Below, one piece after another: positions 1-64,000 of a stretch of 64,000 nt of DNA. Each line of letters begins with the position of its first letter. The first letter of the stretch is position 1. This stretch comes from an uncultured Mycoplasma sp. (lineage in GTDB: Bacteria; Bacillota_I; Bacilli_A; RF39; UBA660). Under the pieces are notes generated by a model, which saw only the letters and a list, made by a program, of their open reading frames with translations, had not been told where the DNA came from and did not search any database. The stretch is from positions 62,001-126,000 of the forward strand of contig CAMEXD010000001.1 in the NCBI GenBank assembly GCA_945947035.1, read 5' to 3'. The position numbers and the translations under genes were made by a program.

Positions 1-429
1 TTTGATAAATTACCTGATACTAAAAAGAAAAATAAAGAGTTTAAGGGTTATATTTATGCACTTAATGACTTTTTTTGTATTAATAATGTTCATATTTATA
101 ATGAAGATATAGCAGAAGTAGATTCTAAAAATCACGTAATATTACAATGTATGGATATTATTTTAGGGGCAATGAACTTTAAATTAAATAATATGGATAA
201 GGAGAAAATACCAGATAGTAATAGACGCGCTAAAAGAACTATTGCTAAAGAAAAGTTATATAAAAATATTTTAAGAAACATCAAAACTATCTATCCTAAT
301 TTTAATATAGGTGTATCAACTAGTAGTCGTGGTGACTTTACTAACAATTGGGAAGATCCTTATAGACATTGGTGTTTTAAATCTAAAAATAGTGTATTTG
401 ATTCATCATTAACTAAAAATTCAAAATAA
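1..429 (+). CDS. C-terminal part of a DUF3800-like protein
   Basis: The frame is open from base 1 with no start, so the N-terminus lies outside the window; 142 codons are visible, ending in TAA. Visible residues 40-57 (V-D-S-K, then L-Q-C-M-D-I-I-L-G-A) resemble the end of DUF3800 proteins, where an Asp-Ser pair precedes a helix of the form LQ-x-x-D-x-x-x-GA. DUF3800 is an uncharacterised family common on mobile and defence-associated DNA. A conserved-looking C-terminal part follows (W-E-D-P-Y-R-H-W-C-F). It lies beside a broken regulator and the 3' end of a tRNA gene, which suits an accessory island. The family call rests on one motif, so other small accessory proteins remain possible. Confidence 0.5.
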   Translation, partial: FDKLPDTKKKNKEFKGYIYALNDFFCINNVHIYNEDIAEVDSKNHVILQCMDIILGAMNFKLNNMDKEKIPDSNRRAKRTIAKEKLYKNILRNIKTIYPNFNIGVSTSSRGDFTNNWEDPYRHWCFKSKNSVFDSSLTKNSK

Positions 430-456
430 AAAACTCCATTCTTCCTACATAAACCT

Positions 457-475
457 TTCACGTACTAAACGTGAA
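457..475. repeat. Short hairpin downstream of the DUF3800-like gene
   Basis: TTCACGT (457-463) and ACGTGAA (469-475) form a 7-bp stem with a 5-base loop, followed directly by the palindrome GAAGCTTC (473-480). There is no T-run, so it is not an obvious terminator. Such hairpins can mark ends of small transposons or integrated elements, but no partner end is visible. The rest of 430-581 shows no gene. Confidence 0.4.
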
Positions 476-581
476 GCTTCGGATTGAACAGAGTTCTTAT
501 ATGACAATAATACTATTTTTAATGGTATTTGTCAATACTAGTATATTCTACTAATATTTTTTTATACTTAAATTTTGAATA

Positions 582-874
582 TTAAGTTATTTTATCTTCA
601 TTAAATAATTCTTTTATATCAATATTTAACACTAAAGCTAATCTCCATAAAGTTCCGAGTGAAAATGTTTGATGATTTCTACTTTCGATATTTGATATAA
701 ATTGTGTAGAATATGACATCATTTCAGCAAGTATTTTAGTTTGTTTTTTATTAGTTTTTGCTCTGTTGTATCTTTTCAAAAAATTTTCCCTTGTACCTTT
801 TAATTCACTTAATTCTTTATAGTTATTTTTAATAAAATTATCTAAATCTTCTTTTGTAATGTAATTTCAAACAT
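582..874 (-). pseudogene. XRE-family regulator, probable frameshift after the start
   Basis: The C-terminal 65 residues hold a helix-turn-helix of the Cro/CI type (Q-F-I-S-N-I-E-S-R recognition region, then L-A-L-V-L-N-I-D-I-K-E-L-F). The same frame stays open upstream to codons starting N-Y-I-T-K-E-D-L but has no ATG. A clear AGGAG (883-890, minus strand) with ATG at 872-874 sits in the next frame and would give only ten codons. One extra A in the GAAA run just after that ATG would join them into a product of about 97 residues starting M-F-E-N-Y-I-T-K-E-D. Either this is a decayed regulator or the base is a sequencing error; internal TTG initiation at 777-779 could still make a bare HTH protein. 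Confidence 0.55.
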
Positions 875-956
875 AAAAAGGTGTTCTCCTTCCTAGAAAG
901 AGAACGCTAAATTTATATTTCGTAGAACAAGTCTTCAAGTCTATCTACGGACAAAA

Positions 957-988
957 TAAAAACTCACAAACCATAATAGTTAGTGAGC
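957..988 (-). terminator. Terminator after tRNA-Gly
   Basis: On the minus strand CTCAC-T-AAC ... GTT-T-GTGAG forms a stem with one T-T mismatch, followed by TTTTTATTTT. It starts a few bases after the tRNA 3' end and is a good rho-independent terminator for it. Confidence 0.7.
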
Positions 989-1000
989 TATTTTCATAAA

Positions 1001-1074
1001 TGGAGCGGATGAGGAGAATCGAACTCCCGTGGTCAGCTTGGAAGGCTGAAGTTCTACCACTAAACTACATCCGC
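1001..1074 (-). tRNA. tRNA-Gly (anticodon UCC)
   Basis: A full cloverleaf is visible on the minus strand. The acceptor arm GCGGATG pairs with CATCCGC and is followed by T and an encoded CCA (1001-1003). The D-arm region contains TAGTGGTAGAA, the anticodon stem TCAGC/GCTGA encloses the loop CTTCCAA with anticodon TCC, and the T arm reads GGGAG-TTCGATT-CTCCT. It decodes GGA/GGN glycine codons. It stands alone with its own terminator, and the accessory-looking genes at 1-900 adjoin its 3' end, a common integration point. Confidence 0.97.
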
Positions 1075-1249
1075 ATCTAAACTACAAGAATCTTGTAGGC
1101 ACTTTTAATTATATATTAATTATATTCAAAAAGTCAAGAAAAAATTAATAATAATTAGTAAAAAGTTGCTAATTTATTAAAAAATGTTTACTTTAATTGT
1201 TATAAATGGTAGAATTATCTTGGAAAATGTTTATTATGGGAGGTATTTT

Positions 1250-2005
1250 ATGGAAACATTAAAGAAATTTTTTAAAAAATATTGTAATTTAATTATAACT
1301 CTATTAGTTGTAGTAGCAGTTATTGTTGGAATATTTTTTCTTTCAAAATTAGGTGAGGATAAATATTTCAAAGAAATGTCATATGAAGATTATACTACAT
1401 CTTCAAAAAATAATTCAGATACATTTGTATATTTTGGATCAAAAGAAGATACTGAAACATTTGAAATGCTTAAACAATTTGCAAATGAAAATTCATTAAA
1501 ATTTGGATACGTTTATACAGATGAATTAACTGATGAACAAAAAGAAGAAGTTCTTGGTGATAATGATAAAATATTATCTTATGGAGAAGAATCATATGAA
1601 GGTTCATTTACATCAGCTAATATTCAACAATTTTTAATTGATGAGGGTGTTTTACCAAAAACATTTGTTACAATATCAATGGATGATTATGTTGAACTTA
1701 TGAAAAAAGATTATTTTGTTGTAGTAATAGGAAGAACTGGATGTAGTTTCTGTTCTAAGTATCAACCAGTTATGAATGAAATTATTAAAGAACAAAAAAT
1801 TGATATGTATTATGTTGATATAGCATATTTTGATGATGGAGATTATGATACTCTTATTAACTCTTCAAAATATTTAAAAGAAAATGAATGGGGTACTCCA
1901 ACTACTTTAGTATTTAAGAAAGGAAAATTTGTTGAAGCATTCTCAGGTTATGCTGAAAAACAAACAATTGTTGACTTCTTAAAATCAACTGGAGTAATTA
2001 AATAA
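1250..2005 (+). CDS. Membrane-anchored thioredoxin-like protein
   Basis: A 251-residue protein with a short basic N-terminus, one membrane segment (about residues 13-33) and an extracytoplasmic domain. A C-x-x-C site lies in R-T-G-C-S-F-C-S-K, preceded by a V-V-V-I strand and followed after about 50 residues by G-T-P-T-T-L-V-F, whose Thr-Pro matches the cis-Pro loop of thioredoxin folds. It probably acts in thiol-disulfide exchange outside the membrane or as a bacteriocin-transport-accessory-like protein. ATG 1250 is chosen over the in-frame start at 1184 because GGGAGG lies just upstream and the membrane segment then follows at the usual distance. Its stop overlaps the next start (TAATG), so the two are coupled. 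Confidence 0.75.
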   Translation: METLKKFFKKYCNLIITLLVVVAVIVGIFFLSKLGEDKYFKEMSYEDYTTSSKNNSDTFVYFGSKEDTETFEMLKQFANENSLKFGYVYTDELTDEQKEEVLGDNDKILSYGEESYEGSFTSANIQQFLIDEGVLPKTFVTISMDDYVELMKKDYFVVVIGRTGCSFCSKYQPVMNEIIKEQKIDMYYVDIAYFDDGDYDTLINSSKYLKENEWGTPTTLVFKKGKFVEAFSGYAEKQTIVDFLKSTGVIK

Positions 2006-2448
2006 TGGCAACAGACTTATACAAAAGAGTAAATAAATTTTTAAAAACATATCCTGGAACTGTAGCATTTAGAATAAAAAAACATTGTGAAGTAGTTGAA
2101 AAGCATCTTGATGTTGATGAAAAAATCATATATGCTTTTGCTGGACAAAAAAATGAACATTGGTATGATATAGTGTCAACTCATGTTTTTGTTCTTACTA
2201 ATAAAAGACTTATAATAGCTACTAAAAGAATAGTGTTTGGTTATTTCTTATATTCTATTACACCAGATATGTTTAATGATTTAACAGTTTATTCGGGTTT
2301 GTTTTTTGGCAAAATCGTAATAGATACAGTAAAAGAACTTGTATATATAACTAACCTTAGTAAAAAGTCATTAGATGAAATAGAAACAAATATCTCTTCT
2401 TATATGATGGAAGAAAAGAAAAAATATAATAAAGGAACAAATAACTAA
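2005..2448 (+). CDS. Small bacterial PH-domain-like protein
   Basis: 147 residues without signal peptide. The central part has the pattern of bacterial pleckstrin-homology-like domains: D-E-K-I-I-Y-A-F-A-G, then H-V-F-V-L-T-N-K-R-L-I-I-A-T-K and a later I-V-I-D-T strand. The 'LTNKRLII' strand turn is typical of this group (bPH/YdbT-like families), whose roles are mostly unknown but often membrane or stress related. It shares an A with the stop of the thioredoxin-like gene, so both come from one transcript, which ends at the terminator directly downstream. Confidence 0.6.
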   Translation: MATDLYKRVNKFLKTYPGTVAFRIKKHCEVVEKHLDVDEKIIYAFAGQKNEHWYDIVSTHVFVLTNKRLIIATKRIVFGYFLYSITPDMFNDLTVYSGLFFGKIVIDTVKELVYITNLSKKSLDEIETNISSYMMEEKKKYNKGTNN

Positions 2449-2477
2449 CAAAAGTTGTTAATTGTTTCTTTTTTTTG
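2436..2477 (+). terminator. Terminator of the thioredoxin-like operon
   Basis: AACAA-A-TAAC-T-AAC pairs imperfectly with GTTGTTAATTGTT around an AAAA loop, followed by eight Ts. It overlaps the last codons of the PH-like gene. Confidence 0.65.
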
Positions 2478-2484
2478 ATATAAT
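2455..2484 (+). promoter_or_regulatory. Promoter for the 2501 gene
   Basis: TTGTTA (2455-2460), 18-bp spacer and TATAAT (2479-2484). The -35 box lies inside the 3' arm of the preceding terminator, an arrangement that recurs in this window. Confidence 0.55.
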
Positions 2485-2500
2485 TTAATTGTGATGTATT

Positions 2501-3712
2501 ATGAAAAAAATTATAAAAAATACTTTAATAATATTTTTAGCAATAATCATTTTGGAATTTATAGTATTTATTTTTAAAAATTATCATGAAGTAAGTTATA
2601 AAATAATTAATAATAAAACTTTCGATATAGAAGAAATTTATAAAGATGGTAATTATTACTTTAATGTAAAATTTGATGATAATAATATTTATTTTGACTA
2701 TAAAAAAAGCTTTTCTAAAGCAAAAAAAGTTCTAAAAGATGTATTATATTATGAAAAAAATGACTTAAAATGTATTTTTCCAATATTTAAAAATAATGAA
2801 ACTCTAAATATATTATGTCTAAAAAATAATAATGTATATACTTATGATTATTTTAAAGATGATTTAGAAGACTTTGTTAGTGAAATAAAAGAAAAAGGAT
2901 TTAATGTAGAAGTATTTAGTGATAATTCTTCCTCTAAAAGATTATCATCGGCATTAGTTTATCAAGATAATATTTTAGATGATACTTACATATATATTTG
3001 GAAATATAATGGATTTTATAGTATTAATAATAAAAAATTAAGTCAATTGAATCTTTTTTCTAACGATATTTACATAAATAATTTTGGCATTAATGTTTCT
3101 AAATATTATGTAATACCTGATTATGATGAAAAGTATGAATATAGCAAATTTTATGTTGTTAATATGACAAACAATAAAATAAAAGAATTAAATCTAAAGA
3201 AAAATCAGAAAATAACTAATGATTATTATATAAATGGAGTAGTAGATGATAAATTATATATATTTGATACAGATAATTTGCTTCAGTATAGAATTAATCC
3301 TAAAAAATTAAAAATAGAACAAATTGGTAACAAAGAAACTGGTGGTTTATTTTATAATGGCGAATTTGAAAGACTTAATATTTATGATTTTAAAGAACAA
3401 AAATTAATCTTTAAAGAAGATTTAAAAATACCAAAAAATATAGAAAAATATGATGAAATTTATTCAAATGATGAAAACTTTTATTACATTTTAGATAATA
3501 ATTTTATTTATTATAATAAAACTTTAGATAAAAAAATATATTTATTTAAGATGGAAGATGTATCAAATATTTCTTTAATAGATAATACTTTATATTTTAT
3601 AAATAAAGATACTTTGTATTATTATGATATTTATCATGGAATTAAAAAAGTAATTACTTATGATGAATTGTTATTTAATAAAACAAATAGATATGCAATA
3701 TATAAAAAGTAA
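2501..3712 (+). CDS. Membrane-anchored protein of unknown function
   Basis: 403 residues with one N-terminal membrane segment (about residues 5-25) and a long extracytoplasmic part rich in Asn, Lys, Tyr and Asp. Short repeated stretches of the type D-D-x-Y-I/L-Y-I-x-x-x-N, alternating hydrophobic strands and turns (L-Y-I-F-D-T, Y-Y-I-L-D-N, L-Y-Y-Y-D-I), suggest a beta-propeller-like fold. I do not recognise a family. The start is weakly supported because no clear ribosome site precedes ATG 2501, although a promoter lies just upstream. A LysM gene follows 46 bases later, so a cell-envelope or spore-envelope role is possible. Confidence 0.6.
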   Translation: MKKIIKNTLIIFLAIIILEFIVFIFKNYHEVSYKIINNKTFDIEEIYKDGNYYFNVKFDDNNIYFDYKKSFSKAKKVLKDVLYYEKNDLKCIFPIFKNNETLNILCLKNNNVYTYDYFKDDLEDFVSEIKEKGFNVEVFSDNSSSKRLSSALVYQDNILDDTYIYIWKYNGFYSINNKKLSQLNLFSNDIYINNFGINVSKYYVIPDYDEKYEYSKFYVVNMTNNKIKELNLKKNQKITNDYYINGVVDDKLYIFDTDNLLQYRINPKKLKIEQIGNKETGGLFYNGEFERLNIYDFKEQKLIFKEDLKIPKNIEKYDEIYSNDENFYYILDNNFIYYNKTLDKKIYLFKMEDVSNISLIDNTLYFINKDTLYYYDIYHGIKKVITYDELLFNKTNRYAIYKK

Positions 3713-3758
3713 AAAATATAAAAATTTCTCATATACTTATTTTGAAGGAGGACTTTTT

Positions 3759-4211
3759 ATGGAAATATATATTGTTAAAGAAAATGATACTTTAGAAGGT
3801 ATTGCAAGTTACTATAATATTCCAGCATCAGAAATAATAAAAGCTAATAATTTGCAGTATCCTTATGAATTAAAAGTTAATCAACCTTTAAATATACCAA
3901 CTACAACATCTAATATATTTGATTATTATACTATTAAAAAAGGCGATACTTTATATAAAATTGCAAGTAGTAATAATATAAGTGTTAATAATTTAGCAGA
4001 GATAAATGGAATAGATCCTAATGATTATATTTATCCAGGACAAACAATACTTATACCAAAACCAGGTATCACAACTTATATAACAGGAATGGGTGATACC
4101 TTATCTTCTGTATCAAGATTTTTTAATACAACACCACAAGAATTAATTTACAATAACAATAATATCTATTTACTTCCAGAACAATTAATAGTTTTTAGAA
4201 AACAAATGTAA
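3759..4211 (+). CDS. Triple LysM-domain protein without signal peptide
   Basis: 150 residues made of three LysM repeats: residues 1-46 (Y-I-V-K-E-N-D-T-L-E-G-I-A), about 55-105 (Y-Y-T-I-K-K-G-D-T-L-Y-K-I-A with N-G-I-D-P-N-D-Y-I-Y-P-G-Q), and a weaker third copy (Y-I-T-G-M-G-D-T-L-S-S-V). LysM binds N-acetylglucosamine polymers such as peptidoglycan. There is no signal sequence, as in spore proteins like SafA that act at the cortex-coat boundary from the mother cell; with sporulation genes in the window this is a reasonable inference. ATG 3759 follows AAGGAGG at ideal spacing and replaces the longer reading at 3660, which lies inside the previous gene. Confidence 0.8.
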   Translation: MEIYIVKENDTLEGIASYYNIPASEIIKANNLQYPYELKVNQPLNIPTTTSNIFDYYTIKKGDTLYKIASSNNISVNNLAEINGIDPNDYIYPGQTILIPKPGITTYITGMGDTLSSVSRFFNTTPQELIYNNNNIYLLPEQLIVFRKQM

Positions 4212-4222
4212 AAAATTATTAA

Positions 4223-4248
4223 AAACTAATGATAAATTAGTTTTTTTC
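4223..4248 (+). terminator. Terminator after the LysM gene
   Basis: AAACTAAT, loop GATAA, ATTAGTTT, then a run of seven Ts. A TATAAT (4252-4257) follows within ten bases and probably serves dnaB, although no good -35 box is visible. Confidence 0.8.
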
Positions 4249-4275
4249 TTGTATAATAAAATTTAGGTGATCGAA

Positions 4276-5559
4276 ATGATTTTACTTCCAGCGGATAGTT
4301 ATGTAGTTATTAATAAAAGTATTATAACAGAAATAGATAAAAAAATTTTAATAGATTTATATCAACCAATAATAGGTCATAATGCAATTTCTTTTTACTA
4401 TACACTATTAAATGATTTAGAAAAAAATAGTAAAACAGAAGGATTATATAATCATCATCATTTACTTAGTATAATGCAACTTTCACTTACTGATATAAAA
4501 GTAGCTCGTGAAAAATTAGAAGCAGTAGGTCTTTTAAAAACTTATGTGAAAAAAGATCATATCAATAATTATATTTATGTACTTTATTCACCACTTTCTG
4601 CAAATGAATTTTTAAATCATCCTATTCTTAGTGTTGTATTATATAATAATGTTGGTAAAACTGAATTTATTAGAATAGTTGAAAATTATAAAACACCACG
4701 AATTAATTTTAAAGATTATGAAGATATAACAACTAAATTTGATGATGTGTTTACAACAGTACCAGCAGCATCATTTATAGAAAATAAAGATTTAGTAAAA
4801 AGAAATATCAATAAAATTTCATTTAATAACACAATTGATATCGAACTTTTAATTAGTAATTTAAATGGAATTGTAAAAGAAAATGCTATTAATAAAGATT
4901 TAATAGATTTAATTTGTAATTTAAGTTATGTGTATAATTTAGATACTATGACAATTGGAGATTTAATAAAAGCTAATGTCAAAGAAAATGGTGCAATAGA
5001 TAAAGATGCTTTAAGAAAAAGCTGTAGAAATTATTATCAATTTGAAAATAATAGTAATCTTCCAACTTTAATATATAGAAAACAACCTGATTATTTAAAA
5101 ACACCAAGTGGAGATACTAGTAAAAAAGCTATGATGATTTATACATTTGAAAATGCTAATCCATATCAATTTTTAAAAAGTAAATATAAAGATGGTAAAG
5201 TAGTTGAAAGAGATCTAAGACTTTTAGAATCACTTTTAGTAGATTTAAAATTAACCCCAGGAGTTGTTAATGTTTTAATCGATTATGTTTTAAAAGTAAA
5301 CAATCAAAGATTAAATAAAAATTATATAGAAACAATTGCTTCACAGTGGAAACGACTTGGCATTGAAACAGTTGAAGAAGCTATGAAAGCCTGCAAAAAA
5401 GAGCATAAAAATTTATTAAAATTAAAATCAGATCCTAAACTAATAGAAAAAGTAAAAGAAGCAAAAGTACCAGAATGGTTTGATAAAAATATTGAAAAAC
5501 AAGAAGTTACCGAAGAGGAACAAAATAAATTAAAAGAATTACTTAAAAATTACTCATAA
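4276..5559 (+). CDS. dnaB: Replication initiation and membrane attachment protein DnaB
   Basis: 427 residues matching the Bacillus-type DnaB helicase co-loader, which with DnaD and DnaI loads the replicative helicase at oriC and restart sites. The N-terminal part (L-P-A-D-S-Y-V-V, then L-I-D-L-Y-Q-P-I-I-G-x-x-A) is the winged-helix DDBH1 region. The C-terminal DDBH2 region carries the diagnostic Y-x-x-x-I-x-x-x-W motif (about residues 350-358, Y-I-E-T-I-A-S-Q-W). A charged tail follows. ATG 4276 is preferred over the GTG nine bases upstream because AGGTGA is correctly spaced for it. dnaI lies about 0.8 kb downstream, with two small genes between, a split form of the usual dnaB-dnaI pair. Confidence 0.92.
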   Translation: MILLPADSYVVINKSIITEIDKKILIDLYQPIIGHNAISFYYTLLNDLEKNSKTEGLYNHHHLLSIMQLSLTDIKVAREKLEAVGLLKTYVKKDHINNYIYVLYSPLSANEFLNHPILSVVLYNNVGKTEFIRIVENYKTPRINFKDYEDITTKFDDVFTTVPAASFIENKDLVKRNINKISFNNTIDIELLISNLNGIVKENAINKDLIDLICNLSYVYNLDTMTIGDLIKANVKENGAIDKDALRKSCRNYYQFENNSNLPTLIYRKQPDYLKTPSGDTSKKAMMIYTFENANPYQFLKSKYKDGKVVERDLRLLESLLVDLKLTPGVVNVLIDYVLKVNNQRLNKNYIETIASQWKRLGIETVEEAMKACKKEHKNLLKLKSDPKLIEKVKEAKVPEWFDKNIEKQEVTEEEQNKLKELLKNYS

Positions 5560-5587
5560 AAATAACGCTTAAATTTAAGCGTTATTT
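5560..5587. terminator. Bidirectional terminator between convergent genes
   Basis: A perfect 28-base palindrome: 14-base arms AAATAACGCTTAAA and TTTAAGCGTTATTT. It ends dnaB on the plus strand and overlaps the stop codon of the minus-strand lipoprotein gene. Confidence 0.85.
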
Positions 5588-5992
5588 ACATTCATAACCA
5601 TTATTTTCTAGATAATTAGTATTACTTATTTTATCACTATAAATAATTGGAAGATCAAAATCTGTTGAGATATCGTATAAACTATAATCAACATTAATAT
5701 CTAATACAATTTTATTTTGACGATCTTTTTTACTTAATTTAAAATCCAACCCGTTAATTCCAATATATTTATTAAAATAATCTTCTTCATCTAAATAATC
5801 AATTTCAATTAAAGCATCACCTTCAGCATAGGTTAAAGTTTTTTTATAATTTAAAGTAATAGGTCGGTTGTCTTTAAAATTTACTTTTACTTTACTTATT
5901 TCGTTGTCTGTTTTTTTAGTACAAGTTAATTTATTACTACAACCACATAGAAGTAAGACTATTAATAATAAAAATATAGATTTTTTCTTCAC
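5582..5992 (-). CDS. Small lipoprotein of unknown function
   Basis: About 136 residues, starting K-K-K-S-I-F followed by a hydrophobic stretch and the lipobox L-L-L-C-G-C-S, so it should be lipidated on the Cys and held on the outer face of the membrane. The mature part has alternating beta-strand-like patterns (V-K-V-N-F, I-V-L-D-I-N-V-D-Y) and no domain I recognise. GTG at 5990-5992 gives the best spacing from AGGA; an overlapping GTG nine bases upstream is possible. It is monocistronic and convergent with dnaB. Confidence 0.7.
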   Translation of the reverse strand: MKKKSIFLLLIVLLLCGCSNKLTCTKKTDNEISKVKVNFKDNRPITLNYKKTLTYAEGDALIEIDYLDEEDYFNKYIGINGLDFKLSKKDRQNKIVLDINVDYSLYDISTDFDLPIIYSDKISNTNYLENNGYECK

Positions 5993-6087
5993 TAGTATCA
6001 CATCCTATTATAATTTTATCTTAAATAATAAAAAAAAGCAATCAAATATATATAAATATGTTATTATATATAAAAGAGGTGATTATC

Positions 6088-6399
6088 TTGGATATTAAAA
6101 ATTTTTCAAAAAATGATGAAGAGTTTATTTGCAATAATTGTAAAAAGTTTGTGAAAAAACTTTCTTATACATCAAGAGATCATTGTCCTTATTGTTTACA
6201 TTCTATCCATATTGATAATAATCCAGGAGATAGAAGTTGTACTTGTTTAGGAGATTTAGTACCAATTGGTGTTGAAAAATCTAAAAACGGATTATATAAA
6301 ATAATTTATAAATGTGATAAGTGTAAAGTAATTAAAAAAAACATTCAAGCAGTTGATGATGATATAAATGAAATAATAAAAATAAGTGTGGTGAAATAA
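6088..6399 (+). CDS. RNHCP-domain zinc-binding protein
   Basis: 103 residues with several zinc-ligand pairs: C-N-N-C near residue 14, then R-D-H-C-P-Y-C-L-H-S, D-N-N-P-G-D-R-S-C and C-D-K-C near the end. The middle segment matches the RNHCP domain (Arg-Asn-His-Cys-Pro-like signature followed by PGDR and a C-x-G-x-x-x-P-I segment), a family of unknown function. TTG 6088 is chosen because AGAGGTGA sits seven bases upstream; reading further upstream adds an unrelated hydrophobic stretch. It precedes dnaI by two bases, so it is probably co-transcribed with it. Confidence 0.75.
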   Translation: MDIKNFSKNDEEFICNNCKKFVKKLSYTSRDHCPYCLHSIHIDNNPGDRSCTCLGDLVPIGVEKSKNGLYKIIYKCDKCKVIKKNIQAVDDDINEIIKISVVK

Positions 6400-6401
6400 A
6401 A

Positions 6402-7316
6402 ATGAAAAAAGTAAGTGAATTAGTAAATAATAAAAAATATGATTTATTAAAAGAATTCAATCAAGAAAAAAAGAATGAAGATTTTAAAAATTTTGTTGAT
6501 AAAATAAATTTGCCTGATAAAGAACTTTGTAAAACAACATCTAAATTAAAAGATTCTTTATGTGAATTTAATCATTGTATAGATTGTAAAGGACTTGCTT
6601 TTTGTAAAAATGAAGTAAAAGGTTATAGATATTTTTATGAAATAATAAATGATAAATTAAATTTTTTATATACTCCATGTAAGTTTAAAGAAAACGAAGA
6701 AGAACAAAACAAATATAGTAAAAATATAGAATTATATAATATTTCAAGTAGTCTAAAAAATGCAAAAGTAAAAGATATTTATACAGACGATAAATCAAGA
6801 ATAGAAATTATTTTATATATTAATGATTATATAAGTAGCTTTTTTAAAGATAGAAAAAAAGGAGTTTATCTAACAGGAAATTTTGGAAGTGGTAAAACTT
6901 ATCTTATTGCATCACTTTTTAATGAACTTGCTAAAAAAGATGTTAGATGTGCAATTTGTTATTTTCCTGAATTTTTAAGAACTTTAAAAGAATCATTTAA
7001 AGAAATGGAAGATGGATTAAGTTATTCTGATAAATTTAATTATATTAAAAAAGTGCCTTTACTTTTAATTGATGATATAGGTGCAGAAAATCTATCAACT
7101 TGGGCTAGGGATGAAATTTTAGGAACATTACTTCAATATCGTATGGAAGAAAATCTACCAACATTTTTTACATCTAACCTAACTTTAGAAGAATTAGAAA
7201 GTCACTTAGCTATGACTGGCAGTAAAGTTGATAAAGTAAAAGCAAGAAGAATCATAGAAAGAATAAAATATTTAACAAACGAAATGACTTTAATTGGAAT
7301 AGATAGAAGAAAATAA
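6402..7316 (+). CDS. dnaI: Primosomal protein DnaI (helicase loader ATPase)
   Basis: 304 residues. The N-terminal third carries a zinc-binding cluster (L-C-E-F-N-H-C-I-D-C-K-G-L-A-F-C and a later T-P-C) like the helicase-binding domain of DnaI. The C-terminal AAA+ module has Walker A G-N-F-G-S-G-K-T (about 159-166), Walker B L-L-L-I-D-D-I-G-A-E, sensor-like F-F-T-S-N-L and the arginine-rich end K-A-R-R-I-I-E-R-I. It loads the replicative helicase together with DnaB and DnaD. The gene ends at a strong convergent terminator. Confidence 0.93.
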   Translation: MKKVSELVNNKKYDLLKEFNQEKKNEDFKNFVDKINLPDKELCKTTSKLKDSLCEFNHCIDCKGLAFCKNEVKGYRYFYEIINDKLNFLYTPCKFKENEEEQNKYSKNIELYNISSSLKNAKVKDIYTDDKSRIEIILYINDYISSFFKDRKKGVYLTGNFGSGKTYLIASLFNELAKKDVRCAICYFPEFLRTLKESFKEMEDGLSYSDKFNYIKKVPLLLIDDIGAENLSTWARDEILGTLLQYRMEENLPTFFTSNLTLEELESHLAMTGSKVDKVKARRIIERIKYLTNEMTLIGIDRRK

Positions 7317-7342
7317 AAAAGTTCAATTTTGAACTTTTTTTC
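7316..7342. terminator. Bidirectional terminator, dnaI / radical SAM gene
   Basis: AAAAAGTTCAA followed by TTTTGAACTTTTTTT, an almost uninterrupted inverted repeat with A and T runs on its two sides, so it can work for both strands. Confidence 0.85.
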
Positions 7343-8243
7343 CTTGATAAGAATCTCTTCTTACCATTTCTTTATCGATATCATTTAAAACAGTAAACTT
7401 TTTAACAAGCCAAGAAGGTTCTACTAAATCAGAAACTTTAGGATCTCCAGTTATACGATTAATAACAATCTCTGGTCTTAAAAGCTCAAGTTCATTAACT
7501 ACAATATCAACATATTCACATTTTTCTAACACATGGAATTTAGTTTCATTATATAATTTTTCAAGTTCTGTATCTTTTAAAATGTGAAGCATATGGATTT
7601 TTATACCAAAAATATCTTTACTATTTAAGTATTTTACTGTTTCTAACATATCATCTTTTGTTTCAAAAGGAAGACCATTTATAATATGAACAACAACTTT
7701 TATATTGTTTTTTATAAGCAAATCAAGAGTTTTATCAAATTCTTCTTTGGTATAACAAGTATTAAGAAGTTTAAGAGTTTTATTATTACTTGTTTGAAGT
7801 CCAAGTTCAACTACTAAATCAGTTTTATTATTTAAATCTTTTAAAATCTCTAAAACATCATCATTAATACAATCACATCTAGTTGCAATATTAATTCCTA
7901 AGACATTTTCATAAGTAAGTACTTCATAAAAATTCTTCTTTAAATTTTCAATATCTCCATAGGTGTTACTATTAGCCTGGAAATAAGCAATATATTTTGC
8001 ATTGGGCCATTTTTTATGAAGAATAGATTTGTTTAATTCAAATTGTTCTTTTAAAGGCATAAATCTATTTTCACCGCTTCCATTTTTACAATAAATACAA
8101 CCTTTAAAACCTTTTGTTCCATCAATATTTGGACAACTGCAATTTTGATTTAGTGTAATTTTAAATATCTTAGAATTATACTTATTTTTATAATAATAAT
8201 CTAGAGTATGATATCTTTTATTAGAATTTGAATACTTAAACAT
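7323..8243 (-). CDS. YhcC/YtqA-family radical SAM protein
   Basis: 306 residues. The cluster motif is C-S-C-P-N ... G-C-I-Y-C, with two Cys in a C-x-x-C, as in the TIGR01212 family (E. coli YhcC, B. subtilis YtqA), where the radical SAM cluster Cys are set in an R-Y-H-T-L-D-Y-Y context. Further matches are A-Y-F-Q-A-N-S-N-T-Y, E-L-G-L-Q-T and H-I-I-N-G-L-P-F-E-T. YtqA has been linked to wobble-uridine side-chain modification in tRNA; I treat that as family knowledge, not something visible here. ATG at 8241-8243 follows AAGGTGA; a GTG nine bases earlier is less likely. The gene is alone and divergent from the surface-protein operon. Confidence 0.85.
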   Translation of the reverse strand: MFKYSNSNKRYHTLDYYYKNKYNSKIFKITLNQNCSCPNIDGTKGFKGCIYCKNGSGENRFMPLKEQFELNKSILHKKWPNAKYIAYFQANSNTYGDIENLKKNFYEVLTYENVLGINIATRCDCINDDVLEILKDLNNKTDLVVELGLQTSNNKTLKLLNTCYTKEEFDKTLDLLIKNNIKVVVHIINGLPFETKDDMLETVKYLNSKDIFGIKIHMLHILKDTELEKLYNETKFHVLEKCEYVDIVVNELELLRPEIVINRITGDPKVSDLVEPSWLVKKFTVLNDIDKEMVRRDSYQGKKVQN

Positions 8244-8308
8244 AAAAATCACCTTTTTGTATTATATAACAAAAATTCTTAAATTTCAAAATCTAGATAA
8301 AAATAGTA

Positions 8309-8337
8309 TTTACTAAATTCTTTCTTTTTGTTATAAT
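8309..8337 (+). promoter_or_regulatory. Promoter of the SpaA/sortase operon
   Basis: TTTACT (8309-8314), 17-bp spacer, TATAAT (8332-8337), about 50 bases before the start of the surface-protein gene. Confidence 0.7.
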
Positions 8338-8388
8338 TTATATGAGAATAGACGTATGTCTTTTTGTGATGTGAAAGGAAATGATAAT

Positions 8389-10230
8389 ATGAAAAAAAGT
8401 TTTACTTATTTTATGACTTTATTTATGTTTTTATTTGGAATAACAAATGTATTTGCAGTTGATATCAAAAATAATGGTGTAGTTCCAGGATTTGATGTTA
8501 ATACTAATCCTTATTCCTGTAACGGAGTAAATAAAGGTGTATATGACTTAACTGATGAAAATAATCGTACGTATTATTCATCTTTGTGTAGCGTTGATTT
8601 TCCTTGTATTAATGGAAATGATGCTTGTAGCAATATTATTCCTTATACAGAAACTAATACTTGCTATATAACATGTGATAATTATACTAATATGGCTAAT
8701 ATGGGAACAAATCAACATAATATTTGGAATAAAATAAGCTCTTATCCAACAATTTATTGTAGTAATGGAAGCACCGATACAGATAAACTTAATGAAATAT
8801 CACATAATTTAATAGATAATGGTGTATGTAATGCAAATGATACTTTTTATGCTTTATATGAATATTCAAATGGTTCAAGTAAAGTTGTAGCTGTTAATGA
8901 TGTTGGAAATTGTGAACCAACAATATCAGTTACTAAAGTTTGTAAAGGTTTTAATAGTGGAAAATTCACAGTAAAAATAGGAAATGAAACTAAAGAAGTA
9001 TCTTGTGGTGAAACAAGTGAATCAGTAATTGTTACTGCTGATACACCTATTGTTATTGAAGAATTAAATAGTTCTGGTTATTTAGTTTATATAAGTGATA
9101 ATGTTAATAATGGCACAATAACTCTTAAACAAGGAGTAAGTGTACCAATTACTATAATTAATGCATTAGCTAAAGTAAATTTAACAAAATTAAATGCAGT
9201 AAATAATGCTCCAATGTCTGGCATGAAATTTACTTTAGAAAAAAAAGTTAATGGGGAATGGGTAAAAGCTACTAAAATTGATGGAACTCAGTTTGAAAAT
9301 TTAACAACTGATAACAATGGTAAATTAACATTTACAGAAGTTCCTGAAGGAGAATACAGATTAGTAGAAGTTGAGAATGCTACTGGTAATTATGTTGCAG
9401 CTGATCCTTATGAATTTAAAATTAATAAAGGTACAGTAGATGAAAATTTTGCTCAAAATATAACTTTAAAAAACAATCCATTTGAAATAAAAATCATTAA
9501 AGTTGATGAAAATGGTAATACCTTAGGTGATGCTGTATTTATGATTGAAAAACAAAATGAAAATGGAGAATTTGAAACTGTTTCTGAGCCAACAATAGAT
9601 AAAAATGGAAGTACAATATTTCTTGAAAAAAATGGTGTTTATAAAATTACAGAACAACAATCACCATTAGGATATGATATTTTAAGTGCACCATTTATCG
9701 TAAAAATAGTAAATGGAAAACTTACATTAGAAGAAGGAGATTTAAATTATATTTCTATTTTACAAGAAAGTGGTATTTATACACTAAAAATAATAAATGA
9801 TAAATCTAAGGTAAAAATATATAAAAGAGATAGCGCAACAGCAAGTATTTTAGCAGGTGCAAAAATGGTACTTACAAAAAAAGATGGTACTTTAGTTGCT
9901 AACTTTACAACTGAAAAAGATTCATCATTTGCTATAGAACTTGAACCAGGATCATATATTTTATATGAAGATACTGCACCTAAAAACTATGAAAAATTAA
10001 AGGTAAAATTTGAATTCGTAGTAAAAGAAGATGGAACAATTGGAGCAGTTACTTCTAATTCTGCTTTTGAAATTATTGGTATGAATATAAATGTTTACAA
10101 TGTAAAACCTACAAAAGTTCCAAATACTGGTGTTGCTTTAAATATTTGTTTAATTATAGGTGGAGTTGCTTTAATAGGTTTTGGAGGATATTTAGTATAT
10201 AATAATGTTAAAAAAAGAAAAAATATCTAA
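8389..10230 (+). CDS. SpaA/Cna-B-type surface protein with sorting signal
   Basis: 613 residues. A signal peptide (K-K-S-F then a hydrophobic core, ending N-V-F-A) is followed by a cysteine-rich N-terminal region of about 170 residues with roughly a dozen Cys, then three prealbumin-like SpaA domains (about 255-350, 360-450, 465-570). These carry the family's first-strand Lys (V-N-L-T-K-L; I-K-I-I-K-V; V-K-I-Y-K-R) and the Y-x-L-x-E type Glu (Y-R-L-V-E; Y-K-I-T-E; Y-I-L-Y-E), residues that form isopeptide bonds in pilins. The C-terminus has V-P-N-T-G, a membrane segment and K-K-R-K, a non-canonical sortase signal. ATG 8389 follows AAAGGA. The sortase gene overlaps its end, so this is the likely substrate. 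Confidence 0.88.
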   Translation: MKKSFTYFMTLFMFLFGITNVFAVDIKNNGVVPGFDVNTNPYSCNGVNKGVYDLTDENNRTYYSSLCSVDFPCINGNDACSNIIPYTETNTCYITCDNYTNMANMGTNQHNIWNKISSYPTIYCSNGSTDTDKLNEISHNLIDNGVCNANDTFYALYEYSNGSSKVVAVNDVGNCEPTISVTKVCKGFNSGKFTVKIGNETKEVSCGETSESVIVTADTPIVIEELNSSGYLVYISDNVNNGTITLKQGVSVPITIINALAKVNLTKLNAVNNAPMSGMKFTLEKKVNGEWVKATKIDGTQFENLTTDNNGKLTFTEVPEGEYRLVEVENATGNYVAADPYEFKINKGTVDENFAQNITLKNNPFEIKIIKVDENGNTLGDAVFMIEKQNENGEFETVSEPTIDKNGSTIFLEKNGVYKITEQQSPLGYDILSAPFIVKIVNGKLTLEEGDLNYISILQESGIYTLKIINDKSKVKIYKRDSATASILAGAKMVLTKKDGTLVANFTTEKDSSFAIELEPGSYILYEDTAPKNYEKLKVKFEFVVKEDGTIGAVTSNSAFEIIGMNINVYNVKPTKVPNTGVALNICLIIGGVALIGFGGYLVYNNVKKRKNI

Positions 10231-10903
10231 CAAACAGATAATTCTTATTGCAGTACTTTGTATAATACTTGGTATAGCACTTTTGGGACATGATTACTTT
10301 TTATCAAAAAAAAATAAAGTCTATGAGAAAATGAGTTTTGAATTATCAAGTATTCCTGATGAAATTGATGATAATACTTTAGATAATGATGAAGAATTAT
10401 CTGATGATGATGAAATAATTGATAATATATTAACAGATGAACCAATAAATAATAATGAGAATAAAGAACCAAACAAACCCATAACAATAACTTATGATTA
10501 TATTGGATACTTAGAAATACCTAAAATTAAGTTAAAAAAAGGATTTGTCGATATTAATTCTAAAGATAATAATGTTAATAAAAATGTTGCCATAATGAAA
10601 GATTCTATCTACCCTGATGTTGATGGCAGTTTGATGGTTATGGCAGCTCATAATGGAACATGTTGGAATTGTTACTTTAAAAATTTAGAGAAGTTATCAA
10701 ATAACGATATTATCTATATTTATTATAATAATGTTAGATATACTTATAAATTAGTTAATATTTATGAAGTTAAAAAAACAGGAAAAGTTTCGATCTATAG
10801 AAATTCACGTAAAACAACTTTAGCACTTGTAACATGTAAATGGGGAACAAAAGATACACAAGTTGTTTATATTGCTGAGCTTGATAACAAACAAAATTTA
10901 TAA
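10205..10903 (+). CDS. Sortase, paired with the overlapping VPNTG substrate gene
   Basis: 232 residues: N-terminal membrane segment (about 11-29), an acidic Asp/Glu/Asn-rich linker (about 45-90), then the sortase barrel (I-G-Y-L-E-I-P-K-I-K-L-K-K-G). Catalytic His lies in M-A-A-H-N-G (about 149) and catalytic Cys in L-V-T-C-K-W-G (about 211). The transition-state Arg expected 8-13 residues after the Cys is not there; the aligned place in D-T-Q-V-V-Y-I-A-E-L is Gln. It should cut the V-P-N-T-G signal of its neighbour and join it to cell wall or pilin partners. The start overlaps the substrate gene by 26 bases, implying coupled translation. Confidence 0.85.
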   Translation: MLKKEKISNKQIILIAVLCIILGIALLGHDYFLSKKNKVYEKMSFELSSIPDEIDDNTLDNDEELSDDDEIIDNILTDEPINNNENKEPNKPITITYDYIGYLEIPKIKLKKGFVDINSKDNNVNKNVAIMKDSIYPDVDGSLMVMAAHNGTCWNCYFKNLEKLSNNDIIYIYYNNVRYTYKLVNIYEVKKTGKVSIYRNSRKTTLALVTCKWGTKDTQVVYIAELDNKQNL

Positions 10904-10926
10904 TAAAAAGAAAAGGGTGAAATATA

Positions 10927-11664
10927 ATGGGTTATACATTTTTAGATAGAATAAAAATATTATTTAACTTAATTATATCTTCTCCCTTTTTTTTATCAGT
11001 AGTAGTAATATTTTTACTTACTACTTTTGTCTTAGTATTATATAATAGAATAAAAAATAAAAAATTAAAATATGTAGTAGCTTTTGGATATCTTTTAATT
11101 GCAGTTCTTATTTTAATTAAATATGGAAAATCAATTATTAGTTTAAGTGATAATTTAGTAGATCAAGTTTTTTCTTTCTTATATTTTCCAAATATTATTG
11201 CATATTTTTGTATGATAATTATTTCAATTCTTGTTTTAGTTGCAACTTTTATTAATAAAAAAACTAATTTTTTTACAAAAGCTTTAAATATTGTTTCCTT
11301 TGTTATTATTCTTATTTTATTTGTTTTAACACTTGATGTAATTGTAAAATATGATATTGATATATATACAAAAACGGAAGTATTTAGTAACGATACTTTA
11401 GTAGTATTAATTCAAGCTAGTACTTTTATATTTGCTTTATGGGTATTTTTACTTCTTATAAATTATATTGTCAATAAAATAAATAATAAATTAGATAAAA
11501 ATACTTTCCATGAAATGGAAGAAAAAGTAGATAATAATGTACAAGTATTTGAAATACCTAATGAAATGACAGATGATTTTGAAAAAATGAGTGATGAAGA
11601 ATTTTCTAAATTGGTAAAAGAAAATAAAAATAATTTATATAATGAAATATTTAAAATTAAATAA
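10927..11664 (+). CDS. Multi-pass membrane protein in the sortase operon
   Basis: 245 residues with about five membrane segments between residues 12 and 180 and an acidic cytoplasmic tail (about 190-245) containing K-M-S-D-E-E-F-S-K-L-V-K-E. No family is recognised. An AAAGGGTGA site precedes ATG 10927, only 23 bases after the sortase stop, and no promoter lies between, so it is the third gene of the surface-protein operon. It may help to anchor or regulate the sortase, which is inference from position only. Confidence 0.7.
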   Translation: MGYTFLDRIKILFNLIISSPFFLSVVVIFLLTTFVLVLYNRIKNKKLKYVVAFGYLLIAVLILIKYGKSIISLSDNLVDQVFSFLYFPNIIAYFCMIIISILVLVATFINKKTNFFTKALNIVSFVIILILFVLTLDVIVKYDIDIYTKTEVFSNDTLVVLIQASTFIFALWVFLLLINYIVNKINNKLDKNTFHEMEEKVDNNVQVFEIPNEMTDDFEKMSDEEFSKLVKENKNNLYNEIFKIK

Positions 11665-11676
11665 ATAATAATTATA

Positions 11677-11713
11677 AGCAAGTATATTTTTTATACTTGT
11701 ATTTGCTTTTTTT
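11677..11713 (+). terminator. Terminator of the sortase operon
   Basis: CAAGTATA (11679-11686), loop TTTTT, TATACTTG (11692-11699), then further pairing of AAGC with GCTT and a T-run. Confidence 0.8.
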
Positions 11714-11821
11714 GAATAAAAATTTAATGAAATAATAAAAAACTATTTGAAATATATATAATAAGCATAAAATTTTATTTTTCAGTTGACAAGTAATATT
11801 ATGTTAATAAGAAGGATAAAA

Positions 11822-11992
11822 ATGGAAAAAAAATATAAAAATTTAAAAGATAATAATTTAAAGAAAAAAATTCAAAAAATTATTGATAAATCTAAAGAAC
11901 TTAATTTAATTAAACCACTTTCTTCGGCATTTGAAAATACATCTTGTGAAGTTGAAGAACATAAAGGAAAAAAACAATACCTTTGCAAATAG
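11822..11992 (+). CDS. Small charged protein, possible antitoxin partner
   Basis: 56 residues, Lys-rich N-terminal half (K-N-L-K-D-N-N-L-K-K-K-I-Q-K-I-I-D-K-S-K) predicted helical, then L-I-K-P-L-S-S-A-F-E-N-T and an acidic turn E-V-E-E-H-K-G-K-K. I do not recognise a named family. It starts after AAGAAGGA and ends 11 bases before the start of a broken MazF/PemK-like gene with its own AGAGGA site, the usual order for an antitoxin-toxin pair. The function is inferred from this order alone. Confidence 0.5.
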   Translation: MEKKYKNLKDNNLKKKIQKIIDKSKELNLIKPLSSAFENTSCEVEEHKGKKQYLCK

Positions 11993-12003
11993 AGAGGATA
12001 ATT

Positions 12004-12364
12004 ATGAAAAAATATGAAATTGGAGATTATAGTTTTTGTTTCAAAGTATAGTTATGACAATGGAGAAGAAGGAAAAAATCATTTGTTTGTAATAATAAGC
12101 GACGATAATAAATTAATGCCAATTGAATATTTTGGAATGTTAGTATCATCTCATATTGAAAAGATAAAATATAAAACAAACTCTTTTTTGGAAAAAAGTC
12201 AAAGAAATGGATTGAAGAAAAATAGTATTGTAAAATGCAATAATATTTATAAAATACCTACTAAAAATATTCAATTTAAAATAGGTCAGGTTGATATAGA
12301 TGATTATATGAAATTTATTAAAATTTATAGTGAAATTCTTGAAAATATGTCTGAAGTTGTTTAA
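12004..12364 (+). pseudogene. MazF/PemK-like toxin, frameshifted near the start
   Basis: From ATG 12004 (after AGAGGATA) the frame reads K-K-Y-E-I-G-D-Y-S-F and stops after 15 codons. The next frame continues as V-S-K-Y-S-Y-D-N-G-E-E-G-K-N-H-L-F-V-I-I and stays open to 12364. Dropping one T from the TTTTT run near 12034 restores a single frame of about 119 residues. The end (N-G-L-K-K-N-S-I-V-K-C, then K-I-P-T-K-N-I-Q-F-K-I-G-Q-V-D) looks like the C-terminal half of MazF/PemK-fold toxins, where a substrate-side Ser precedes a K-x-G motif. Similarity is recalled and not computed. An ATG at 12014 could make a slightly altered N-terminus. Confidence 0.5.
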
Positions 12365-12688
12365 TTGTTTTCTATATCTTAACATAAAAAATGATGTGTT
12401 AACAAAATCAATTGTCCAATAAAGTAGCAGTTTGTATTGATAATAGATTTATTGGTAGTGTTATAAAAACGTTAAAATTGCAAAATAAATTTAATTTAAA
12501 TGAAAATATAATTAGTGCTTATGGTATTAATATTTTAAAAAAAACACTTCATTAAGTGTATTAATCTTTTTAATAGTACAATATTATTTATGATAAATAG
12601 TTATATTTTTAAACTATTTATAAATTAATTTATGATAAAAAAATTGTTTGAATATATTTTCTTGTAATAATGATATTGAAAATAATTA

Positions 12689-12720
12689 AAGTATTGGAGT
12701 TTTTTTCAATACTTTTTTTA
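12689..12720 (+). terminator. Terminator upstream of gatC
   Basis: AAGTATTG (12689-12696) pairs with CAATACTT (12707-12714) around a T-rich loop and is followed by TTTTTT. It isolates the gat operon from the decayed region. Confidence 0.75.
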
Positions 12721-12727
12721 ATATTAT

Positions 12728-12756
12728 TTGTTTCTATAACGATTTTATTATATAAT
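12728..12756 (+). promoter_or_regulatory. Promoter of gatCAB
   Basis: TTGTTT (12728-12733), 17-bp spacer, TATAAT (12751-12756), 20 bases before the gatC start with ribosome site CGGAGG. Confidence 0.75.
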
Positions 12757-12775
12757 ATAAAAGACGGAGGATGTT

Positions 12776-13066
12776 ATGAATAGATTAAGTAAAGAAGAAG
12801 TATTACATGTAGCTAATTTAGCAAGATTAGAATTAACAGAAGAAGAAATAGATACATATGCAATAAAATTAAAAGAAATACTTGATGAAGTAGATAAAAT
12901 AAAAGATATTGAAGTTTTATCTGATGAAGTTATGATAAGTCCCAATGAAAATATTTGTGTTTTATCAGATGACAAAGAAAAAGAAATGCTAACCAAAGAA
13001 GAAATATTAAAAAATGCTCCAAAAAAATATGCAGATTATATTGAAGTAAGGGGTGTATTTGAATAA
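12776..13066 (+). CDS. gatC: Aspartyl/glutamyl-tRNA amidotransferase subunit C
   Basis: 96 residues, the normal GatC length. The N-terminus L-S-K-E-E-V-L-H-V-A-N-L-A-R-L-E-L-T-E-E-E is the family signature, and the tail K-Y-A-D-Y-I-E-V-R-G-V-F matches the C-terminal belt that wraps GatA. GatC holds GatA and GatB together in the enzyme that turns Glu-tRNA(Gln) and Asp-tRNA(Asn) into the amidated forms. It follows a CGGAGG site and shares one base with gatA (TAATG). Confidence 0.95.
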   Translation: MNRLSKEEVLHVANLARLELTEEEIDTYAIKLKEILDEVDKIKDIEVLSDEVMISPNENICVLSDDKEKEMLTKEEILKNAPKKYADYIEVRGVFE

Positions 13067-14508
13067 TGAATTATTTAGATTTAAGTATAGAAGAAATAAA
13101 TAAATTATTAAAAGAAAAGAAAATTAAGCCAATTGATTTAGTTAACGAAGTATTTAAAAAAATTGAAGATAATAAAGATTTAAATTGTTTTATTACTTTA
13201 AATAAAGAAGGAGCAATTAAAAAAGCATTAGAATTAGAAAATAAAGAAGTTGATAATATTTTATTTGGCATTCCTATTGCAATAAAAGATAATATTGTAA
13301 CAAAAAATTTACTTACAACATGTGGATCTAAAATGCTTTCTAATTTTAATCCTATATATAATGCCCATGTAATTGATTTAATAAATGAAAAAAATATGAT
13401 TATAATAGGAAAATGTAACATGGATGAATTTGCTATGGGAAGTTCTAACAGAACAAGTTTTTATGGTAATGTTTTAAATCCATGTGATAAAACTTTGATT
13501 CCTGGAGGATCTTCAGGTGGTTCTGCAGCTTGTGTTAGTGCAGGTCTTGTTCCTTTATCTTTAGGTAGTGATACTGGAGGATCAATAAGACAACCTTCTA
13601 GTTTTTGTGGTGTTGTAGGACTTAAACCAACATATGGAAGAATATCAAGATTTGGCCTTGTGGCTTTTTCAAGTTCATTGGATCAAATTGGACCAATAGC
13701 TAGAAATGTCTATGAAAGTGCTTTACTTTTAAATATTTTATGTAGTAAAGATGAAAGAGATTTGACAAATATTGAAACAGAAAAAGAAGACTTTACTAGT
13801 TTAATTGGAAAAGATGTTAAGGGATTAAAAGTGGCAATTCCTAAATTTTATGTAAGTGATTTAATTGACAAAGAAATCCTTGATAATTTTTATAAAGTAG
13901 TTTCTATCTTAAAACAAGAAGGGGTAGAAGTAGAAGAAGTTGATATGAAATACTTAGATAACGCTGTATGTTTATATCAAGTAATAGCACTTGGAGAAGC
14001 TAGTACTAATTTAGCAAGATTTGATGGAATAAAATATGGTTATAGTTATGACGATGCTAAAAATATTGAAGAATTATACAAAAAAACTAGAAGTGAAGGA
14101 TTTGGCGCTGAAGTAAAAAGAAGAATGATGATAGGATCTTATCTTTTAAGTGGACCAAATGCAAAAATTTACTACAATAAAGCCTTAAAAATTAGAAAAT
14201 GCATGAGTTTAGAATTTAAAAGAGTGTTTGAAGATTACGATTTAATAATTGGACCAACGACAACTTCATTTCCTTGTAAACTTGACAAATTAGTAGATGA
14301 TGCAAATAAAAGCTTTATGGATGATATTTTAACAATTCCAGTTAATATGGCAGGTCTTCCTGGACTTAGTCTTCCAATTTATAAAGGGAAAAATAATCTT
14401 CCAATTGGAATGCAAATAATTGGTAATAGATTTGATGAAAAAAGAGTTTATCAATTGGCTTCATTTATAGAAAAAAAGATTAACTTAAGAGGTGAAAATA
14501 ATGAATAA
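13066..14508 (+). CDS. gatA: Aspartyl/glutamyl-tRNA amidotransferase subunit A
   Basis: 480 residues, typical for this amidase-signature glutaminase. The catalytic Lys lies in I-A-I-K-D-N-I near residue 72, and the Ser/cis-Ser pair lies in P-G-G-S-S-G-G-S-A and G-S-D-T-G-G-S-I-R-Q-P. It releases ammonia from glutamine for the GatB kinase/amidase step. The gene overlaps gatC by one base and gatB by eight, so the three subunits are translationally coupled. Confidence 0.97.
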   Translation: MNYLDLSIEEINKLLKEKKIKPIDLVNEVFKKIEDNKDLNCFITLNKEGAIKKALELENKEVDNILFGIPIAIKDNIVTKNLLTTCGSKMLSNFNPIYNAHVIDLINEKNMIIIGKCNMDEFAMGSSNRTSFYGNVLNPCDKTLIPGGSSGGSAACVSAGLVPLSLGSDTGGSIRQPSSFCGVVGLKPTYGRISRFGLVAFSSSLDQIGPIARNVYESALLLNILCSKDERDLTNIETEKEDFTSLIGKDVKGLKVAIPKFYVSDLIDKEILDNFYKVVSILKQEGVEVEEVDMKYLDNAVCLYQVIALGEASTNLARFDGIKYGYSYDDAKNIEELYKKTRSEGFGAEVKRRMMIGSYLLSGPNAKIYYNKALKIRKCMSLEFKRVFEDYDLIIGPTTTSFPCKLDKLVDDANKSFMDDILTIPVNMAGLPGLSLPIYKGKNNLPIGMQIIGNRFDEKRVYQLASFIEKKINLRGENNE

Positions 14509-15919
14509 AGAATATACACCAACCATAGGAATAGAAGTACATGTTGAAGTTTTATCTAATACCAAAATATTTTCTCATTCTATAAATGGCTATAGTGATT
14601 CTGTTAATACTAATGTTAATATCATAGATTTAGGTTATCCTGGAGTATTACCAAGAGTAAATAAAGAAGTTGTTCATAAAGCTTTAAAAGCAGCTCTTGC
14701 TCTTAATTGTAGTATTAATAAAAAAATGCATTTTGATCGTAAATGTTATTACTATCCAGATTTACCAAAAGGATATCAAATAACCCAAAATGAAACTCCA
14801 ATTGGCTTTAATGGAAGATTAAAAATAGATGATGATAGATATATTGAAATAGAAGAAATGCATATTGAAGAAGATACTTGTAAAAGTATTCATGTAAATG
14901 GAAAAACACTTTTAAACTACAATAGAAGTGGCGTACCACTAATTGAAATAGTATCAAAACCTGTTATAAAATCAAGTGATGAAGCTGTTAAATATCTAGA
15001 ATCGCTAAGAGAACTATTACTATATCTAGAAGTTAGTGATTGCAAAATAGAAGAAGGTTCAATGAGAGCAGATGTAAATGTTTCAGTAAGTAAAACTGAA
15101 GCTTTAGGAACAAAATGTGAAGTTAAAAATATTGGATCAATCTCAAATGTTAAAACTGCTATTGAAGAAGAAATAAATCGTCAGATAAATATATTAGAAC
15201 AAGGTGGTAAAATAGTACCAGAAACAAGAAGATTTGATTCTAAAACAAATACAACTGTATCAATGAGAAAAAAAGAAGTAGGAAATGATTATAGATATAT
15301 TCCAGATGCTGATATTCCTTACGTTATTTTAGATGATTCTTACATTGAAAGTGTAAAAAATTCTTTAGTTATGCTACCAAATGAAAGAAGAAAAATTTAT
15401 AAAGAAAATGAAATATCAGATGTTAATATCGATAAACTTATAAATAATAAACCTTTATCAGATTTTTTAGATAAATTTATAGATAAAAAAATAAACTTAA
15501 AAATCGCTAGTAATATCTTACTTGGAGATATATCATCTTATTTAAATAAAACAGGTAAAAAAATAACAGATACTTATTTAGAAAATAAATTTGTTGATAT
15601 TGTTAATAGTTTAAATGAAGGAAAAATATCATCAAAGAATTTTAAAGAAATTATTAATGATTGTCTTGAAAAAGATGATACTTTAGAAAATATTTTAAAA
15701 GAAAATAACATATCATTAGTTAGTAATGAAGATGATTTACTTATCATAATAAATAAAGTCTTAGATGAAAATAAAAATAGTGTTAATGACTATAAAAATG
15801 GTAAAGATAATGCCTTTAAATATTTGATGGGAATGGTTATGAAAGAAACTAAAGGAAGCGCTAATCCTGTAGTTGTAAACAATTTATTAAAAACTTTACT
15901 GTCAAAAGATGTAAATTGA
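14501..15919 (+). CDS. gatB: Aspartyl/glutamyl-tRNA amidotransferase subunit B
   Basis: 472 residues. The N-terminal cradle domain starts P-T-I-G-I-E-V-H-V-E-V and contains the substrate-site segments H-F-D-R-K-C-Y-Y-Y-P-D-L-P-K-G-Y-Q-I-T-Q and G-S-M-R-A-D-V-N-V-S; the C-terminal YqeY-like tail ends with K-E-T-K-G-S-A-N-P. It activates the tRNA-bound acid side chain with ATP and amidates it. ATG 14501 is chosen over the GTG nine bases upstream because AGAGGTG is then correctly spaced. The stop is TGA, and its region doubles as the -35 box of the next operon. Confidence 0.96.
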   Translation: MNKEYTPTIGIEVHVEVLSNTKIFSHSINGYSDSVNTNVNIIDLGYPGVLPRVNKEVVHKALKAALALNCSINKKMHFDRKCYYYPDLPKGYQITQNETPIGFNGRLKIDDDRYIEIEEMHIEEDTCKSIHVNGKTLLNYNRSGVPLIEIVSKPVIKSSDEAVKYLESLRELLLYLEVSDCKIEEGSMRADVNVSVSKTEALGTKCEVKNIGSISNVKTAIEEEINRQINILEQGGKIVPETRRFDSKTNTTVSMRKKEVGNDYRYIPDADIPYVILDDSYIESVKNSLVMLPNERRKIYKENEISDVNIDKLINNKPLSDFLDKFIDKKINLKIASNILLGDISSYLNKTGKKITDTYLENKFVDIVNSLNEGKISSKNFKEIINDCLEKDDTLENILKENNISLVSNEDDLLIIINKVLDENKNSVNDYKNGKDNAFKYLMGMVMKETKGSANPVVVNNLLKTLLSKDVN

Positions 15920-15944
15920 TAAAAATAGGCAGATAAGTTATAAT
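15916..15944 (+). promoter_or_regulatory. Strong promoter of the envelope operon
   Basis: TTGATA (15916-15921, overlapping the gatB TGA stop), 17-bp spacer, TATAAT (15939-15944). The -10 box lies in the inverted repeat TAAGTTA-TAA-TAACTTA (15934-15950), which could be a regulator site. Confidence 0.75.
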
Positions 15945-15971
15945 AACTTATAGTATGAGGAGTTGAATTTA

Positions 15972-16457
15972 ATGGAAAAAATTAAGAAAATTCTAAAAGA
16001 TAATAAATATACAGTGATAGGATTATTAATTTTTATTATAATTGCACTTGTAGTTTCTTTATTATATAATCTTTTATTTTCAGGTGCTGGTAATCCAGTT
16101 TATGGAAATAGATTAGAAGGTATTGAAAGTGTTGAAATAACTAAAGAAGAAAAAGAAAAAATCGTTAATGCATTAAAAGATAATAAAATAGTTATGGAAG
16201 CAAGTTGTGATATTAAAGGTAAGATTTTAAACGTTATTATTAAAGTTAATAAAGATACAAAATTAACTGATGCTAAAAAATTAACTAGTATAATTACAGA
16301 ACAAATTTCAAAAGAACAAAAAGAGTTCTATGATATTCAAGTATTTTTAGATATTGATGGCGAAGAAATAGATGGTTATCCTACAATTGGATATTTAGGA
16401 AAAAATGCTAAAGACTTTAAATATACAACAGCATCATATGAAAAAGATGAGGAGTAG
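15972..16457 (+). CDS. Single-pass membrane protein of unknown function
   Basis: 161 residues: a basic start, one membrane segment (about 14-36), then an extracytoplasmic alpha/beta-like domain beginning I-E-S-V-E-I-T-K-E-E-K-E-K-I-V-N-A-L. No family is recognised. ATG 15972 follows GAGGAG with nine-base spacing and is preferred over the in-frame TTG at 15963. It is first in an operon with a GGDEF-like sensor, YihY and an LtaS-like enzyme, so a cell-envelope role is likely. Confidence 0.65.
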   Translation: MEKIKKILKDNKYTVIGLLIFIIIALVVSLLYNLLFSGAGNPVYGNRLEGIESVEITKEEKEKIVNALKDNKIVMEASCDIKGKILNVIIKVNKDTKLTDAKKLTSIITEQISKEQKEFYDIQVFLDIDGEEIDGYPTIGYLGKNAKDFKYTTASYEKDEE

Positions 16458-16463
16458 TAATTT

Positions 16464-18515
16464 ATGAAATTAAAAAGAAAGAAAACCAAAATTGGTAATA
16501 TTCTATTAAAATCATTAATAGGAATTTTAGTAATAGGAGTTTTAGGTTTTGCAGTTTATTATTTTTTAACTGCAGAAGATGAAGATAACAACTTAACTTT
16601 ACTAGAAAAGCAATGGATAGAAAGTAATAAATCTGTTTTAGTAGATATAGATATTCCCAATAACACATATATTTATGCAAATTCTGGGGAAGGTGTATTA
16701 TTTGATTTTTTAGATTATGTAAAAACTGAGACGGGTTTAGAATTTAATAAAAAACCATATAATTATAAAACAGACGAGACTTTTAATGGTTTATCAATTG
16801 TAGTATTAGATCCAAGTAGTGCTATAAAACAAGAAGATATTGTAATTTTAGAAGATAATTTCATTTTATTAGGACGTGATGAAGGATATCTAAATGATTT
16901 AGAAGTAATAAATGGAACAACAATTGGAATTTTAGAAAGTGATTCTAATTATATTAAAAACTTTTTCATTAATAATTATTTAACATATAAAACATATGAT
17001 TCTATAACAAATTTATTAAAAGATTTAAATGATAATAAAGTATCATATGCCATTATTCCAAGATATAGTTATTTAAATGAAATAACAAATGAAAATTATT
17101 TTGTAAAATATGTTATATCAAATCTTTCAAATAAATATGTTTTAAGACTTGGAAACAATGAAAAATTAAATAATATTATGGTAAAACTACTAGAAAATTA
17201 TAAAGCATCTAAACTTAGATTAAATTATGAAAAAAATTTACTTGATTTTTATAGTGAAAAATATGAACTTACTGAAATATCAAAGTCAACACTTGTAAGT
17301 AGAGTTTATAAATATGGATATATTAAAAATACTTCTTATAATGTTTTAAATAATGATAAATTATATGGAGTAGCAGGAGAATATATTAATTCTATTATTA
17401 ATATGATTGGAATGGAATTTGATTACATTTCTTATGAAACAATTGATGAATTAAAAAAAGATTTAGATGCAGGAAAACTTGATTTAGCATTTATTGATGG
17501 AATTTATGACAATGAAAAATATTTAAAGACAGTTTCAAGTTTTAATGAAGAATTTACTGCTTTATCAAATACATATATAAATATTAATAATAAGCATGGT
17601 TTAACAAATAACAAATTATACTTAAAAAAAGATGGTAGTTTATATGATTATGTCTCAACTAATATTAATAGTAATACAAAAACAATGAAAAATTATGAAA
17701 GTAAAATAAGTGAAGATGGAATAATTTTATTAGATAAAGCTGATTACTTATATTTAAAAGATACTAAGTTAAAAAATTATAAATATTTATTTACTGATAC
17801 TTATACTGGAAATAAAATGTTTGTAGTTAAAGAAACAAATGAAGTTTTATATAATATATTAAACTTTACTTTAAATAATATTAATTCTTATGAATATGAG
17901 ATGCTAGCAATTAATAATTTACTATCTATTGAAGAATCTGTTGGTAATTTTAAAGGTATTTATATGATTGTAGTAGCTATTATATTATGTCCAATATTAA
18001 TAGGATTTTTAGGTATAATAATAATGAGAAATTCTAAGAATCTAAAGATAACAAAGAAAGAAAATATTCTAAAATATAATGATATGTTAACTAATTTAAA
18101 AAATAGAAATTATTTAAATGATAATATTGAAAAATGGGATAATACTAAAATTTATCCAAGGACAATTGTTATGATAGATTTAAATAATTTAAAATATGTA
18201 AATGATAATTATGGACATGAAGAAGGAAATGAACTTATAAAAAAAGCAGCAGCTATTTTAATTAATACTCAACTTGAAAAAAGTGAAATTATAAGAACAG
18301 ATGGAAATGAATTTTTAATTTATTTACTAGGTTATAGTAAAACTCAAATTACAACATATTTATCAAAATTGTCAAAAGAATTTGAAAAACTTCCATATGG
18401 ATTTGGGGCAGCAATGGGATATAGCATAATAGATGATGAAATAAAAACAATTGATGATGCGATAAATGAAGCAACAATAGAGATGCGCATGGATAAAGAA
18501 AAGAACTACAGATAA
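16464..18515 (+). CDS. Membrane sensor with tandem SBP-like domains and degenerate GGDEF
   Basis: 683 residues: an N-terminal membrane segment (about 12-34), two consecutive periplasmic-binding-protein-like halves (about 50-265 and 280-490; both contain the L-x-x-L-N-D/L-D-A-G-K-x-x-x-A-I/F-I pattern), a second membrane segment (about 497-520) and a C-terminal GGDEF fold (about 535-683). The latter keeps M-I-D-L-N-N-L-K-Y-V-N-D-N-Y-G-H, but the signature reads D-G-N-E-F (about 613-617) and the G-D of the preceding helix is G-N. Diguanylate cyclase activity is therefore doubtful; a nucleotide-binding or signalling role without synthesis is possible. It starts six bases after the previous gene and ends one base before yihY. 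Confidence 0.8.
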   Translation: MKLKRKKTKIGNILLKSLIGILVIGVLGFAVYYFLTAEDEDNNLTLLEKQWIESNKSVLVDIDIPNNTYIYANSGEGVLFDFLDYVKTETGLEFNKKPYNYKTDETFNGLSIVVLDPSSAIKQEDIVILEDNFILLGRDEGYLNDLEVINGTTIGILESDSNYIKNFFINNYLTYKTYDSITNLLKDLNDNKVSYAIIPRYSYLNEITNENYFVKYVISNLSNKYVLRLGNNEKLNNIMVKLLENYKASKLRLNYEKNLLDFYSEKYELTEISKSTLVSRVYKYGYIKNTSYNVLNNDKLYGVAGEYINSIINMIGMEFDYISYETIDELKKDLDAGKLDLAFIDGIYDNEKYLKTVSSFNEEFTALSNTYININNKHGLTNNKLYLKKDGSLYDYVSTNINSNTKTMKNYESKISEDGIILLDKADYLYLKDTKLKNYKYLFTDTYTGNKMFVVKETNEVLYNILNFTLNNINSYEYEMLAINNLLSIEESVGNFKGIYMIVVAIILCPILIGFLGIIIMRNSKNLKITKKENILKYNDMLTNLKNRNYLNDNIEKWDNTKIYPRTIVMIDLNNLKYVNDNYGHEEGNELIKKAAAILINTQLEKSEIIRTDGNEFLIYLLGYSKTQITTYLSKLSKEFEKLPYGFGAAMGYSIIDDEIKTIDDAINEATIEMRMDKEKNYR

Positions 18516-18516
18516 T

Positions 18517-19332
18517 ATGAAAAAAAAGATTATAAAAACAATAAAAAACTTTTTAAAAATATTACATCAGCCAGAAATGCAAGTATTGCCAGGACAGTTA
18601 GCATATAATTTGCTACTTTCCTTTATACCAATACTTGCTATTTGCGCTAGTGTAATATCAAATTTTATATCAAATTTTAATTTAACAAACATAATTAGTA
18701 ATTACTTGCCAAATCCTTTAGCACAGATTATAATACCTCTTATAACAACTAATCAAAATGCAAGTATTTTAATAGTTATTTTTGGTTATATATTTATGGC
18801 CACTAAAGCACCAAAGTCAATAATTATTGCATCTAATAATTTATATAAAATAAAAGAAGAAAATGATTTAAGAGTAGAGTTAAAAGCAATATTTATGACA
18901 ATCGTTTTAATTGTACTTCTAATATTTATGCTATTTATACCAATATTTGGTAGTATAATTATAAAAATAGTTCAGAAATATTTTGAGATATCTAAGTACA
19001 TTAGTATTTTAAAAGTAGTAAAAATATTAACATCATTTATATTTATTTATATTTCAATTAAACTTTTATATACTATGGCTCCATCAAAAAATATCAAAAG
19101 TAATACAACAACTGTTGGAGCAATGTTTACAAGTGTATCTTGGATAATTGCAACTGAAATATTTTCATTTTATATCACTAATATTGCTAAATATAATGAA
19201 CTCTATGGTAATTTTGCTAATATTATTATTTTATTACTTTGGGTATATTTACTTTCATATTTATTCGTAGTTGGTATGGCAATGAATATTAATAGATATA
19301 ATTCTTTGTCAAAAGAGGAAGTGAAAGAATGA
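18517..19332 (+). CDS. YihY/BrkB-family membrane protein
   Basis: 271 residues with about six membrane segments. The N-terminal part A-Y-N-L-L-L-S-F-I-P-I-L-A, the Y-x-M-A-P-S turn and the C-terminal L-L-L-W-V-Y-L-L-S-Y-L-F-V-V-G match the YihY/virulence factor BrkB family (UPF0761), polytopic proteins of unsettled function, often near envelope genes. The start is one base after the sensor stop, and the TGA stop overlaps the next start (ATGA), so translation is coupled along this operon. Confidence 0.88.
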   Translation: MKKKIIKTIKNFLKILHQPEMQVLPGQLAYNLLLSFIPILAICASVISNFISNFNLTNIISNYLPNPLAQIIIPLITTNQNASILIVIFGYIFMATKAPKSIIIASNNLYKIKEENDLRVELKAIFMTIVLIVLLIFMLFIPIFGSIIIKIVQKYFEISKYISILKVVKILTSFIFIYISIKLLYTMAPSKNIKSNTTTVGAMFTSVSWIIATEIFSFYITNIAKYNELYGNFANIIILLLWVYLLSYLFVVGMAMNINRYNSLSKEEVKE

Positions 19333-21359
19333 AAAAAATAAAGAAATATCTTGAAAAAATAAAAAATTTTTTAAAAAACACAAAAATAATTTTAAAAGAT
19401 AATCCTTTATTTACATGGTTTATTATTGGAAGTGTTATAAATGGAACACTTCTTAGATTTTTAACAGTTAAAAATTATTTTGGTATTTCTCCAATTATAA
19501 GTGATTTATTTGTATCTCTTCTTTTCGGAGGATTATATTTTTGTATTAAAGAAAAAAATAGATTTAAATATATATTTACTTTATCAATTATATTTTCTAT
19601 TATAGGAGTAGCAAATATTGTTTATTATCATTATTATAATAGTTTTATTTCAGTAACATTTATTTCTTTTGCATTAACAAATACTGAAACTGGTGGTGCA
19701 AATGTTGTTGGTAATCTTTTAAATATAGAATTTTTTATTCTATTATGGTTTCCAATTTTTATGTTTTTTTATAATAAACATTTAAAAAATAAAAATATTA
19801 AAATAAAAGATTATGATAAAAAAGAAAGAAAGAAAGTTTTAAAACTTGTTTATTTTTGGTTTTTATTTTTCTTCTTATTGTTTTTAACTACATTAGATTT
19901 AGTTGATTATGGTAGATTTTATAATCAATGGAATAGAGAATATTCTGTTACTAAATTTGGAGTTTATTTATATCAATTAAATGATGTTATTGTAAGTATT
20001 GAACCAAAAGTTGCTCCACTTTTTGGATCAGATAAAGCAAAAAAGGAAATTTCAGAGTATTATGAAGAACTAGATAAAAAACAAAGTATAAATGAATATA
20101 CAGGTATTTTTGAAGGTAAAAATATAATAGCTATTCATGCTGAAAGCATTCAAACACTTGCTATGGAACAAGAATTTAATGGAATACCTGTTACACCTAA
20201 TTTAAATTATTTAGCAAGTGAAGGAATATATTTTAGTAATTTTTATTCACAAGTAAGTATTGGAACATCAAGTGATACAGAATATTTAGTTGCTACATCT
20301 TTTATGCCTGTTAAAAGTGGAACAGCATTTGTTAATTATTCTGATAAAACATATCCATCAATGTATAAAATATTAAAAGAAAATGGTTATTATACTTTTT
20401 CAATGCACGCTAATACTGGTGAATTTTGGAATAGAAATAATATGTATAAATCCTTAGGATATGATAATTTTTACGAAAGAAATTCATATACAATAGAAGA
20501 GACAATTGGATTTGGACTAAGTGATAAATCATTTTTTACACAAGCTGCTGATATAATTGAAGAAATTTCTAACACAAATGGTAAATTTTATGGTACAATA
20601 ATTACGTTAAGTAATCATACCCCATTTGAAGATATTGATAGTTATGGTTATTTTGATGTAAGTATGATGGTTGATGGTGTAACTTATCCATATCTTGAAG
20701 GAACAAAACTTGGAAATTACTTTAAATCAGTACATTATGCTGATAAACAAATTGGTATGTTTATTGATTTGTTGGATGAAAAAGGATTGCTTGAAGATAC
20801 AATTATTATAATATATGGAGATCATGATGCAAGAATTAGTAAAAGTGAATGGGAATACTACTATAATTATGATTATTTAAACAATACTATACTAGATGAA
20901 AATGATCCAAATTATAAAAAAATTGATTACTATTGGTATGAAGTAAATAGAAGAACTCCTTTTATAATTTGGTCAAAAGACGATGAATTTAAAGAAAAAT
21001 ATAAAAAAGAAATAACTAAAGTATCAGGTATGATTGATATATCACCAACAATATTAAATATGCTTGGACTTTATAATGAATATGCTTTAGGAGAAGATTT
21101 ATTTGCAAATTTTGAAGAAGAAAATATAGTAGCTTTTCCAAATGGTAATTTTATTACAGATAAAGTATATTATAACGATAGTAAAAATGAATACAAATTA
21201 TTACAAGATGTTCCTTTAGAAGAAGATTATATAAAAAAATGTAAAAGTTATACAGAAAAAATACTTAATATATCTAATAACATAGCAGTATATAACTATT
21301 TTGAAACTGAGTTATCAAAAGATAAATATATAGATGAAACAAGGATTGGTGAAAAATAA
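19329..21359 (+). CDS. LtaS-like membrane sulfatase-fold phosphoglycerol transferase
   Basis: 676 residues. About five membrane helices (residues 25-200) are followed by an extracellular alkaline-phosphatase-superfamily domain. Key sites are I-I-A-I-H-A-E-S for the first metal, the nucleophile Thr in S-I-G-T-S-S-D-T-E-Y (about 313), S-M-H-A-N-T-G-E-F-W-N-R and Y-G-D-H-D-A-R near the end. Lipoteichoic acid synthases transfer glycerolphosphate from phosphatidylglycerol to a growing chain outside the membrane; related enzymes modify glycans. The His in the first-metal segment (A-I-H-A-E-S) departs from the more usual Gln or Leu, so exact substrate is open. Overlaps yihY by four bases. Confidence 0.88.
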   Translation: MKKIKKYLEKIKNFLKNTKIILKDNPLFTWFIIGSVINGTLLRFLTVKNYFGISPIISDLFVSLLFGGLYFCIKEKNRFKYIFTLSIIFSIIGVANIVYYHYYNSFISVTFISFALTNTETGGANVVGNLLNIEFFILLWFPIFMFFYNKHLKNKNIKIKDYDKKERKKVLKLVYFWFLFFFLLFLTTLDLVDYGRFYNQWNREYSVTKFGVYLYQLNDVIVSIEPKVAPLFGSDKAKKEISEYYEELDKKQSINEYTGIFEGKNIIAIHAESIQTLAMEQEFNGIPVTPNLNYLASEGIYFSNFYSQVSIGTSSDTEYLVATSFMPVKSGTAFVNYSDKTYPSMYKILKENGYYTFSMHANTGEFWNRNNMYKSLGYDNFYERNSYTIEETIGFGLSDKSFFTQAADIIEEISNTNGKFYGTIITLSNHTPFEDIDSYGYFDVSMMVDGVTYPYLEGTKLGNYFKSVHYADKQIGMFIDLLDEKGLLEDTIIIIYGDHDARISKSEWEYYYNYDYLNNTILDENDPNYKKIDYYWYEVNRRTPFIIWSKDDEFKEKYKKEITKVSGMIDISPTILNMLGLYNEYALGEDLFANFEEENIVAFPNGNFITDKVYYNDSKNEYKLLQDVPLEEDYIKKCKSYTEKILNISNNIAVYNYFETELSKDKYIDETRIGEK

Positions 21360-22000
21360 TGAAATTAAAAAAGAGTGTAAAGAAAAAAGTTAATATTTTA
21401 ATAATTAGTTTAGTAGTTTTAATACTTTTAGTAATAGGCTTTTTAGCTTATAAAAGATTCTTCAACAACAATACAACACCTAATAAAGTAAAAGTAGTTG
21501 ATAAAATAGGAGATTATGGATACGAATTAGAAGAAGATGCTCCGAAAGAATTTAAAAATTTATTTGAAGAATTAAGAAAACTTTTAAGTAAAGATGAATT
21601 TGATGAAAAAGAATATGCTTCTTTAGTATCAAGATTATTAGTATTAGATTTTTATAATTTAGATAATAAAATATCAAAAAATGATATCGGAGGAGTTCAA
21701 TTTATAAGAAGTGATCAACAAAAAAACTTCATTTTAGAAGCCAGTGAAACAGTATATAAATATATAGAACATAATGTATATGGTAATAGAACTCAAGAAT
21801 TACCAGTAGTATCAAAAGTAGAAGCTTCTGAAATAAAAGAAACTACTTATAAATATAAAAATATAAACGATGAAAAAGCGTATAAAGTAACAGTTGATGT
21901 AACTTATAAAAAAGATTTAGGATATCCAAGTAAAGTTACAGTAGTATTAATCCATAACTCTGATAATGAAAAGAAATTAGAAGTAATAAAAATGTATTAA
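21359..22000 (+). CDS. Membrane-anchored protein of unknown function
   Basis: 213 residues with a basic start, one membrane segment (about 12-30) and an extracytoplasmic domain; the second half (about 150-213) has strand-rich repeats (Y-K-V-T-V-D-V-T-Y, S-K-V-T-V-V-L-I-H), reminiscent of small NTF2/cystatin-like folds, though no family is certain. Its ATG overlaps the LtaS-like stop by one base. It is the last gene of the envelope operon and may be an accessory of the glycopolymer enzyme (inference by position). Confidence 0.65.
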   Translation: MKLKKSVKKKVNILIISLVVLILLVIGFLAYKRFFNNNTTPNKVKVVDKIGDYGYELEEDAPKEFKNLFEELRKLLSKDEFDEKEYASLVSRLLVLDFYNLDNKISKNDIGGVQFIRSDQQKNFILEASETVYKYIEHNVYGNRTQELPVVSKVEASEIKETTYKYKNINDEKAYKVTVDVTYKKDLGYPSKVTVVLIHNSDNEKKLEVIKMY

Positions 22001-22038
22001 AATTATATCTTTTACTATATAATTAAAATGGTGATAAA

Positions 22039-22419
22039 ATGAAAGAAGAATTTATAAAAGAATTGGTTAATATTAAAGAAAGATTACTACAAGAAAAAGA
22101 GTATATTGAAAATCCTAATACAATTAAACTATTCTTTTTAATTAAAGAAGGTCTTAGAAAAAATGTTAGTATAAATGAAGATAAAGTATCATATTCTTTT
22201 CAATTTGATTTTAATAATAATACCTATCTTAGTTTATCAAAATATGATACAACAGAAGAATTAATGACTAGTTTAAATAACGATATAGATGAAGTATTGT
22301 TAAATAAATTATGTAAAAACTATGGTATTACAATGTACAAAAATAATGTTTGTGATGTAAATGGTGTTTATACCTATAATTTTATTGCTAATTTAAATTA
22401 TACAAGAGTTTTAAAATAA
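22039..22419 (+). CDS. Small protein of unknown function
   Basis: 126 residues, no signal peptide or membrane segment, a helical N-terminus (E-F-I-K-E-L-V-N-I-K-E-R-L-L-Q-E-K) and a mixed C-terminal part. No domain is recognised. ATG 22039 follows AATGGTGA, and a TATAAT box lies at 22018-22023. It sits between the envelope operon and ftsA and ends exactly in a strong terminator. Confidence 0.55.
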   Translation: MKEEFIKELVNIKERLLQEKEYIENPNTIKLFFLIKEGLRKNVSINEDKVSYSFQFDFNNNTYLSLSKYDTTEELMTSLNNDIDEVLLNKLCKNYGITMYKNNVCDVNGVYTYNFIANLNYTRVLK

Positions 22420-22440
22420 GCCTAGATTTAGGCTTTTTTT
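22418..22440 (+). terminator. Terminator before ftsA
   Basis: AAGCCTA, loop GATT, TAGGCTT, then a T-run; the 5' arm contains the stop codon of the preceding small gene. Confidence 0.85.
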
Positions 22441-22449
22441 CATTATTTC

Positions 22450-22478
22450 TTGCGTTTTATTTTTTAGTATTGTATAAT
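22450..22478 (+). promoter_or_regulatory. Promoter of ftsA-ftsZ
   Basis: TTGCGT (22450-22455), 17-bp spacer, TATAAT (22473-22478), 28 bases before the ftsA start (site GAGGGT). Confidence 0.7.
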
Positions 22479-22505
22479 TTAATTAAGAAGTTAAGAGGGT
22501 AAGAT

Positions 22506-23750
22506 ATGAGAAAAATATTTACTAGTATAGATATAGGAACAGATAGTATTAAAATTGTTTGTTTAGAATATTTTAACAAAAAGTATAATTGTCTAGCATC
22601 AGTTGTTACGCCATCAAGTGGTGTAAAACAAGGATTAATTATTAATGCAGAAAAAGTAAGTAATGCTATAAAAAAAGGAATAAAAGAAATCGAAAGCAAA
22701 CTTGGTACTAAAATAAATAAAGTACTTGCTATTGTTCCATCAAATAATGTTACATTTGATATAGTAGAATCAAGTAATGATATAAGAACTGAAAATAATA
22801 TTATTGATGGTGATACTATTTTTAATTGTCTTCAAAAATCATTAAAAAATAATATAAAACCTGATATGGAAGTAGTATCTATTATGCCTATTGAATATAA
22901 ATTAGATAATGGAAAAATAGTAAAAAATCCACTTAATATGCAAAGTAAAACTTTAAATGTTAAAGCTGTAGCATCAAGTGTACCTAAGAAAAATGTTTAT
23001 TCCGTTGTTGGAATAATAGAAAATTTAGGAATAGAAGTAATAGATATATCATTTTCATCAATTGGCTGTTATTATTCTATGAAAACAAAAGATTTAGATA
23101 ACAAAGTAGTAGCACTTATTGATATCGGAAGTGAAGTAACAAAATTATCAGTATTTAATAAAGGTATCATGATAAAAGAAAAGATTCTTCTTATGGGAGG
23201 AAATAGTATTGATAGTGATATTAGCTTTAATTATAAAACTGATTTAAATGTATCAAAACAAATAAAAGAAACATTTGCAGTAGCTAATAGAAAATATGCA
23301 GATAGTGATGAAGAATATAGTTGTATTGATAGAAATGGCCAAAAACAAGAAATAAATCAGTATAGTTTATCAGAAATTATTGAAGCAAGATGTGTTGAAA
23401 TGCTAAAAAATGCAAAAAATGAATTAAATAACTTAACAAATCGTGAAATAGGTTATATAATTATATCAGGGGGAATAACATCAATGCTTGGTTTTGATGC
23501 TATAGTTGAAGAATTATTTGTAAGAACATCAACAGTTATTAATATAGGTGTTGTAGGACTTAGAGATAATAAATATGCAGCAAGTTATGGAACAATAAAA
23601 TATTTTAATGAAAAATTAATTTTAAGAGATAAAGAATATACAATGTTAAATGAAGAACAAGTTGAAGAAATGCTATCAACTAGAAAGAAAGTTAGTTCTT
23701 TGGGAGTTTTGAGCAAAATCTTTAAGATATTTGAAGGAGATGATAAGTAA
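22506..23750 (+). CDS. ftsA: Cell division protein FtsA
   Basis: 414 residues of the actin-like fold: phosphate-1 loop [10 protein letters not shown] at the start, the inserted 1C/SHS2 region around residues 85-160, phosphate-2 loop [11 protein letters not shown] and the adenosine motif I-I-S-G-G-I-T. The C-terminal L-S-K-I-F-K-I-F-E is an amphipathic helix of the kind that ties FtsA to the membrane. It anchors FtsZ filaments and recruits division enzymes. It shares one base with ftsZ (TAATG). No ftsQ or other dcw genes lie next to it. Confidence 0.95.
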
Positions 23751-24841
23751 TGTTCGATTTATCTATGACAGATCAATTAGCTAAAATTAAAGTAGTTGGA
23801 GTAGGTGGAGGCGGTGGAAATGCTATAAACCGAATGATAGATGCTGGAGTAAGAGGAGTAGAATTTATTGTAGTAAATACAGATTCTCAGGTTTTAACTG
23901 CATCTAAAGCAGAAAAGAAAATTCAATTAGGAACAGGATTAGGTGCTGGTGCTCGTCCAGAAATAGGAAAAGAAACAGCAATTAAAGCAAAAAAAGAAAT
24001 AGAAGAAGCTCTAAAAGGAGCTGATATGATATTTATCACTTGTGGTATGGGTGGAGGAACAGGAACTGGTGCTGCTCCAATCATTGCTGAAATAGCACAA
24101 AATTTAGGAGCTTTAACTGTTGGTATTGTAACTCGTCCTTTCTCATTTGAAGGTAAAAGAAGAATGGATAATGCCATTGCTGGTATTGAAGAGTTAAAAA
24201 AACATGTTGATACTCTAATTGTTATTCCAAACGATAGATTAAGAGAAATAATTGATAAATCAACACCAATGTTAGATGCATTTAAAGAAGTTGATAACGT
24301 ACTTCTTCGTGGTGTTCAATCAATTTCAGATTTAATTGCAGTAGTTGGACTTGTTAACCTTGACTTTTCAGATATTAGAACTGTTATGGAAAAAGCAGGA
24401 AATGCAATTATTGGAATTGGTATTGGAATGGGAGAAGATAGAGCAATCGAAGCAGCAAAACAAGCTGTTGCATCTCCACTTCTTGAAACATCAATTCATG
24501 GTGCAACAGATGCTATTATTAATATAACAGGTGGATCTAATCTTACTTTATTTGAAGCAGAACAAGCTGTTGAAGTAGTAAGAGCGGCATCAAATACTGA
24601 TATTAATATAATTTTTGGTTCTGTTATTAATGAGAATTTAAACGATGAAGTAATCGTTACAATTATAGCAACAGGTTTTGATAAAAAAACAAAACAACAA
24701 CCATTGTTTAAAGAAACATCAACTGTTACGGCAAGAAGAGTAACACCAGAAGTAGAAGAAATAGATGATGATAGTACTGGAAGTTCATTTGAACCAACAG
24801 AAATAGATATTCCAAGGTTTTTACAACATAAAAATTTCTAA
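23750..24841 (+). CDS. ftsZ: Cell division protein FtsZ
   Basis: 363 residues. The tubulin signature G-G-G-T-G-T-G is at 101-107; V-V-N-T-D-S-Q-V-L and [10 protein letters not shown] are further GTPase and T7-loop matches. The C-terminal linker is short and ends in the conserved peptide D-I-P-R-F-L-Q-H-K that binds FtsA. FtsZ polymerises at mid-cell as the division ring. The gene overlaps ftsA by one base and has a terminator right after its stop. Confidence 0.98.
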
Positions 24842-24866
24842 GCAAACAAATCTTGTTTGCTTTTTT
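24840..24866 (+). terminator. Terminator of ftsA-ftsZ
   Basis: AAGCAAACAA, loop ATC, TTGTTTGCTT, then a T-run. It overlaps the ftsZ stop. Confidence 0.88.
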
Positions 24867-24890
24867 AAAATTTGAAAGAGTGGTTAGTAT

Positions 24891-25535
24891 ATGTACGATA
24901 TAAAAACATTATTTTTACTATTTTTAATCTATTCCTTTTTAGGTTGGTTAATGGAAACAATTTATTGTTCTATAGGATCAAAAAAATTTGCCGATCGAGG
25001 TTTTTTAATCGGACCTATTTGTCCAATATATGGATGTGGCGCGGTACTAATGACAATATTTTTAAAAAAATATTTAGATGATCCTTTAGTATTATTTATT
25101 ATGGCTGTAGTAATATGTAGTATTCTAGAATATATAACAAGTTTTATAATGGAAAAATTATTTAATACTAGATGGTGGGACTATACAGGAAGATTATTTA
25201 ATATAAATGGTAGAATATGTCTATCAAATGCAGTTTGTTTTGGAGCATTAGGGATAATATTACTTTATTTTGTTAATCCTTTTATGATTTCTTTACTTGA
25301 AAAAATAAATGATCAAATATTAACTATCATTTGTATAATATTTCTAAATTTGCTTTTACTAGATTATATATTTTCAACAATTATAATTAGTAAATTTACT
25401 AAAACTGCTAAATTAGTTAGAAAAGATTCAAGTAATGATATCAATAAAAAAGTAAGAGAATTATTGCTTTCTAAATCAGGATTTTATAAAAGACTTGTTA
25501 AAGCCTTTCCAAATTTTAGTCTTAGTAAAAAATAA
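24891..25535 (+). CDS. CmpB-like putative ABC transporter membrane protein
   Basis: 214 residues, about five membrane segments. The N-terminal half has the family pattern F-L-G-W-L-M-E-T-I-Y, D-R-G-F-L-I-G-P-I-C-P-I-Y-G-C-G-A and later W-W-D-Y-T-G and N-G-R-I-C-L, as in the PF06541 group (putative ABC-transporter type IV/CmpB). The function is unsettled and no ATPase partner lies nearby. The C-terminal 40 residues are basic and cytoplasmic. The ribosome site before ATG 24891 is weak (GAGTGG). The small gene following appears to be frameshifted. Confidence 0.8.
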   Translation: MYDIKTLFLLFLIYSFLGWLMETIYCSIGSKKFADRGFLIGPICPIYGCGAVLMTIFLKKYLDDPLVLFIMAVVICSILEYITSFIMEKLFNTRWWDYTGRLFNINGRICLSNAVCFGALGIILLYFVNPFMISLLEKINDQILTIICIIFLNLLLLDYIFSTIIISKFTKTAKLVRKDSSNDINKKVRELLLSKSGFYKRLVKAFPNFSLSKK

Positions 25536-25564
25536 GATTTATATAATAAAAGAGGTGTTATTTT

Positions 25565-25737
25565 ATGAAGTTATTATCAAAAAAGTTGATTCTAAAAAAG
25601 ATATTAAAAATATTAAGTCAAAAATAATAAATGAATCACTGCAAGAAGGTGAAACAATCATAAATGAACTAAAAAATGGTGATAGAAAAGGTTATACAAA
25701 CATGAACGATTTAATAAAATCATTAAATGATAACTAA
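25565..25737 (+). pseudogene. Small unknown gene with a probable frameshift at its start
   Basis: An ideal AGAGGTG (25551-25557) and ATG 25565 open a frame that stops after 20 codons. The next frame, open to 25737, reads V-I-I-K-K-V-D-S-K-K-D-I-K-N-I-K-S-K-I-I-N-E-S-L-Q-E-G-E-T, a protein-like charged sequence of about 57 residues. Adding one A to the AA after ATG (ATGAA to ATGAAA) joins start and frame. Alternatively, a GTG at 25555 inside the ribosome site could start it. No family is recognised. Confidence 0.45.
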
Positions 25738-25765
25738 AAACAGTTGAAATATATCAACTGTTTTT
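25736..25765. terminator. Bidirectional terminator
   Basis: AAAAACAGTTGA and TCAACTGTTTTT enclose a six-base loop. It serves the plus-strand small gene and the minus-strand murT-gatD operon, whose last codons it overlaps. Confidence 0.88.
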
Positions 25766-26428
25766 AAATGCTATATAATCTAAATATGCTTCTTCATCTA
25801 ATGTTTTATCAAATGGCATAATTTTTTGTTTTCCATTTTTATTAGTTATTAAATTAGTAATAAAGTATTCCATAAATTCAGGATTTCTAGCAAGTATTGG
25901 TCCAAGTAGATAAGTTCCATAGAAGTTATTTTTATAAATACCATATTCAATTAATTTATCATTTTGATAAATATTATCACTTTTATTTATAAAACCAAGT
26001 AAATTATCTTTTAAAAAAGTACAACTTACGTTAGCTTCTTTAACAATTCTATTTTTTTCCATTTTACAATAGAAATCAAAGATACCTAAAGCGTTAGTTT
26101 TATGATTATCTAAATCCATAATATATTTACCAAATAAAGGAAGAGCATTTCCTGTAATTAAGAAAAATTTATTATCATTAAAAGCTTTTTTTATTTCTTT
26201 TTTATACTTTAATAAATCTTTTAACACAATATCTCTATTATTTTCAGTGCCACATCCCATATATATTAAATCAAGATTAGAAAAATCAATTTTATCATCA
26301 AGAGAAATTTTTTTAACAGAAACATCAATTCCTTGCTTTTTTAATTGGTATTCTAAAACTTTAATATTTCCATTTTCTCCATAAAGATTCATTAAATCAT
26401 AATATAAATGTCCAATTACTAATTTCAT
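25754..26428 (-). CDS. gatD: GatD-like glutamine amidotransferase without catalytic Cys/His
   Basis: 224 residues aligned to GatD, the glutaminase partner of MurT that supplies ammonia for amidating lipid II glutamate in Gram-positives. The N-terminal L-Y-Y-D-L-M-N-L-Y-G-E-N-G-N-I matches. However, the nucleophile elbow, usually C-G-G-Y-Q, reads I-T-G-N-A-L-P-L-F-G (91-100) with no Cys, and the usual L-H-G-P-x-L near the C-terminus is Y-L-L-G-P-I-L-A-R-N-P (173-183), so the catalytic His is Leu. Both catalytic residues appear lost. Free ammonia, a structural role or another substrate are possible. It overlaps murT by ATGA. Confidence 0.75.
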   Translation of the reverse strand: MKLVIGHLYYDLMNLYGENGNIKVLEYQLKKQGIDVSVKKISLDDKIDFSNLDLIYMGCGTENNRDIVLKDLLKYKKEIKKAFNDNKFFLITGNALPLFGKYIMDLDNHKTNALGIFDFYCKMEKNRIVKEANVSCTFLKDNLLGFINKSDNIYQNDKLIEYGIYKNNFYGTYLLGPILARNPEFMEYFITNLITNKNGKQKIMPFDKTLDEEAYLDYIAFKNS

Positions 26429-27759
26429 TTTAATTCCTCCATTACTTCATTAAATGGTTTAACATAATCAAAATTAAGAATTGCATAAATTGTTCCATTT
26501 GATGATTTTATTTCTTCTTTTGCATCAAACAAATCATAGTATACTTTTATTTTATCTTCAGGTATATTAGCATATTTTAATCTAACTGCTATATCATATT
26601 TTTGAGGTCCAGTACAAATAAATTTATCAACAGAACCATCATTTAACAACTCAAAATCAATATCATAAAGCCAAGATAAATCATCAAAATTATATCTTCT
26701 TGATATCTCTTTCCATCCCAAAACAATTGTTTTTTTAGCTTTAGATCTTGATGCGAAAAGAATTGATTGATTATAAGTTGATGCATTTTCTGCTTTGTTA
26801 TTTAAAACATAAACATCTCTTTTTCCACATTTATAATTTGAAAATATTTTATTATTATTGTTTATTTTGGAAATACTTTTAGCTATTTTTTCATTGCTTA
26901 AATTATTTAGTGAAAGACAAGCAAAAGCACCAAGAGTATTATATAAATTAAATAACATATTGTTAGTAATACTAACTTTATATTTATTATTAATTTTTAT
27001 TTCATTTTTATCATAATTACAAGAAGTTATTTTATAAGTTAATAAAGGTCTTTTAAAATCACATTTAGGACATTTATATGATCCTAAAGTTTCAATATTA
27101 TAATAATCATATTCCAAAGTACTTAAACATTTAGGACAACGATAGATATTTAAGTTATTAAATTTATTATCTTTATAAGAATATTTTAATTTTTCAATAC
27201 CAAAATAAGTAACATCATAAGTATTATCTAAATTAAATTTTAAAAGGTAAGGATCATCACCATTAATAATTAATTTTATGTCTTTGTTTAAAGATTTTTT
27301 TATTTCATCAAATATAAAATCAAAATGTCTTTGACGAGGAGGTTGATCTCTTGTGATATTATTTATAACAACATGTGTTGGTTTAACATAAGGAAAAACA
27401 TATTTTGCATATCTTTCATCCATTTCAAAAACACAGACATCAGTTTTTACAACACCTTTTAAATTACAATTTTCAAGTAATGTTGATATTATTGCACTTC
27501 TTTCATTAGAACCTTTGCCATTATAGGAAACAGTATAACCTAAATCTTTATAAACATTACTTATTATACTAGTAGTAGAGCCTTTTCCTGAAGAACCAGT
27601 AACTGCAATAACAGTTTTAGGATATTTAAAATCACTTAAAATGTTTTTATTAAATTTATAACAAATATCACCAGGAAGTGAACTTCCTCTTCCTATAAGT
27701 TTGCATGCAAATAAAGAAAATTTTCCTATTAAAATACTAAAAAAAGTTTTTATTTTCAT
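26425..27759 (-). CDS. murT: MurT-like Mur ligase (lipid II isoglutaminyl synthase subunit)
   Basis: 444 residues. The Mur-ligase P-loop reads T-G-S-S-G-K-G-S-T (54-62), more like FolC than the usual TGTNGKTT. An inserted zinc ribbon is intact (C-P-K-C at 208-211 and 230-233), a MurT hallmark, and the C-terminal DUF1727 region keeps D-x-S-W-L-Y-D-I-D-F-E. Nearby conserved stretches are altered: the expected L-G-L-N-D-N-x-A-D-G is L-G-W-K-E-I-S-R-R-Y, and the usual K-N-P-x-G-x-N-Q is A-E-N-A-S-T-Y-N-Q. With its GatD partner it may amidate peptidoglycan precursors or be a diverged paralogue. ATG 27757-27759 follows AAGGTGA. Confidence 0.82.
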   Translation of the reverse strand: MKIKTFFSILIGKFSLFACKLIGRGSSLPGDICYKFNKNILSDFKYPKTVIAVTGSSGKGSTTSIISNVYKDLGYTVSYNGKGSNERSAIISTLLENCNLKGVVKTDVCVFEMDERYAKYVFPYVKPTHVVINNITRDQPPRQRHFDFIFDEIKKSLNKDIKLIINGDDPYLLKFNLDNTYDVTYFGIEKLKYSYKDNKFNNLNIYRCPKCLSTLEYDYYNIETLGSYKCPKCDFKRPLLTYKITSCNYDKNEIKINNKYKVSITNNMLFNLYNTLGAFACLSLNNLSNEKIAKSISKINNNNKIFSNYKCGKRDVYVLNNKAENASTYNQSILFASRSKAKKTIVLGWKEISRRYNFDDLSWLYDIDFELLNDGSVDKFICTGPQKYDIAVRLKYANIPEDKIKVYYDLFDAKEEIKSSNGTIYAILNFDYVKPFNEVMEELK

Positions 27760-27808
27760 CAATTATCACCTTCATAAAAAAAGTATACCACAAAAGATAA
27801 TAAATTAC

Positions 27809-27837
27809 TTGTAAATTTCTAAAAAAAAAGATATAAT
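27809..27837 (+). promoter_or_regulatory. Promoter of the variable surface protein gene
   Basis: TTGTAA (27809-27814), 17-bp spacer, TATAAT (27832-27837), 31 bases before the ATG. Confidence 0.7.
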
Positions 27838-27868
27838 TTTAAATAGATAGTAAAGGATATGTGATAAT

Positions 27869-30184
27869 ATGGAGAATATAAATAAAAAACGAATTAAAAT
27901 TGCCATGATTGTTGCAATTGTTGGTACTATATCTTTATTAGTAGGGGTAAGTTATGCTATATTTAATACAGTATTAGAGTCAAGTAAAAATCAAGTAATA
28001 AAAGTAGGATCAATTGCTTTAAGGTTTACAGAAGAAAATGGTGGAATAGAATTATTAAACTTAGAAGAATTAACAGATGAAGAAGGAATAGCAAGCGATA
28101 ATTATTACTCTTTTAGTATAGAAAACGTTGGAAGTAATGATGCTTATTATGAAATCAAGTTAATAGATGATCCAACAAAAACAAATACTTTATCTGCTAA
28201 TTATGTAAGAGCAAATGTAGAAGTAGATGGAACATCAAAACCAGCAGTTAATATAGAAACTTCAGGAAGAGTAATTTATCAAGATACAATAACAGCAGGA
28301 ACAACAAAAAATTATAAATTAAGAATATGGTTAAACTTTGGAAGTTTAACAACTGAAGAAAAACAAGCATTATTAAATCAAGAAGCGTATTTTAAAATAA
28401 AAATTGTTGCTAGTCAGATAGTAGATAATAACTTAGATAAAAGTGGAGCAAATAAACCGGAATTAGCAACAGGAATGATACCAGTATATTATGATGAAAC
28501 AAATGAAGTATGGAAAAAAGCAGATGAAACAAATATAGATAGTAATAATAAATGGTATGATTATAATAGAAAAATGTGGGCTAATGCAGTAACAGTTTCA
28601 AGCACAAATAGAGATACTTATATGAATGCAGATGTTGGAACACCAATAAGTATGAATGATATAAATACGATGTGGGTATGGATACCAAGGTTTAGAGCAA
28701 CATCAACTGGAAGTTATAATGGTGGAACTAAAAGTTCTCCAGGAGCATTTAATATAACCTTTGTAGATAATAAAACAAATGCTCATGATGCATTTACATT
28801 TGGTGCACAAAGCTTAAATGGCTTTTGGGTAGGTAAGTTTGAAACAAGTCATGAAACATTATCAAGTAGTGAAACAGATAATAATTTGGGATGTACAAAT
28901 GATACCTGTAGTAATGCAAGTGGAATAATAATAAAACCAAATGTAGTATCATTAAGATATAATAATGTAAGTAATTTCTATTATGCAAGTTTAAGTATGA
29001 AACAAAGTGGTAATAGTTTTGGATTCGATACAACCAAGGATACAACACTAGATACTCATATGATGAAAAATAATGAATGGGGTGCAGTAGCATATTTGAC
29101 TCAAAGTATCTATGGTAGATGTACATCATCAACTTCTTGTACAGAAGTATATATCAACAATAGCGAAAGTTTTTATACAGGACGAAGTGGAGAAACTCCA
29201 GGGTCATCAAATACAACATCTACCACTGAAGGTACATATAAATATAATGAAAATAAAATAGAAACGAGTGTAGTAGAAGGAACAGGAACAAATGTAAGTA
29301 CAACAATAACAAATGATAGCACTTATCCATGGACAAATACAGATGGTGTATATTCTAGTAGTAACAATGGTCAAGATAGTACAACAACAACATTGACATT
29401 CTCATTTACATTAAGTTCAAAAGGAGTAGTATCATTTGATTATTCAGTATCAAGTGATAAAACTTGGCGCTCTTGGGATGAAATGTCATATACAATAAAT
29501 AATGGAACAACAGATGTAATAACAGGTGATAAAATAAGTGGAACAACAAGAGGAACAGAAGAATCAAGTCTTTCTTATGATAACAAAGTACATATATTAG
29601 ATGCAGGAACATATACTTTAACATTTACATATTCAAAAGATAGTTCAAATGCAGATGGATTAGATAAAGGATATGTTAAAAATTTAGTGATATTGGATGA
29701 GGTAGAAATAATAACTAAAGAAGTACCAAAAGGACAATTAGCATCAACAACAGGAAATATCTATGGCGTATATGATATGAGTGGTGGAGCTCATGAATAT
29801 GTAATGGGTGTATATACAGATGGAACACAAAACTGGTCAGGTGGTACATCAAATAATTCAGGATTTAGTGGATGCCTAGGAAGTGATTGTAGTAGTACAT
29901 ATGATGGAGTAGCATATCCAGAGAGTAAATACTATAATAGTTATACAAATACAGGAACATCAGGATCTCCAATAACAAATTATACAAGTGACATGCAACA
30001 TGCACTTACTGAAACAAAAAATTGGTTTGGTGATTACGCGTACTTTGTAAATGGCAGTAACCCTTGGTTTAGACGTGGCGGTTACTACTACGATGGTTCC
30101 TACGCAGGTGTTTTCTACTGTAGCTACTACGACGGCGATAGTTACAGCAATTACAGTTCCAGGTCCTCTTTGATAATTAACTAA
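27869..30184 (+). CDS. Large surface protein with C-type-lectin/FGE-like variable C-terminus
   Basis: 771 residues. One membrane segment near the start (about 10-30, ending V-G-V-S-Y-A-I-F) resembles TasA/camelysin-type signal anchors, and residues 30-185 look like that beta-sandwich. From about 195 a formylglycine-enzyme/C-type-lectin-like module begins (G-M-I-P-V-Y-Y-D, W-V-W-I-P-R-F, E-W-G-A-V-A-Y-L-T-Q-S-x-Y-G-R). A serine/threonine-rich beta domain (about 445-620) interrupts it; the lectin part then resumes with G-N-I-Y-G-V-Y-D-M-S-G-G-A-H-E-Y-V-M-G. The last 50 residues (W-F-R-R-G-G-Y-Y-Y-D-G-S-Y-A-G-V-F-Y) have the pattern of DGR variable regions. Probably a membrane-attached, surface-exposed binding protein. 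Its own promoter and terminators make it monocistronic. Confidence 0.8.
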   Translation: MENINKKRIKIAMIVAIVGTISLLVGVSYAIFNTVLESSKNQVIKVGSIALRFTEENGGIELLNLEELTDEEGIASDNYYSFSIENVGSNDAYYEIKLIDDPTKTNTLSANYVRANVEVDGTSKPAVNIETSGRVIYQDTITAGTTKNYKLRIWLNFGSLTTEEKQALLNQEAYFKIKIVASQIVDNNLDKSGANKPELATGMIPVYYDETNEVWKKADETNIDSNNKWYDYNRKMWANAVTVSSTNRDTYMNADVGTPISMNDINTMWVWIPRFRATSTGSYNGGTKSSPGAFNITFVDNKTNAHDAFTFGAQSLNGFWVGKFETSHETLSSSETDNNLGCTNDTCSNASGIIIKPNVVSLRYNNVSNFYYASLSMKQSGNSFGFDTTKDTTLDTHMMKNNEWGAVAYLTQSIYGRCTSSTSCTEVYINNSESFYTGRSGETPGSSNTTSTTEGTYKYNENKIETSVVEGTGTNVSTTITNDSTYPWTNTDGVYSSSNNGQDSTTTTLTFSFTLSSKGVVSFDYSVSSDKTWRSWDEMSYTINNGTTDVITGDKISGTTRGTEESSLSYDNKVHILDAGTYTLTFTYSKDSSNADGLDKGYVKNLVILDEVEIITKEVPKGQLASTTGNIYGVYDMSGGAHEYVMGVYTDGTQNWSGGTSNNSGFSGCLGSDCSSTYDGVAYPESKYYNSYTNTGTSGSPITNYTSDMQHALTETKNWFGDYAYFVNGSNPWFRRGGYYYDGSYAGVFYCSYYDGDSYSNYSSRSSLIIN
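30032..30172 (+). other. Predicted DGR-type variable region (VR)
   Basis: Base composition jumps here: 30061-30170 is about 48% GC by hand count, in a gene and genome far poorer in GC. Between 30083 and 30154 thirteen codons end in C and are TAC, AGC, GAC or GGC, all reachable from AAC by changing only adenines; the NNT codons GAT, AGT and AAT fit AAT in the same way. Elsewhere in this gene Tyr is mostly TAT. This is the footprint of adenine-directed mutagenesis by a diversity-generating retroelement. No template copy is present in the window. Confidence 0.72.
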
Positions 30185-30208
30185 TTGTTAATTTTAACAA
30201 TTAGTTAA
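30177..30208 (+). promoter_or_regulatory. Perfect 15-bp hairpin at the 3' edge of the variable region
   Basis: TTAACTAATTGTTAA (30177-30191) and TTAACAATTAGTTAA (30194-30208) are exact inverted repeats separated by TT; the TAA stop lies inside the left arm. No T-run follows, so it is a poor terminator. DGR targets are known to need a hairpin or cruciform just downstream of the variable region, which fits its position. Confidence 0.75.
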
Positions 30209-30278
30209 AGAACTATAACCCCCACTATAACGAAGAAGAGAAAAATTAATTTTTTCTAAAATAAGAAGAAAGAGGATA

Positions 30279-30316
30279 TTTCCAGTATTTCAAACAGGAT
30301 TTTGAAATACTGGAAA
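30279..30316. repeat. Perfect 16-bp inverted repeat
   Basis: TTTCCAGTATTTCAAA (30279-30294), loop CAGGAT, TTTGAAATACTGGAAA (30301-30316). Neither strand has a following T-run, so it is not a standard terminator; it could be part of a structured RNA or a small mobile-element relic. Confidence 0.7.
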
Positions 30317-30463
30317 AAATAAAAAAATTTATGGTTAGTAAATTTTTTGCACCTTTGAGGTGTATATTCTAAACATAATTAAAGCTAGTATAGTGATGAA
30401 TATTCTGAAAATTACCAGTAAAAGATTATGAAAAAAAGGGGTTATTTGGGAAATAAAAAGAAT

Positions 30464-30508
30464 CTTCGGCAATTTTTCCTAAAAATTGTCGAAGTAACGA
30501 ATTTTTTT
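30464..30508 (+). terminator. Long hairpin followed by a T-run
   Basis: CTTCGGCAATTTTT (30464-30477), loop CCT, AAAAATTGTCGAAG (30481-30494) with one G-T pair; a run of seven Ts follows six bases later. It may end a transcript from the variable-protein gene or a separate RNA. Confidence 0.5.
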
Positions 30509-30561
30509 AGCAGTAAGGAATAGATGTTTTGATAATTATAAATATTCTTTAACAAAATATA

Positions 30562-30592
30562 AAATATGTCAAAATAAGACATATTTTTTTAT
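30562..30592 (+). terminator. Terminator upstream of cse60
   Basis: AAATATGTC (30562-30570), loop AAAATAA, GACATATTT (30578-30586), then more Ts. A TATAAT (30596-30601) follows and can serve cse60. Confidence 0.8.
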
Positions 30593-30624
30593 TTATATAA
30601 TTTATAATTGTTATGGTGAAGAAT

Positions 30625-30798
30625 ATGAAAGTTAAATTATTTGATGAGTCTCATGAAAAGGATTTGGAAGAAAAAGTTAATGATTTTCTAAGTACATTAG
30701 ATAATGAAGTTGTTGATATAAAGTTTGGTGTTAGTACATCTATGTTTTCTGAAGATCAAATATATTGTTTTTCTGCTATGGTGATTTATAAAAATTAA
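30625..30798 (+). CDS. cse60: Cse60-like sporulation protein
   Basis: 57 residues matching the Spore_Cse60 family almost end to end: K-V-K-L-F-D-E-S-H-E-K-D-L-E at the start, V-D-I-K-F-G-V-S in the middle and E-D-Q-I-Y-C-F-S-A-M-V-I-Y at the end. Cse60 is a small acidic protein of the SigE regulon in Bacillus; its exact role is unknown. ATG 30625 is chosen because GGTGAAG precedes it and the family starts M-K-V-K; the ATG 12 bases upstream lacks a ribosome site. Confidence 0.85.
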   Translation: MKVKLFDESHEKDLEEKVNDFLSTLDNEVVDIKFGVSTSMFSEDQIYCFSAMVIYKN

Positions 30799-30826
30799 AA
30801 AAACTTACTTGTTTGTAAGTTTTACA
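30798..30826. terminator. Bidirectional terminator after cse60
   Basis: AAACTTAC (30801-30808), loop TTGTTT, GTAAGTTT (30815-30822), with A and T runs on either side; overlaps the 3' end of the minus-strand gene. Confidence 0.8.
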
Positions 30827-31046
30827 TCATGTACATACTTGATTGATATGAATCACTTAAATTAGTTGAAGAGGTCATATTAAGTTTATTTTCAATAGCT
30901 TGTACTCTTTTTTCTAATTCTTTTATTTTATTTTCTAAGGCCGAAACATTACTATTTTGATTATCCATATAATCGAAATAATTTGGCATCATTGGTTGTT
31001 GTGACATCATATTTGGATTAAAACCATATGGCATTTGTGGATTCAT
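30822..31046 (-). CDS. Small Met/Pro/Asn-rich coiled-coil protein
   Basis: 74 residues. The N-terminal 30 are rich in Met, Pro, Asn, Gln and Tyr (P-Y-G-F-N-P-N-M-M), followed by a clear coiled coil (about 35-57, A-L-E-N-K-I-K-E-L-E-K-R-V) and a Ser/Tyr/Met tail. Such composition is common in spore coat and inner-coat proteins, and cse60 is the convergent neighbour, so a spore role is plausible but not shown. A strong AAGGAGG precedes the ATG on the minus strand. Confidence 0.6.
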   Translation of the reverse strand: MNPQMPYGFNPNMMSQQPMMPNYFDYMDNQNSNVSALENKIKELEKRVQAIENKLNMTSSTNLSDSYQSSMYMM

Positions 31047-31130
31047 AAAAGTCCTCCTTTTTCATAATTATTTTATGCAAAAGCCTTTATTTTGTTAATA
31101 TTATATTATATAATTTAATTGGTGAATTTT

Positions 31131-31757
31131 ATGAGACTTAGAAATGTTAAAGGTAAAAAAGAAATATTAGATAATGCAATTGTTATAGTTAAAAATCCTG
31201 AAGAATATAAAGGAAATTGGAATAAATTATTTTCAAATGATAATGAAATTCATATAGAAATAGGAACAGGTAAGTGTAATTTTATAAAAGAACTTGCTTT
31301 AAAAAATCCTGATATTAATTATATTGGAATTGAAAAATCTGATAGTATTTTATCTCTTGCAGTTAAAAATAAAGAATTTCCAAATAATTTAAAATTAGTA
31401 TGTTATGATGCTTCAAAAATAGATGAGTTATTTTCTTTTGAAATATCAAAAATTTATCTAAATTTTTCTGATCCTTGGCCTAAAAAAAGACATAGTAAAA
31501 GAAGATTAACTAGTGAAAACTTTTTAGAAAAGTATGATTCTATCTTTAAAAATGATAAGAAAATTGAATTTAAAACAGATAATATGGGTCTTTTTGAATA
31601 TTCACTTATTTCATTTGTAGATTATGGATATAAGATAAAAGATATATCTTTAGATTTGCATAATTTAGAAAATAATGATAATATATTAACAGAATATGAA
31701 GAAAAATTTTCTAAAAAAGGTTTTAGAATATACAAGGTTAGTGTATACAAAAAATAA
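31131..31757 (+). CDS. trmB: tRNA (guanine-N7-)-methyltransferase
   Basis: 208 residues. The SAM-binding strand-loop is I-E-I-G-T-G-K-C-N-F, and the family signature is N-F-S-D-P-W-P-K-K-R-H-x-K-R-R-L. TrmB methylates G46 in the variable loop of many tRNAs. ATG 31131 follows TTGGTGA and is preferred over the TTG 12 bases upstream. A TATAAT at 31109-31114 lies just upstream. Confidence 0.95.
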   Translation: MRLRNVKGKKEILDNAIVIVKNPEEYKGNWNKLFSNDNEIHIEIGTGKCNFIKELALKNPDINYIGIEKSDSILSLAVKNKEFPNNLKLVCYDASKIDELFSFEISKIYLNFSDPWPKKRHSKRRLTSENFLEKYDSIFKNDKKIEFKTDNMGLFEYSLISFVDYGYKIKDISLDLHNLENNDNILTEYEEKFSKKGFRIYKVSVYKK

Positions 31758-31783
31758 ATAATTTGTTATAATAGAGGTATATT

Positions 31784-32437
31784 ATGAAAAAATATTTTTT
31801 AATATTATTACTAGTTTTATTTTGTTTAACAGGATGTACAACTATTAATAAAAAAACACCAGATGATGTTGTTATGTTATCTTTAAATGAAGTAGTTAAA
31901 ACAAATACAGCTTTTAAAGGATTTAAATTATATGTTCCTACGAATATGAATGTAATGAATGATAAAGCTGGTAATGTTGTTTTAACAACAAATGGTGATA
32001 AATACTATTTATATGTTGATTTAATTAGTTATTATAATAAAGTAAGTAATGATTATAAAATTAATGAAGAACAAGAAACGTTTTATTCAAAAATCTTAAA
32101 TGATTCTGAGAAATCTGGCTATGTTCTAGTTACTAAGTATGATAGTAAATACTTTGTTGAAGTTATGTATAATTATGCTAAAATTGAAGTTATAACTAAT
32201 AATTACAAAGAAGCTTTATCAAAGTCACTTATTATATTAAATAATTTAGAGTTTAATGACAAAATAATTGATAGTTTAGTAGGAAAAAATATTTTGGAAT
32301 ATGATGAAGAAAAATTTAATCTTCTAGGTCCATCTAATGAAACGACAAACTTTTTAGAGTGGGTTTCCTATGATGAAGAAGAGGAAAATAAATCAAGTAT
32401 TTTAGATGAAGATATTATAGATATTGAATCAGAATAA
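31784..32437 (+). CDS. Lipoprotein of unknown function
   Basis: 217 residues with a lipoprotein signal (K-K-Y-F, hydrophobic core, lipobox L-T-G-C). The mature domain (about 35-160) alternates strands and turns: F-K-L-Y-V-P, Y-Y-L-Y-V-D, Y-F-V-E-V-M-Y; the last 40 residues are strongly acidic. No family is recognised. It lies 26 bases after trmB with a TATAAT in between and is followed after 17 bases by an acidic cytosolic protein, so they may share a transcript. Confidence 0.65.
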   Translation: MKKYFLILLLVLFCLTGCTTINKKTPDDVVMLSLNEVVKTNTAFKGFKLYVPTNMNVMNDKAGNVVLTTNGDKYYLYVDLISYYNKVSNDYKINEEQETFYSKILNDSEKSGYVLVTKYDSKYFVEVMYNYAKIEVITNNYKEALSKSLIILNNLEFNDKIIDSLVGKNILEYDEEKFNLLGPSNETTNFLEWVSYDEEEENKSSILDEDIIDIESE

Positions 32438-32454
32438 TTTAGAGGTGGAAAAAA

Positions 32455-33276
32455 ATGGGACTATTAAATAAAATAAAAAACGCTTTATTTGAGGAAGAAG
32501 AAGTAGAAGAAGAAATAGCAAAGAAAATTGATGTTGAAAAAACAATTAAGGAAGAACCAGAAATAAAAATAAGACATTATGATGAAGAAACAGAAAAACC
32601 TGAAGTTAAGATTGATAAAACTCCAATGATATTTGATGTTGAAGATTTTGTTGATGAAATTGCTGAAGAACCAAAGAAAGAATATCAAAAACCAATAAAA
32701 CAAGAACAAAAAATAATTTATGGTGGTTATGTTAAAGAAGAATTTGAACATGAAAAAACTAAGTTTAAACCTTCACCAATTATTTCTCCAGTTTATGGTA
32801 TTTTAGAAAATAGTGATGTTGATGATGTAAAATACGAAACTGGTAAGAAATCTTTAGATAGTATGTTTTTAGAAGAAAAAACAAAAACTGCTACCTTAGA
32901 TGAAATAAGAAAAAAAGCTTATGGAATACCTGAAGAAAAAGAACTTCCAAAAGAAGAAAAAGAAGATAAATCTCTTCTTTATGAAATGGAAAATGTTGAT
33001 GATAAACCTGCAATTGATAAAATATCAATTGGTGATGCTGTTGAATATTTTGAAGATTTAGGTCTTGAATATGATGTTGATTACAAAGATTTAGCAAAAG
33101 AAAAAATGACTAGAACTATTAAAAATAAAGAATTGAGTGAAGAAGTAGAAGAAGAAATAAAAGAAAACAAAAAAATAGAAGATGAAATAAAATCTCAACA
33201 AGAAGAAAAAGAAGAAGAAGTTGAAGAAAAGAATTTATATGATTTAATTGATTTAATGTATGATAATAAGGAATAA
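32455..33276 (+). CDS. Acidic, largely disordered protein with conserved-looking core motif
   Basis: 273 residues, extremely rich in Glu and Lys, no signal or membrane segment. An N-terminal amphipathic helix (G-L-L-N-K-I-K-N-A-L-F) may bind membrane. The core has F-K-P-S-P-I-I-S-P-V-Y-G-I-L (about 103-116), a compact hydrophobic/proline motif in otherwise low-complexity sequence, and a later helix I-D-K-I-S-I-G-D-A-V-E-Y-F-E-D-L. I do not recognise a family. It begins after AGGTGGAAAA and is followed 14 bases later by a small membrane protein, so the set may form an envelope-associated operon. Confidence 0.6.
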   Translation: MGLLNKIKNALFEEEEVEEEIAKKIDVEKTIKEEPEIKIRHYDEETEKPEVKIDKTPMIFDVEDFVDEIAEEPKKEYQKPIKQEQKIIYGGYVKEEFEHEKTKFKPSPIISPVYGILENSDVDDVKYETGKKSLDSMFLEEKTKTATLDEIRKKAYGIPEEKELPKEEKEDKSLLYEMENVDDKPAIDKISIGDAVEYFEDLGLEYDVDYKDLAKEKMTRTIKNKELSEEVEEEIKENKKIEDEIKSQQEEKEEEVEEKNLYDLIDLMYDNKE

Positions 33277-33290
33277 AAAAGGAGGATTTT

Positions 33291-33578
33291 ATGACTGAAT
33301 ATAATCAAATATTGTTATCTATTCTTTTGGTGTTAGTGTGTGTTTTAGTAATATTTTTAATTGTTGTTGCAATAAAATTAATAATAACAACAGATAAAAT
33401 TAATATAATATTAAAGGATGTTGAAAACAAATTAAAAAGTATAAATGGTTTTTTTAACTGTTTAGATAGTATAACAGATGCTATATCACTTGTTGGAAAC
33501 ACCTTAATTGATAAGACTATTAATTTAATAGATAGATTAATTAATAGAAAAAGAAAGGAAGAGGAAATTGATGAGTAA
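33291..33578 (+). CDS. Small DUF948/YtxG-like membrane protein
   Basis: 95 residues: one membrane segment (about 7-33), then a heptad-like helix (I-N-I-I-L-K-D-V-E-N-K-L-K-S-I) and a basic tail R-K-R-K. The layout resembles DUF948/YtxG proteins, which are regularly encoded before YtxH in Firmicutes, as here. The two genes overlap by eight bases. An AAAGGAGG site precedes ATG 33291. Confidence 0.65.
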   Translation: MTEYNQILLSILLVLVCVLVIFLIVVAIKLIITTDKINIILKDVENKLKSINGFFNCLDSITDAISLVGNTLIDKTINLIDRLINRKRKEEEIDE

Positions 33579-33984
33579 GAAAAGTGGTTTAGGAAAATTA
33601 TTATTAGGATTAGGTGCAGGTGTTGGCTTAGGATTTTTATTTGCTCCTAAAAAAGGTAGTGAAACAAGAGAAGATCTTAAAACTAAAGCTAATGATTTAG
33701 TTAATAAGGTTAAAAATCTTGATGCAGATGAAGTAAAAGAAAATGTTGAAAAAAAGATCAATGAAATAAAAAAAGAATTAGAAGATCTTGATAAAGAAAA
33801 AGTATTAAAAATTGCAAAGAAAAAAAGTGAAGAAATAGGAAAACAAATAGAAGATCTTTATGAAAGTGTTAAAGAATCTGCAACACCAGTTGTAAATGAT
33901 GCAATTGATAATTTAAGAGAATATGCAATCAAGGTAACAAAAAACGTTTTAGATAAATTAGAAAAAGAAAAAACTGAAAAATAA
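33571..33984 (+). CDS. YtxH-domain protein
   Basis: 137 residues. The N-terminal hydrophobic segment is G-L-G-K-L-L-L-G-L-G-A-G-V-G-L-G-F-L-F-A, directly followed by P-K-K-G-S-E-T-R, the hallmark of YtxH (PF12732); the rest is a long Lys/Glu coiled coil. These proteins are membrane-linked and stress related in Bacillus; the molecular role is unknown. ATG 33571 follows GGAAGAGG. Its partner upstream is DUF948-like. Confidence 0.85.
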   Translation: MSKKSGLGKLLLGLGAGVGLGFLFAPKKGSETREDLKTKANDLVNKVKNLDADEVKENVEKKINEIKKELEDLDKEKVLKIAKKKSEEIGKQIEDLYESVKESATPVVNDAIDNLREYAIKVTKNVLDKLEKEKTEK

Positions 33985-34002
33985 TTGATGTGAAATATAA
34001 AA

Positions 34003-34039
34003 TATGTTATCATTACTTGTATAGTGATAACATTTTTTT
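34003..34039 (+). terminator. Terminator or leader hairpin before the 34054 gene
   Basis: ATGTTATCA (34004-34012), 12-base loop, TGATAACAT (34025-34033), then a T-run to 34039. It ends only six bases before the ribosome site (GGAGG) of the next gene, so it may be an attenuator; TTGATG (33985-33990) and TATCAT (34008-34013), 17 bp apart, could start the transcript that contains it. Confidence 0.7.
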
Positions 34040-34053
34040 ATGGAGGTTTATTT

Positions 34054-35283
34054 ATGAAAAATAAAGAAAAAACAATTAAATTATTAAAATATGTAACAAT
34101 TGGACTTGCTATTTTTTTCTTATTAGAGTTGATATATTTTGGCTATAAAATGATTAATATTAGAAATAATTCAACTTATTATAGTGGCATTAATAGTGTT
34201 ATAAAAACAGATACTGGTTATGTTGCTGTTGGATTTAGTGATAAAAAACATAGTAAATTTTTAAAATATGAAGCTCCTGGTTATAACAAACCATATATTT
34301 GGGTTTATGATGATGATTTAAAAATAGTAAAAGAAATAAGTTTAGATTTAGGATACAATGGTGAATTTAACGATTTATTAGAGGTTTTAGATGGTTATAT
34401 TGTAGTTGGAAATATAGAAATGAGTGATACTAATCACAAAGATAGTGCAACTGAAGGTGTAATTATAAAGTATGATAAAGATTTTAATATCGTTTGGAGA
34501 AAAAATTACAATGCTTTAGGAGATACTAAATTTAATGTTGTAAAAGAATATAAAGATTCATATTTCATCGGAGGATCAAGTATATTTGAAAGTAGTGCTT
34601 TAGGACGTGATGAAAAAGGTGGAGCAATTATTTTACAATATAATAAAGATGGCGAAAAAACTTTAGAAATATCTCATGGTGGAGCAACATCTTATGGATT
34701 ATTTAACGATATAGAAATTGTTGATGATGGTATTATAGCAGTAGGTGTTAAATATAAGGGAACAGGTATTATTTATAAATACGATTTTAAAGGAAAAGAA
34801 TTATGGCATAATTATTTTGGTTATACAGATACAATGGGTTTAACAAGTATAACTAAAATAAATAATAGTGAATTTGTTATAACAGCTTCAAAATTAGAAG
34901 GAAAAGATAAAACAGATAATTACCAAGCAGCACTAATTAAAATTAATAATAAAGGTAATATAATTAAAGAAGAATATTATGTTAAAGATAATATTTCAAG
35001 ATTTAATGATAGTGTACTTTTAGATGATAAATTATATGTAGTTGGTGTTTATGGTAAAAAAAATGATAATATCCTTGACAATGACTCAGTAATTGTAACA
35101 TATGATAAATCTTTAGAAAAACAAGATGAAACTTTATATGAAGGAAATAAAACTTATACTTTAACTAAAATAATAGATGTAGATAGTAAATATTTAGTTG
35201 TAGGAAATACTAATTCAAAATTAAAATTAGATAATTTAAAAACTAATGGACTTGATTTTTATCAAGTAATTGATAAACAATAA
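34054..35283 (+). CDS. Membrane-anchored beta-propeller-like protein
   Basis: 409 residues with one membrane segment (about 12-30). The rest shows about six repeats of a strand pattern like D-G-Y-I-V-V-G, T-G-Y-V-A-V-G, D-G-I-I-A-V-G-V, K-Y-L-V-V-G, spaced 45-60 residues, typical of beta-propellers of the delta-60/SBBP type. It is likely exported and faces the cell surface; ligands are unknown. ATG 34054 follows TGGAGG and replaces the longer reading from 34024. The gene has terminators on both sides. Confidence 0.7.
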   Translation: MKNKEKTIKLLKYVTIGLAIFFLLELIYFGYKMINIRNNSTYYSGINSVIKTDTGYVAVGFSDKKHSKFLKYEAPGYNKPYIWVYDDDLKIVKEISLDLGYNGEFNDLLEVLDGYIVVGNIEMSDTNHKDSATEGVIIKYDKDFNIVWRKNYNALGDTKFNVVKEYKDSYFIGGSSIFESSALGRDEKGGAIILQYNKDGEKTLEISHGGATSYGLFNDIEIVDDGIIAVGVKYKGTGIIYKYDFKGKELWHNYFGYTDTMGLTSITKINNSEFVITASKLEGKDKTDNYQAALIKINNKGNIIKEEYYVKDNISRFNDSVLLDDKLYVVGVYGKKNDNILDNDSVIVTYDKSLEKQDETLYEGNKTYTLTKIIDVDSKYLVVGNTNSKLKLDNLKTNGLDFYQVIDKQ

Positions 35284-35309
35284 ATTGCAAAACAAATTGC
35301 AATTTTTTT
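35282..35309 (+). terminator. Terminator after the propeller gene
   Basis: AAATTGCAA, six-base loop, TTGCAATTT and a T-run; begins within the stop codon. Confidence 0.82.
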
Positions 35310-35380
35310 GTTTTAAGTATTGGCCATAGTAATATTCAAAGAAAAGACAACTTCATAAAATATATTGAGGTGAAAATTGG

Positions 35381-35683
35381 ATGCTTAAATTTATATTAGA
35401 GTATTGGATAGAAATATTATTTGGATTAATTGTCTCATTTTTGGGTTATTTCTTTAAACAGATATTAAATTATAAACATAAATTAGATGATACTAATAAA
35501 GGAATTATAGTAATGCTAAAAATTAAAATAATAGAAAAATACGATGAATTCATAAAAAAAGAATCTATTACTATAGAAGAAAAAGAAGGATTAATGGATT
35601 TATATAATGCATATATAAAATTTGAATGTTGTGATGTTGTGAGTGACTTAATTAAAAAAATTGATAGCATTCCAATAAAATAG
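35381..35683 (+). CDS. Phage-type small membrane protein, holin-associated
   Basis: 100 residues: one membrane segment (about 9-28) with Y-W-I-E-I-L-F-G-L-I, then a cytoplasmic helical part, K-I-K-I-I-E-K-Y-D-E-F, K-E-G-L-M-D-L-Y-N-A-Y. This layout and the E-x-L-x-x-x-Y-x-x-Y tail resemble small proteins encoded next to holins in phages of Firmicutes. It precedes a second phage-like membrane gene by 11 bases. No lysin or other phage gene lies nearby. The family match is recalled only. Confidence 0.5.
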   Translation: MLKFILEYWIEILFGLIVSFLGYFFKQILNYKHKLDDTNKGIIVMLKIKIIEKYDEFIKKESITIEEKEGLMDLYNAYIKFECCDVVSDLIKKIDSIPIK

Positions 35684-35694
35684 GAGGTAATAAA

Positions 35695-36051
35695 ATGGAT
35701 TCTTTGGTTACTGATACTTTATTAGAAGTATTAATGATAAGTATTACTTTTTCAGTTATTTTAATGGCTTTAATTCAAAAAATAAAAGATTTAAAAATAA
35801 TTAATAAAAGTTATCAAGTATGGATTATTAATTTAATTCTTTCATTTTTAGTAGGAATTCCTTTTGCTATTATTTTTTATGATTTAAAGATTAATTTAGC
35901 AGTATGGGTAAGTGTATTTGGCTTTATTGGAGCTCCGACAATATATGAAACATTAAAAAAACAAAACATTATAAATTATAAACCAAAAAGTACTAGTTCT
36001 AATCAAGAAGTAATAACAATATCTAAAGATAATGAAATAAAAAGAAATTAG
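35695..36051 (+). CDS. Holin-like membrane protein
   Basis: 118 residues with three membrane segments (about 10-28, 42-62, 67-85), a short loop of charged residues (Q-K-I-K-D-L-K) and a polar tail. It resembles phage holin-region membrane proteins, with the pattern W-V-S-V-F-G-F-I-G-A-P-T-I-Y-E-T-L-K-K before the tail. AGGAGGT precedes ATG 35695. The stop overlaps that of the convergent gerB-like gene by four bases. The pair may be a phage remnant kept by the host; a release function for spores or mother cells is speculation. Confidence 0.5.
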   Translation: MDSLVTDTLLEVLMISITFSVILMALIQKIKDLKIINKSYQVWIINLILSFLVGIPFAIIFYDLKINLAVWVSVFGFIGAPTIYETLKKQNIINYKPKSTSSNQEVITISKDNEIKRN

Positions 36052-37142
36052 CTTTTTTTAGCTGATTTCTTTTTGGATAACATAATTAAGATAAAATTGA
36101 CAAATAAAACAATATACACAAAAGAAGAATAAAGAGGAAATTTAGTAAATAAATTGATAATTAAATAATTTTTAAACAAAGTAATAGAAACAAGAGGAAT
36201 AGCAAAGCAAAGAAAAACTGTAATAATATTTAAAATAAGATCTTTTTTTATTTTAAATGTAGTTTTTACATAAGCTATTAGACTATAGAACAAAACAGCA
36301 AGGGAAGTAAATGATGCAATTATAATAGTGGACGCTAAAACATTTTCAATTCTTTGAATAAAATCAAAAGCTTTAACTTTTTTTAAAAGTGCATATTCAG
36401 GATAAGTAAATATAATACTCATATCAATACCAAAAACACCTATGATTAAAAGAAAAAATACAAGTACAAACAAATAACCAAATACATAACCATAGATTAT
36501 TCTTCTTTTTAATTTTTTAGAGTCTGTAATATCACTTTTTCTTATGCTAATTAAGCTAATTAAAGGTACAATTATAAAGGTAGGAAACATTAAAGAAGTT
36601 TTTATGAAGTTTTCATTAGAGACATCAAAAATAGGTAAATAATTATCAAATTCAACAATTGGAATTAAAAAGATCCATGCAAATAAGATAATCAACATAA
36701 ATAATAAAAATAAGATAATGTGACATCTGCCAATGACTTCAAGTTTTTTACAAACAACCAAAGAAAGAGAAGTAGAAAGAAGCGCAACTATCAAGTAATA
36801 AGATGTTCTTGATAAAAATTGACTGACAGTAAAAGTAACAATAGACCATGATTCAACAAATATTATATAAATAATTGCAATTACATATAAAATGTTTAAT
36901 ATTTGTCCAAGCCATTTAAATTTTTCTTTATTGTATTCAAAAATGTTTTTATCATCTGCTTTATCAATTATATAAACAATCATTAAAAGAGGAATGAAAC
37001 CTATTAAAAATCCAACAAAAGATGAAAATATTGCTGCATGTTTTCCTGTTTCTAAAACTAAAGTGTTACCAAATCCAGGAAATAAAATAACTCCTAAAAA
37101 AAATGTAAATACAAATAATTCTTTTGAACTTATTTTACTCAT
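36048..37142 (-). CDS. Spore germination permease-like protein (GerAB/GerKB family)
   Basis: 364 residues with about ten membrane segments, an APC-type fold of the endospore germination permease family (PF03845). The start I-S-S-K-E-L-F-V-F-T-F-F-L-G and the middle W-S-I-V-T-F-T-V-S-Q-F-L match. In germinant receptors this subunit recognises the small-molecule germinant. It is the last of three genes on the minus strand in the order A-C-B, two bases after the C subunit. Confidence 0.88.
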   Translation of the reverse strand: MSKISSKELFVFTFFLGVILFPGFGNTLVLETGKHAAIFSSFVGFLIGFIPLLMIVYIIDKADDKNIFEYNKEKFKWLGQILNILYVIAIIYIIFVESWSIVTFTVSQFLSRTSYYLIVALLSTSLSLVVCKKLEVIGRCHIILFLLFMLIILFAWIFLIPIVEFDNYLPIFDVSNENFIKTSLMFPTFIIVPLISLISIRKSDITDSKKLKRRIIYGYVFGYLFVLVFFLLIIGVFGIDMSIIFTYPEYALLKKVKAFDFIQRIENVLASTIIIASFTSLAVLFYSLIAYVKTTFKIKKDLILNIITVFLCFAIPLVSITLFKNYLIINLFTKFPLYSSFVYIVLFVNFILIMLSKKKSAKKS

Positions 37143-37144
37143 AA

Positions 37145-38257
37145 TTATTCTCCTTCAGTACTTCGATAAACATTTCCATATCTAAATAATTTGGAATTAA
37201 CATTTAAATTGATTTTAGCAATTTCATAAATATTTTTGTTTTTAAAATTATCATATTCTTTATAATATTTTTTATATATCATTTTTTCTAATCCTAAAAT
37301 ATCGATATTATTAGCTTTGCAAGTTTCAATTAAATCATTTAAATATTTTTTTATTTCTTTATTAATGAGATCTTGAATTTCTTCTTGGACATCTTTTTTT
37401 TCTAAATTTATTTTTTCTCTTATTTCTGATGGTTGAGCTGAAATATCAATATTAATATCAACTGTAACTTCATCATCATTAATTGATACATCAAAACTAT
37501 TCTTTGGTCTAACTAATAAGATATCCATTAAAATATCTTTGTATTCAATATTAATTCCAATATCAAATAAATTATTGTTAATTAAATTATAAGCAATTGC
37601 TGTATTATTATTTAATTTAATAAATTCATTTTTTTTATTATCCAAAGCAACAACACCAGTTAATTTGTTTTTTTCATCAACTAATTCAATTGATGTTAAA
37701 ATAGGAGTTTGTTTTCCCTCTAAAAAAATGCTAATTAACTCTTCCATATTAAACTGTACAGTAGTTCCTTGTCTAAGAGTTGAAACTTTTAAAGATTCTA
37801 AGATTTCTTTACTAGCTACAGAATTAGAGTTTTCACTACTTTTTCCTAAAATATCTTTAGCACTTCCAGTAGGATTTATTAAAACATCAAAATCATTTCT
37901 AGTTGATGGACTCCTTAAAAAATAATCAAATAAATTGTCAACTTTTGATTCTAGTATTGATTCTCCTAAAACAACTAATTTTAGATGTCCTAAATAAAGC
38001 ATTTTAGGATATGATAATGAAACATTTCTAAATGCTTGAGTAATAGTTTCTCCCTTCGATTCATAAAGAATAGTTTTAGTCTGACTTGTTCCTTCACCAC
38101 TTTGTTGTAAGTCAAGAATTTGTACTACGATTTCATAATTGCCATCTTTATAATCAATTCCTAAAGCATTTGCAATTGCCAAATCATTTAATTCAATATA
38201 ACTACAACCAGTTAAACAAAAACAAGTAATCAAAATTAAAGTTATTATTTTTTTCAT
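37145..38257 (-). CDS. Germination lipoprotein of the Ger(x)C family
   Basis: 370 residues with a lipoprotein signal (K-K-I-I-T, lipobox L-T-G-C) and the diagnostic mature start E-L-N-D-L-A-I-A-N-A-L-G-I-D-Y, which matches the Ger(x)C family (domain I); the C-terminal part resembles domain III. It forms the outer lipoprotein subunit of a germinant receptor with the A and B subunits. ATG 38257 overlaps the stop of the A subunit by four bases (ATGA-type overlap). Confidence 0.92.
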   Translation of the reverse strand: MKKIITLILITCFCLTGCSYIELNDLAIANALGIDYKDGNYEIVVQILDLQQSGEGTSQTKTILYESKGETITQAFRNVSLSYPKMLYLGHLKLVVLGESILESKVDNLFDYFLRSPSTRNDFDVLINPTGSAKDILGKSSENSNSVASKEILESLKVSTLRQGTTVQFNMEELISIFLEGKQTPILTSIELVDEKNKLTGVVALDNKKNEFIKLNNNTAIAYNLINNNLFDIGINIEYKDILMDILLVRPKNSFDVSINDDEVTVDINIDISAQPSEIREKINLEKKDVQEEIQDLINKEIKKYLNDLIETCKANNIDILGLEKMIYKKYYKEYDNFKNKNIYEIAKINLNVNSKLFRYGNVYRSTEGE

Positions 38258-39705
38258 AATTTTTTACTCCTTTTAAAGTTGTCATCAGTAAGAAGCGGAT
38301 TTCTTAAGTTATCATTTTTTATATCTTTTTTAAAGATACTTTTAATTGCAAAATTTAAGTTAAATGGTGCAAAAGGCCATAAATAAGGTTTGCCAAATGA
38401 TTTTAAACTTGCCATCATTATAATAAAGATAAAACCACAAAATGTTACTCCAGGAATTCCTGCAGTTGTTGCAAAAATCATAAATAATAGTTTCCAAAAT
38501 CTAATTCCATTTACCATTGCTTGACCAGTAAACATTAAAGAACAAATTGCTGATACTGCAACAACAATTACCATAATAGGAGAAACGATACCAGCAGCAA
38601 CAGCAGCATCACCTAAAACAATTGCACCTAAAATACTTATGGCACTACCTGATAAACTAGGCATTCTAATATCACTTTCACGTAATATTTCAAAAATAAG
38701 AGTCATTCCTAAAGCTTCAACAAAAGCAGGAAAAGGAACACCTTCTCTTTGAAGAGCAAAATTAATAAGAAGCGATTCTGGTATAGTTTCATGATTAAAT
38801 GTTGTTATAGCAATATAAAATGCCGGTAAAACTATAGCTATAAAAAATGAAATATATCTTATAATTCTTGTAAAAATAACATTTTTAGATTTTTGGTAGT
38901 AATCTTCTGATGCATTAAATAAATCAGTAAAGAATGTTGGAATAATTAAAACACCAGGTGAATTTTCAACAATAATACATATTTTTCCTTTAAGAAGATT
39001 CATAACAGCAACATCAGGTCTTTCTGTTGGATAGATTAAAGTAAAAACATTATTTTTACTTTCTATATATTCTTTAATGTAATTACTATCAATTATGCCA
39101 TCAACATCAATTTTGTCTAATTTTTCTTTAACAGAATCCAAAAGTTTTTGTTCAATAATATTTTTCATATATAAAATACCAACTTTAGATTTTGTTTCTC
39201 TTCCAATTATTTTTTCTTCAATTATTAAGTTATTTGTTTTAATTCTTTTTCTAATTAAACCAATATTATTAAGATAATTTTCATTAAAAGAATCTTTTGG
39301 ACCAAGAATAGCTTGTTCAACGACTGGTTGTTCAATAGCTCTTGATAATTCTTTTTTTGCTTCAATAGCAAGTGCTTCTTTCTTTTTATCAAATAAAATA
39401 ATAGCAAATCCATTGCCTAAATTTTCATATATTTTATCAAAGTTTTCTATTTTTTCAATTTCAACACTTGGTATAGTATTATATAAAATATTAATTATAT
39501 CATCTTTTTTTATATTATTTTTTTCTAAATTACTGATGTTTTTTAAAATGAAATCATTGACATTTTTGTTATCGCATAAAGAAGAATTGTATACTAAAGA
39601 AATTTTGGTATCAAATAAAATAATATCTCTAAAGGATATATCAATTGAATTATTATAATCAGATTTTATTTTATTAATGTTTTTTTCTAAATCACTATAA
39701 ATCAT
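38254..39705 (-). CDS. Germinant receptor A subunit (GerA/SpoVAF family)
   Basis: 483 residues. The N-terminal soluble part contains D-I-S-F-R-D-I; the middle has P-K-D-S-F-N-E-N-Y-L-N-N-I-G-L-I-R-K-R-I, the Y-P-T-E-R-P-D segment and E-N-S-P-G-V-L-I-I-P, all typical of GerAA and SpoVAF. About five membrane helices follow, ending in P-Y-L-W-P-F-A-P-F-N. GerA subunits form the oligomeric channel of germinant receptors. ATG at 39703-39705 is chosen because TGGTGA precedes it; a longer reading to 39771 has no ribosome site. Confidence 0.93.
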   Translation of the reverse strand: MIYSDLEKNINKIKSDYNNSIDISFRDIILFDTKISLVYNSSLCDNKNVNDFILKNISNLEKNNIKKDDIINILYNTIPSVEIEKIENFDKIYENLGNGFAIILFDKKKEALAIEAKKELSRAIEQPVVEQAILGPKDSFNENYLNNIGLIRKRIKTNNLIIEEKIIGRETKSKVGILYMKNIIEQKLLDSVKEKLDKIDVDGIIDSNYIKEYIESKNNVFTLIYPTERPDVAVMNLLKGKICIIVENSPGVLIIPTFFTDLFNASEDYYQKSKNVIFTRIIRYISFFIAIVLPAFYIAITTFNHETIPESLLINFALQREGVPFPAFVEALGMTLIFEILRESDIRMPSLSGSAISILGAIVLGDAAVAAGIVSPIMVIVVAVSAICSLMFTGQAMVNGIRFWKLLFMIFATTAGIPGVTFCGFIFIIMMASLKSFGKPYLWPFAPFNLNFAIKSIFKKDIKNDNLRNPLLTDDNFKRSKKL

Positions 39706-39829
39706 ATTAATCACCATTTCATACTTATTATTAACAGAATATAAAAAAAATATATTTCTTTTTTTCGACAAAATTTTATTTTATGGGATGCTATTATAAA
39801 AAACAATTTTTTATGAAAGGAATATTTTT

Positions 39830-40358
39830 ATGAATAATTATTTAGAAGAAATAAAAAAACTTATTGAAACAAATGAAGTAAATATAAGAAAATACAATTA
39901 CTATAAAAATGAAAGTTTAGTAAATACTTATTATAATATAGGAAAATTACTAGTTGAAGCACAAGGAGGAAAGAGTCGTGCAACATATGGGAATGAATTA
40001 ATTAAAACATGGAGTGTTAAGTTAACTAAGCTTTATGGAAAGGGATATAACTATACAAATTTATCAAGAATGAGACAATTTTATATTGTTTTTGAAAATA
40101 TTGATATCTATAAAAGATGAAAACAAAAGAAACTATTATATAAATTTTTGTATTAAAAAAAATCTATCAAGTAGAGCTTTAGAAAAAATGATAAAAAGCA
40201 ATGCTTATGAAAGATTAAGTATAAAAGGTAAAGAAAATATAAATATAATAACAAAAGAAGAAGACTTAACAATAAGTGATATGCTTAAAAATCCAATATA
40301 TATAGAAGTAGAAAAAATTGATAAAATAAACTTATTCTTGCATAAAATACTTTTCTAG
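39830..40358 (+). pseudogene. Decayed DUF1016/YhcG-family nuclease gene
   Basis: The first frame (from ATG 39830 after GAAAGGA) encodes a DUF1016 N-terminal domain: Y-Y-N-I-G-K-L-L-V-E-A-Q-G-G, Y-G-N-E-L-I-K and G-Y-N-Y-T-N-L-S-R-M-R-Q-F-Y. It stops at 40120, and the family sequence resumes in another frame at I-K-D-E-N-K-R-N-Y-Y-I-N, S-S-R-A-L-E-K-M-I-K-S-N-A-Y-E-R-L. The usual 20-25 residues around a W-S-H-Y motif are missing between the two parts, and the C-terminal PD-(D/E)XK nuclease domain is gone. The tig promoter lies in its end. A dead relic of an accessory nuclease. Confidence 0.75.
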
Positions 40359-40366
40359 TTTATAAT
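40338..40366 (+). promoter_or_regulatory. Promoter of tig
   Basis: TTGCAT (40338-40343), 17-bp spacer, TATAAT (40361-40366), 24 bases before the tig start and within the decayed DUF1016 gene. Confidence 0.72.
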
Positions 40367-40390
40367 ATTATGCGTGAAAGGAAAGTTTGT

Positions 40391-41647
40391 ATGAAAAAAG
40401 AAAATGTATTTGAAGTTGAAATTAAAATTGAAAAAGAAGACTTTGATAAAGCAATTGAAAATGCTTTAGATAAAAAAATAAAAAATGTAGAAATGGATGG
40501 TTTTAGAAAGGGCCACGTTCCTAAAGATATGTATTTGAAAAAATATGGTAGAGAATCTTTATACATGGATGCGGTTGATGCTTTATTACCTGATGCTTAT
40601 TCTAAAGCATTAAAAGATAATAATTATGAACCTATTATTGAACCAAAAGTAGATTTAAAAAATATTGATGAAAATGGATGTACTTTTGTGTTTACAATAA
40701 CTACAAAACCAAGTGTAAATATTAAAAAATATAAAGGTTTAAAGGTTAAAAAAGATGAAGTTTCTGTATCAAAAGAAGAAATAGATGCTGAAATTGATAA
40801 TATGTTAAAAAGATATAGTGAACTTGTTGTAAAAGACTATGGTGTTGTTGAAAATGGTGATATCGCTATTATTGATTTTGAAGGATTTAAAGATGGAGTA
40901 GCATTTGAAGGTGGAAAAGCTTCTAATTATTCACTTGAAATTGGAAGTGGAAGCTTTATACCAGGATTTGAAGATCAACTAGTTGGAATGAAAAAAGATG
41001 AAGAAAAAGAAATTAATGTAACATTCCCAGAAGATTATCCAAGTAATGATTTAAAAGGAGCTCCAGCTGTATTTAAAGTAAAAGTTAATGAAATTAAAGA
41101 AAAAATAGAAAGAAAATTAGATGAAGATTTCTTCGCAGATTTAGCTATGGATGGAATAAATGATGAAGAATCTTTAAGAAAAAATATTGAAGAATCAATT
41201 AAGTCAAGTAAAGAAATTGAAGCATCTAATAAGTTTGTTGATGATTTATTAAAAGAAATAAGTGATAATACTGAAGTTGATATTCCAGAAGAACTTGTTG
41301 AACATGAGTTACACCATATGGTTGAAAGATTTAATGAACAATTAAGAATGCAAGGAATGGATATTAATTATTATTATGAAATCACTAAATCAACTGAAGA
41401 TGATTTGAAAAAGCAAATGAAGCCTGAAGCATTAAATCATATTAAATATAGATTTATTTTAGAAGAAATAAAAGATTTAGAAAAAGTTTCTGTGACTGAT
41501 GAAGAAGTTGAAGCTGAAGCAGAAAAAACTGCTAAAGGTTATGGCATGTCTAAAGATGATTTCATAAAAGCTGTTGGTGGAATTGAAGCAGTAAAATATG
41601 AAGTTGAAATGCAAAAAGTAATTGATATTTTAAAAGAAAATAATTAG
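40391..41647 (+). CDS. tig: Trigger factor (ribosome-associated chaperone and PPIase)
   Basis: 418 residues, normal length. The ribosome-binding signature is G-F-R-K-G-H-V-P (about 38-45; usual form GFRxGxxP). The FKBP-type domain follows (D-F-E-G-F-K-D-G, L-E-I-G-S-G-S-F-I-P-G-F-E-D-Q-L-V-G-M), then the helical chaperone domain. It binds nascent chains at the tunnel exit and catalyses prolyl isomerisation. ATG 40391 follows GAAAGGAAAG. It is monocistronic between its own promoter and a hairpin at 41648-41673. Confidence 0.95.
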   Translation: MKKENVFEVEIKIEKEDFDKAIENALDKKIKNVEMDGFRKGHVPKDMYLKKYGRESLYMDAVDALLPDAYSKALKDNNYEPIIEPKVDLKNIDENGCTFVFTITTKPSVNIKKYKGLKVKKDEVSVSKEEIDAEIDNMLKRYSELVVKDYGVVENGDIAIIDFEGFKDGVAFEGGKASNYSLEIGSGSFIPGFEDQLVGMKKDEEKEINVTFPEDYPSNDLKGAPAVFKVKVNEIKEKIERKLDEDFFADLAMDGINDEESLRKNIEESIKSSKEIEASNKFVDDLLKEISDNTEVDIPEELVEHELHHMVERFNEQLRMQGMDINYYYEITKSTEDDLKKQMKPEALNHIKYRFILEEIKDLEKVSVTDEEVEAEAEKTAKGYGMSKDDFIKAVGGIEAVKYEVEMQKVIDILKENN

Positions 41648-41673
41648 TAAGAATTAGGTTTTGCCTAATTCTT
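41648..41673 (+). terminator. Hairpin after tig
   Basis: AAGAATTAGG and CCTAATTCTT enclose TTTTG; the following T-run is short (TTT), so termination may be partial and der may be read through. Confidence 0.6.
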
Positions 41674-41696
41674 TAGTAATATAAGAAGGTGGTTAT

Positions 41697-43010
41697 ATGA
41701 AAATTCCAACTGTATGTATTGTAGGTCGTCCTAATGTTGGTAAAAGTACAATCTTTAACAAATTAGTAGGTAAAAAAATATCTATAATTGAAGATACTCC
41801 AGGTGTAACAAGAGATAGAATTTATGGTGAAGTTAATTATAAAAATTGCAAATTTAACTTAATTGATACTGGTGGTATTGATGTTAGTAAAGAACTATTT
41901 AACGATTCTATTAAAGTACAAGTAGAAATAGGAATAATTGAAGCTGATAAAATACTATTTGTTGTTGATGCAAAAGATGGATTAACTAAAAATGATTTTG
42001 TAGTTCGTGATATGCTTAGAAAATCAAATAAAGAAGTAATCGTAGTTATCAATAAAACTGATACAAAAGAGAGTAAAAATAATATTTATGATTTTTATGA
42101 ACTTGGAAATTATACATATATTCCAGTAAGCGGTGAAAATAATCTTGGTATGCTTGATTTATTAGATGAAATTGTAAAAGACTTTAAACCATTTGAACAA
42201 GAAGAAATAGAACCTACTAAAATATGTGTAATTGGACGTCCTAATGTTGGTAAAAGTAGTTTAGTTAATGCTTTAATAAATGAAGATAGATTAATAGTAA
42301 GTGATGTTGCAGGAACAACACGTGATGCTGTTGATATTAAGTTTAAATATAATAAAGAAGATTATATTTTAATAGATACAGCAGGTCTTCGTAAAAAAGG
42401 AAAAATTTACGAGAATATTGAAAAATATAGTTTACTTAGAAGTATGAGAGCAATAGAAAGAAGTGATATTTGTCTTCTTGTTGTAAATAGAGAAGAAGGT
42501 ATTATTGAACATGATAAACACATCGCAGGATATGCAAAAGATGCAGGAAAAGGTGTAATTATTGTTGTAAATAAATGGGATACAGTTTCTAATAAAGACA
42601 AGGACATTAAGGAATTTACAAAACAAATAAGAAATGAATTTAAATTCTTAGATTATGCACCAATCGTATTTTTAAGTGCTTTAACTAAATCAAGAATTCA
42701 TACTCTTATGCCTCAAGTTGAAATAGTTAAAGAAAATATTGTAAAAGAAATAAAAACAAGTACTTTAAATGATTTAATTAGAGAAGCATATGATTTAAAT
42801 CCAGCACCAAGTTATAAAGGAAAAAGATTAAAAATAACATATACTCATCAATCAGGAATAAAACCACCTAAATTTACGTTTCATGTTAATGATAAGACTT
42901 TAGTTCATTTTTCTTATGAAAGATATTTAGAAAATAAAATAAGAGAAAGTTTTTCATTTACAGGAACACCAATAGTGTTAGAATTTAAAAATAAAAACGA
43001 TTTATTATGA
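41697..43010 (+). CDS. der: GTPase Der (EngA), ribosome assembly
   Basis: 437 residues with two tandem GTPase domains: G-R-P-N-V-G-K-S-T near residue 10 and G-R-P-N-V-G-K-S-S near residue 183, each with D-T-G-G or D-T-A-G-L and N-K-T-D or N-K-W-D motifs, and a C-terminal KH-like domain (P-P-K-F-T-F-H-V-N). Der is needed for 50S maturation. ATG 41697 follows AAGGTGG. Its TGA stop forms part of the -35 box of the next promoter. Confidence 0.97.
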   Translation: MKIPTVCIVGRPNVGKSTIFNKLVGKKISIIEDTPGVTRDRIYGEVNYKNCKFNLIDTGGIDVSKELFNDSIKVQVEIGIIEADKILFVVDAKDGLTKNDFVVRDMLRKSNKEVIVVINKTDTKESKNNIYDFYELGNYTYIPVSGENNLGMLDLLDEIVKDFKPFEQEEIEPTKICVIGRPNVGKSSLVNALINEDRLIVSDVAGTTRDAVDIKFKYNKEDYILIDTAGLRKKGKIYENIEKYSLLRSMRAIERSDICLLVVNREEGIIEHDKHIAGYAKDAGKGVIIVVNKWDTVSNKDKDIKEFTKQIRNEFKFLDYAPIVFLSALTKSRIHTLMPQVEIVKENIVKEIKTSTLNDLIREAYDLNPAPSYKGKRLKITYTHQSGIKPPKFTFHVNDKTLVHFSYERYLENKIRESFSFTGTPIVLEFKNKNDLL

Positions 43011-43052
43011 CAAAAAAAGCCCTCCAACATATAATAAAAAAGGAGGGCTTTT
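43007..43052 (+). promoter_or_regulatory. Terminator hairpin holding a promoter and the spoVIF ribosome site
   Basis: AAAAGCCCTCC (43015-43025) pairs with GGAGGGCTTTT (43042-43052) around a 16-base loop. The right arm contains the ribosome site GGAGG of the next gene. ATGACA (43007-43012) and TATAAT (43030-43035, in the loop) are 17 bp apart, which would start RNA near 43042, after the left arm. Confidence 0.7.
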
Positions 43053-43054
43053 AA

Positions 43055-43294
43055 ATGAGATTAACTGATAATTTTTTTAAAAAGATTGAAAAGAAAACCA
43101 ATGTTGACAAAGAAACAATTCTTAATCTTGCTAAAAATTTACAAGATGATAATTTAAAAAATGAAGCTGCCTTAAGAGATGTTGTAAAAAAACTTAGTGT
43201 AATAACAGGGAAGGAAGTTTCTAAAGAAAAAGAAGATAAAATTATAAATGCAATTTTAAATGATAAAGTTCCTGATATTGATAAAATGGTTTAA
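43055..43294 (+). CDS. SpoVIF-like stage VI sporulation protein F
   Basis: 79 residues matching the SpoVIF family (PF14069): F-F-K-K-I-E-K-K-T-N-V-D-K-E at the start, an internal L-R-D-V-V-K-K-L-S helix and K-E-V-S-K-E-K-E-D-K-I-I-N-A-I at the end. In Bacillus SpoVIF is needed for proper coat assembly in the mother cell. The ribosome site GGAGG (43042-43046) is locked in a hairpin when transcription comes from der, but free on RNA from the embedded promoter. Confidence 0.85.
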   Translation: MRLTDNFFKKIEKKTNVDKETILNLAKNLQDDNLKNEAALRDVVKKLSVITGKEVSKEKEDKIINAILNDKVPDIDKMV

Positions 43295-43311
43295 AAAAAA
43301 GGAATTAGAAT

Positions 43312-43629
43312 TTATTTTCTAGTTTCTTTTTCTTTTTCTAAATATCTTATTAGATCATCACTTTTGTAACCTAAAGCTTCTCTAAAAGAAATTAATTTTT
43401 TAGAATATAATAATAATTCTTCATCAATTTGTTCTATAAATTCTTCATCTTTATGTTCTAAAATAGCAATTTCTTTTGTTATCTTTTTATATTCTACTTT
43501 TTTTTCTAAAATGTCTAGTTGTTTTTTTTCTGGATTTAAATTATAGGAACTATCATTTTCAATTTTTCTTATTTCATCAATAATTCCTCTAAGTAAATGT
43601 TTATAATATAATCTATCTTTAGTACTCAT
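43312..43629 (-). CDS. Small coiled-coil protein of unknown function
   Basis: 105 residues, nearly all predicted helix, rich in Lys, Glu and Leu, with a conserved-looking start T-K-D-R-L-Y-Y-K-H-L-L-R-G-I-I-D-E-I and end F-R-E-A-L-G-Y-K-S-D-D-L-I-R-Y-L. No family is recognised. A strong AAGGAGG precedes its ATG on the minus strand. It is convergent with the spoVIF-like gene and divergent from ruvA. Confidence 0.6.
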   Translation of the reverse strand: MSTKDRLYYKHLLRGIIDEIRKIENDSSYNLNPEKKQLDILEKKVEYKKITKEIAILEHKDEEFIEQIDEELLLYSKKLISFREALGYKSDDLIRYLEKEKETRK

Positions 43630-43740
43630 TTTTTACCTCCTTCTTTTTCTTAAAATAATAATTCAAAAAAGTTATTTTGTCAAGGAAAAAACACTTCTTT
43701 ATATTATATGATGTTATACAAAAGTTTGTTTGATTTTTTG

Positions 43741-43769
43741 TTTACTTTTTTAATATTATTTATTATAAT
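43741..43769 (+). promoter_or_regulatory. Promoter of ruvAB
   Basis: TTTACT (43741-43746), 17-bp spacer, TATAAT (43764-43769), 20 bases before the ruvA start. Confidence 0.7.
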
Positions 43770-43789
43770 TAATGTGGAAGGTGATACTT

Positions 43790-44341
43790 ATGTATAATTA
43801 TATTATAGGTAAAATAAAAGAACAAACATCAAATTATATTGTTGTTGAATGTAATAATATTGGATATCAAATTTATGTTGCTAATCCTTATTCTTTTAAT
43901 ATAGATAGTGAATACAAGATTTATTTATATGAACAAATTACTGAAGATAGTCATAGTTTGTTTGGTTTTAAGGAAATAATAGAAAAAGAGATGTTTTTAA
44001 AGTTAATAAGTGTTAAAGGAATTGGTCCAAAGATGGCTCTTCCTATGCTTGCAACAGGAAGCATTAGTGGTATTGTTGATGCAATTGAAAGAGAAAACAT
44101 TTTGTATTTAAAAAAGTTTCCTAAGATTGGAGAAAAAGTTGCCAAACAAATTATTCTTGATTTAAAGGGTAAAATTAATATTACTGGAGTTGAAGTAGAT
44201 AATAGTTATGAAGAGTTAATTGAAGTTTTAAAAGGTCTTGGTTACAGAGAAAAAGATATAAAAGAAGTAGTAGGTAAGGTTGATAATAGTTTATCTATTG
44301 AAAATCAAATTAAAGAAGCTTTAAAATTAATGTTAAGATAG
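43790..44341 (+). CDS. ruvA: Holliday junction branch migration protein RuvA
   Basis: 183 residues. Domain I (Y-I-I-G-K-I-K-E) is followed by helix-hairpin-helix segments L-I-S-V-K-G-I-G-P-K-M-A-L and L-K-K-F-P-K-I-G-E-K-V-A-K-Q-I-I-L-D-L-K, and the C-terminal domain III (L-K-G-L-G-Y) that contacts RuvB. RuvA tetramers hold the junction for the RuvB motor. ATG 43790 follows GGAAGGTGA; the ATG at 43772 lacks a site. RuvB starts nine bases after its stop. Confidence 0.95.
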   Translation: MYNYIIGKIKEQTSNYIVVECNNIGYQIYVANPYSFNIDSEYKIYLYEQITEDSHSLFGFKEIIEKEMFLKLISVKGIGPKMALPMLATGSISGIVDAIERENILYLKKFPKIGEKVAKQIILDLKGKINITGVEVDNSYEELIEVLKGLGYREKDIKEVVGKVDNSLSIENQIKEALKLMLR

Positions 44342-44350
44342 GGTGTTTTT

Positions 44351-45337
44351 ATGGAAGAAAAAGAAATTGAAACAGATTTTGAAAAAAATATTAGACCATC
44401 AAAATTAGATGAATATATTGGTCAAACTGAAGCAAAAGAAAATATGAAGGTATTTATTGAAGCTGCTAAAATGCGTCATGAAAGTTTAGATCATGTTTTA
44501 TTATATGGTCCACCAGGACTTGGTAAAACAACAATGGCATATATTATAGCAAATGAACTTGGAGTTGGTATTAAAACTGCTAGTGGTCCATCAATTGAAA
44601 AAAGTGGTGATTTAGCAGCAATATTATCAAATTTAGAGCCAGGAGATGTTTTATTTATTGATGAAATTCATCGTATGCCAAGATTTATTGAAGAAATATT
44701 ATATCCTGCAATGGAAGATTTTACTATTGATTTAATAATTGGCAGTGAAGGATCATCAAGAAACATCAAAATTGATTTACCACCATTTACTTTAGTAGGA
44801 GCAACAACAAGAGCAGGAGATTTAACAAGTCCATTAAGGGATAGATTTGGTATTGTTAATAAATTAAGATATTATACAAATGATGAACTTGTTGATATAA
44901 TAAAAAGAACCAGCAAAGTTCTTGATACAGAAATAACAAGTGATGCAGCTTTAGAACTTGCTAAAAGAAGTAGAGGAACACCACGAATTGCCAATAAATT
45001 ATTTAAAAGAGTAAGAGATTTTGCTTTAGTTGATGGTGATGGTGTAATTGATATTTCAATAACTAAAAAAGCACTTGATAGATTAAAGATAGATGATATA
45101 GGACTTGATGAAACAGATAAAGAATTAATTTTAACAATTATAGATAAATTTAATGGAGGACCTGTTGGAATTGATACATTAGCAACAAGTGTTGGAGAAG
45201 AAGTTTCAACAATTGAAGATATGTACGAACCATATCTTATAAGTATAGGTTTTTTAAAAAGAACATCACGTGGTAGAATCGCTACTGATGAAGCGTATAA
45301 ATATTTTGGAAAAAAACATCAAGATGCATTATTTTAA
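44351..45337 (+). CDS. ruvB: Holliday junction helicase RuvB
   Basis: 328 residues: family start [11 protein letters not shown], Walker [10 protein letters not shown], Walker B F-I-D-E-I-H-R, sensor G-A-T-T-R-A-G and the C-terminal winged helix ending S-R-G-R-I-A-T. RuvB hexamers drive branch migration with RuvA. No ruvC follows, as usual in Gram-positives, where another resolvase does that job. It shares the ruvA transcript. Confidence 0.97.
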
Positions 45338-45340
45338 AAA

Positions 45341-45386
45341 ATTATTTAAATTTTTTATTGTTTAAATAATAGTCAAATGATATACT
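45341..45386 (+). promoter_or_regulatory. Hairpin and promoter before the NlpC/P60 gene
   Basis: ATTATTTAAA (45341-45350) pairs with TTTAAATAAT (45361-45370) and probably ends ruvAB. TTGTTT (45358-45363), 17-bp spacer and TATACT (45381-45386) form a promoter overlapping the hairpin. Confidence 0.6.
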
Positions 45387-45416
45387 TTGTTTATAGTAAT
45401 AAGAAGGGCTTTAAAT

Positions 45417-46856
45417 ATGGATAATTATAAAGAAGAAAATACAATAGATTTTAGTAAATTAAAAGGTTTTGTTAATCAAAATAATGAGGTTAACAAAATT
45501 CCTAAAAAAGAAAAAAGCAAGAAGAAAAGAGGTAAAAATAAAATATTAATATTTACTTCAATTTTTGTCTTTTTGTTGGGTCTTATCTTTATTGGAAGCT
45601 TTTTCTATTTCAGTTTTAAAGAACAGATAAAAATAAAAGATGTTGAAATAATTGATTATGATGAAAAAACAAAAATAGCTAGTTTAAAAATAATTTTAAA
45701 TGATACATTATTTAATAATGAAAGATATTGTTTAATGAACGAAAAAACTATTGTAGAAGATAATAGTTGTATATTAACTACTACAACTGATGTAAAAGAT
45801 GTTGAAATTGGTAATAGTTTTATGAAAAATAATATATATATTACTGATTATATTAATGAAGCATTAGTATTTGAACTTCCTAGTAAAATTTATTTAGCTA
45901 AAGGTGATACCTATAAAATAAATATTGTTGTAGAATCTTTTAGTGATTCTAAAATTTCTTATGAAATAAATAGCGATATCATAGAAATTTCAGATGATTT
46001 TACAATAAAAGGATTAAAAGATGGAAGAGATAAATTAAAAATTAAATATTTAAGTGAAGAAAAGGAAATAGATGTTGTAGTATCATCACTTATAGTAAAA
46101 GAACCTAATCATTTTAATTATAAAAAAAAGTATTTAACTTGTAATAGATATAGTAAAGAAGAAGCAGATTTATTAGATGAAATATTAGAGTTTAGAATAA
46201 ATGAAGCAGGATATGAAACAAGAGCAGGTGTGGTTGCTGCAGCAAGATTTTTATCTTTAGAATTTCCTTACCGAATTGATTATTTCTTTGAAAATGGTAG
46301 ATTAAGTGATACTGGGGTACATTATGCCGATGGTGAAGGAAGATATTATCATAAAGGATTATACTTAAATAATAGTAAATTTTCTATAATAGAAAAAACA
46401 TACGCTGGCCCAGCAATTTGGGGATGTCCTTTAATGAATTATGAAGATGCTGGTATTTGGAGATCTAACACTCTTATGCCAAATGGTTTAGATTGTAGTG
46501 GCTTTGTTACTTGGACTTTAATTAATGGTGGTTTTGATATTGGTGATATTGGTGCTGGTGAAACTCCAGAACCAAATCAGTTAACCGATCAAGGTGAAAG
46601 AGTTTTAGTAACAGATGAACTTATTAATAGTGGTAGAGTAAAAGTTGGAGATTTAATTAATTGGTGGGGTCATATTGGAATTATTATAGGAATCGATGAT
46701 AAACAAACTTATTATGTTGCAGAATCTCTTGATAGTTATTACGGATTAGTTGTTAAAGATTATAAAAAACAAGAAATGCCAGATTCTTGGACTTATATTA
46801 TGCTTATGGATGATGTTTATAAAAATGATGGTAATCTAACAAATATGTGGTATTAA
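45417..46856 (+). CDS. Membrane-anchored NlpC/P60-type cell-wall peptidase
   Basis: 479 residues: a cytoplasmic basic stretch, one membrane segment (about 45-68), two beta-rich domains (about 75-145 and 150-225, the second Big-like) and a C-terminal cysteine peptidase domain. The catalytic Cys is in L-D-C-S-G-F-V-T-W (about 360) and the His in G-H-I-G-I-I-I-G (about 419). Such enzymes cut peptide stems of peptidoglycan. A region before the domain, rich in Tyr, Gly and acidic residues (V-H-Y-A-D-G-E-G-R), is unusual. ATG 45417 follows AAGAAGG. It is monocistronic. Confidence 0.85.
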   Translation: MDNYKEENTIDFSKLKGFVNQNNEVNKIPKKEKSKKKRGKNKILIFTSIFVFLLGLIFIGSFFYFSFKEQIKIKDVEIIDYDEKTKIASLKIILNDTLFNNERYCLMNEKTIVEDNSCILTTTTDVKDVEIGNSFMKNNIYITDYINEALVFELPSKIYLAKGDTYKINIVVESFSDSKISYEINSDIIEISDDFTIKGLKDGRDKLKIKYLSEEKEIDVVVSSLIVKEPNHFNYKKKYLTCNRYSKEEADLLDEILEFRINEAGYETRAGVVAAARFLSLEFPYRIDYFFENGRLSDTGVHYADGEGRYYHKGLYLNNSKFSIIEKTYAGPAIWGCPLMNYEDAGIWRSNTLMPNGLDCSGFVTWTLINGGFDIGDIGAGETPEPNQLTDQGERVLVTDELINSGRVKVGDLINWWGHIGIIIGIDDKQTYYVAESLDSYYGLVVKDYKKQEMPDSWTYIMLMDDVYKNDGNLTNMWY

Positions 46857-46864
46857 AAAAATAC

Positions 46865-46893
46865 TTTTCATTTAAGATTAAATATTGTATAAT
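46865..46893 (+). promoter_or_regulatory. Promoter of queA-tgt
   Basis: TTTTCA (46865-46870), 17-bp spacer, TATAAT (46888-46893), 27 bases before the queA start. No preQ1 riboswitch is visible in the leader. Confidence 0.6.
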
Positions 46894-46920
46894 ATGTATC
46901 GTTATGAAAGAGGCGTTTTT

Positions 46921-47950
46921 ATGAATATAGAAGAGTTTAATTATGAATTACCACCAGAGTTGATTGCTCAAACACCACTTAAAGATAGATCATCTTCAAG
47001 ACTTATGGTTGTGGATAAAAAAACGGGTTTTATAAAACATGATACTTTTAAAAATATTGTATCTTATTTAAAAAAAGGAGATACTTTGGTACTTAATGAT
47101 ACCAAAGTTTTACCAGCAAGATTAATTGGAGAAAAAACTGATACTAAGGCAGTTATTGAAGTACTTTTACTAAAAGAATTAGAAAGTAATACCTGGGAAG
47201 CTTTAACAAAACCTGCGAAAAGAATAAAAGTAGGGACTGTTGTATCATTTGGTAATGGTATTTTAAAAGCAGAGTGTATTGGAATAAAAGAAGAAGGCAT
47301 AAGAACGTTTAAAATGATTTATGATGGTATATTTATGGAAATACTAGATAAACTTGGAACAATGCCACTTCCACCATATATTCATGAAAAACTAACAGAT
47401 CAATCAAGATATCAAACTGTATATGCTAAAAATTTAGGAAGTGCTGCAGCACCAACTGCTGGACTTCACTTTACTAAAGAACTTTTAAAAGAAATAGAAG
47501 AAAATGGTGTTAATATTTGTTATATAACGCTTCATGTTGGACTTGGTACTTTTAGACCTGTTGAAGTAACAAATATTAAAGATCATCATATGCATACAGA
47601 GTATTATGAAATGACGAAAGAAGTCGCAAATATTTTAAATGAAACTAAGAAAAATGGACATAGAATTATTAGTGTAGGTACAACATCAACTAGAACTTTA
47701 GAAACAGTAATGACAAAATATGGCACATTTAAAGAATGTTTTGGGAATACTGATATTTTTATTTATCCAGGTTATGAATTTAAAGCCATAGCTATGCAAA
47801 TAACTAATTTTCATTTACCAAAGTCAACTTTAATTATGCTTGTTAGCGCTTTTGCATCAAGAGAAATTATTCTTAATGCCTACAAAGAAGCAGTGAAAGA
47901 AAAATATAGATTTTTCTCGTTTGGAGATGCTATGTTAATTGGAGAATTTG

Positions 47951-47958
<8 letters not shown>
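46921..47958 (+). CDS. queA: S-adenosylmethionine:tRNA ribosyltransferase-isomerase
   Basis: 345 residues. The family motifs are P-L-P-P-Y-I-H, Y-Q-T-V-Y-A-K and [10 protein letters not shown], and it starts [12 protein letters not shown]. QueA converts tRNA-bound preQ1 to epoxyqueuosine in queuosine synthesis. It lies in one operon with tgt, one step earlier in the pathway. ATG 46921 follows AAAGAGG. It overlaps the next gene by eight bases. Confidence 0.96.
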
Positions 47959-49522
<1,564 letters not shown>

Positions 49523-49524
<2 letters not shown>

Positions 49525-49551
49525 AACATGTTCAAATGACATGTTTTTTTA
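49523..49551 (+). terminator. Terminator of queA-tgt
   Basis: AAAACATGT and ACATGTTTT enclose TCAAATG, followed by more Ts. Confidence 0.85.
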
Positions 49552-49607
49552 TACAAAGTTTCTTGATTAAATAAAATAATTTAAAATAAATAAATAAATT
49601 ATTAAAA

Positions 49608-49641
49608 AAATGTTGATTTTTTCAACATTTTTGTATATAAT
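49608..49641 (+). promoter_or_regulatory. Promoter with overlapping inverted repeat (possible operator)
   Basis: TTGATT (49613-49618), 17-bp spacer, TATAAT (49636-49641). The -35 box lies within the inverted repeat AAATGTTGA (49608-49616) / TCAACATTT (49622-49630). It may be a terminator, but the tgt operon already has one, so it may be the operator of the XRE regulator that follows. Confidence 0.6.
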
Positions 49642-49674
49642 ATTAATTATTAGTTAATGATTTGAGGTGAAAAT

Positions 49675-50007
49675 ATGTCAGAAATAAATTATGAAAAAGT
49701 AGGAATTAAATTAAGAAAAGCAAGAGAATATTTAAATTTAACACAGGAACAAGTAGCAAATATTTTGAATGTTGGAAGAGATGCAATTTTAAGAATTGAA
49801 AAAGGAACAAGAAAAGTCAGTGCAGATGAATTAAATAATTTTTCACGTTTATACAAAATAAGTATGGATGAAATTATAAATGATAATCCATATAGTAGCA
49901 ATGAACAAGCTTATGCAAGAGGATTCGAAAAATTAAGCTTAAAAGATCAAAAAGAAATACTTGATTTGATAAAATTAAAAAATGAATATAAAAATAAGGA
50001 TTTATAA
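49675..50007 (+). CDS. XRE-family regulator partnered with an ImmA/IrrE-Fic protein
   Basis: 110 residues. The N-terminal HTH (about 10-65) reads L-R-K-A-R-E-Y-L-N-L-T-Q-E-Q-V-A and V-G-R-D-A-I-L-R-I-E-K-G-T-R-K-V-S; the tail (about 75-110) is helical (K-L-S-L-K-D-Q-K-E-I-L-D-L-I). It begins after TGAGGTGA and is followed after eight bases by an ImmA/IrrE-type gene. XRE/ImmA pairs in mobile elements are repressor and anti-repressor protease, so it probably represses this operon through the inverted repeat upstream. Confidence 0.85.
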   Translation: MSEINYEKVGIKLRKAREYLNLTQEQVANILNVGRDAILRIEKGTRKVSADELNNFSRLYKISMDEIINDNPYSSNEQAYARGFEKLSLKDQKEILDLIKLKNEYKNKDL

Positions 50008-50015
50008 AATATAGT

Positions 50016-51377
50016 ATGAATTTAATGATGACACCAGCAAGATTAGCAGAAAAAACACTAGAAAATATTAAAACAAAGTATGGCAAAATTAAGTTTCCAA
50101 TTGATCCATTTAAATTGCTTGAAGATAGTGGTGTTTTAATATCATTTTCTGATTTTGAAAGTTTAGAAGGAATTATTATAAATGATGAAGATGATGTTAC
50201 CATAGTAGGAATTAACAGACTAAGATCGTGGACAAAACAACGTTTTAGTGCAGCACATGAGTATTGTCACTTTATAAAAGATCTCAAAAAACATAAAAAT
50301 GAAATAAATAAAATAGAATGTTTATCTAATTCAAATAGTGAAATAGAAAGGTTTGCAGATAAATATGCATCAGAATTATTAATGCCAAAGTATAAATTAC
50401 AAGAATTATGTGAAAAATATAAAAATAAAAAAGGCTATATTGATTTTGATAGTATAATTTATATTGCTGAATACTTTGGTGTTAGTTTTGAAAGTTGTGT
50501 ATATAAAGTGGCATATACATTAAACATGATAGATGGTAATACAGATTCTAAAGAATTAAAAAAAAGAATTAGAAGTTATCATCCTGACAAAAAAAGAAAA
50601 GAATTAATATTACAAAAGAATGATTTTGTATTAATAGGAAATGCCATTGATAGTTTTTTATATTGTATGGTTGATTTGAATAAAAATACAGGTGCAAAAT
50701 TTCTAAATAATTATATTTATTATGATAATAAATTGGAAGGAATAGAGCAAAAAGATGTTCCATATATTTTAGCAGATTTGTCTTATAATAAAGAAAAAAG
50801 TATATTTTTTAATTCTAAAGATGAAAATGTAATAATGACATTAGGAAACTATGCATTACAAGAATATGTTTTAACAACAAAAGATAAATTAGAAATAAAA
50901 AAATGTAAAAAACTTCATAGCTTATTATATTCTTATGCATCCTTTCCTGAATATTCTGGTTATTATAGAACAGATGACGCAGTAATAATGCAAGGAACAA
51001 TACAACCAGTTAGCTATGTAGATATTGGTAGTGAAATAGAAAAATTGAACTTTGAATTCGAAAAATTTATAAAAAACATTGATAAATATCAAATTAGTGA
51101 ATATATAGAAAAAGTTGTATATTTTATTTATCAATTTATAAAGATACATCCATTTAGTGATGGAAATGGTAGAATTTCTAGAGCATTATTAAATTGGATG
51201 TTAAGATTAAAAAATATTCCACCAATTTATATAGATGACAAGTGTAAAACTGAATATTATAACGCATTATCCGCGATAGATATTTATGAAAATTATATAC
51301 CAATGATATTGTTAATTGAAAAAAGAATTATAAATACACTTGTTGAACTTCATGATTATTTGTTTATAGAAGAATAA
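50016..51377 (+). CDS. ImmA/IrrE metallopeptidase fused to a Fic domain
   Basis: 453 residues. Residues 1-170 are an ImmA/IrrE (DUF955) peptidase: P-I-D-P-F-K-L-L, the zinc motif H-E-Y-C-H (81-85) and E-R-F-A-D-K-Y-A-S-E-L-L-M-P. Residues about 230-440 form a Fic domain with the complete active loop H-P-F-S-D-G-N-G-R-I-S-R (378-389), needed for AMP transfer, and a preceding L-E-G-I-E-Q-K-D-V (240-248) that resembles the inhibitory-helix region of class II Fic proteins. The fusion joins a protease expected to cut the XRE partner with a nucleotidyltransferase. No ribosome site is obvious; it may be coupled to the XRE gene. Confidence 0.85.
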   Translation: MNLMMTPARLAEKTLENIKTKYGKIKFPIDPFKLLEDSGVLISFSDFESLEGIIINDEDDVTIVGINRLRSWTKQRFSAAHEYCHFIKDLKKHKNEINKIECLSNSNSEIERFADKYASELLMPKYKLQELCEKYKNKKGYIDFDSIIYIAEYFGVSFESCVYKVAYTLNMIDGNTDSKELKKRIRSYHPDKKRKELILQKNDFVLIGNAIDSFLYCMVDLNKNTGAKFLNNYIYYDNKLEGIEQKDVPYILADLSYNKEKSIFFNSKDENVIMTLGNYALQEYVLTTKDKLEIKKCKKLHSLLYSYASFPEYSGYYRTDDAVIMQGTIQPVSYVDIGSEIEKLNFEFEKFIKNIDKYQISEYIEKVVYFIYQFIKIHPFSDGNGRISRALLNWMLRLKNIPPIYIDDKCKTEYYNALSAIDIYENYIPMILLIEKRIINTLVELHDYLFIEE

Positions 51378-51410
51378 TTGATGAAAAATTTTTTAATTAT
51401 CCAAAGTTTC

Positions 51411-51439
51411 TTGTTATTTTAATTAATATTTATTATAAT
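51411..51439 (+). promoter_or_regulatory. Promoter of the leuS transcript
   Basis: TTGTTA (51411-51416), 17-bp spacer, TATAAT (51434-51439). No T-box leader is visible before leuS. Confidence 0.72.
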
Positions 51440-51463
51440 ATTATTGAAAAAAGGTGATGTATT

Positions 51464-51832
51464 ATGTTAATTTATTTGATTGAATTTATTATTTTATTTG
51501 TAGTGGCATATCTTTGTTATTATTTTATTGGATATTTAAGTGATAAAAATTCCAAAAAAAAGAATGATAATAGACAAATGGCTGAGGTAAAGCTTTTTAT
51601 AAAATTATATAATATTAATTTAAAAAAGGCATCTTATAAAAAATTATGTAAACAAATTTATTTTTTATTATCACTTGATTTAACTATAACTGTATTTTTT
51701 GCAGTAAATGTTCCAATTCACTTTATTTTAAAAGTTTTACTTGGAATAATTTTACTTGCAACATCAACAATTTTAAGTTATAGATTACTTGGTTTGTATT
51801 ACGAAAAGAAAGGAATGTGTAAAAATGTATAA
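51464..51832 (+). CDS. Small membrane protein upstream of leuS
   Basis: 122 residues with an N-terminal membrane segment (about 4-26) and two more (about 68-105), separated by a basic cytoplasmic stretch (K-N-S-K-K-K-N-D-N-R-Q). No family is recognised. It begins after AAAGGTGATG, and its 3' end overlaps leuS by eight bases, so the two are translated from one RNA. Confidence 0.6.
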   Translation: MLIYLIEFIILFVVAYLCYYFIGYLSDKNSKKKNDNRQMAEVKLFIKLYNINLKKASYKKLCKQIYFLLSLDLTITVFFAVNVPIHFILKVLLGIILLATSTILSYRLLGLYYEKKGMCKNV

Positions 51833-54218
51833 TCATAAAAGAGTAGAAGAAAAATGGCAAAAGTATTTTGAAGAAGAAAAGGTATTTAAAGCAGAAGAAA
51901 ATACTTCCAAAGAAAAATATTATTATTTAGTAGAATTTCCATATCCAAGTGGTGCTGGACTTCACGTTGGACATGTTAGAAGCTATACTGCACTTGATGC
52001 TATGGCAAGAAAAAAAAGAATGCAAGGATACAATGTTTTATATCCAATTGGTTGGGATGCATTTGGGCTTCCTGCAGAACAATATGCTATAAAAAACCAT
52101 ATTCATCCTAAAGATGCAGTAAAAGAAAATATAAAAACTTTTAAAAGTCAAATCAAAAGACTCGGAATATCATTTGATTGGGATAGAGAAATAAATACAA
52201 CAGATCCTAATTACTATAAATGGACACAATGGATGTTTTTAAAGTTTTATGAAAAAGGTATGGCTTATAAAGCTGAAAAAGAAATAAATTGGTGTCCAAA
52301 TTGTAAAATTGGTTTGTCAAATGAAGAATCAGAAGGAAATGTCTGCGAAAGATGTGGTGGCAAAGTTGTTAAAAAACTAAAAAGTCAATGGATGCTTAGA
52401 ATGAGTGATTATTCAGAAAAATTACTTGAAGGACTTGATGACACTTCATTTGTTTCAAGAGTAAAAACAGCTCAGATTAATTGGATAGGAAAATCAATTG
52501 GTGCTGAAGTTAATTTTAAATTAGATAAAAAAGATGATTATCTAAAAGTATTTACAACTAGATGTGATACTTTATTTGGAGTTACTTTTATGGTAGTATC
52601 ACCAGAACATGAAATTTTAAAGAAATATGAAAATGAAATTGAAAACATTGCTGAAGTTAAAGCGTATGTAGAACAAGCAAAAGCTAAAACAGATATTGAA
52701 AGAACTGATAATACAAAAGAAAAAACTGGTGTTAAAATTGAAGGACTTAGTGCGATAAATCCTGTTAATAATAAAAAAATTGAAATTTGGGTTGGGGATT
52801 ATGTTCTAAATAATTATGGAACTGGTGCCATTATGGCTGTTCCTGCTCATGATGATAGAGATTATGCTTTTGCTAAAAAGTTTGGTATTTCTATCGTTCC
52901 TGTAATTGAAGGAGGTAATACCCTACCTTATGTAGAAGATGGTTTACATATTAATTCTTTTTTCTTAAATGGTTTAAACAAAGAAGAAGCAATAGAAAAA
53001 ATGTTAAAGTATCTTGAAGAAAATAAACTTGGTTCTAAAAAGATTAATTATCGTCTTCAAGACTGGGTATTTTCAAGACAGAGATTCTGGGGTGAACCAA
53101 TTCCAATTGTTATTTGTCCAAAATGTGGTTTTGTTCCAGTAAAAGAAGAGGATTTACCAGTTTTACTTCCAAATGTTGCTTCATATGAACCAACTGATAC
53201 TGGAGAAAGTCCATTATCTAAAATAGATGAGTTTGTTAATACTACTTGTCCAAAATGTGGTGGTATGGCAAAACGTGAAACTGATACAATGCCAAATTGG
53301 GCTGGATCTTCTTGGTATTATTTAAGATATATGGATCCTAAAAATGATAAAACTTTTGCCGATTTTGATAAAATGAAATATTGGAATATGGTAGACTACT
53401 ATAATGGTGGTATGGAACATGCTACAAGACATTTATTATATGCAAGATTTTGGCATAGATTTATGTATGATAATGGATTAATCCCTTATAAAGAACCATT
53501 CAATAAAAGAGTTGCTCATGGTATGATTTTAGGAGCTAATGGTGAAAAAATGAGTAAATCTAAAGGAAATGTTGTAAATCCTGATGAAATGGTTATGATG
53601 TATGGTGCTGATTCTCTTAGATGTTATGAATTATTTATTGGTGATTATGAAAAAGATGCATCTTGGAGTGAGAATGGCTTAAGAGGTTGTCGTAAATTCT
53701 TGGATAGAGTTTATCGTATCAGTTCTAAAGTTAATAGTGATGAAAATTATAGTGGTAATCTAGAAATCTTAATCAATCAAACAATTAAAAAAGTATCAGA
53801 AGATTTAGATAGTATGAAATATAATACAGCAGTATCAAGTCTTATGATTTTACTTAATAAATTTGAAGAACAAGAATCAATCACTAAAAAAGATTACAGA
53901 ACTTTCCTTTTACTATTAAATCCAATTTGTCCTCATATTACTGAAGAATTAAATGAAAAATGTCATTTAGGTGAAGTACTTTGTAAATCATCTTGGATAG
54001 AATATGATTCTAGTAAACTAGAAGATGATAATGTTACAATAGCAGTTCAAGTAAACGGAAAACTTCGTGGCACTATAAATGTTTCAAGAACTTTCGATGA
54101 AGAAAAAATAAAAGATCTTGCTAAAGAAGTAGATAATGTTAAAAAGTATCTTGAAGGACATGAAATAGTAAAGATAATCGTAATAAAAGATAAAATTGTC
54201 AATATTGTCGTTAAATAA
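51825..54218 (+). CDS. leuS: Leucyl-tRNA synthetase
   Basis: 797 residues, the normal length for bacterial LeuRS. Class I signatures are H-V-G-H (in L-H-V-G-H-V-R) and K-M-S-K-S-K-G; zinc-binding C-P-N-C ... C-E-R-C and C-P-K-C-G are present, and the editing domain contains T-R-C-D-T-L-F-G and A-H-D-D-R-D. ATG 51825 follows AAAGGA. The last codons and stop lie in a 32-bp repeat that returns 2.2 kb downstream; the gene's own terminator seems to have been moved there by an insertion. Confidence 0.97.
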   Translation: MYNHKRVEEKWQKYFEEEKVFKAEENTSKEKYYYLVEFPYPSGAGLHVGHVRSYTALDAMARKKRMQGYNVLYPIGWDAFGLPAEQYAIKNHIHPKDAVKENIKTFKSQIKRLGISFDWDREINTTDPNYYKWTQWMFLKFYEKGMAYKAEKEINWCPNCKIGLSNEESEGNVCERCGGKVVKKLKSQWMLRMSDYSEKLLEGLDDTSFVSRVKTAQINWIGKSIGAEVNFKLDKKDDYLKVFTTRCDTLFGVTFMVVSPEHEILKKYENEIENIAEVKAYVEQAKAKTDIERTDNTKEKTGVKIEGLSAINPVNNKKIEIWVGDYVLNNYGTGAIMAVPAHDDRDYAFAKKFGISIVPVIEGGNTLPYVEDGLHINSFFLNGLNKEEAIEKMLKYLEENKLGSKKINYRLQDWVFSRQRFWGEPIPIVICPKCGFVPVKEEDLPVLLPNVASYEPTDTGESPLSKIDEFVNTTCPKCGGMAKRETDTMPNWAGSSWYYLRYMDPKNDKTFADFDKMKYWNMVDYYNGGMEHATRHLLYARFWHRFMYDNGLIPYKEPFNKRVAHGMILGANGEKMSKSKGNVVNPDEMVMMYGADSLRCYELFIGDYEKDASWSENGLRGCRKFLDRVYRISSKVNSDENYSGNLEILINQTIKKVSEDLDSMKYNTAVSSLMILLNKFEEQESITKKDYRTFLLLLNPICPHITEELNEKCHLGEVLCKSSWIEYDSSKLEDDNVTIAVQVNGKLRGTINVSRTFDEEKIKDLAKEVDNVKKYLEGHEIVKIIVIKDKIVNIVVK

Positions 54219-54236
54219 AAAAGATAAACTATTAGT
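54205..54236 (+). repeat. Left 32-bp direct repeat (leuS 3' end)
   Basis: Identical to 56394-56425. It begins TTGTCGTTAAATAAAAAAG and ends AAACTATTAGT. This copy covers the last leuS codons and stop and half a terminator stem; the second arm is missing here. Confidence 0.95.
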
Positions 54237-54317
54237 CGATATAAACGAATTTTTATTAATTAGTAGATTATGAACAAAAAAAATGATACAATATTATTAT
54301 GATGGTGGTGAATAAAT

Positions 54318-55313
54318 ATGAATGTAAAAGATAAAAAGAAATTGGGACAATATTTTACAGAAAAAGATTTATGGCTTAAACCACAAATAATAGACTTTAT
54401 TAAAAATTCAAAATGTTCTATTGCATATGATCCATATGCAGGAAATGGTGACTTATTAAAAATATCATCAAAATATGGAATAAAAAAAACTAAAGGTTTA
54501 GATATTGATGAAAATCTAAAATGGGAGTTAAATGATAGTTTGAAAAATATTCCTCATGTTGACGATGCTATTATAATAACTAATCCCCCATACTTAACTA
54601 AGTATAGTGCAAGTAGAAAAAATATAAATATTGATTATAGTTATTTTAAAGAACATACTGATTTATACCAATTAGCTATTGATAAAATGCTTGAAGCTCA
54701 AGATTATGTAGTAGCTATTGTTCCTGAAACTTATATAAATAGTAAATTTTTTGAAAAAAATTTAAGTAGAGTATATAGTGTTACTATATTGACAGAAAAT
54801 CCATTTGCTGATACAGATAATCCCGTTTGTGTGGTTTGCTTTGATAATATAATTAAAGTTCCACCTGAGATAAAAGTATATGCAGATGATGAATATTTAA
54901 ATGATTATTCATATTTCAAAGAATTAAGACTAACACCAAAAAATGATTATTCAATTAGATTTAATGTTCAGAATGGGAAATTAGCTTTAAGAGCAGTTGA
55001 TCTTACTACTAATGATAAAAAAATCAAATTTTATGAAAAAGAGAAACTTGATTATGATTTATCTAAAGTTGGAAATAGTTCTAGATTAATAACAATTATT
55101 GATTTAGATTGTAGTGATATAGATATTAAAGAATTAGTTTTAGAATGTAATAGATTATTAGAAAATTATAGAAATAAAACTAAAGATATAACTTTATCAC
55201 CATTTAAAGGTAATACAAAAGATGGTAAAAGAAGAAGAAGATTGGACTATAGAACTGCAAGATGCATTATTGAAATGGCTATTGATAATTTAAGGAGTGA
55301 AGTATATGCTTAA
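54318..55313 (+). CDS. Type II N6-adenine DNA methyltransferase
   Basis: 331 residues. The SAM site is Y-D-P-Y-A-G-N-G-D-L (about 37-46; usual D-P-x-x-G-x-G), and the catalytic motif is T-N-P-P-Y-L (about 92-97), typical of m6A methyltransferases acting on DNA. L-G-Q-Y-F-T near the start is a further match. The C-terminal third (about 200-331), with the basic G-K-R-R-R-R-L-D-Y, is probably the target-recognition part. ATG 54318 follows GGTGGTGA. It overlaps the next gene, a PD-(D/E)XK nuclease, so the pair is a restriction-modification unit lying between 32-bp repeats. Confidence 0.88.
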   Translation: MNVKDKKKLGQYFTEKDLWLKPQIIDFIKNSKCSIAYDPYAGNGDLLKISSKYGIKKTKGLDIDENLKWELNDSLKNIPHVDDAIIITNPPYLTKYSASRKNINIDYSYFKEHTDLYQLAIDKMLEAQDYVVAIVPETYINSKFFEKNLSRVYSVTILTENPFADTDNPVCVVCFDNIIKVPPEIKVYADDEYLNDYSYFKELRLTPKNDYSIRFNVQNGKLALRAVDLTTNDKKIKFYEKEKLDYDLSKVGNSSRLITIIDLDCSDIDIKELVLECNRLLENYRNKTKDITLSPFKGNTKDGKRRRRLDYRTARCIIEMAIDNLRSEVYA

Positions 55314-56259
55314 TAACATTGAATTATTTAATGAATGTTTAGAACACCCAGCAAAAAATGTTGATTTGGTTGCAAGAGAAACATTAAATAAAGTTATTTT
55401 ACCTATGGATGATTCAATTTCAACAGAATTATTATCAAATAATTCTAGATTAATTGAATTAATTATTTCTTATGCTAATTATAAAAATGCTGGAGATTCT
55501 ACTCATAATGCTGAAATTTTAGCAGAAATGGATGAATGTTTGAGATTTGATGGAATGAATTATTGTCCATTTTCACAATATCTTATGGTTCATGATGTAA
55601 CATATGATATGTATTTAAACAAATTAACAAATGAAGAAAAAGAGTATATTATAGATTGTTATTTAGAAGATAGGCATCAATTATACTTAAATAGAGATTA
55701 TTCGGATATTATTTTTCAAGTATTAACAGATAGTTACAGTCATAAAAGAAAAGGCGCTATGGGTGTAGAAAAATTAAAGAAAATATGTAGAGAATTTAAT
55801 ATTCCGAAGATAAGTGATGAATCTCAAATAGGAAATGATTTATATTATATTTTGCCTGATTCTGGAGATAATAGATTATTTGATAAAATAATTGAAGTAA
55901 ATCATATTAATTTTGATTTTAAAAATACTCATCAAGGAAAGATGCCTGATGCATTAATTAAAATTGATAATACTTTTTTAGTCGTTGAACATAAAATTTT
56001 AAAAGAATCAGGAGGAGGACAAGATAAGCAAATGACTGAAATAATTGATTTTATTGGATGGGGAGAAAGAGAAGTTCATTATGTTTCATTTATGGATGGA
56101 ATATTATTTAATGAATTAATTAATCCTAGTGAAAGAAATAAATTATTTAGAGATAAGCAAAATATTTATTCTAATTTGGAAAATTGTCCTTTTAATTATT
56201 TTGTTAATGAATTTGGATTTAATAAAATAATTGCTTATACATTAAATAATAGAGCATAG
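55306..56259 (+). CDS. Type II restriction endonuclease (PD-(D/E)XK)
   Basis: 317 residues. The nuclease core is M-P-D-A-L-I (about 224-229) followed after 11 residues by V-V-E-H-K-I, the P-D ... E-x-K arrangement of restriction enzymes, in the second half of the protein. Earlier segments (K-G-A-M-G-V-E-K-L, N-D-L-Y-Y-I-L-P-D) are typical of type II enzymes of this size. I cannot name a prototype or target. ATG 55306 follows AAGGAG and overlaps the methyltransferase gene by eight bases, so both are made together. Confidence 0.8.
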   Translation: MLNNIELFNECLEHPAKNVDLVARETLNKVILPMDDSISTELLSNNSRLIELIISYANYKNAGDSTHNAEILAEMDECLRFDGMNYCPFSQYLMVHDVTYDMYLNKLTNEEKEYIIDCYLEDRHQLYLNRDYSDIIFQVLTDSYSHKRKGAMGVEKLKKICREFNIPKISDESQIGNDLYYILPDSGDNRLFDKIIEVNHINFDFKNTHQGKMPDALIKIDNTFLVVEHKILKESGGGQDKQMTEIIDFIGWGEREVHYVSFMDGILFNELINPSERNKLFRDKQNIYSNLENCPFNYFVNEFGFNKIIAYTLNNRA

Positions 56260-56393
56260 AAATATGTTATTTTTTATTTGCAAATTATGTTTGTTTTATA
56301 TTTGATGTAATAATTTTATAAATTTTGGATTCGCGATTATTAATAACTTTAAAAAGGTATTTAAAACTAAAATTCAGAAATAAATTACCCCGT

Positions 56394-56425
56394 TTGTCGT
56401 TAAATAAAAAAGATAAACTATTAGT
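56394..56425 (+). repeat. Right 32-bp direct repeat
   Basis: Exact copy of 54205-54236, 2189 bp downstream. It carries the leuS stop context outside any gene and continues into the full terminator (56415-56451). Between 56260 and 56393 nothing else is recognised. Confidence 0.95.
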
Positions 56426-56451
56426 AGTAAATTATTACTAGTAGTTTTTTG
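56415..56451 (+). terminator. Terminator, apparently the original leuS terminator
   Basis: AAACTATTAGTA (56415-56426) pairs with TACTAGTAGTTT (56436-56447) with one wobble pair around a 9-base loop, then a T-run. Its left arm lies in the direct repeat; the right arm exists only here. Confidence 0.82.
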
Positions 56452-56488
56452 TTTTAAATTATTATATAATTAAAGTGGTGATATTTTT

Positions 56489-59400
56489 ATGAAAAAAGAA
56501 ATAATGGATGGTAATACTGCTTGTAGTAGAGTAGCTTATAATTTTATTGAAGCGGCTTGTATTTATCCAATAACACCAGCTTCAACTATGGCAGAACTTG
56601 CAGATAGTTTTAGTGCAAGTGGTGTTTGTAATATGTTTTCTGATAAGGTAAAAGTTATTGAAATGCAAAGTGAAGCAGGTGCTATAGCTAGTGTTCATGG
56701 TATGCTTCAAAATGGTATTCTTGCAACAACTTATACAGCAAGTCAAGGTCTTCTTCTTATGATACCAAATATGTATAAAATAGCAGGAGAACTTCTTCCT
56801 TGTGTTATTAATGTTGCAGCAAGAACTATTGCAACACATGCTTTATCAATTATGGGAGATCATTCAGATATCTATGCCGTAAGAAGTACAGGATTTGCTA
56901 TATTTGCATCAAGTTCACCTCAACAAGTAATGGATTTAACTTGTATTCCATATCTTAGTACTTTAACCGGTCATGTTCCTTTTGTTAACTTCTTTGATGG
57001 ATTTAGAACTAGTCATGAATATAACAAAATAGATGTCGTTGATAATAAAATATATAAAAAATTGCTTGATAAAAAAGCTTTAAATGAATTTAGAAATAAA
57101 GGATTAAATGTTGATAATCCAAAAACATTTGGTACAAATCAAGGAGATAATATCTATTTTCAAGCAGTAGAATCTCGTAATAAATATTACGATGAATTAC
57201 CTGATGTAGTTAATTCTTATATGGAAAAATTGAATAAAGAAATTGGAACAAATTATAAACCATTTAATTATTATGGTGATAAAAATGCAACTAAGGTAAT
57301 TGTTGCTATGGGTAGTGTTTGTGAAACAATTAAAGAAGTTATTGATACTAAAAAGAAAGTAGGTTTAATTGAAGTACATCTTTATAGACCATTTTCTAGT
57401 AAATATTTCTTAGATGTTTTGCCAAAAAGTGTTAAGCAAGTAGCAGTTTTAGATCGAACTAAAGAACAAGGTAGTTTCGGACCACTTTATTTAGATGTTT
57501 CAAATGTCATTAATAAAAACAGAAAGAATATAAGTGTATATGGAGGAATATATGGTTTATCATCTAAAAATACAACTCCAAACGATATTGAAGCTGTTTA
57601 TAATTTTTTAGATAAAAAGCCATTTGATAACTTTACCTTAGGTATAATAGATGATGTTACAAATAAATCTTTAGAAAGAACTAAAACAAAATTTAACAAT
57701 GGTCATGATGAAATACTAATTTATGGTTATGGTTCTGATGGTATGGTTACAACATCAAAGGATATTTTAACAATTATTGGAGATAACACTGAAAAATACG
57801 TTCAAGGATATTTCTATTATGATAGTAAAAAATCAGGTGGTGTTACTAAATGTCATTTAAGATTTAGTGATAATAAAATAAGAAGTACTTATTATGTAGA
57901 AAATCCTAGAGTTGTTGTTGTAACTAAAGATACTTATCTTAAAAAATATGACTGTTTAAAAGGTATTAAAGATGAAGGTATTTTTATTCTAAATACTGAA
58001 AAACAACAAGAAGAATTAAAGGATATAATACCCAAAGAAATGGTTGAAGAATTAAAAAAGAATAATATTAAATTTTATATAATAAATGCCAGTGAAATAG
58101 CAAGAAGAAATAACATACCAAATAAAATAAGTATGATAATGGAAGCAGTCATTATAAAATTATCAAATATTTATGATTTAGAAAAATGTAAAACAGATAT
58201 AATTGAAAGAATCAAGAAAAACTTTACTAGAAAAGGAATTGATGTTGTAAATGATAATATCAATGCTTTAAATGAAGCATTAGATTCTTTAACTTTGGTA
58301 GATTTATCAAAACTTGTTTCTAATCTGAAAAAAGATGAAGAAAAGAAAACTGTCTTTTCTATGATGGAGCATTTAAATGGTGATAATATACCAGTAAGTA
58401 AGTTATTAAAATATAGCGATGGTAATTTTGATCCTGGAACTTCATCTCTTGAAAAAAGGGGAATAAGTAATATTGTTCCAAGTTACGATAAAAATAAATG
58501 TATCATGTGTAATATGTGTAGTTTTGTCTGTCCTCATGCTGTTATTAGACCTTATCTTTTATCTTTAGAAGAAGCAAATGCTGCACCAGATTATATAAAA
58601 GAAACTTTAAAAGACACTACCATAAATAATGAAAATTATAAATTTACAGTTTGTATGTCTCCACTTGATTGTACAGGATGTAGTTTATGCACTTCAGTTT
58701 GTCCTACTAAAGCAATAACTATGGAAAAAATAAAAATAGAAGAACAAAAAAGATTTGATTATTTAGAAAAACACGTAACTGAAAAACATGTTTTAAATAA
58801 AGAGACGATAAAAGGTAGTCAATTTGTAAAACCAAAATTTTCTTTCAGTGGTGCCTGTGCTGGATGTGGAGAGACAACTTATCTTAAATTATTATCACAA
58901 TTATTCGAAGATAATCTTATAATTGCAAATGCAACAGGTTGTTCATCTATTTATGGTGCAAGTCTTCCAAGTACACCTTATACAGTACCTTGGGCTAATT
59001 CTTTGTTTGAAGATAATGCTGAATTTGGTTATGGCATAAGACTTTCCGAAGATTTTATGAAAGATAAAATAAAAAGAATATTTATAGAAAATAAAGATAA
59101 AGTAAATAGTCATAATAAAAAATTAATTGATAAATATTTAAATTCATATTCAAAAGAAGTTAGTTTTGAAGTATATGAAAATCTTGATTATAAAGATTTT
59201 AAAGAGATTGAACCTCTTAAAAAATTTATTAAGGAAAAAAGTATTTGGGCTGTCGGAGGAGATGGCTGGGCTTATGATATTGGCTATGGTGGAATTGATC
59301 ATATTTTAGCAAATCATTCTAATATAAATATTCTAGTACTTGATACTGAAGTTTATTCAAATACAGGTGGCCAAGCATCAAAATCAACTAGAAGTGGTGC

Positions 59401-59854
59401 CATTGCAAAATTTGCTTGTGATGGTAAAAAAGAAGAAAAAAAGGATTTAGCAAAAATTGCTTTATGTTATCCTCATGTTTATGTTGCTACTATATCTTTA
59501 GGAGCTAATTATATGCAAGCAATAAAAGCTTTAACTGAAGCAAATAACTATGATGGACCATCAATTATTATTGCCTATGCACCATGCATTGCTCATGGTA
59601 TTAAATCTGGTATGAAAGATTCTCTAAAAGAAGAAAAATTAGCAACCGATTCAGGTTATTTTCCATTATTTAGAAGAGATCCAAGAAATAATAAATTAAC
59701 TCTTGATAGTAAAGCAGATTTTACTAAATACGAAGAAATATTTGAAAGAGAAAATAGATACGTAATGAGTAAAGATAAAAACCTATTAGAACAAAATAAA
59801 AAAACTTCTGAAAATCGTTTCAATGATTTAAAAGATTTAATAGAAAAAGGATAG
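56489..59854 (+). CDS. nifJ: Pyruvate:ferredoxin (flavodoxin) oxidoreductase
   Basis: 1121 residues, the single-chain homodimeric form. Domain order: N-terminal pyrimidine-binding part (A-Y-P-I-T-P-like Y-P-I-T-P-A-S-T-M-A-E), gamma/linker region, two 4Fe-4S clusters (C-I-M-C-N-M-C-S-F-V-C-P and C-T-G-C-S-L-C-T-S-V-C-P), then the TPP domain with proximal-cluster Cys (C-A-G-C-G-E-T) and N-T-G-G-Q-A-S-K-S-T. It oxidises pyruvate to acetyl-CoA, reducing ferredoxin, so the organism is an anaerobe. A TATAAT (56465-56470) and GTGGTGA precede the ATG; it is monocistronic. Confidence 0.96.
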   Translation: MKKEIMDGNTACSRVAYNFIEAACIYPITPASTMAELADSFSASGVCNMFSDKVKVIEMQSEAGAIASVHGMLQNGILATTYTASQGLLLMIPNMYKIAGELLPCVINVAARTIATHALSIMGDHSDIYAVRSTGFAIFASSSPQQVMDLTCIPYLSTLTGHVPFVNFFDGFRTSHEYNKIDVVDNKIYKKLLDKKALNEFRNKGLNVDNPKTFGTNQGDNIYFQAVESRNKYYDELPDVVNSYMEKLNKEIGTNYKPFNYYGDKNATKVIVAMGSVCETIKEVIDTKKKVGLIEVHLYRPFSSKYFLDVLPKSVKQVAVLDRTKEQGSFGPLYLDVSNVINKNRKNISVYGGIYGLSSKNTTPNDIEAVYNFLDKKPFDNFTLGIIDDVTNKSLERTKTKFNNGHDEILIYGYGSDGMVTTSKDILTIIGDNTEKYVQGYFYYDSKKSGGVTKCHLRFSDNKIRSTYYVENPRVVVVTKDTYLKKYDCLKGIKDEGIFILNTEKQQEELKDIIPKEMVEELKKNNIKFYIINASEIARRNNIPNKISMIMEAVIIKLSNIYDLEKCKTDIIERIKKNFTRKGIDVVNDNINALNEALDSLTLVDLSKLVSNLKKDEEKKTVFSMMEHLNGDNIPVSKLLKYSDGNFDPGTSSLEKRGISNIVPSYDKNKCIMCNMCSFVCPHAVIRPYLLSLEEANAAPDYIKETLKDTTINNENYKFTVCMSPLDCTGCSLCTSVCPTKAITMEKIKIEEQKRFDYLEKHVTEKHVLNKETIKGSQFVKPKFSFSGACAGCGETTYLKLLSQLFEDNLIIANATGCSSIYGASLPSTPYTVPWANSLFEDNAEFGYGIRLSEDFMKDKIKRIFIENKDKVNSHNKKLIDKYLNSYSKEVSFEVYENLDYKDFKEIEPLKKFIKEKSIWAVGGDGWAYDIGYGGIDHILANHSNINILVLDTEVYSNTGGQASKSTRSGAIAKFACDGKKEEKKDLAKIALCYPHVYVATISLGANYMQAIKALTEANNYDGPSIIIAYAPCIAHGIKSGMKDSLKEEKLATDSGYFPLFRRDPRNNKLTLDSKADFTKYEEIFERENRYVMSKDKNLLEQNKKTSENRFNDLKDLIEKG

Positions 59855-59869
59855 AATTTATCCTTTTTT
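59844..59869 (+). terminator. Terminator of the pyruvate oxidoreductase gene
   Basis: AAAGGATA, loop GAATT, TATCCTTT and further Ts; it includes the stop codon. Confidence 0.82.
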
Positions 59870-59870
59870 A

Positions 59871-59898
59871 TTGCAATTTTTGATAAAACATCTATAAT
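59871..59898 (+). promoter_or_regulatory. Promoter of the tandem HExxH genes
   Basis: TTGCAA (59871-59876), 16-bp spacer, TATAAT (59893-59898), 29 bases before the start. Confidence 0.65.
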
Positions 59899-59926
59899 AA
59901 ATAATTACAATGAAGGAGAAATTTTT

Positions 59927-61042
59927 ATGAAGTTAGATTGGGATAAAAAATTGATGATAGAAAAAAGAGAAAATTTATTGCAAAAAGATGATTTAAACTC
60001 TTATGATTTAGAAATTTTAAAATTTTATAAATTTTATATTGACAAAAAAGTAGAAGTTAAAAAAATAAATAGAGAAGATAAAAAAAACAAAGAACTTAGT
60101 GATTTAAAAAAGTTGGAAAAGGAAAGACAAGTTTTTTTAAATTATATAAATGATCCAGAAATTGGAGGAGATAATATTAAATTTTTTATTGAAAGCTTAA
60201 AATGTTTAGCTCTTCAAAGTGATTATAAAAATATAAGTAATAGTAGAGTAACTAATCAAGATTTATTTGATACATCATATTTAGTTTATGGAAGCCTATC
60301 ACCTTATTTTGAAAGATTTTTAGATTATATGTATCAAAATAAATTAGTTAAAGTATCAAAAAATAAAGTAGATTCCCAGACAATATGTGATACATATAAC
60401 AAACTAGGTTATTCATTAATTACAGATAATGACTTAGACACTAATTCTAAAGAAGGAATATTTAATCATGAACTTGCGCATAGTATGATTACTATAACTA
60501 ATGGCGATTTTATCTATAAAGAAAATCCAGATTTAACTGAATTTCATTCTATGTTTATGAGCTTTTATACAGATAAATTTATGTATGATAAAACAAATAA
60601 CAAAAAATATTTATATTCACTTTATAATACATTTTCTATATTAAAAGAATATATAATAAAAATTGCTTTAATGAATGATATATCAAAAATAGATGGTCAT
60701 TTAACTAATAGAAAAATAAAAAAAGAAATAGAAAAAAATATTTTCTTATCTTCATATAATGTTGATGATATTTTTGATGATTTATTAAATGGAATAAGTA
60801 TTTATTCTATGATTATTTATTTGGTTTCTTCTTGTTATGCATTAAATTTATTTAATAAAGATTTAAATGATATGAAAAAGATGTTTGTTGATTCTGTTTT
60901 TAATAATTTTAGTACTTTTGAAGAGTTTATAAAAACAATTGATTTTGATTATAATGATCCATATATTTATATAAATTTATTTGCTGAAAAAGATTTTGAA
61001 GTAAAAAAAATGGTAAGAAATTTAGAACAAAATAAAAAATAG
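59927..61042 (+). CDS. Gluzincin-like HExxH protein, first of a tandem pair
   Basis: 371 residues, no signal peptide. The zinc motif is N-H-E-L-A-H-S (H181, E182, H185), with a third-ligand candidate E205 in P-D-L-T-E-F-H-S. This spacing and the helical make-up resemble M3/oligoendopeptidase-like gluzincins, but the protein is much shorter than PepF, and I know no named family. The N-terminal half is a Lys/Glu-rich helical region; the C-terminal half (about 215-371) is helical. It begins after GAAGGAGA and is followed by a paralogue after 17 bases. A cytoplasmic peptidase role is inferred. Confidence 0.65.
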   Translation: MKLDWDKKLMIEKRENLLQKDDLNSYDLEILKFYKFYIDKKVEVKKINREDKKNKELSDLKKLEKERQVFLNYINDPEIGGDNIKFFIESLKCLALQSDYKNISNSRVTNQDLFDTSYLVYGSLSPYFERFLDYMYQNKLVKVSKNKVDSQTICDTYNKLGYSLITDNDLDTNSKEGIFNHELAHSMITITNGDFIYKENPDLTEFHSMFMSFYTDKFMYDKTNNKKYLYSLYNTFSILKEYIIKIALMNDISKIDGHLTNRKIKKEIEKNIFLSSYNVDDIFDDLLNGISIYSMIIYLVSSCYALNLFNKDLNDMKKMFVDSVFNNFSTFEEFIKTIDFDYNDPYIYINLFAEKDFEVKKMVRNLEQNKK

Positions 61043-61059
61043 ATAAGGAGAAATTTTTT

Positions 61060-62142
61060 ATGACTCTTAATTGGGATAAAGATATAGTTAAGACGTGTAA
61101 AAACAATCTTGAAAATTTAGGTTATATCGATTTAGAAAATTTAAATTTAATTGACATCTATAACAAATTTTTAATGGGGATTTTAGAGGATGATTCTTTT
61201 GAAGAAATATCATTTAATGATAAAGAAATCTTAAAAATATTAAAAGAAGAAGTAATATCTTATAAAGAATTAATAAATAGTTTGCCTAATAAATTTAGTA
61301 ATAATCTTATTAATTTAGTTGAAGGTTTAAAAATTTCTAATGCTGATGATTTTAATATAGATGATAAAACAACAGATGATGATTTATATAAATTATCTTA
61401 CGAAATATTTACAGATGTTTCAGAAGAATTTAAAAAATATTTAGATTATATTTATGATAATAAATTAGTTAAAATAAGTAGTGATACCTTTTTTGATGGA
61501 CCTTGTTGTTATGTTGATTTATATAATAAAAAAGGATTTGTTTATTATCCCAAACATATAATATCTTCAAGAACATCATCGTATAATCATGAATTAACTC
61601 ATAGTATTAATACCATGACAAATGGCGAATTTTATTATGATACTAATCCTGATTTAATGGAATTTAATTCTATATTTATGGAATTATATAGTGATAATTT
61701 TATGTATAATAAAACTAAAGATAATATGTTTTTACATTCTAAATATAATAGTTTAAATAGATTTAAAACTGATATAAGAAATATTGCTATTATAAAATCA
61801 TTAAGTGAAATAAAACTTACTAAAGAAAATATAATCTGTAAAATGAAAGATGATTTTAATATTGATTTACAAAATAATTTTAATAGTTATTTTAACGATA
61901 TATTAAAAACGTTGAAAATTGAAATTGATTATTGTTATCTTATTGGATTTTGCTGTAGTCTTAATTTGTTAAATAATTGTAGTTTAGATGAACAAAAGAG
62001 TCGTTTTATAAAGTCATTTTATGTAAACAGAAGAAAAAACTTTTTTAGAACAATAAATTTTAATATTGATAATAATTATTACATGTATGATATTTTAGAA
62101 AAAGAATTTAAAAAAATGGATTCTTTAGTTAGAAAAAAATAA
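61060..62142 (+). CDS. Gluzincin-like HExxH protein, second of a tandem pair
   Basis: 360 residues, clearly a paralogue of the preceding product: shared start L-x-W-D-K-D/K, F-L-D-Y-M/I-Y against K-Y-L-D-Y-I-Y-D-N-K-L-V-K, and the active-site block N-H-E-L-T-H-S (H177, E178, H181) followed by T-N-G-E-F and P-D-L-M-E-F-N-S with E201. Both keep N-P-D-L-x-E-F and F-M-Y-x-K-T. All three presumed zinc ligands are intact in both copies, so neither looks dead. It starts after AAGGAGA and ends at a terminator. Confidence 0.65.
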   Translation: MTLNWDKDIVKTCKNNLENLGYIDLENLNLIDIYNKFLMGILEDDSFEEISFNDKEILKILKEEVISYKELINSLPNKFSNNLINLVEGLKISNADDFNIDDKTTDDDLYKLSYEIFTDVSEEFKKYLDYIYDNKLVKISSDTFFDGPCCYVDLYNKKGFVYYPKHIISSRTSSYNHELTHSINTMTNGEFYYDTNPDLMEFNSIFMELYSDNFMYNKTKDNMFLHSKYNSLNRFKTDIRNIAIIKSLSEIKLTKENIICKMKDDFNIDLQNNFNSYFNDILKTLKIEIDYCYLIGFCCSLNLLNNCSLDEQKSRFIKSFYVNRRKNFFRTINFNIDNNYYMYDILEKEFKKMDSLVRKK

Positions 62143-62177
62143 AAACTTTAGCTAAATTAGTAACTAAAGTTTTTTTG
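62141..62177 (+). terminator. Terminator of the tandem HExxH genes
   Basis: AAAACTTTAG (about 62142-62151) pairs with CTAAAGTTTT (62164-62173), followed by Ts. On the other strand it lies just past the small RNA end. Confidence 0.78.
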
Positions 62178-62180
62178 TTA

Positions 62181-62284
62181 AATAAAAGAAGTCGTACCCC
62201 CTGAGGAACGACTTCAATAAAAAGAATAAAAAGGGGTTGGCTAGTGTGATACTAGCATCCAATTCGCCTAAAACCGAATTGGTG
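62181..62284 (-). ncRNA. Candidate structured small RNA
   Basis: On the minus strand three hairpins follow in order: CCAATTCG/CGAATTGG (62259-62282, 8 bp), GCTAGT/ACTAGC (62240-62256, 6 bp) and GAAGTCGT/ACGACTTC (62188-62215, 8 bp), the last followed by TTTTATTT as a terminator. The loop of the last hairpin contains GGGGGT, which can pair with ACCCC at 62233-62237 (5 bp). A near-consensus promoter lies at the right distance upstream, giving an RNA of about 104 bases. No open frame of note is inside. It matches no RNA family I can name. Confidence 0.65.
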
Positions 62285-62290
62285 ATTTAT

Positions 62291-62319
62291 ATAATAATCA
62301 TTTTTACTTAAAAAGTCAA
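62291..62319 (-). promoter_or_regulatory. Promoter of the small RNA
   Basis: On the minus strand TTGACT (62314-62319), 17-bp spacer, TATTAT (62291-62296). Both boxes differ from consensus by one base; RNA should start near 62284. Confidence 0.72.
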
Positions 62320-62363
62320 CCTATTTTGTGAAATTTGTTTAAAAAAATTGTAATTTAAAATTA

Positions 62364-62392
62364 TTGAAAGAATTTTAAATTTATGATATATT
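62364..62392 (+). promoter_or_regulatory. Promoter of the cadherin-like surface protein
   Basis: TTGAAA (62364-62369), 17-bp spacer, TATATT (62387-62392), with TG one base before the -10 box. It is divergent from the small RNA promoter, 45 bases away. Confidence 0.65.
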
Positions 62393-62421
62393 GTAATAGA
62401 GTAAAAGGGAGTGTAAAACTT

Positions 62422-64000
62422 ATGAAAATTATTAAAAAAATTTTATTTTTATTTATTTTATTTTTATTTCCAATGGTTGTTTCTGCTAAAGTCACATCAT
62501 CTATTACTTGTAGCGAGTATGAAGTAGTTGCAGGTCAAAGCTTTACATGTGTTGTATCTGTAACACCAGAAGCTGGAACTTCTATAACATCATTTAAATC
62601 AGCAATAGATTATTCTACAGATTTTAATTTAACTAAAATAACACCTGCATCAAATTGGACTAGTAATTCTAATTCTATAATTGATCTTACTAATTCTCAT
62701 TATGATCCGGGACAAGGTCTTACTACAACACTAAATATTGCATCTTTAACCTTTACTGTTAATAATAACGTTAACTATGGAACAAAACAAATAAAAGTAA
62801 GAGGATATGATCTAGATGAAGAATCAGGATTTGCTATAAAAATATTATCAAGTAATAACTATTTAAAAAGTTTAACAGTATCAGGAATTGATTTTTCATT
62901 TTCATCAAGAACAAATACTTATAATTTAAAAACTACTAAAGAAGTTGTTACAGTAAATGCAATTTTAATGGATACTAATTCTACTTTTAAAAGTGGATAT
63001 GAACCTAGAAGTGTTAATTTAAATTATGGCTCTAATACTATTCAGATTATGGTTGTAGCACAAAATGGCGCAACAAATACTTATACTTTAAATATCGAAA
63101 GAATTGATCAAAGAAGTACTAATAATAATTTAAAAGAATTAAAGGTAAGTGAAGGTGTTTTATCACCAAGTTTTAATAAAAATACTTTAACTTATAACGT
63201 CAGTGTGTCAAATGATGTTAAAACTCTTGATATTGAAGCAACTAAAGAAGTAGATTCATCAACTTATGTTGAAGGATATGGTCCTAGAACAGTTGAAATT
63301 CAAGATGGACTTAATACTTTTCAAATTAAAGTAAAATCAGAAAATGGCTCTACTAAAACTTATACTCTTAATATAACAAAAAGTGAAAAAAGTTCTAATA
63401 ATTATCTAAAAGCTTTAAAGCTAAAAGATGTTGAACTTAACTTTGATAAAAATGTATATGAGTATAATGTTAACGTTTTATATAACATTTTAGAAACAGA
63501 AGTAATTGCTGTACCAGAAGATATTAAAGCAAAAGTTGAAGTTATAGGAAATAAAGCGTTGATAATCGGAGAAAATGTTTTTACTATTAATGTTATCGCA
63601 GAAAATGGAGCTGTTTTAAGTTATAAAATTACAATAAATAGATTAGAAGAAGGAAGAGCTTTATCAAGTAATAACTATTTAAGTGAACTCTTAATTAATA
63701 ATTATCCAATTGATTTTAACAAAGAAATAACTAATTATACTATAAAGATTAATGATGAAAACAGATTAACAATTAGCTATACTCCAGAAGATGCTAATTC
63801 AATAGTTCAAATTGAAGGAAATAATGCTTTAAAAAATGGTAGTAAAATAATTGTTAGAGTAACAAGTGAAGATAAAAGCGTTAGATTATATACAATTAAT
63901 ATTGAAAAAGATCAAGATGCTAAAACTACATTTATTTATATATCTATTGCTCTTGTTATCGTAATACTTTTATTATTATTCTTATTTAGAAAGAAAATAT
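62422..64000 (+). CDS. Cadherin-like-domain surface protein (3' end outside window)
   Basis: 526 codons are visible; the frame is still open at base 64000. A signal peptide (K-I-I-K-K-I then a hydrophobic core, P-M-V-V-S-A) precedes a cohesin/Ig-like domain (about 24-150), then four tandem cadherin-like beta-sandwich repeats (PF12733), each starting N-N-x-L-x-x-L/S-N-N-Y-L and ending in a T-Y-T-L-N-I or Y-T-I-N-I strand (about 155-230, 240-320, 330-410, 420-500). A membrane segment (about 507-522) and basic R-K-K follow, so little is probably missing. It is an exported membrane-anchored surface protein, perhaps an adhesin. The ribosome site is AAAGGGAG. Confidence 0.82.
   Translation, partial: MKIIKKILFLFILFLFPMVVSAKVTSSITCSEYEVVAGQSFTCVVSVTPEAGTSITSFKSAIDYSTDFNLTKITPASNWTSNSNSIIDLTNSHYDPGQGLTTTLNIASLTFTVNNNVNYGTKQIKVRGYDLDEESGFAIKILSSNNYLKSLTVSGIDFSFSSRTNTYNLKTTKEVVTVNAILMDTNSTFKSGYEPRSVNLNYGSNTIQIMVVAQNGATNTYTLNIERIDQRSTNNNLKELKVSEGVLSPSFNKNTLTYNVSVSNDVKTLDIEATKEVDSSTYVEGYGPRTVEIQDGLNTFQIKVKSENGSTKTYTLNITKSEKSSNNYLKALKLKDVELNFDKNVYEYNVNVLYNILETEVIAVPEDIKAKVEVIGNKALIIGENVFTINVIAENGAVLSYKITINRLEEGRALSSNNYLSELLINNYPIDFNKEITNYTIKINDENRLTISYTPEDANSIVQIEGNNALKNGSKIIVRVTSEDKSVRLYTINIEKDQDAKTTFIYISIALVIVILLLLFLFRKKI

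Follow-up and report, generated by a model that had tools for sequence, protein, structure and literature searches.

Diversity-generating retroelements (DGRs) are known machines that rewrite chosen bases and so vary what a protein can bind. Treponema denticola provides a precedent for dispersed DGR targets of the TvpA type: one cassette of reverse transcriptase (RT), accessory gene and template repeat (TR) is accompanied by as many as seven targets, surface-protein genes that lie far from it (PMC4891356). In the DGR of Bordetella phage BPP-1, a hairpin just after the variable region (VR) is required for target recognition (PMC3240598). A large contig-based survey would, by its own method, miss targets that lie far from their cassette (PMC8144416). 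Here we analyzed a window of DNA, the whole stretch of 64,000 nucleotides, in which an earlier note had read positions 30032-30172 as a DGR-type VR closing a large surface protein. Codon bias, paralogue tails, the cassette of a sister genome and the predicted fold all bear this reading out.

The target gene is an open reading frame on the plus strand (27869-30184) of 771 codons, with its stop codon at 30182-30184. The encoded protein of 771 aa has a hydrophobic segment in its N-terminal part, at about residues 10-33. Alignments, Pfam, a profile match and a paralogue model place a C-type-lectin/FGE-sulfatase-like domain at 28466-30181 (plus strand), split by a beta-rich insert at 29297-29698 of the same strand. 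The FGE-sulfatase family of Pfam matched 7 of 18 target-family members (best E 5e-4), and a sequence profile of the C-terminal domain agreed weakly (E 1e-3) with 5vf4, the structure of TaqVP, which is a crystallised DGR variable protein with a C-type-lectin fold. The fold was assigned with an insert-free paralogue; modelling of the window protein gave a weaker result, which matched through the insert alone. The paralogue model (pLDDT 78, pTM 0.87) had TaqVP as its sole significant fold match (E 5.5e-7, probability 1.00), in agreement with the earlier claim of a C-type-lectin-fold target. The VR is thus predicted to form part of a C-type-lectin fold at the C terminus of a surface protein. The insert, in the moderate-confidence model of the window protein, gave Foldseek matches to CBM4/CBM6/CBM35-type folds. 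This CBM-like insert is present in only some paralogues, as alignment found it also on contigs C10 and C15 of the window's genome and on contig C50 of the sister genome. No convincing Rfam match was obtained around the target gene. Elsewhere in the window, GerA, GerAC and spore permease germination genes lie at 36051-39771, which in a genome of 1.2 Mb suggests a small-genome spore former.

The VR segment (plus strand) corresponds to codons 722-771, the final 50 before the stop, and was delimited by codon bias, by its dispersed copies and by homology to a TR/VR pair of the sister genome described below. Its GC content is 46.1%, compared with 30.1% for the remaining gene and 24.0% for the whole window; none of 6386 sampled 141-base stretches of the window was as GC-rich. 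The GC elevation noted earlier therefore stands, with the hand count of about 48% replaced by the computed value. C and T occupy the third base in a ratio of 23:19 in the VR segment and 32:282 in the remaining gene (Fisher p = 1.4e-10), and tyrosine is encoded by TAC in 11 of 11 cases in the segment as opposed to 2 of 42 outside it. An excess of C-ending codons between 30083 and 30154 had also been reported, as 13 codons that were all TAC, AGC, GAC or GGC. The excess is real, and those 13 codons fit, but the count is 15, since TCC (30098) and TTC (30113) had been missed. The hypervariable codons are directly followed by a constant 3' end, AGTTCCAGGTCCTCTTTG (30155-30172, plus strand), which is nearly invariant across the type-2 copies defined below. 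This element occupies the IMH position and is a candidate IMH (initiation of mutagenic homing), where homing would begin.

The window belongs to a genome of 1.17 Mb in 42 contigs, 70.9% complete (G000), in which VR-type tails end at least eight genes on eight contigs. Six more full-length copies of the segment, with 75-89% identity, are found on contigs C6, C8, C10, C14, C15 and C16; beside these, contig C3 carries a further related VR segment, and the whole target protein family occupies at least 13 loci. We call tails like that of the window type 2; seven of them were aligned, one of which came from the sister genome. The pairwise difference at codon positions 1/2/3 is 0.32/0.28/0.17 in the type-2 tails and 0.16/0.14/0.24 in the upstream parts, so that the tails invert the pattern usual in protein evolution. 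Across the seven tails, 21 hypervariable positions give 147 codons, and C is the last base in 86 of them. When the amino acids were kept and synonyms were drawn by the gene's own third-base usage, the mean was 12, and none of 5000 draws reached 86. C-ending codons in the last 50 number 19-25 at eight loci of G000 and 1-10 in three other paralogues of that genome and five of the sister genome. Because these low-C-ending paralogues exist, the NNC excess is a property of a subset and not of the protein family; NNC-rich and NNC-poor tails side by side are as expected if a template still renews some of them and others have been abandoned. Among the variable third positions of the type-2 tails, 13 of 19 drift without adenine, mostly between C and T, and therefore some copies are not fresh. 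A further test, whether every column with at least three bases contains adenine, held for 26 of 26 columns in the VR, yet also for 36 of 36 upstream. It was dropped as evidence because the genome is AT-rich and the upstream columns behave likewise.

Could such tails arise with no retroelement at all, by diversifying selection together with recombination or gene conversion among paralogues? Many paralogues able to exchange sequence are available, and a hairpin with a mixed stem on contig C55 of the sister genome looks recombinant. However, recombination does not generate TAC, AGC, GAC and GGC in a genome of 24% GC, nor does it keep the third base constant as the first and second vary, and the family also has paralogues that lack the pattern. 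Together with the template evidence given below, this makes the explanation extremely improbable for the window.

As the earlier note had stated, there is no template repeat or RT in the window, and none was found in the remaining G000 assembly. The template (a near copy of the segment with mismatches at template adenines), DGR RT and accessory protein that the note proposed to seek in the whole genome did not turn up either: searches of the 70.9%-complete assembly for RVT_1 and relatives of the sister-genome RT, for Avd, for a TR and for a partner with MutS domain I (MutS_I) all gave nothing. The note would have taken the lack of both TR and RT in the complete genome as a refutation; an assembly of this completeness provides none.

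We compared one sister genome of the same genus, 93% complete (G001), and its 7.7 kb contig L031 holds a whole cassette with target VR, TR, Avd and RT. The target gene lies at 853-2955 of this contig and is followed by a gene for a MutS domain I protein of 137 aa (3326-3739, Pfam E 3.9e-7), the type-1 TR (3780-3920), Avd (4098-4439) and the RT (4420-5442, RVT_1 E 2.9e-19). Avd matched PF22296 with E 3.2e-15, above the cut-off, and NF033474 with E 4.3e-15, below the cut-off of that model. The best solved relative of the RT is 8ub7 (E 6.8e-45), whose record is titled just "Reverse transcriptase" and which we take to be the RT of the BPP-1 DGR. The TR differs from its adjacent VR at 22 of 42 adenines and 2 of 99 other bases, and from a second VR of the same genome, on contig C55, at 22 of 40 adenines and 2 of 98 others. 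Compared with the C3 VR of G000, the genome of the window, it differs at 20 of 42 adenines and 0 of 99 other bases. The VR thus differs from the TR almost solely at adenines for template type 1, C3 included (p about 1e-12). The C3 comparison indicates that a template of the G001 type has acted on the window's lineage. Adenine-limited mismatches to a TR beside a DGR RT are direct evidence against an origin of the tails by recombination alone, which for template type 1 is already refuted. A protein with MutS_I only directly precedes the TR in G001 and is possibly an accessory factor. A similar protein (L103 1043-1447) precedes a TR-like copy on contig C53 of G001 (L103 1437-1628), which has the 5' flank of the TR and a VR-like end, is followed by neither Avd nor RT, and resembles a template that has decayed or recombined.

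The VR of the window is homologous, position for position, to the type-1 TR and VR of G001. The type-1 TR was considered as its template and rejected, as non-adenine mismatches outnumber adenine ones in the alignment. Because of these many non-adenine differences, the window VR would have to derive from another template, and we infer that it belongs to a second template type. For type 2, codon positions and the NNC pattern point indirectly to the adenine rule. A type-2 TR would end at its 3' side in a match to AGTTCCAGGTCCTCT and would carry AAC or AAT at the hypervariable codons. Searches with such an inferred template found no type-2 TR in G000 or G001, and the type-2 patterns had no match in IMG/VR; the same template matched TRs that neighbour RTs elsewhere in the family. 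More than one template does occur within a family genome. In G175 the RT is followed by a tandem pair of unlike TRs (L148, reverse complement, 1129-1247 and 1550-1669), and G185 has a tandem pair of identical TRs (L149, 493-612 and 913-1032).

These absences raise the question of whether the VR of the window is a leftover, in a lineage that once had a cassette, or at least a type-2 template, and lost it, so that the segment no longer changes. RT, Avd, TR and the MutS_I partner are all absent from the assembly, the type-2 template is also missing in 93%-complete G001 despite a type-2 tail there, the copy on C53 shows a TR-like sequence decaying without an RT, and T. denticola strains without the core cassette retain VR genes (PMC4891356). 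On the other hand, the window tail retains its NNC pattern, the C3 tail matches the sister-genome TR at 99 of 99 non-adenine bases, and frozen paralogues look different, with 1-10 C-ending codons among their last 50 instead of 18-25. Moreover, the assembly covers just 70.9% of the genome. We therefore regard loss of the cassette as unlikely, and favor the interpretation that the segment is a DGR target VR that is most probably served in trans by a cassette absent from the 71%-complete assembly.

Strains and the wider family were also compared. IMG/VR contigs L165 and L166 carry the same cassette, with an RT 97% identical to that of G001. As the earlier note had anticipated for strains, variation is concentrated at template adenines: the VRs of these type-1 cassettes differ between G001 and IMG/VR at 21 of 40 template adenines and 5 of 98 other positions. 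For the G001/IMG-VR cassette alone, this comparison of sequences favors ongoing mutagenic homing. The two TRs (L031 3780-3920 in G001 and L166 4449-4590) differ in one codon, CTT versus AAT. The AAT form, from IMG/VR, fits the VRs better as their source, which raises the possibility that rewriting has also altered the template of G001. A serine recombinase gene lies about 2 kb after the RT in L166, and a similar gene is cut off by the end of the G001 contig; judging by these protein sequences, the cassette is probably carried by a mobile element. L165 and L166 are classed as viral; besides the DGR cassette they encode Fic-like proteins and a serine recombinase, and may represent a mobile element rather than a phage. 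Relatives of the RT (E <= 1e-10) are present in 92 of 193 family genomes, about half of those sampled. In some 27-30 genomes the match is strong, at identities from about 47% upward, while the weaker relatives may belong to other RT classes. Clean A-only TR/VR pairs were found at eight further loci in family genomes and named assemblies.

Two hairpins follow the VR. The first is an inverted repeat at 30177-30208 (plus strand) with a perfect 15-bp stem and a 2-nt loop, which spans the stop codon directly past the VR. A stem of 13-17 bp is found at the same place on C3, C6, C8 and C14, on contig C46 of G001 and on an IMG/VR contig, and it is broken on C10 and C16. An inverted repeat just past the VR agrees with a DGR target; it occupies the position of the BPP-1 hairpin and may, by analogy, act in homing. 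The second is a conserved hairpin at 30279-30316 (no strand assigned) with a TTTCAAACAGGATTTTGAAA core and a covarying outer stem. Its core (TTTCAAACNGGATTTTGAAA) has 10 copies in two genomes (the window; C3, C8, C15 and C16 of G000; C46, C50, C51, C55 and C67 of G001), of which nine are downstream of target-family members and the exception, on C51 of G001, follows another gene. The outer stems are compensatory between copies (CCAGTA/TACTGG, CCATA/TATGG and CGATA/TATCG). We considered this hairpin as an intrinsic terminator and rejected the idea, as no T run follows directly on either strand.

Taken together, the genus has a dispersed system of one cassette and many chromosomal target genes elsewhere. 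The cassette is ordered as target, MutS_I-domain protein, TR, Avd and RT, then a serine recombinase gene in G001 and L166. The RT and its partner Avd would copy TR RNA, with random bases going in opposite adenines, and the resulting cDNA would replace the matching 3' end of a target gene. Asparagine codons of the template (AAC/AAT) would thereby become NNC/NNT codons on the face of the C-type-lectin-fold surface protein that presumably binds ligand. The window gene, of type 2, is one of at least eight such targets in G000 and would be diversified in trans by a cassette missing from the assembly. A larger scheme is speculative and unlikely: a recombinase-linked cassette would move between strains and, using several templates, diversify a resident repertoire of at least eight dispersed lectin genes; the 30279-30316 hairpin and the MutS_I-only protein would be parts of the system.

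The system would place much of one surface-lectin family of a small-genome bacterial lineage under programmed hypermutation, and fresh and decayed tails in one genome would permit measuring how quickly a target is rewritten or given up. As a DGR it is of an ordinary kind; what is notable is the dispersed repertoire, the two template types and the VR-linked hairpin. Like T. denticola, in which two TR types occur among strains and strains without a cassette keep VR genes (PMC4891356), it combines more than one type of repeat with VR genes apart from a cassette. Unlike T. denticola, the window's genome has at least eight NNC-rich targets in 1.2 Mb of low GC, with the two VR types together, and the cassette here is followed by a serine recombinase gene. 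It resembles the BPP-1 DGR in the sequence relation of the RT, in Avd, in adenine-limited change and in a hairpin right after the VR. The stem here, however, is AT-rich, 13-17 bp long, with a 2-nt loop, and lies over the stop codon, whereas that of BPP-1 is GC-rich, 7-10 bp long, with a GRNA loop (PMC3240598); the targets here are cellular surface proteins and that of BPP-1 is a phage tail protein. With TaqVP (5vf4), the window protein shares the character of a DGR variable protein with a predicted C-type-lectin fold, although sequence identity is 15-16% and the window protein has the extra CBM-like insert.
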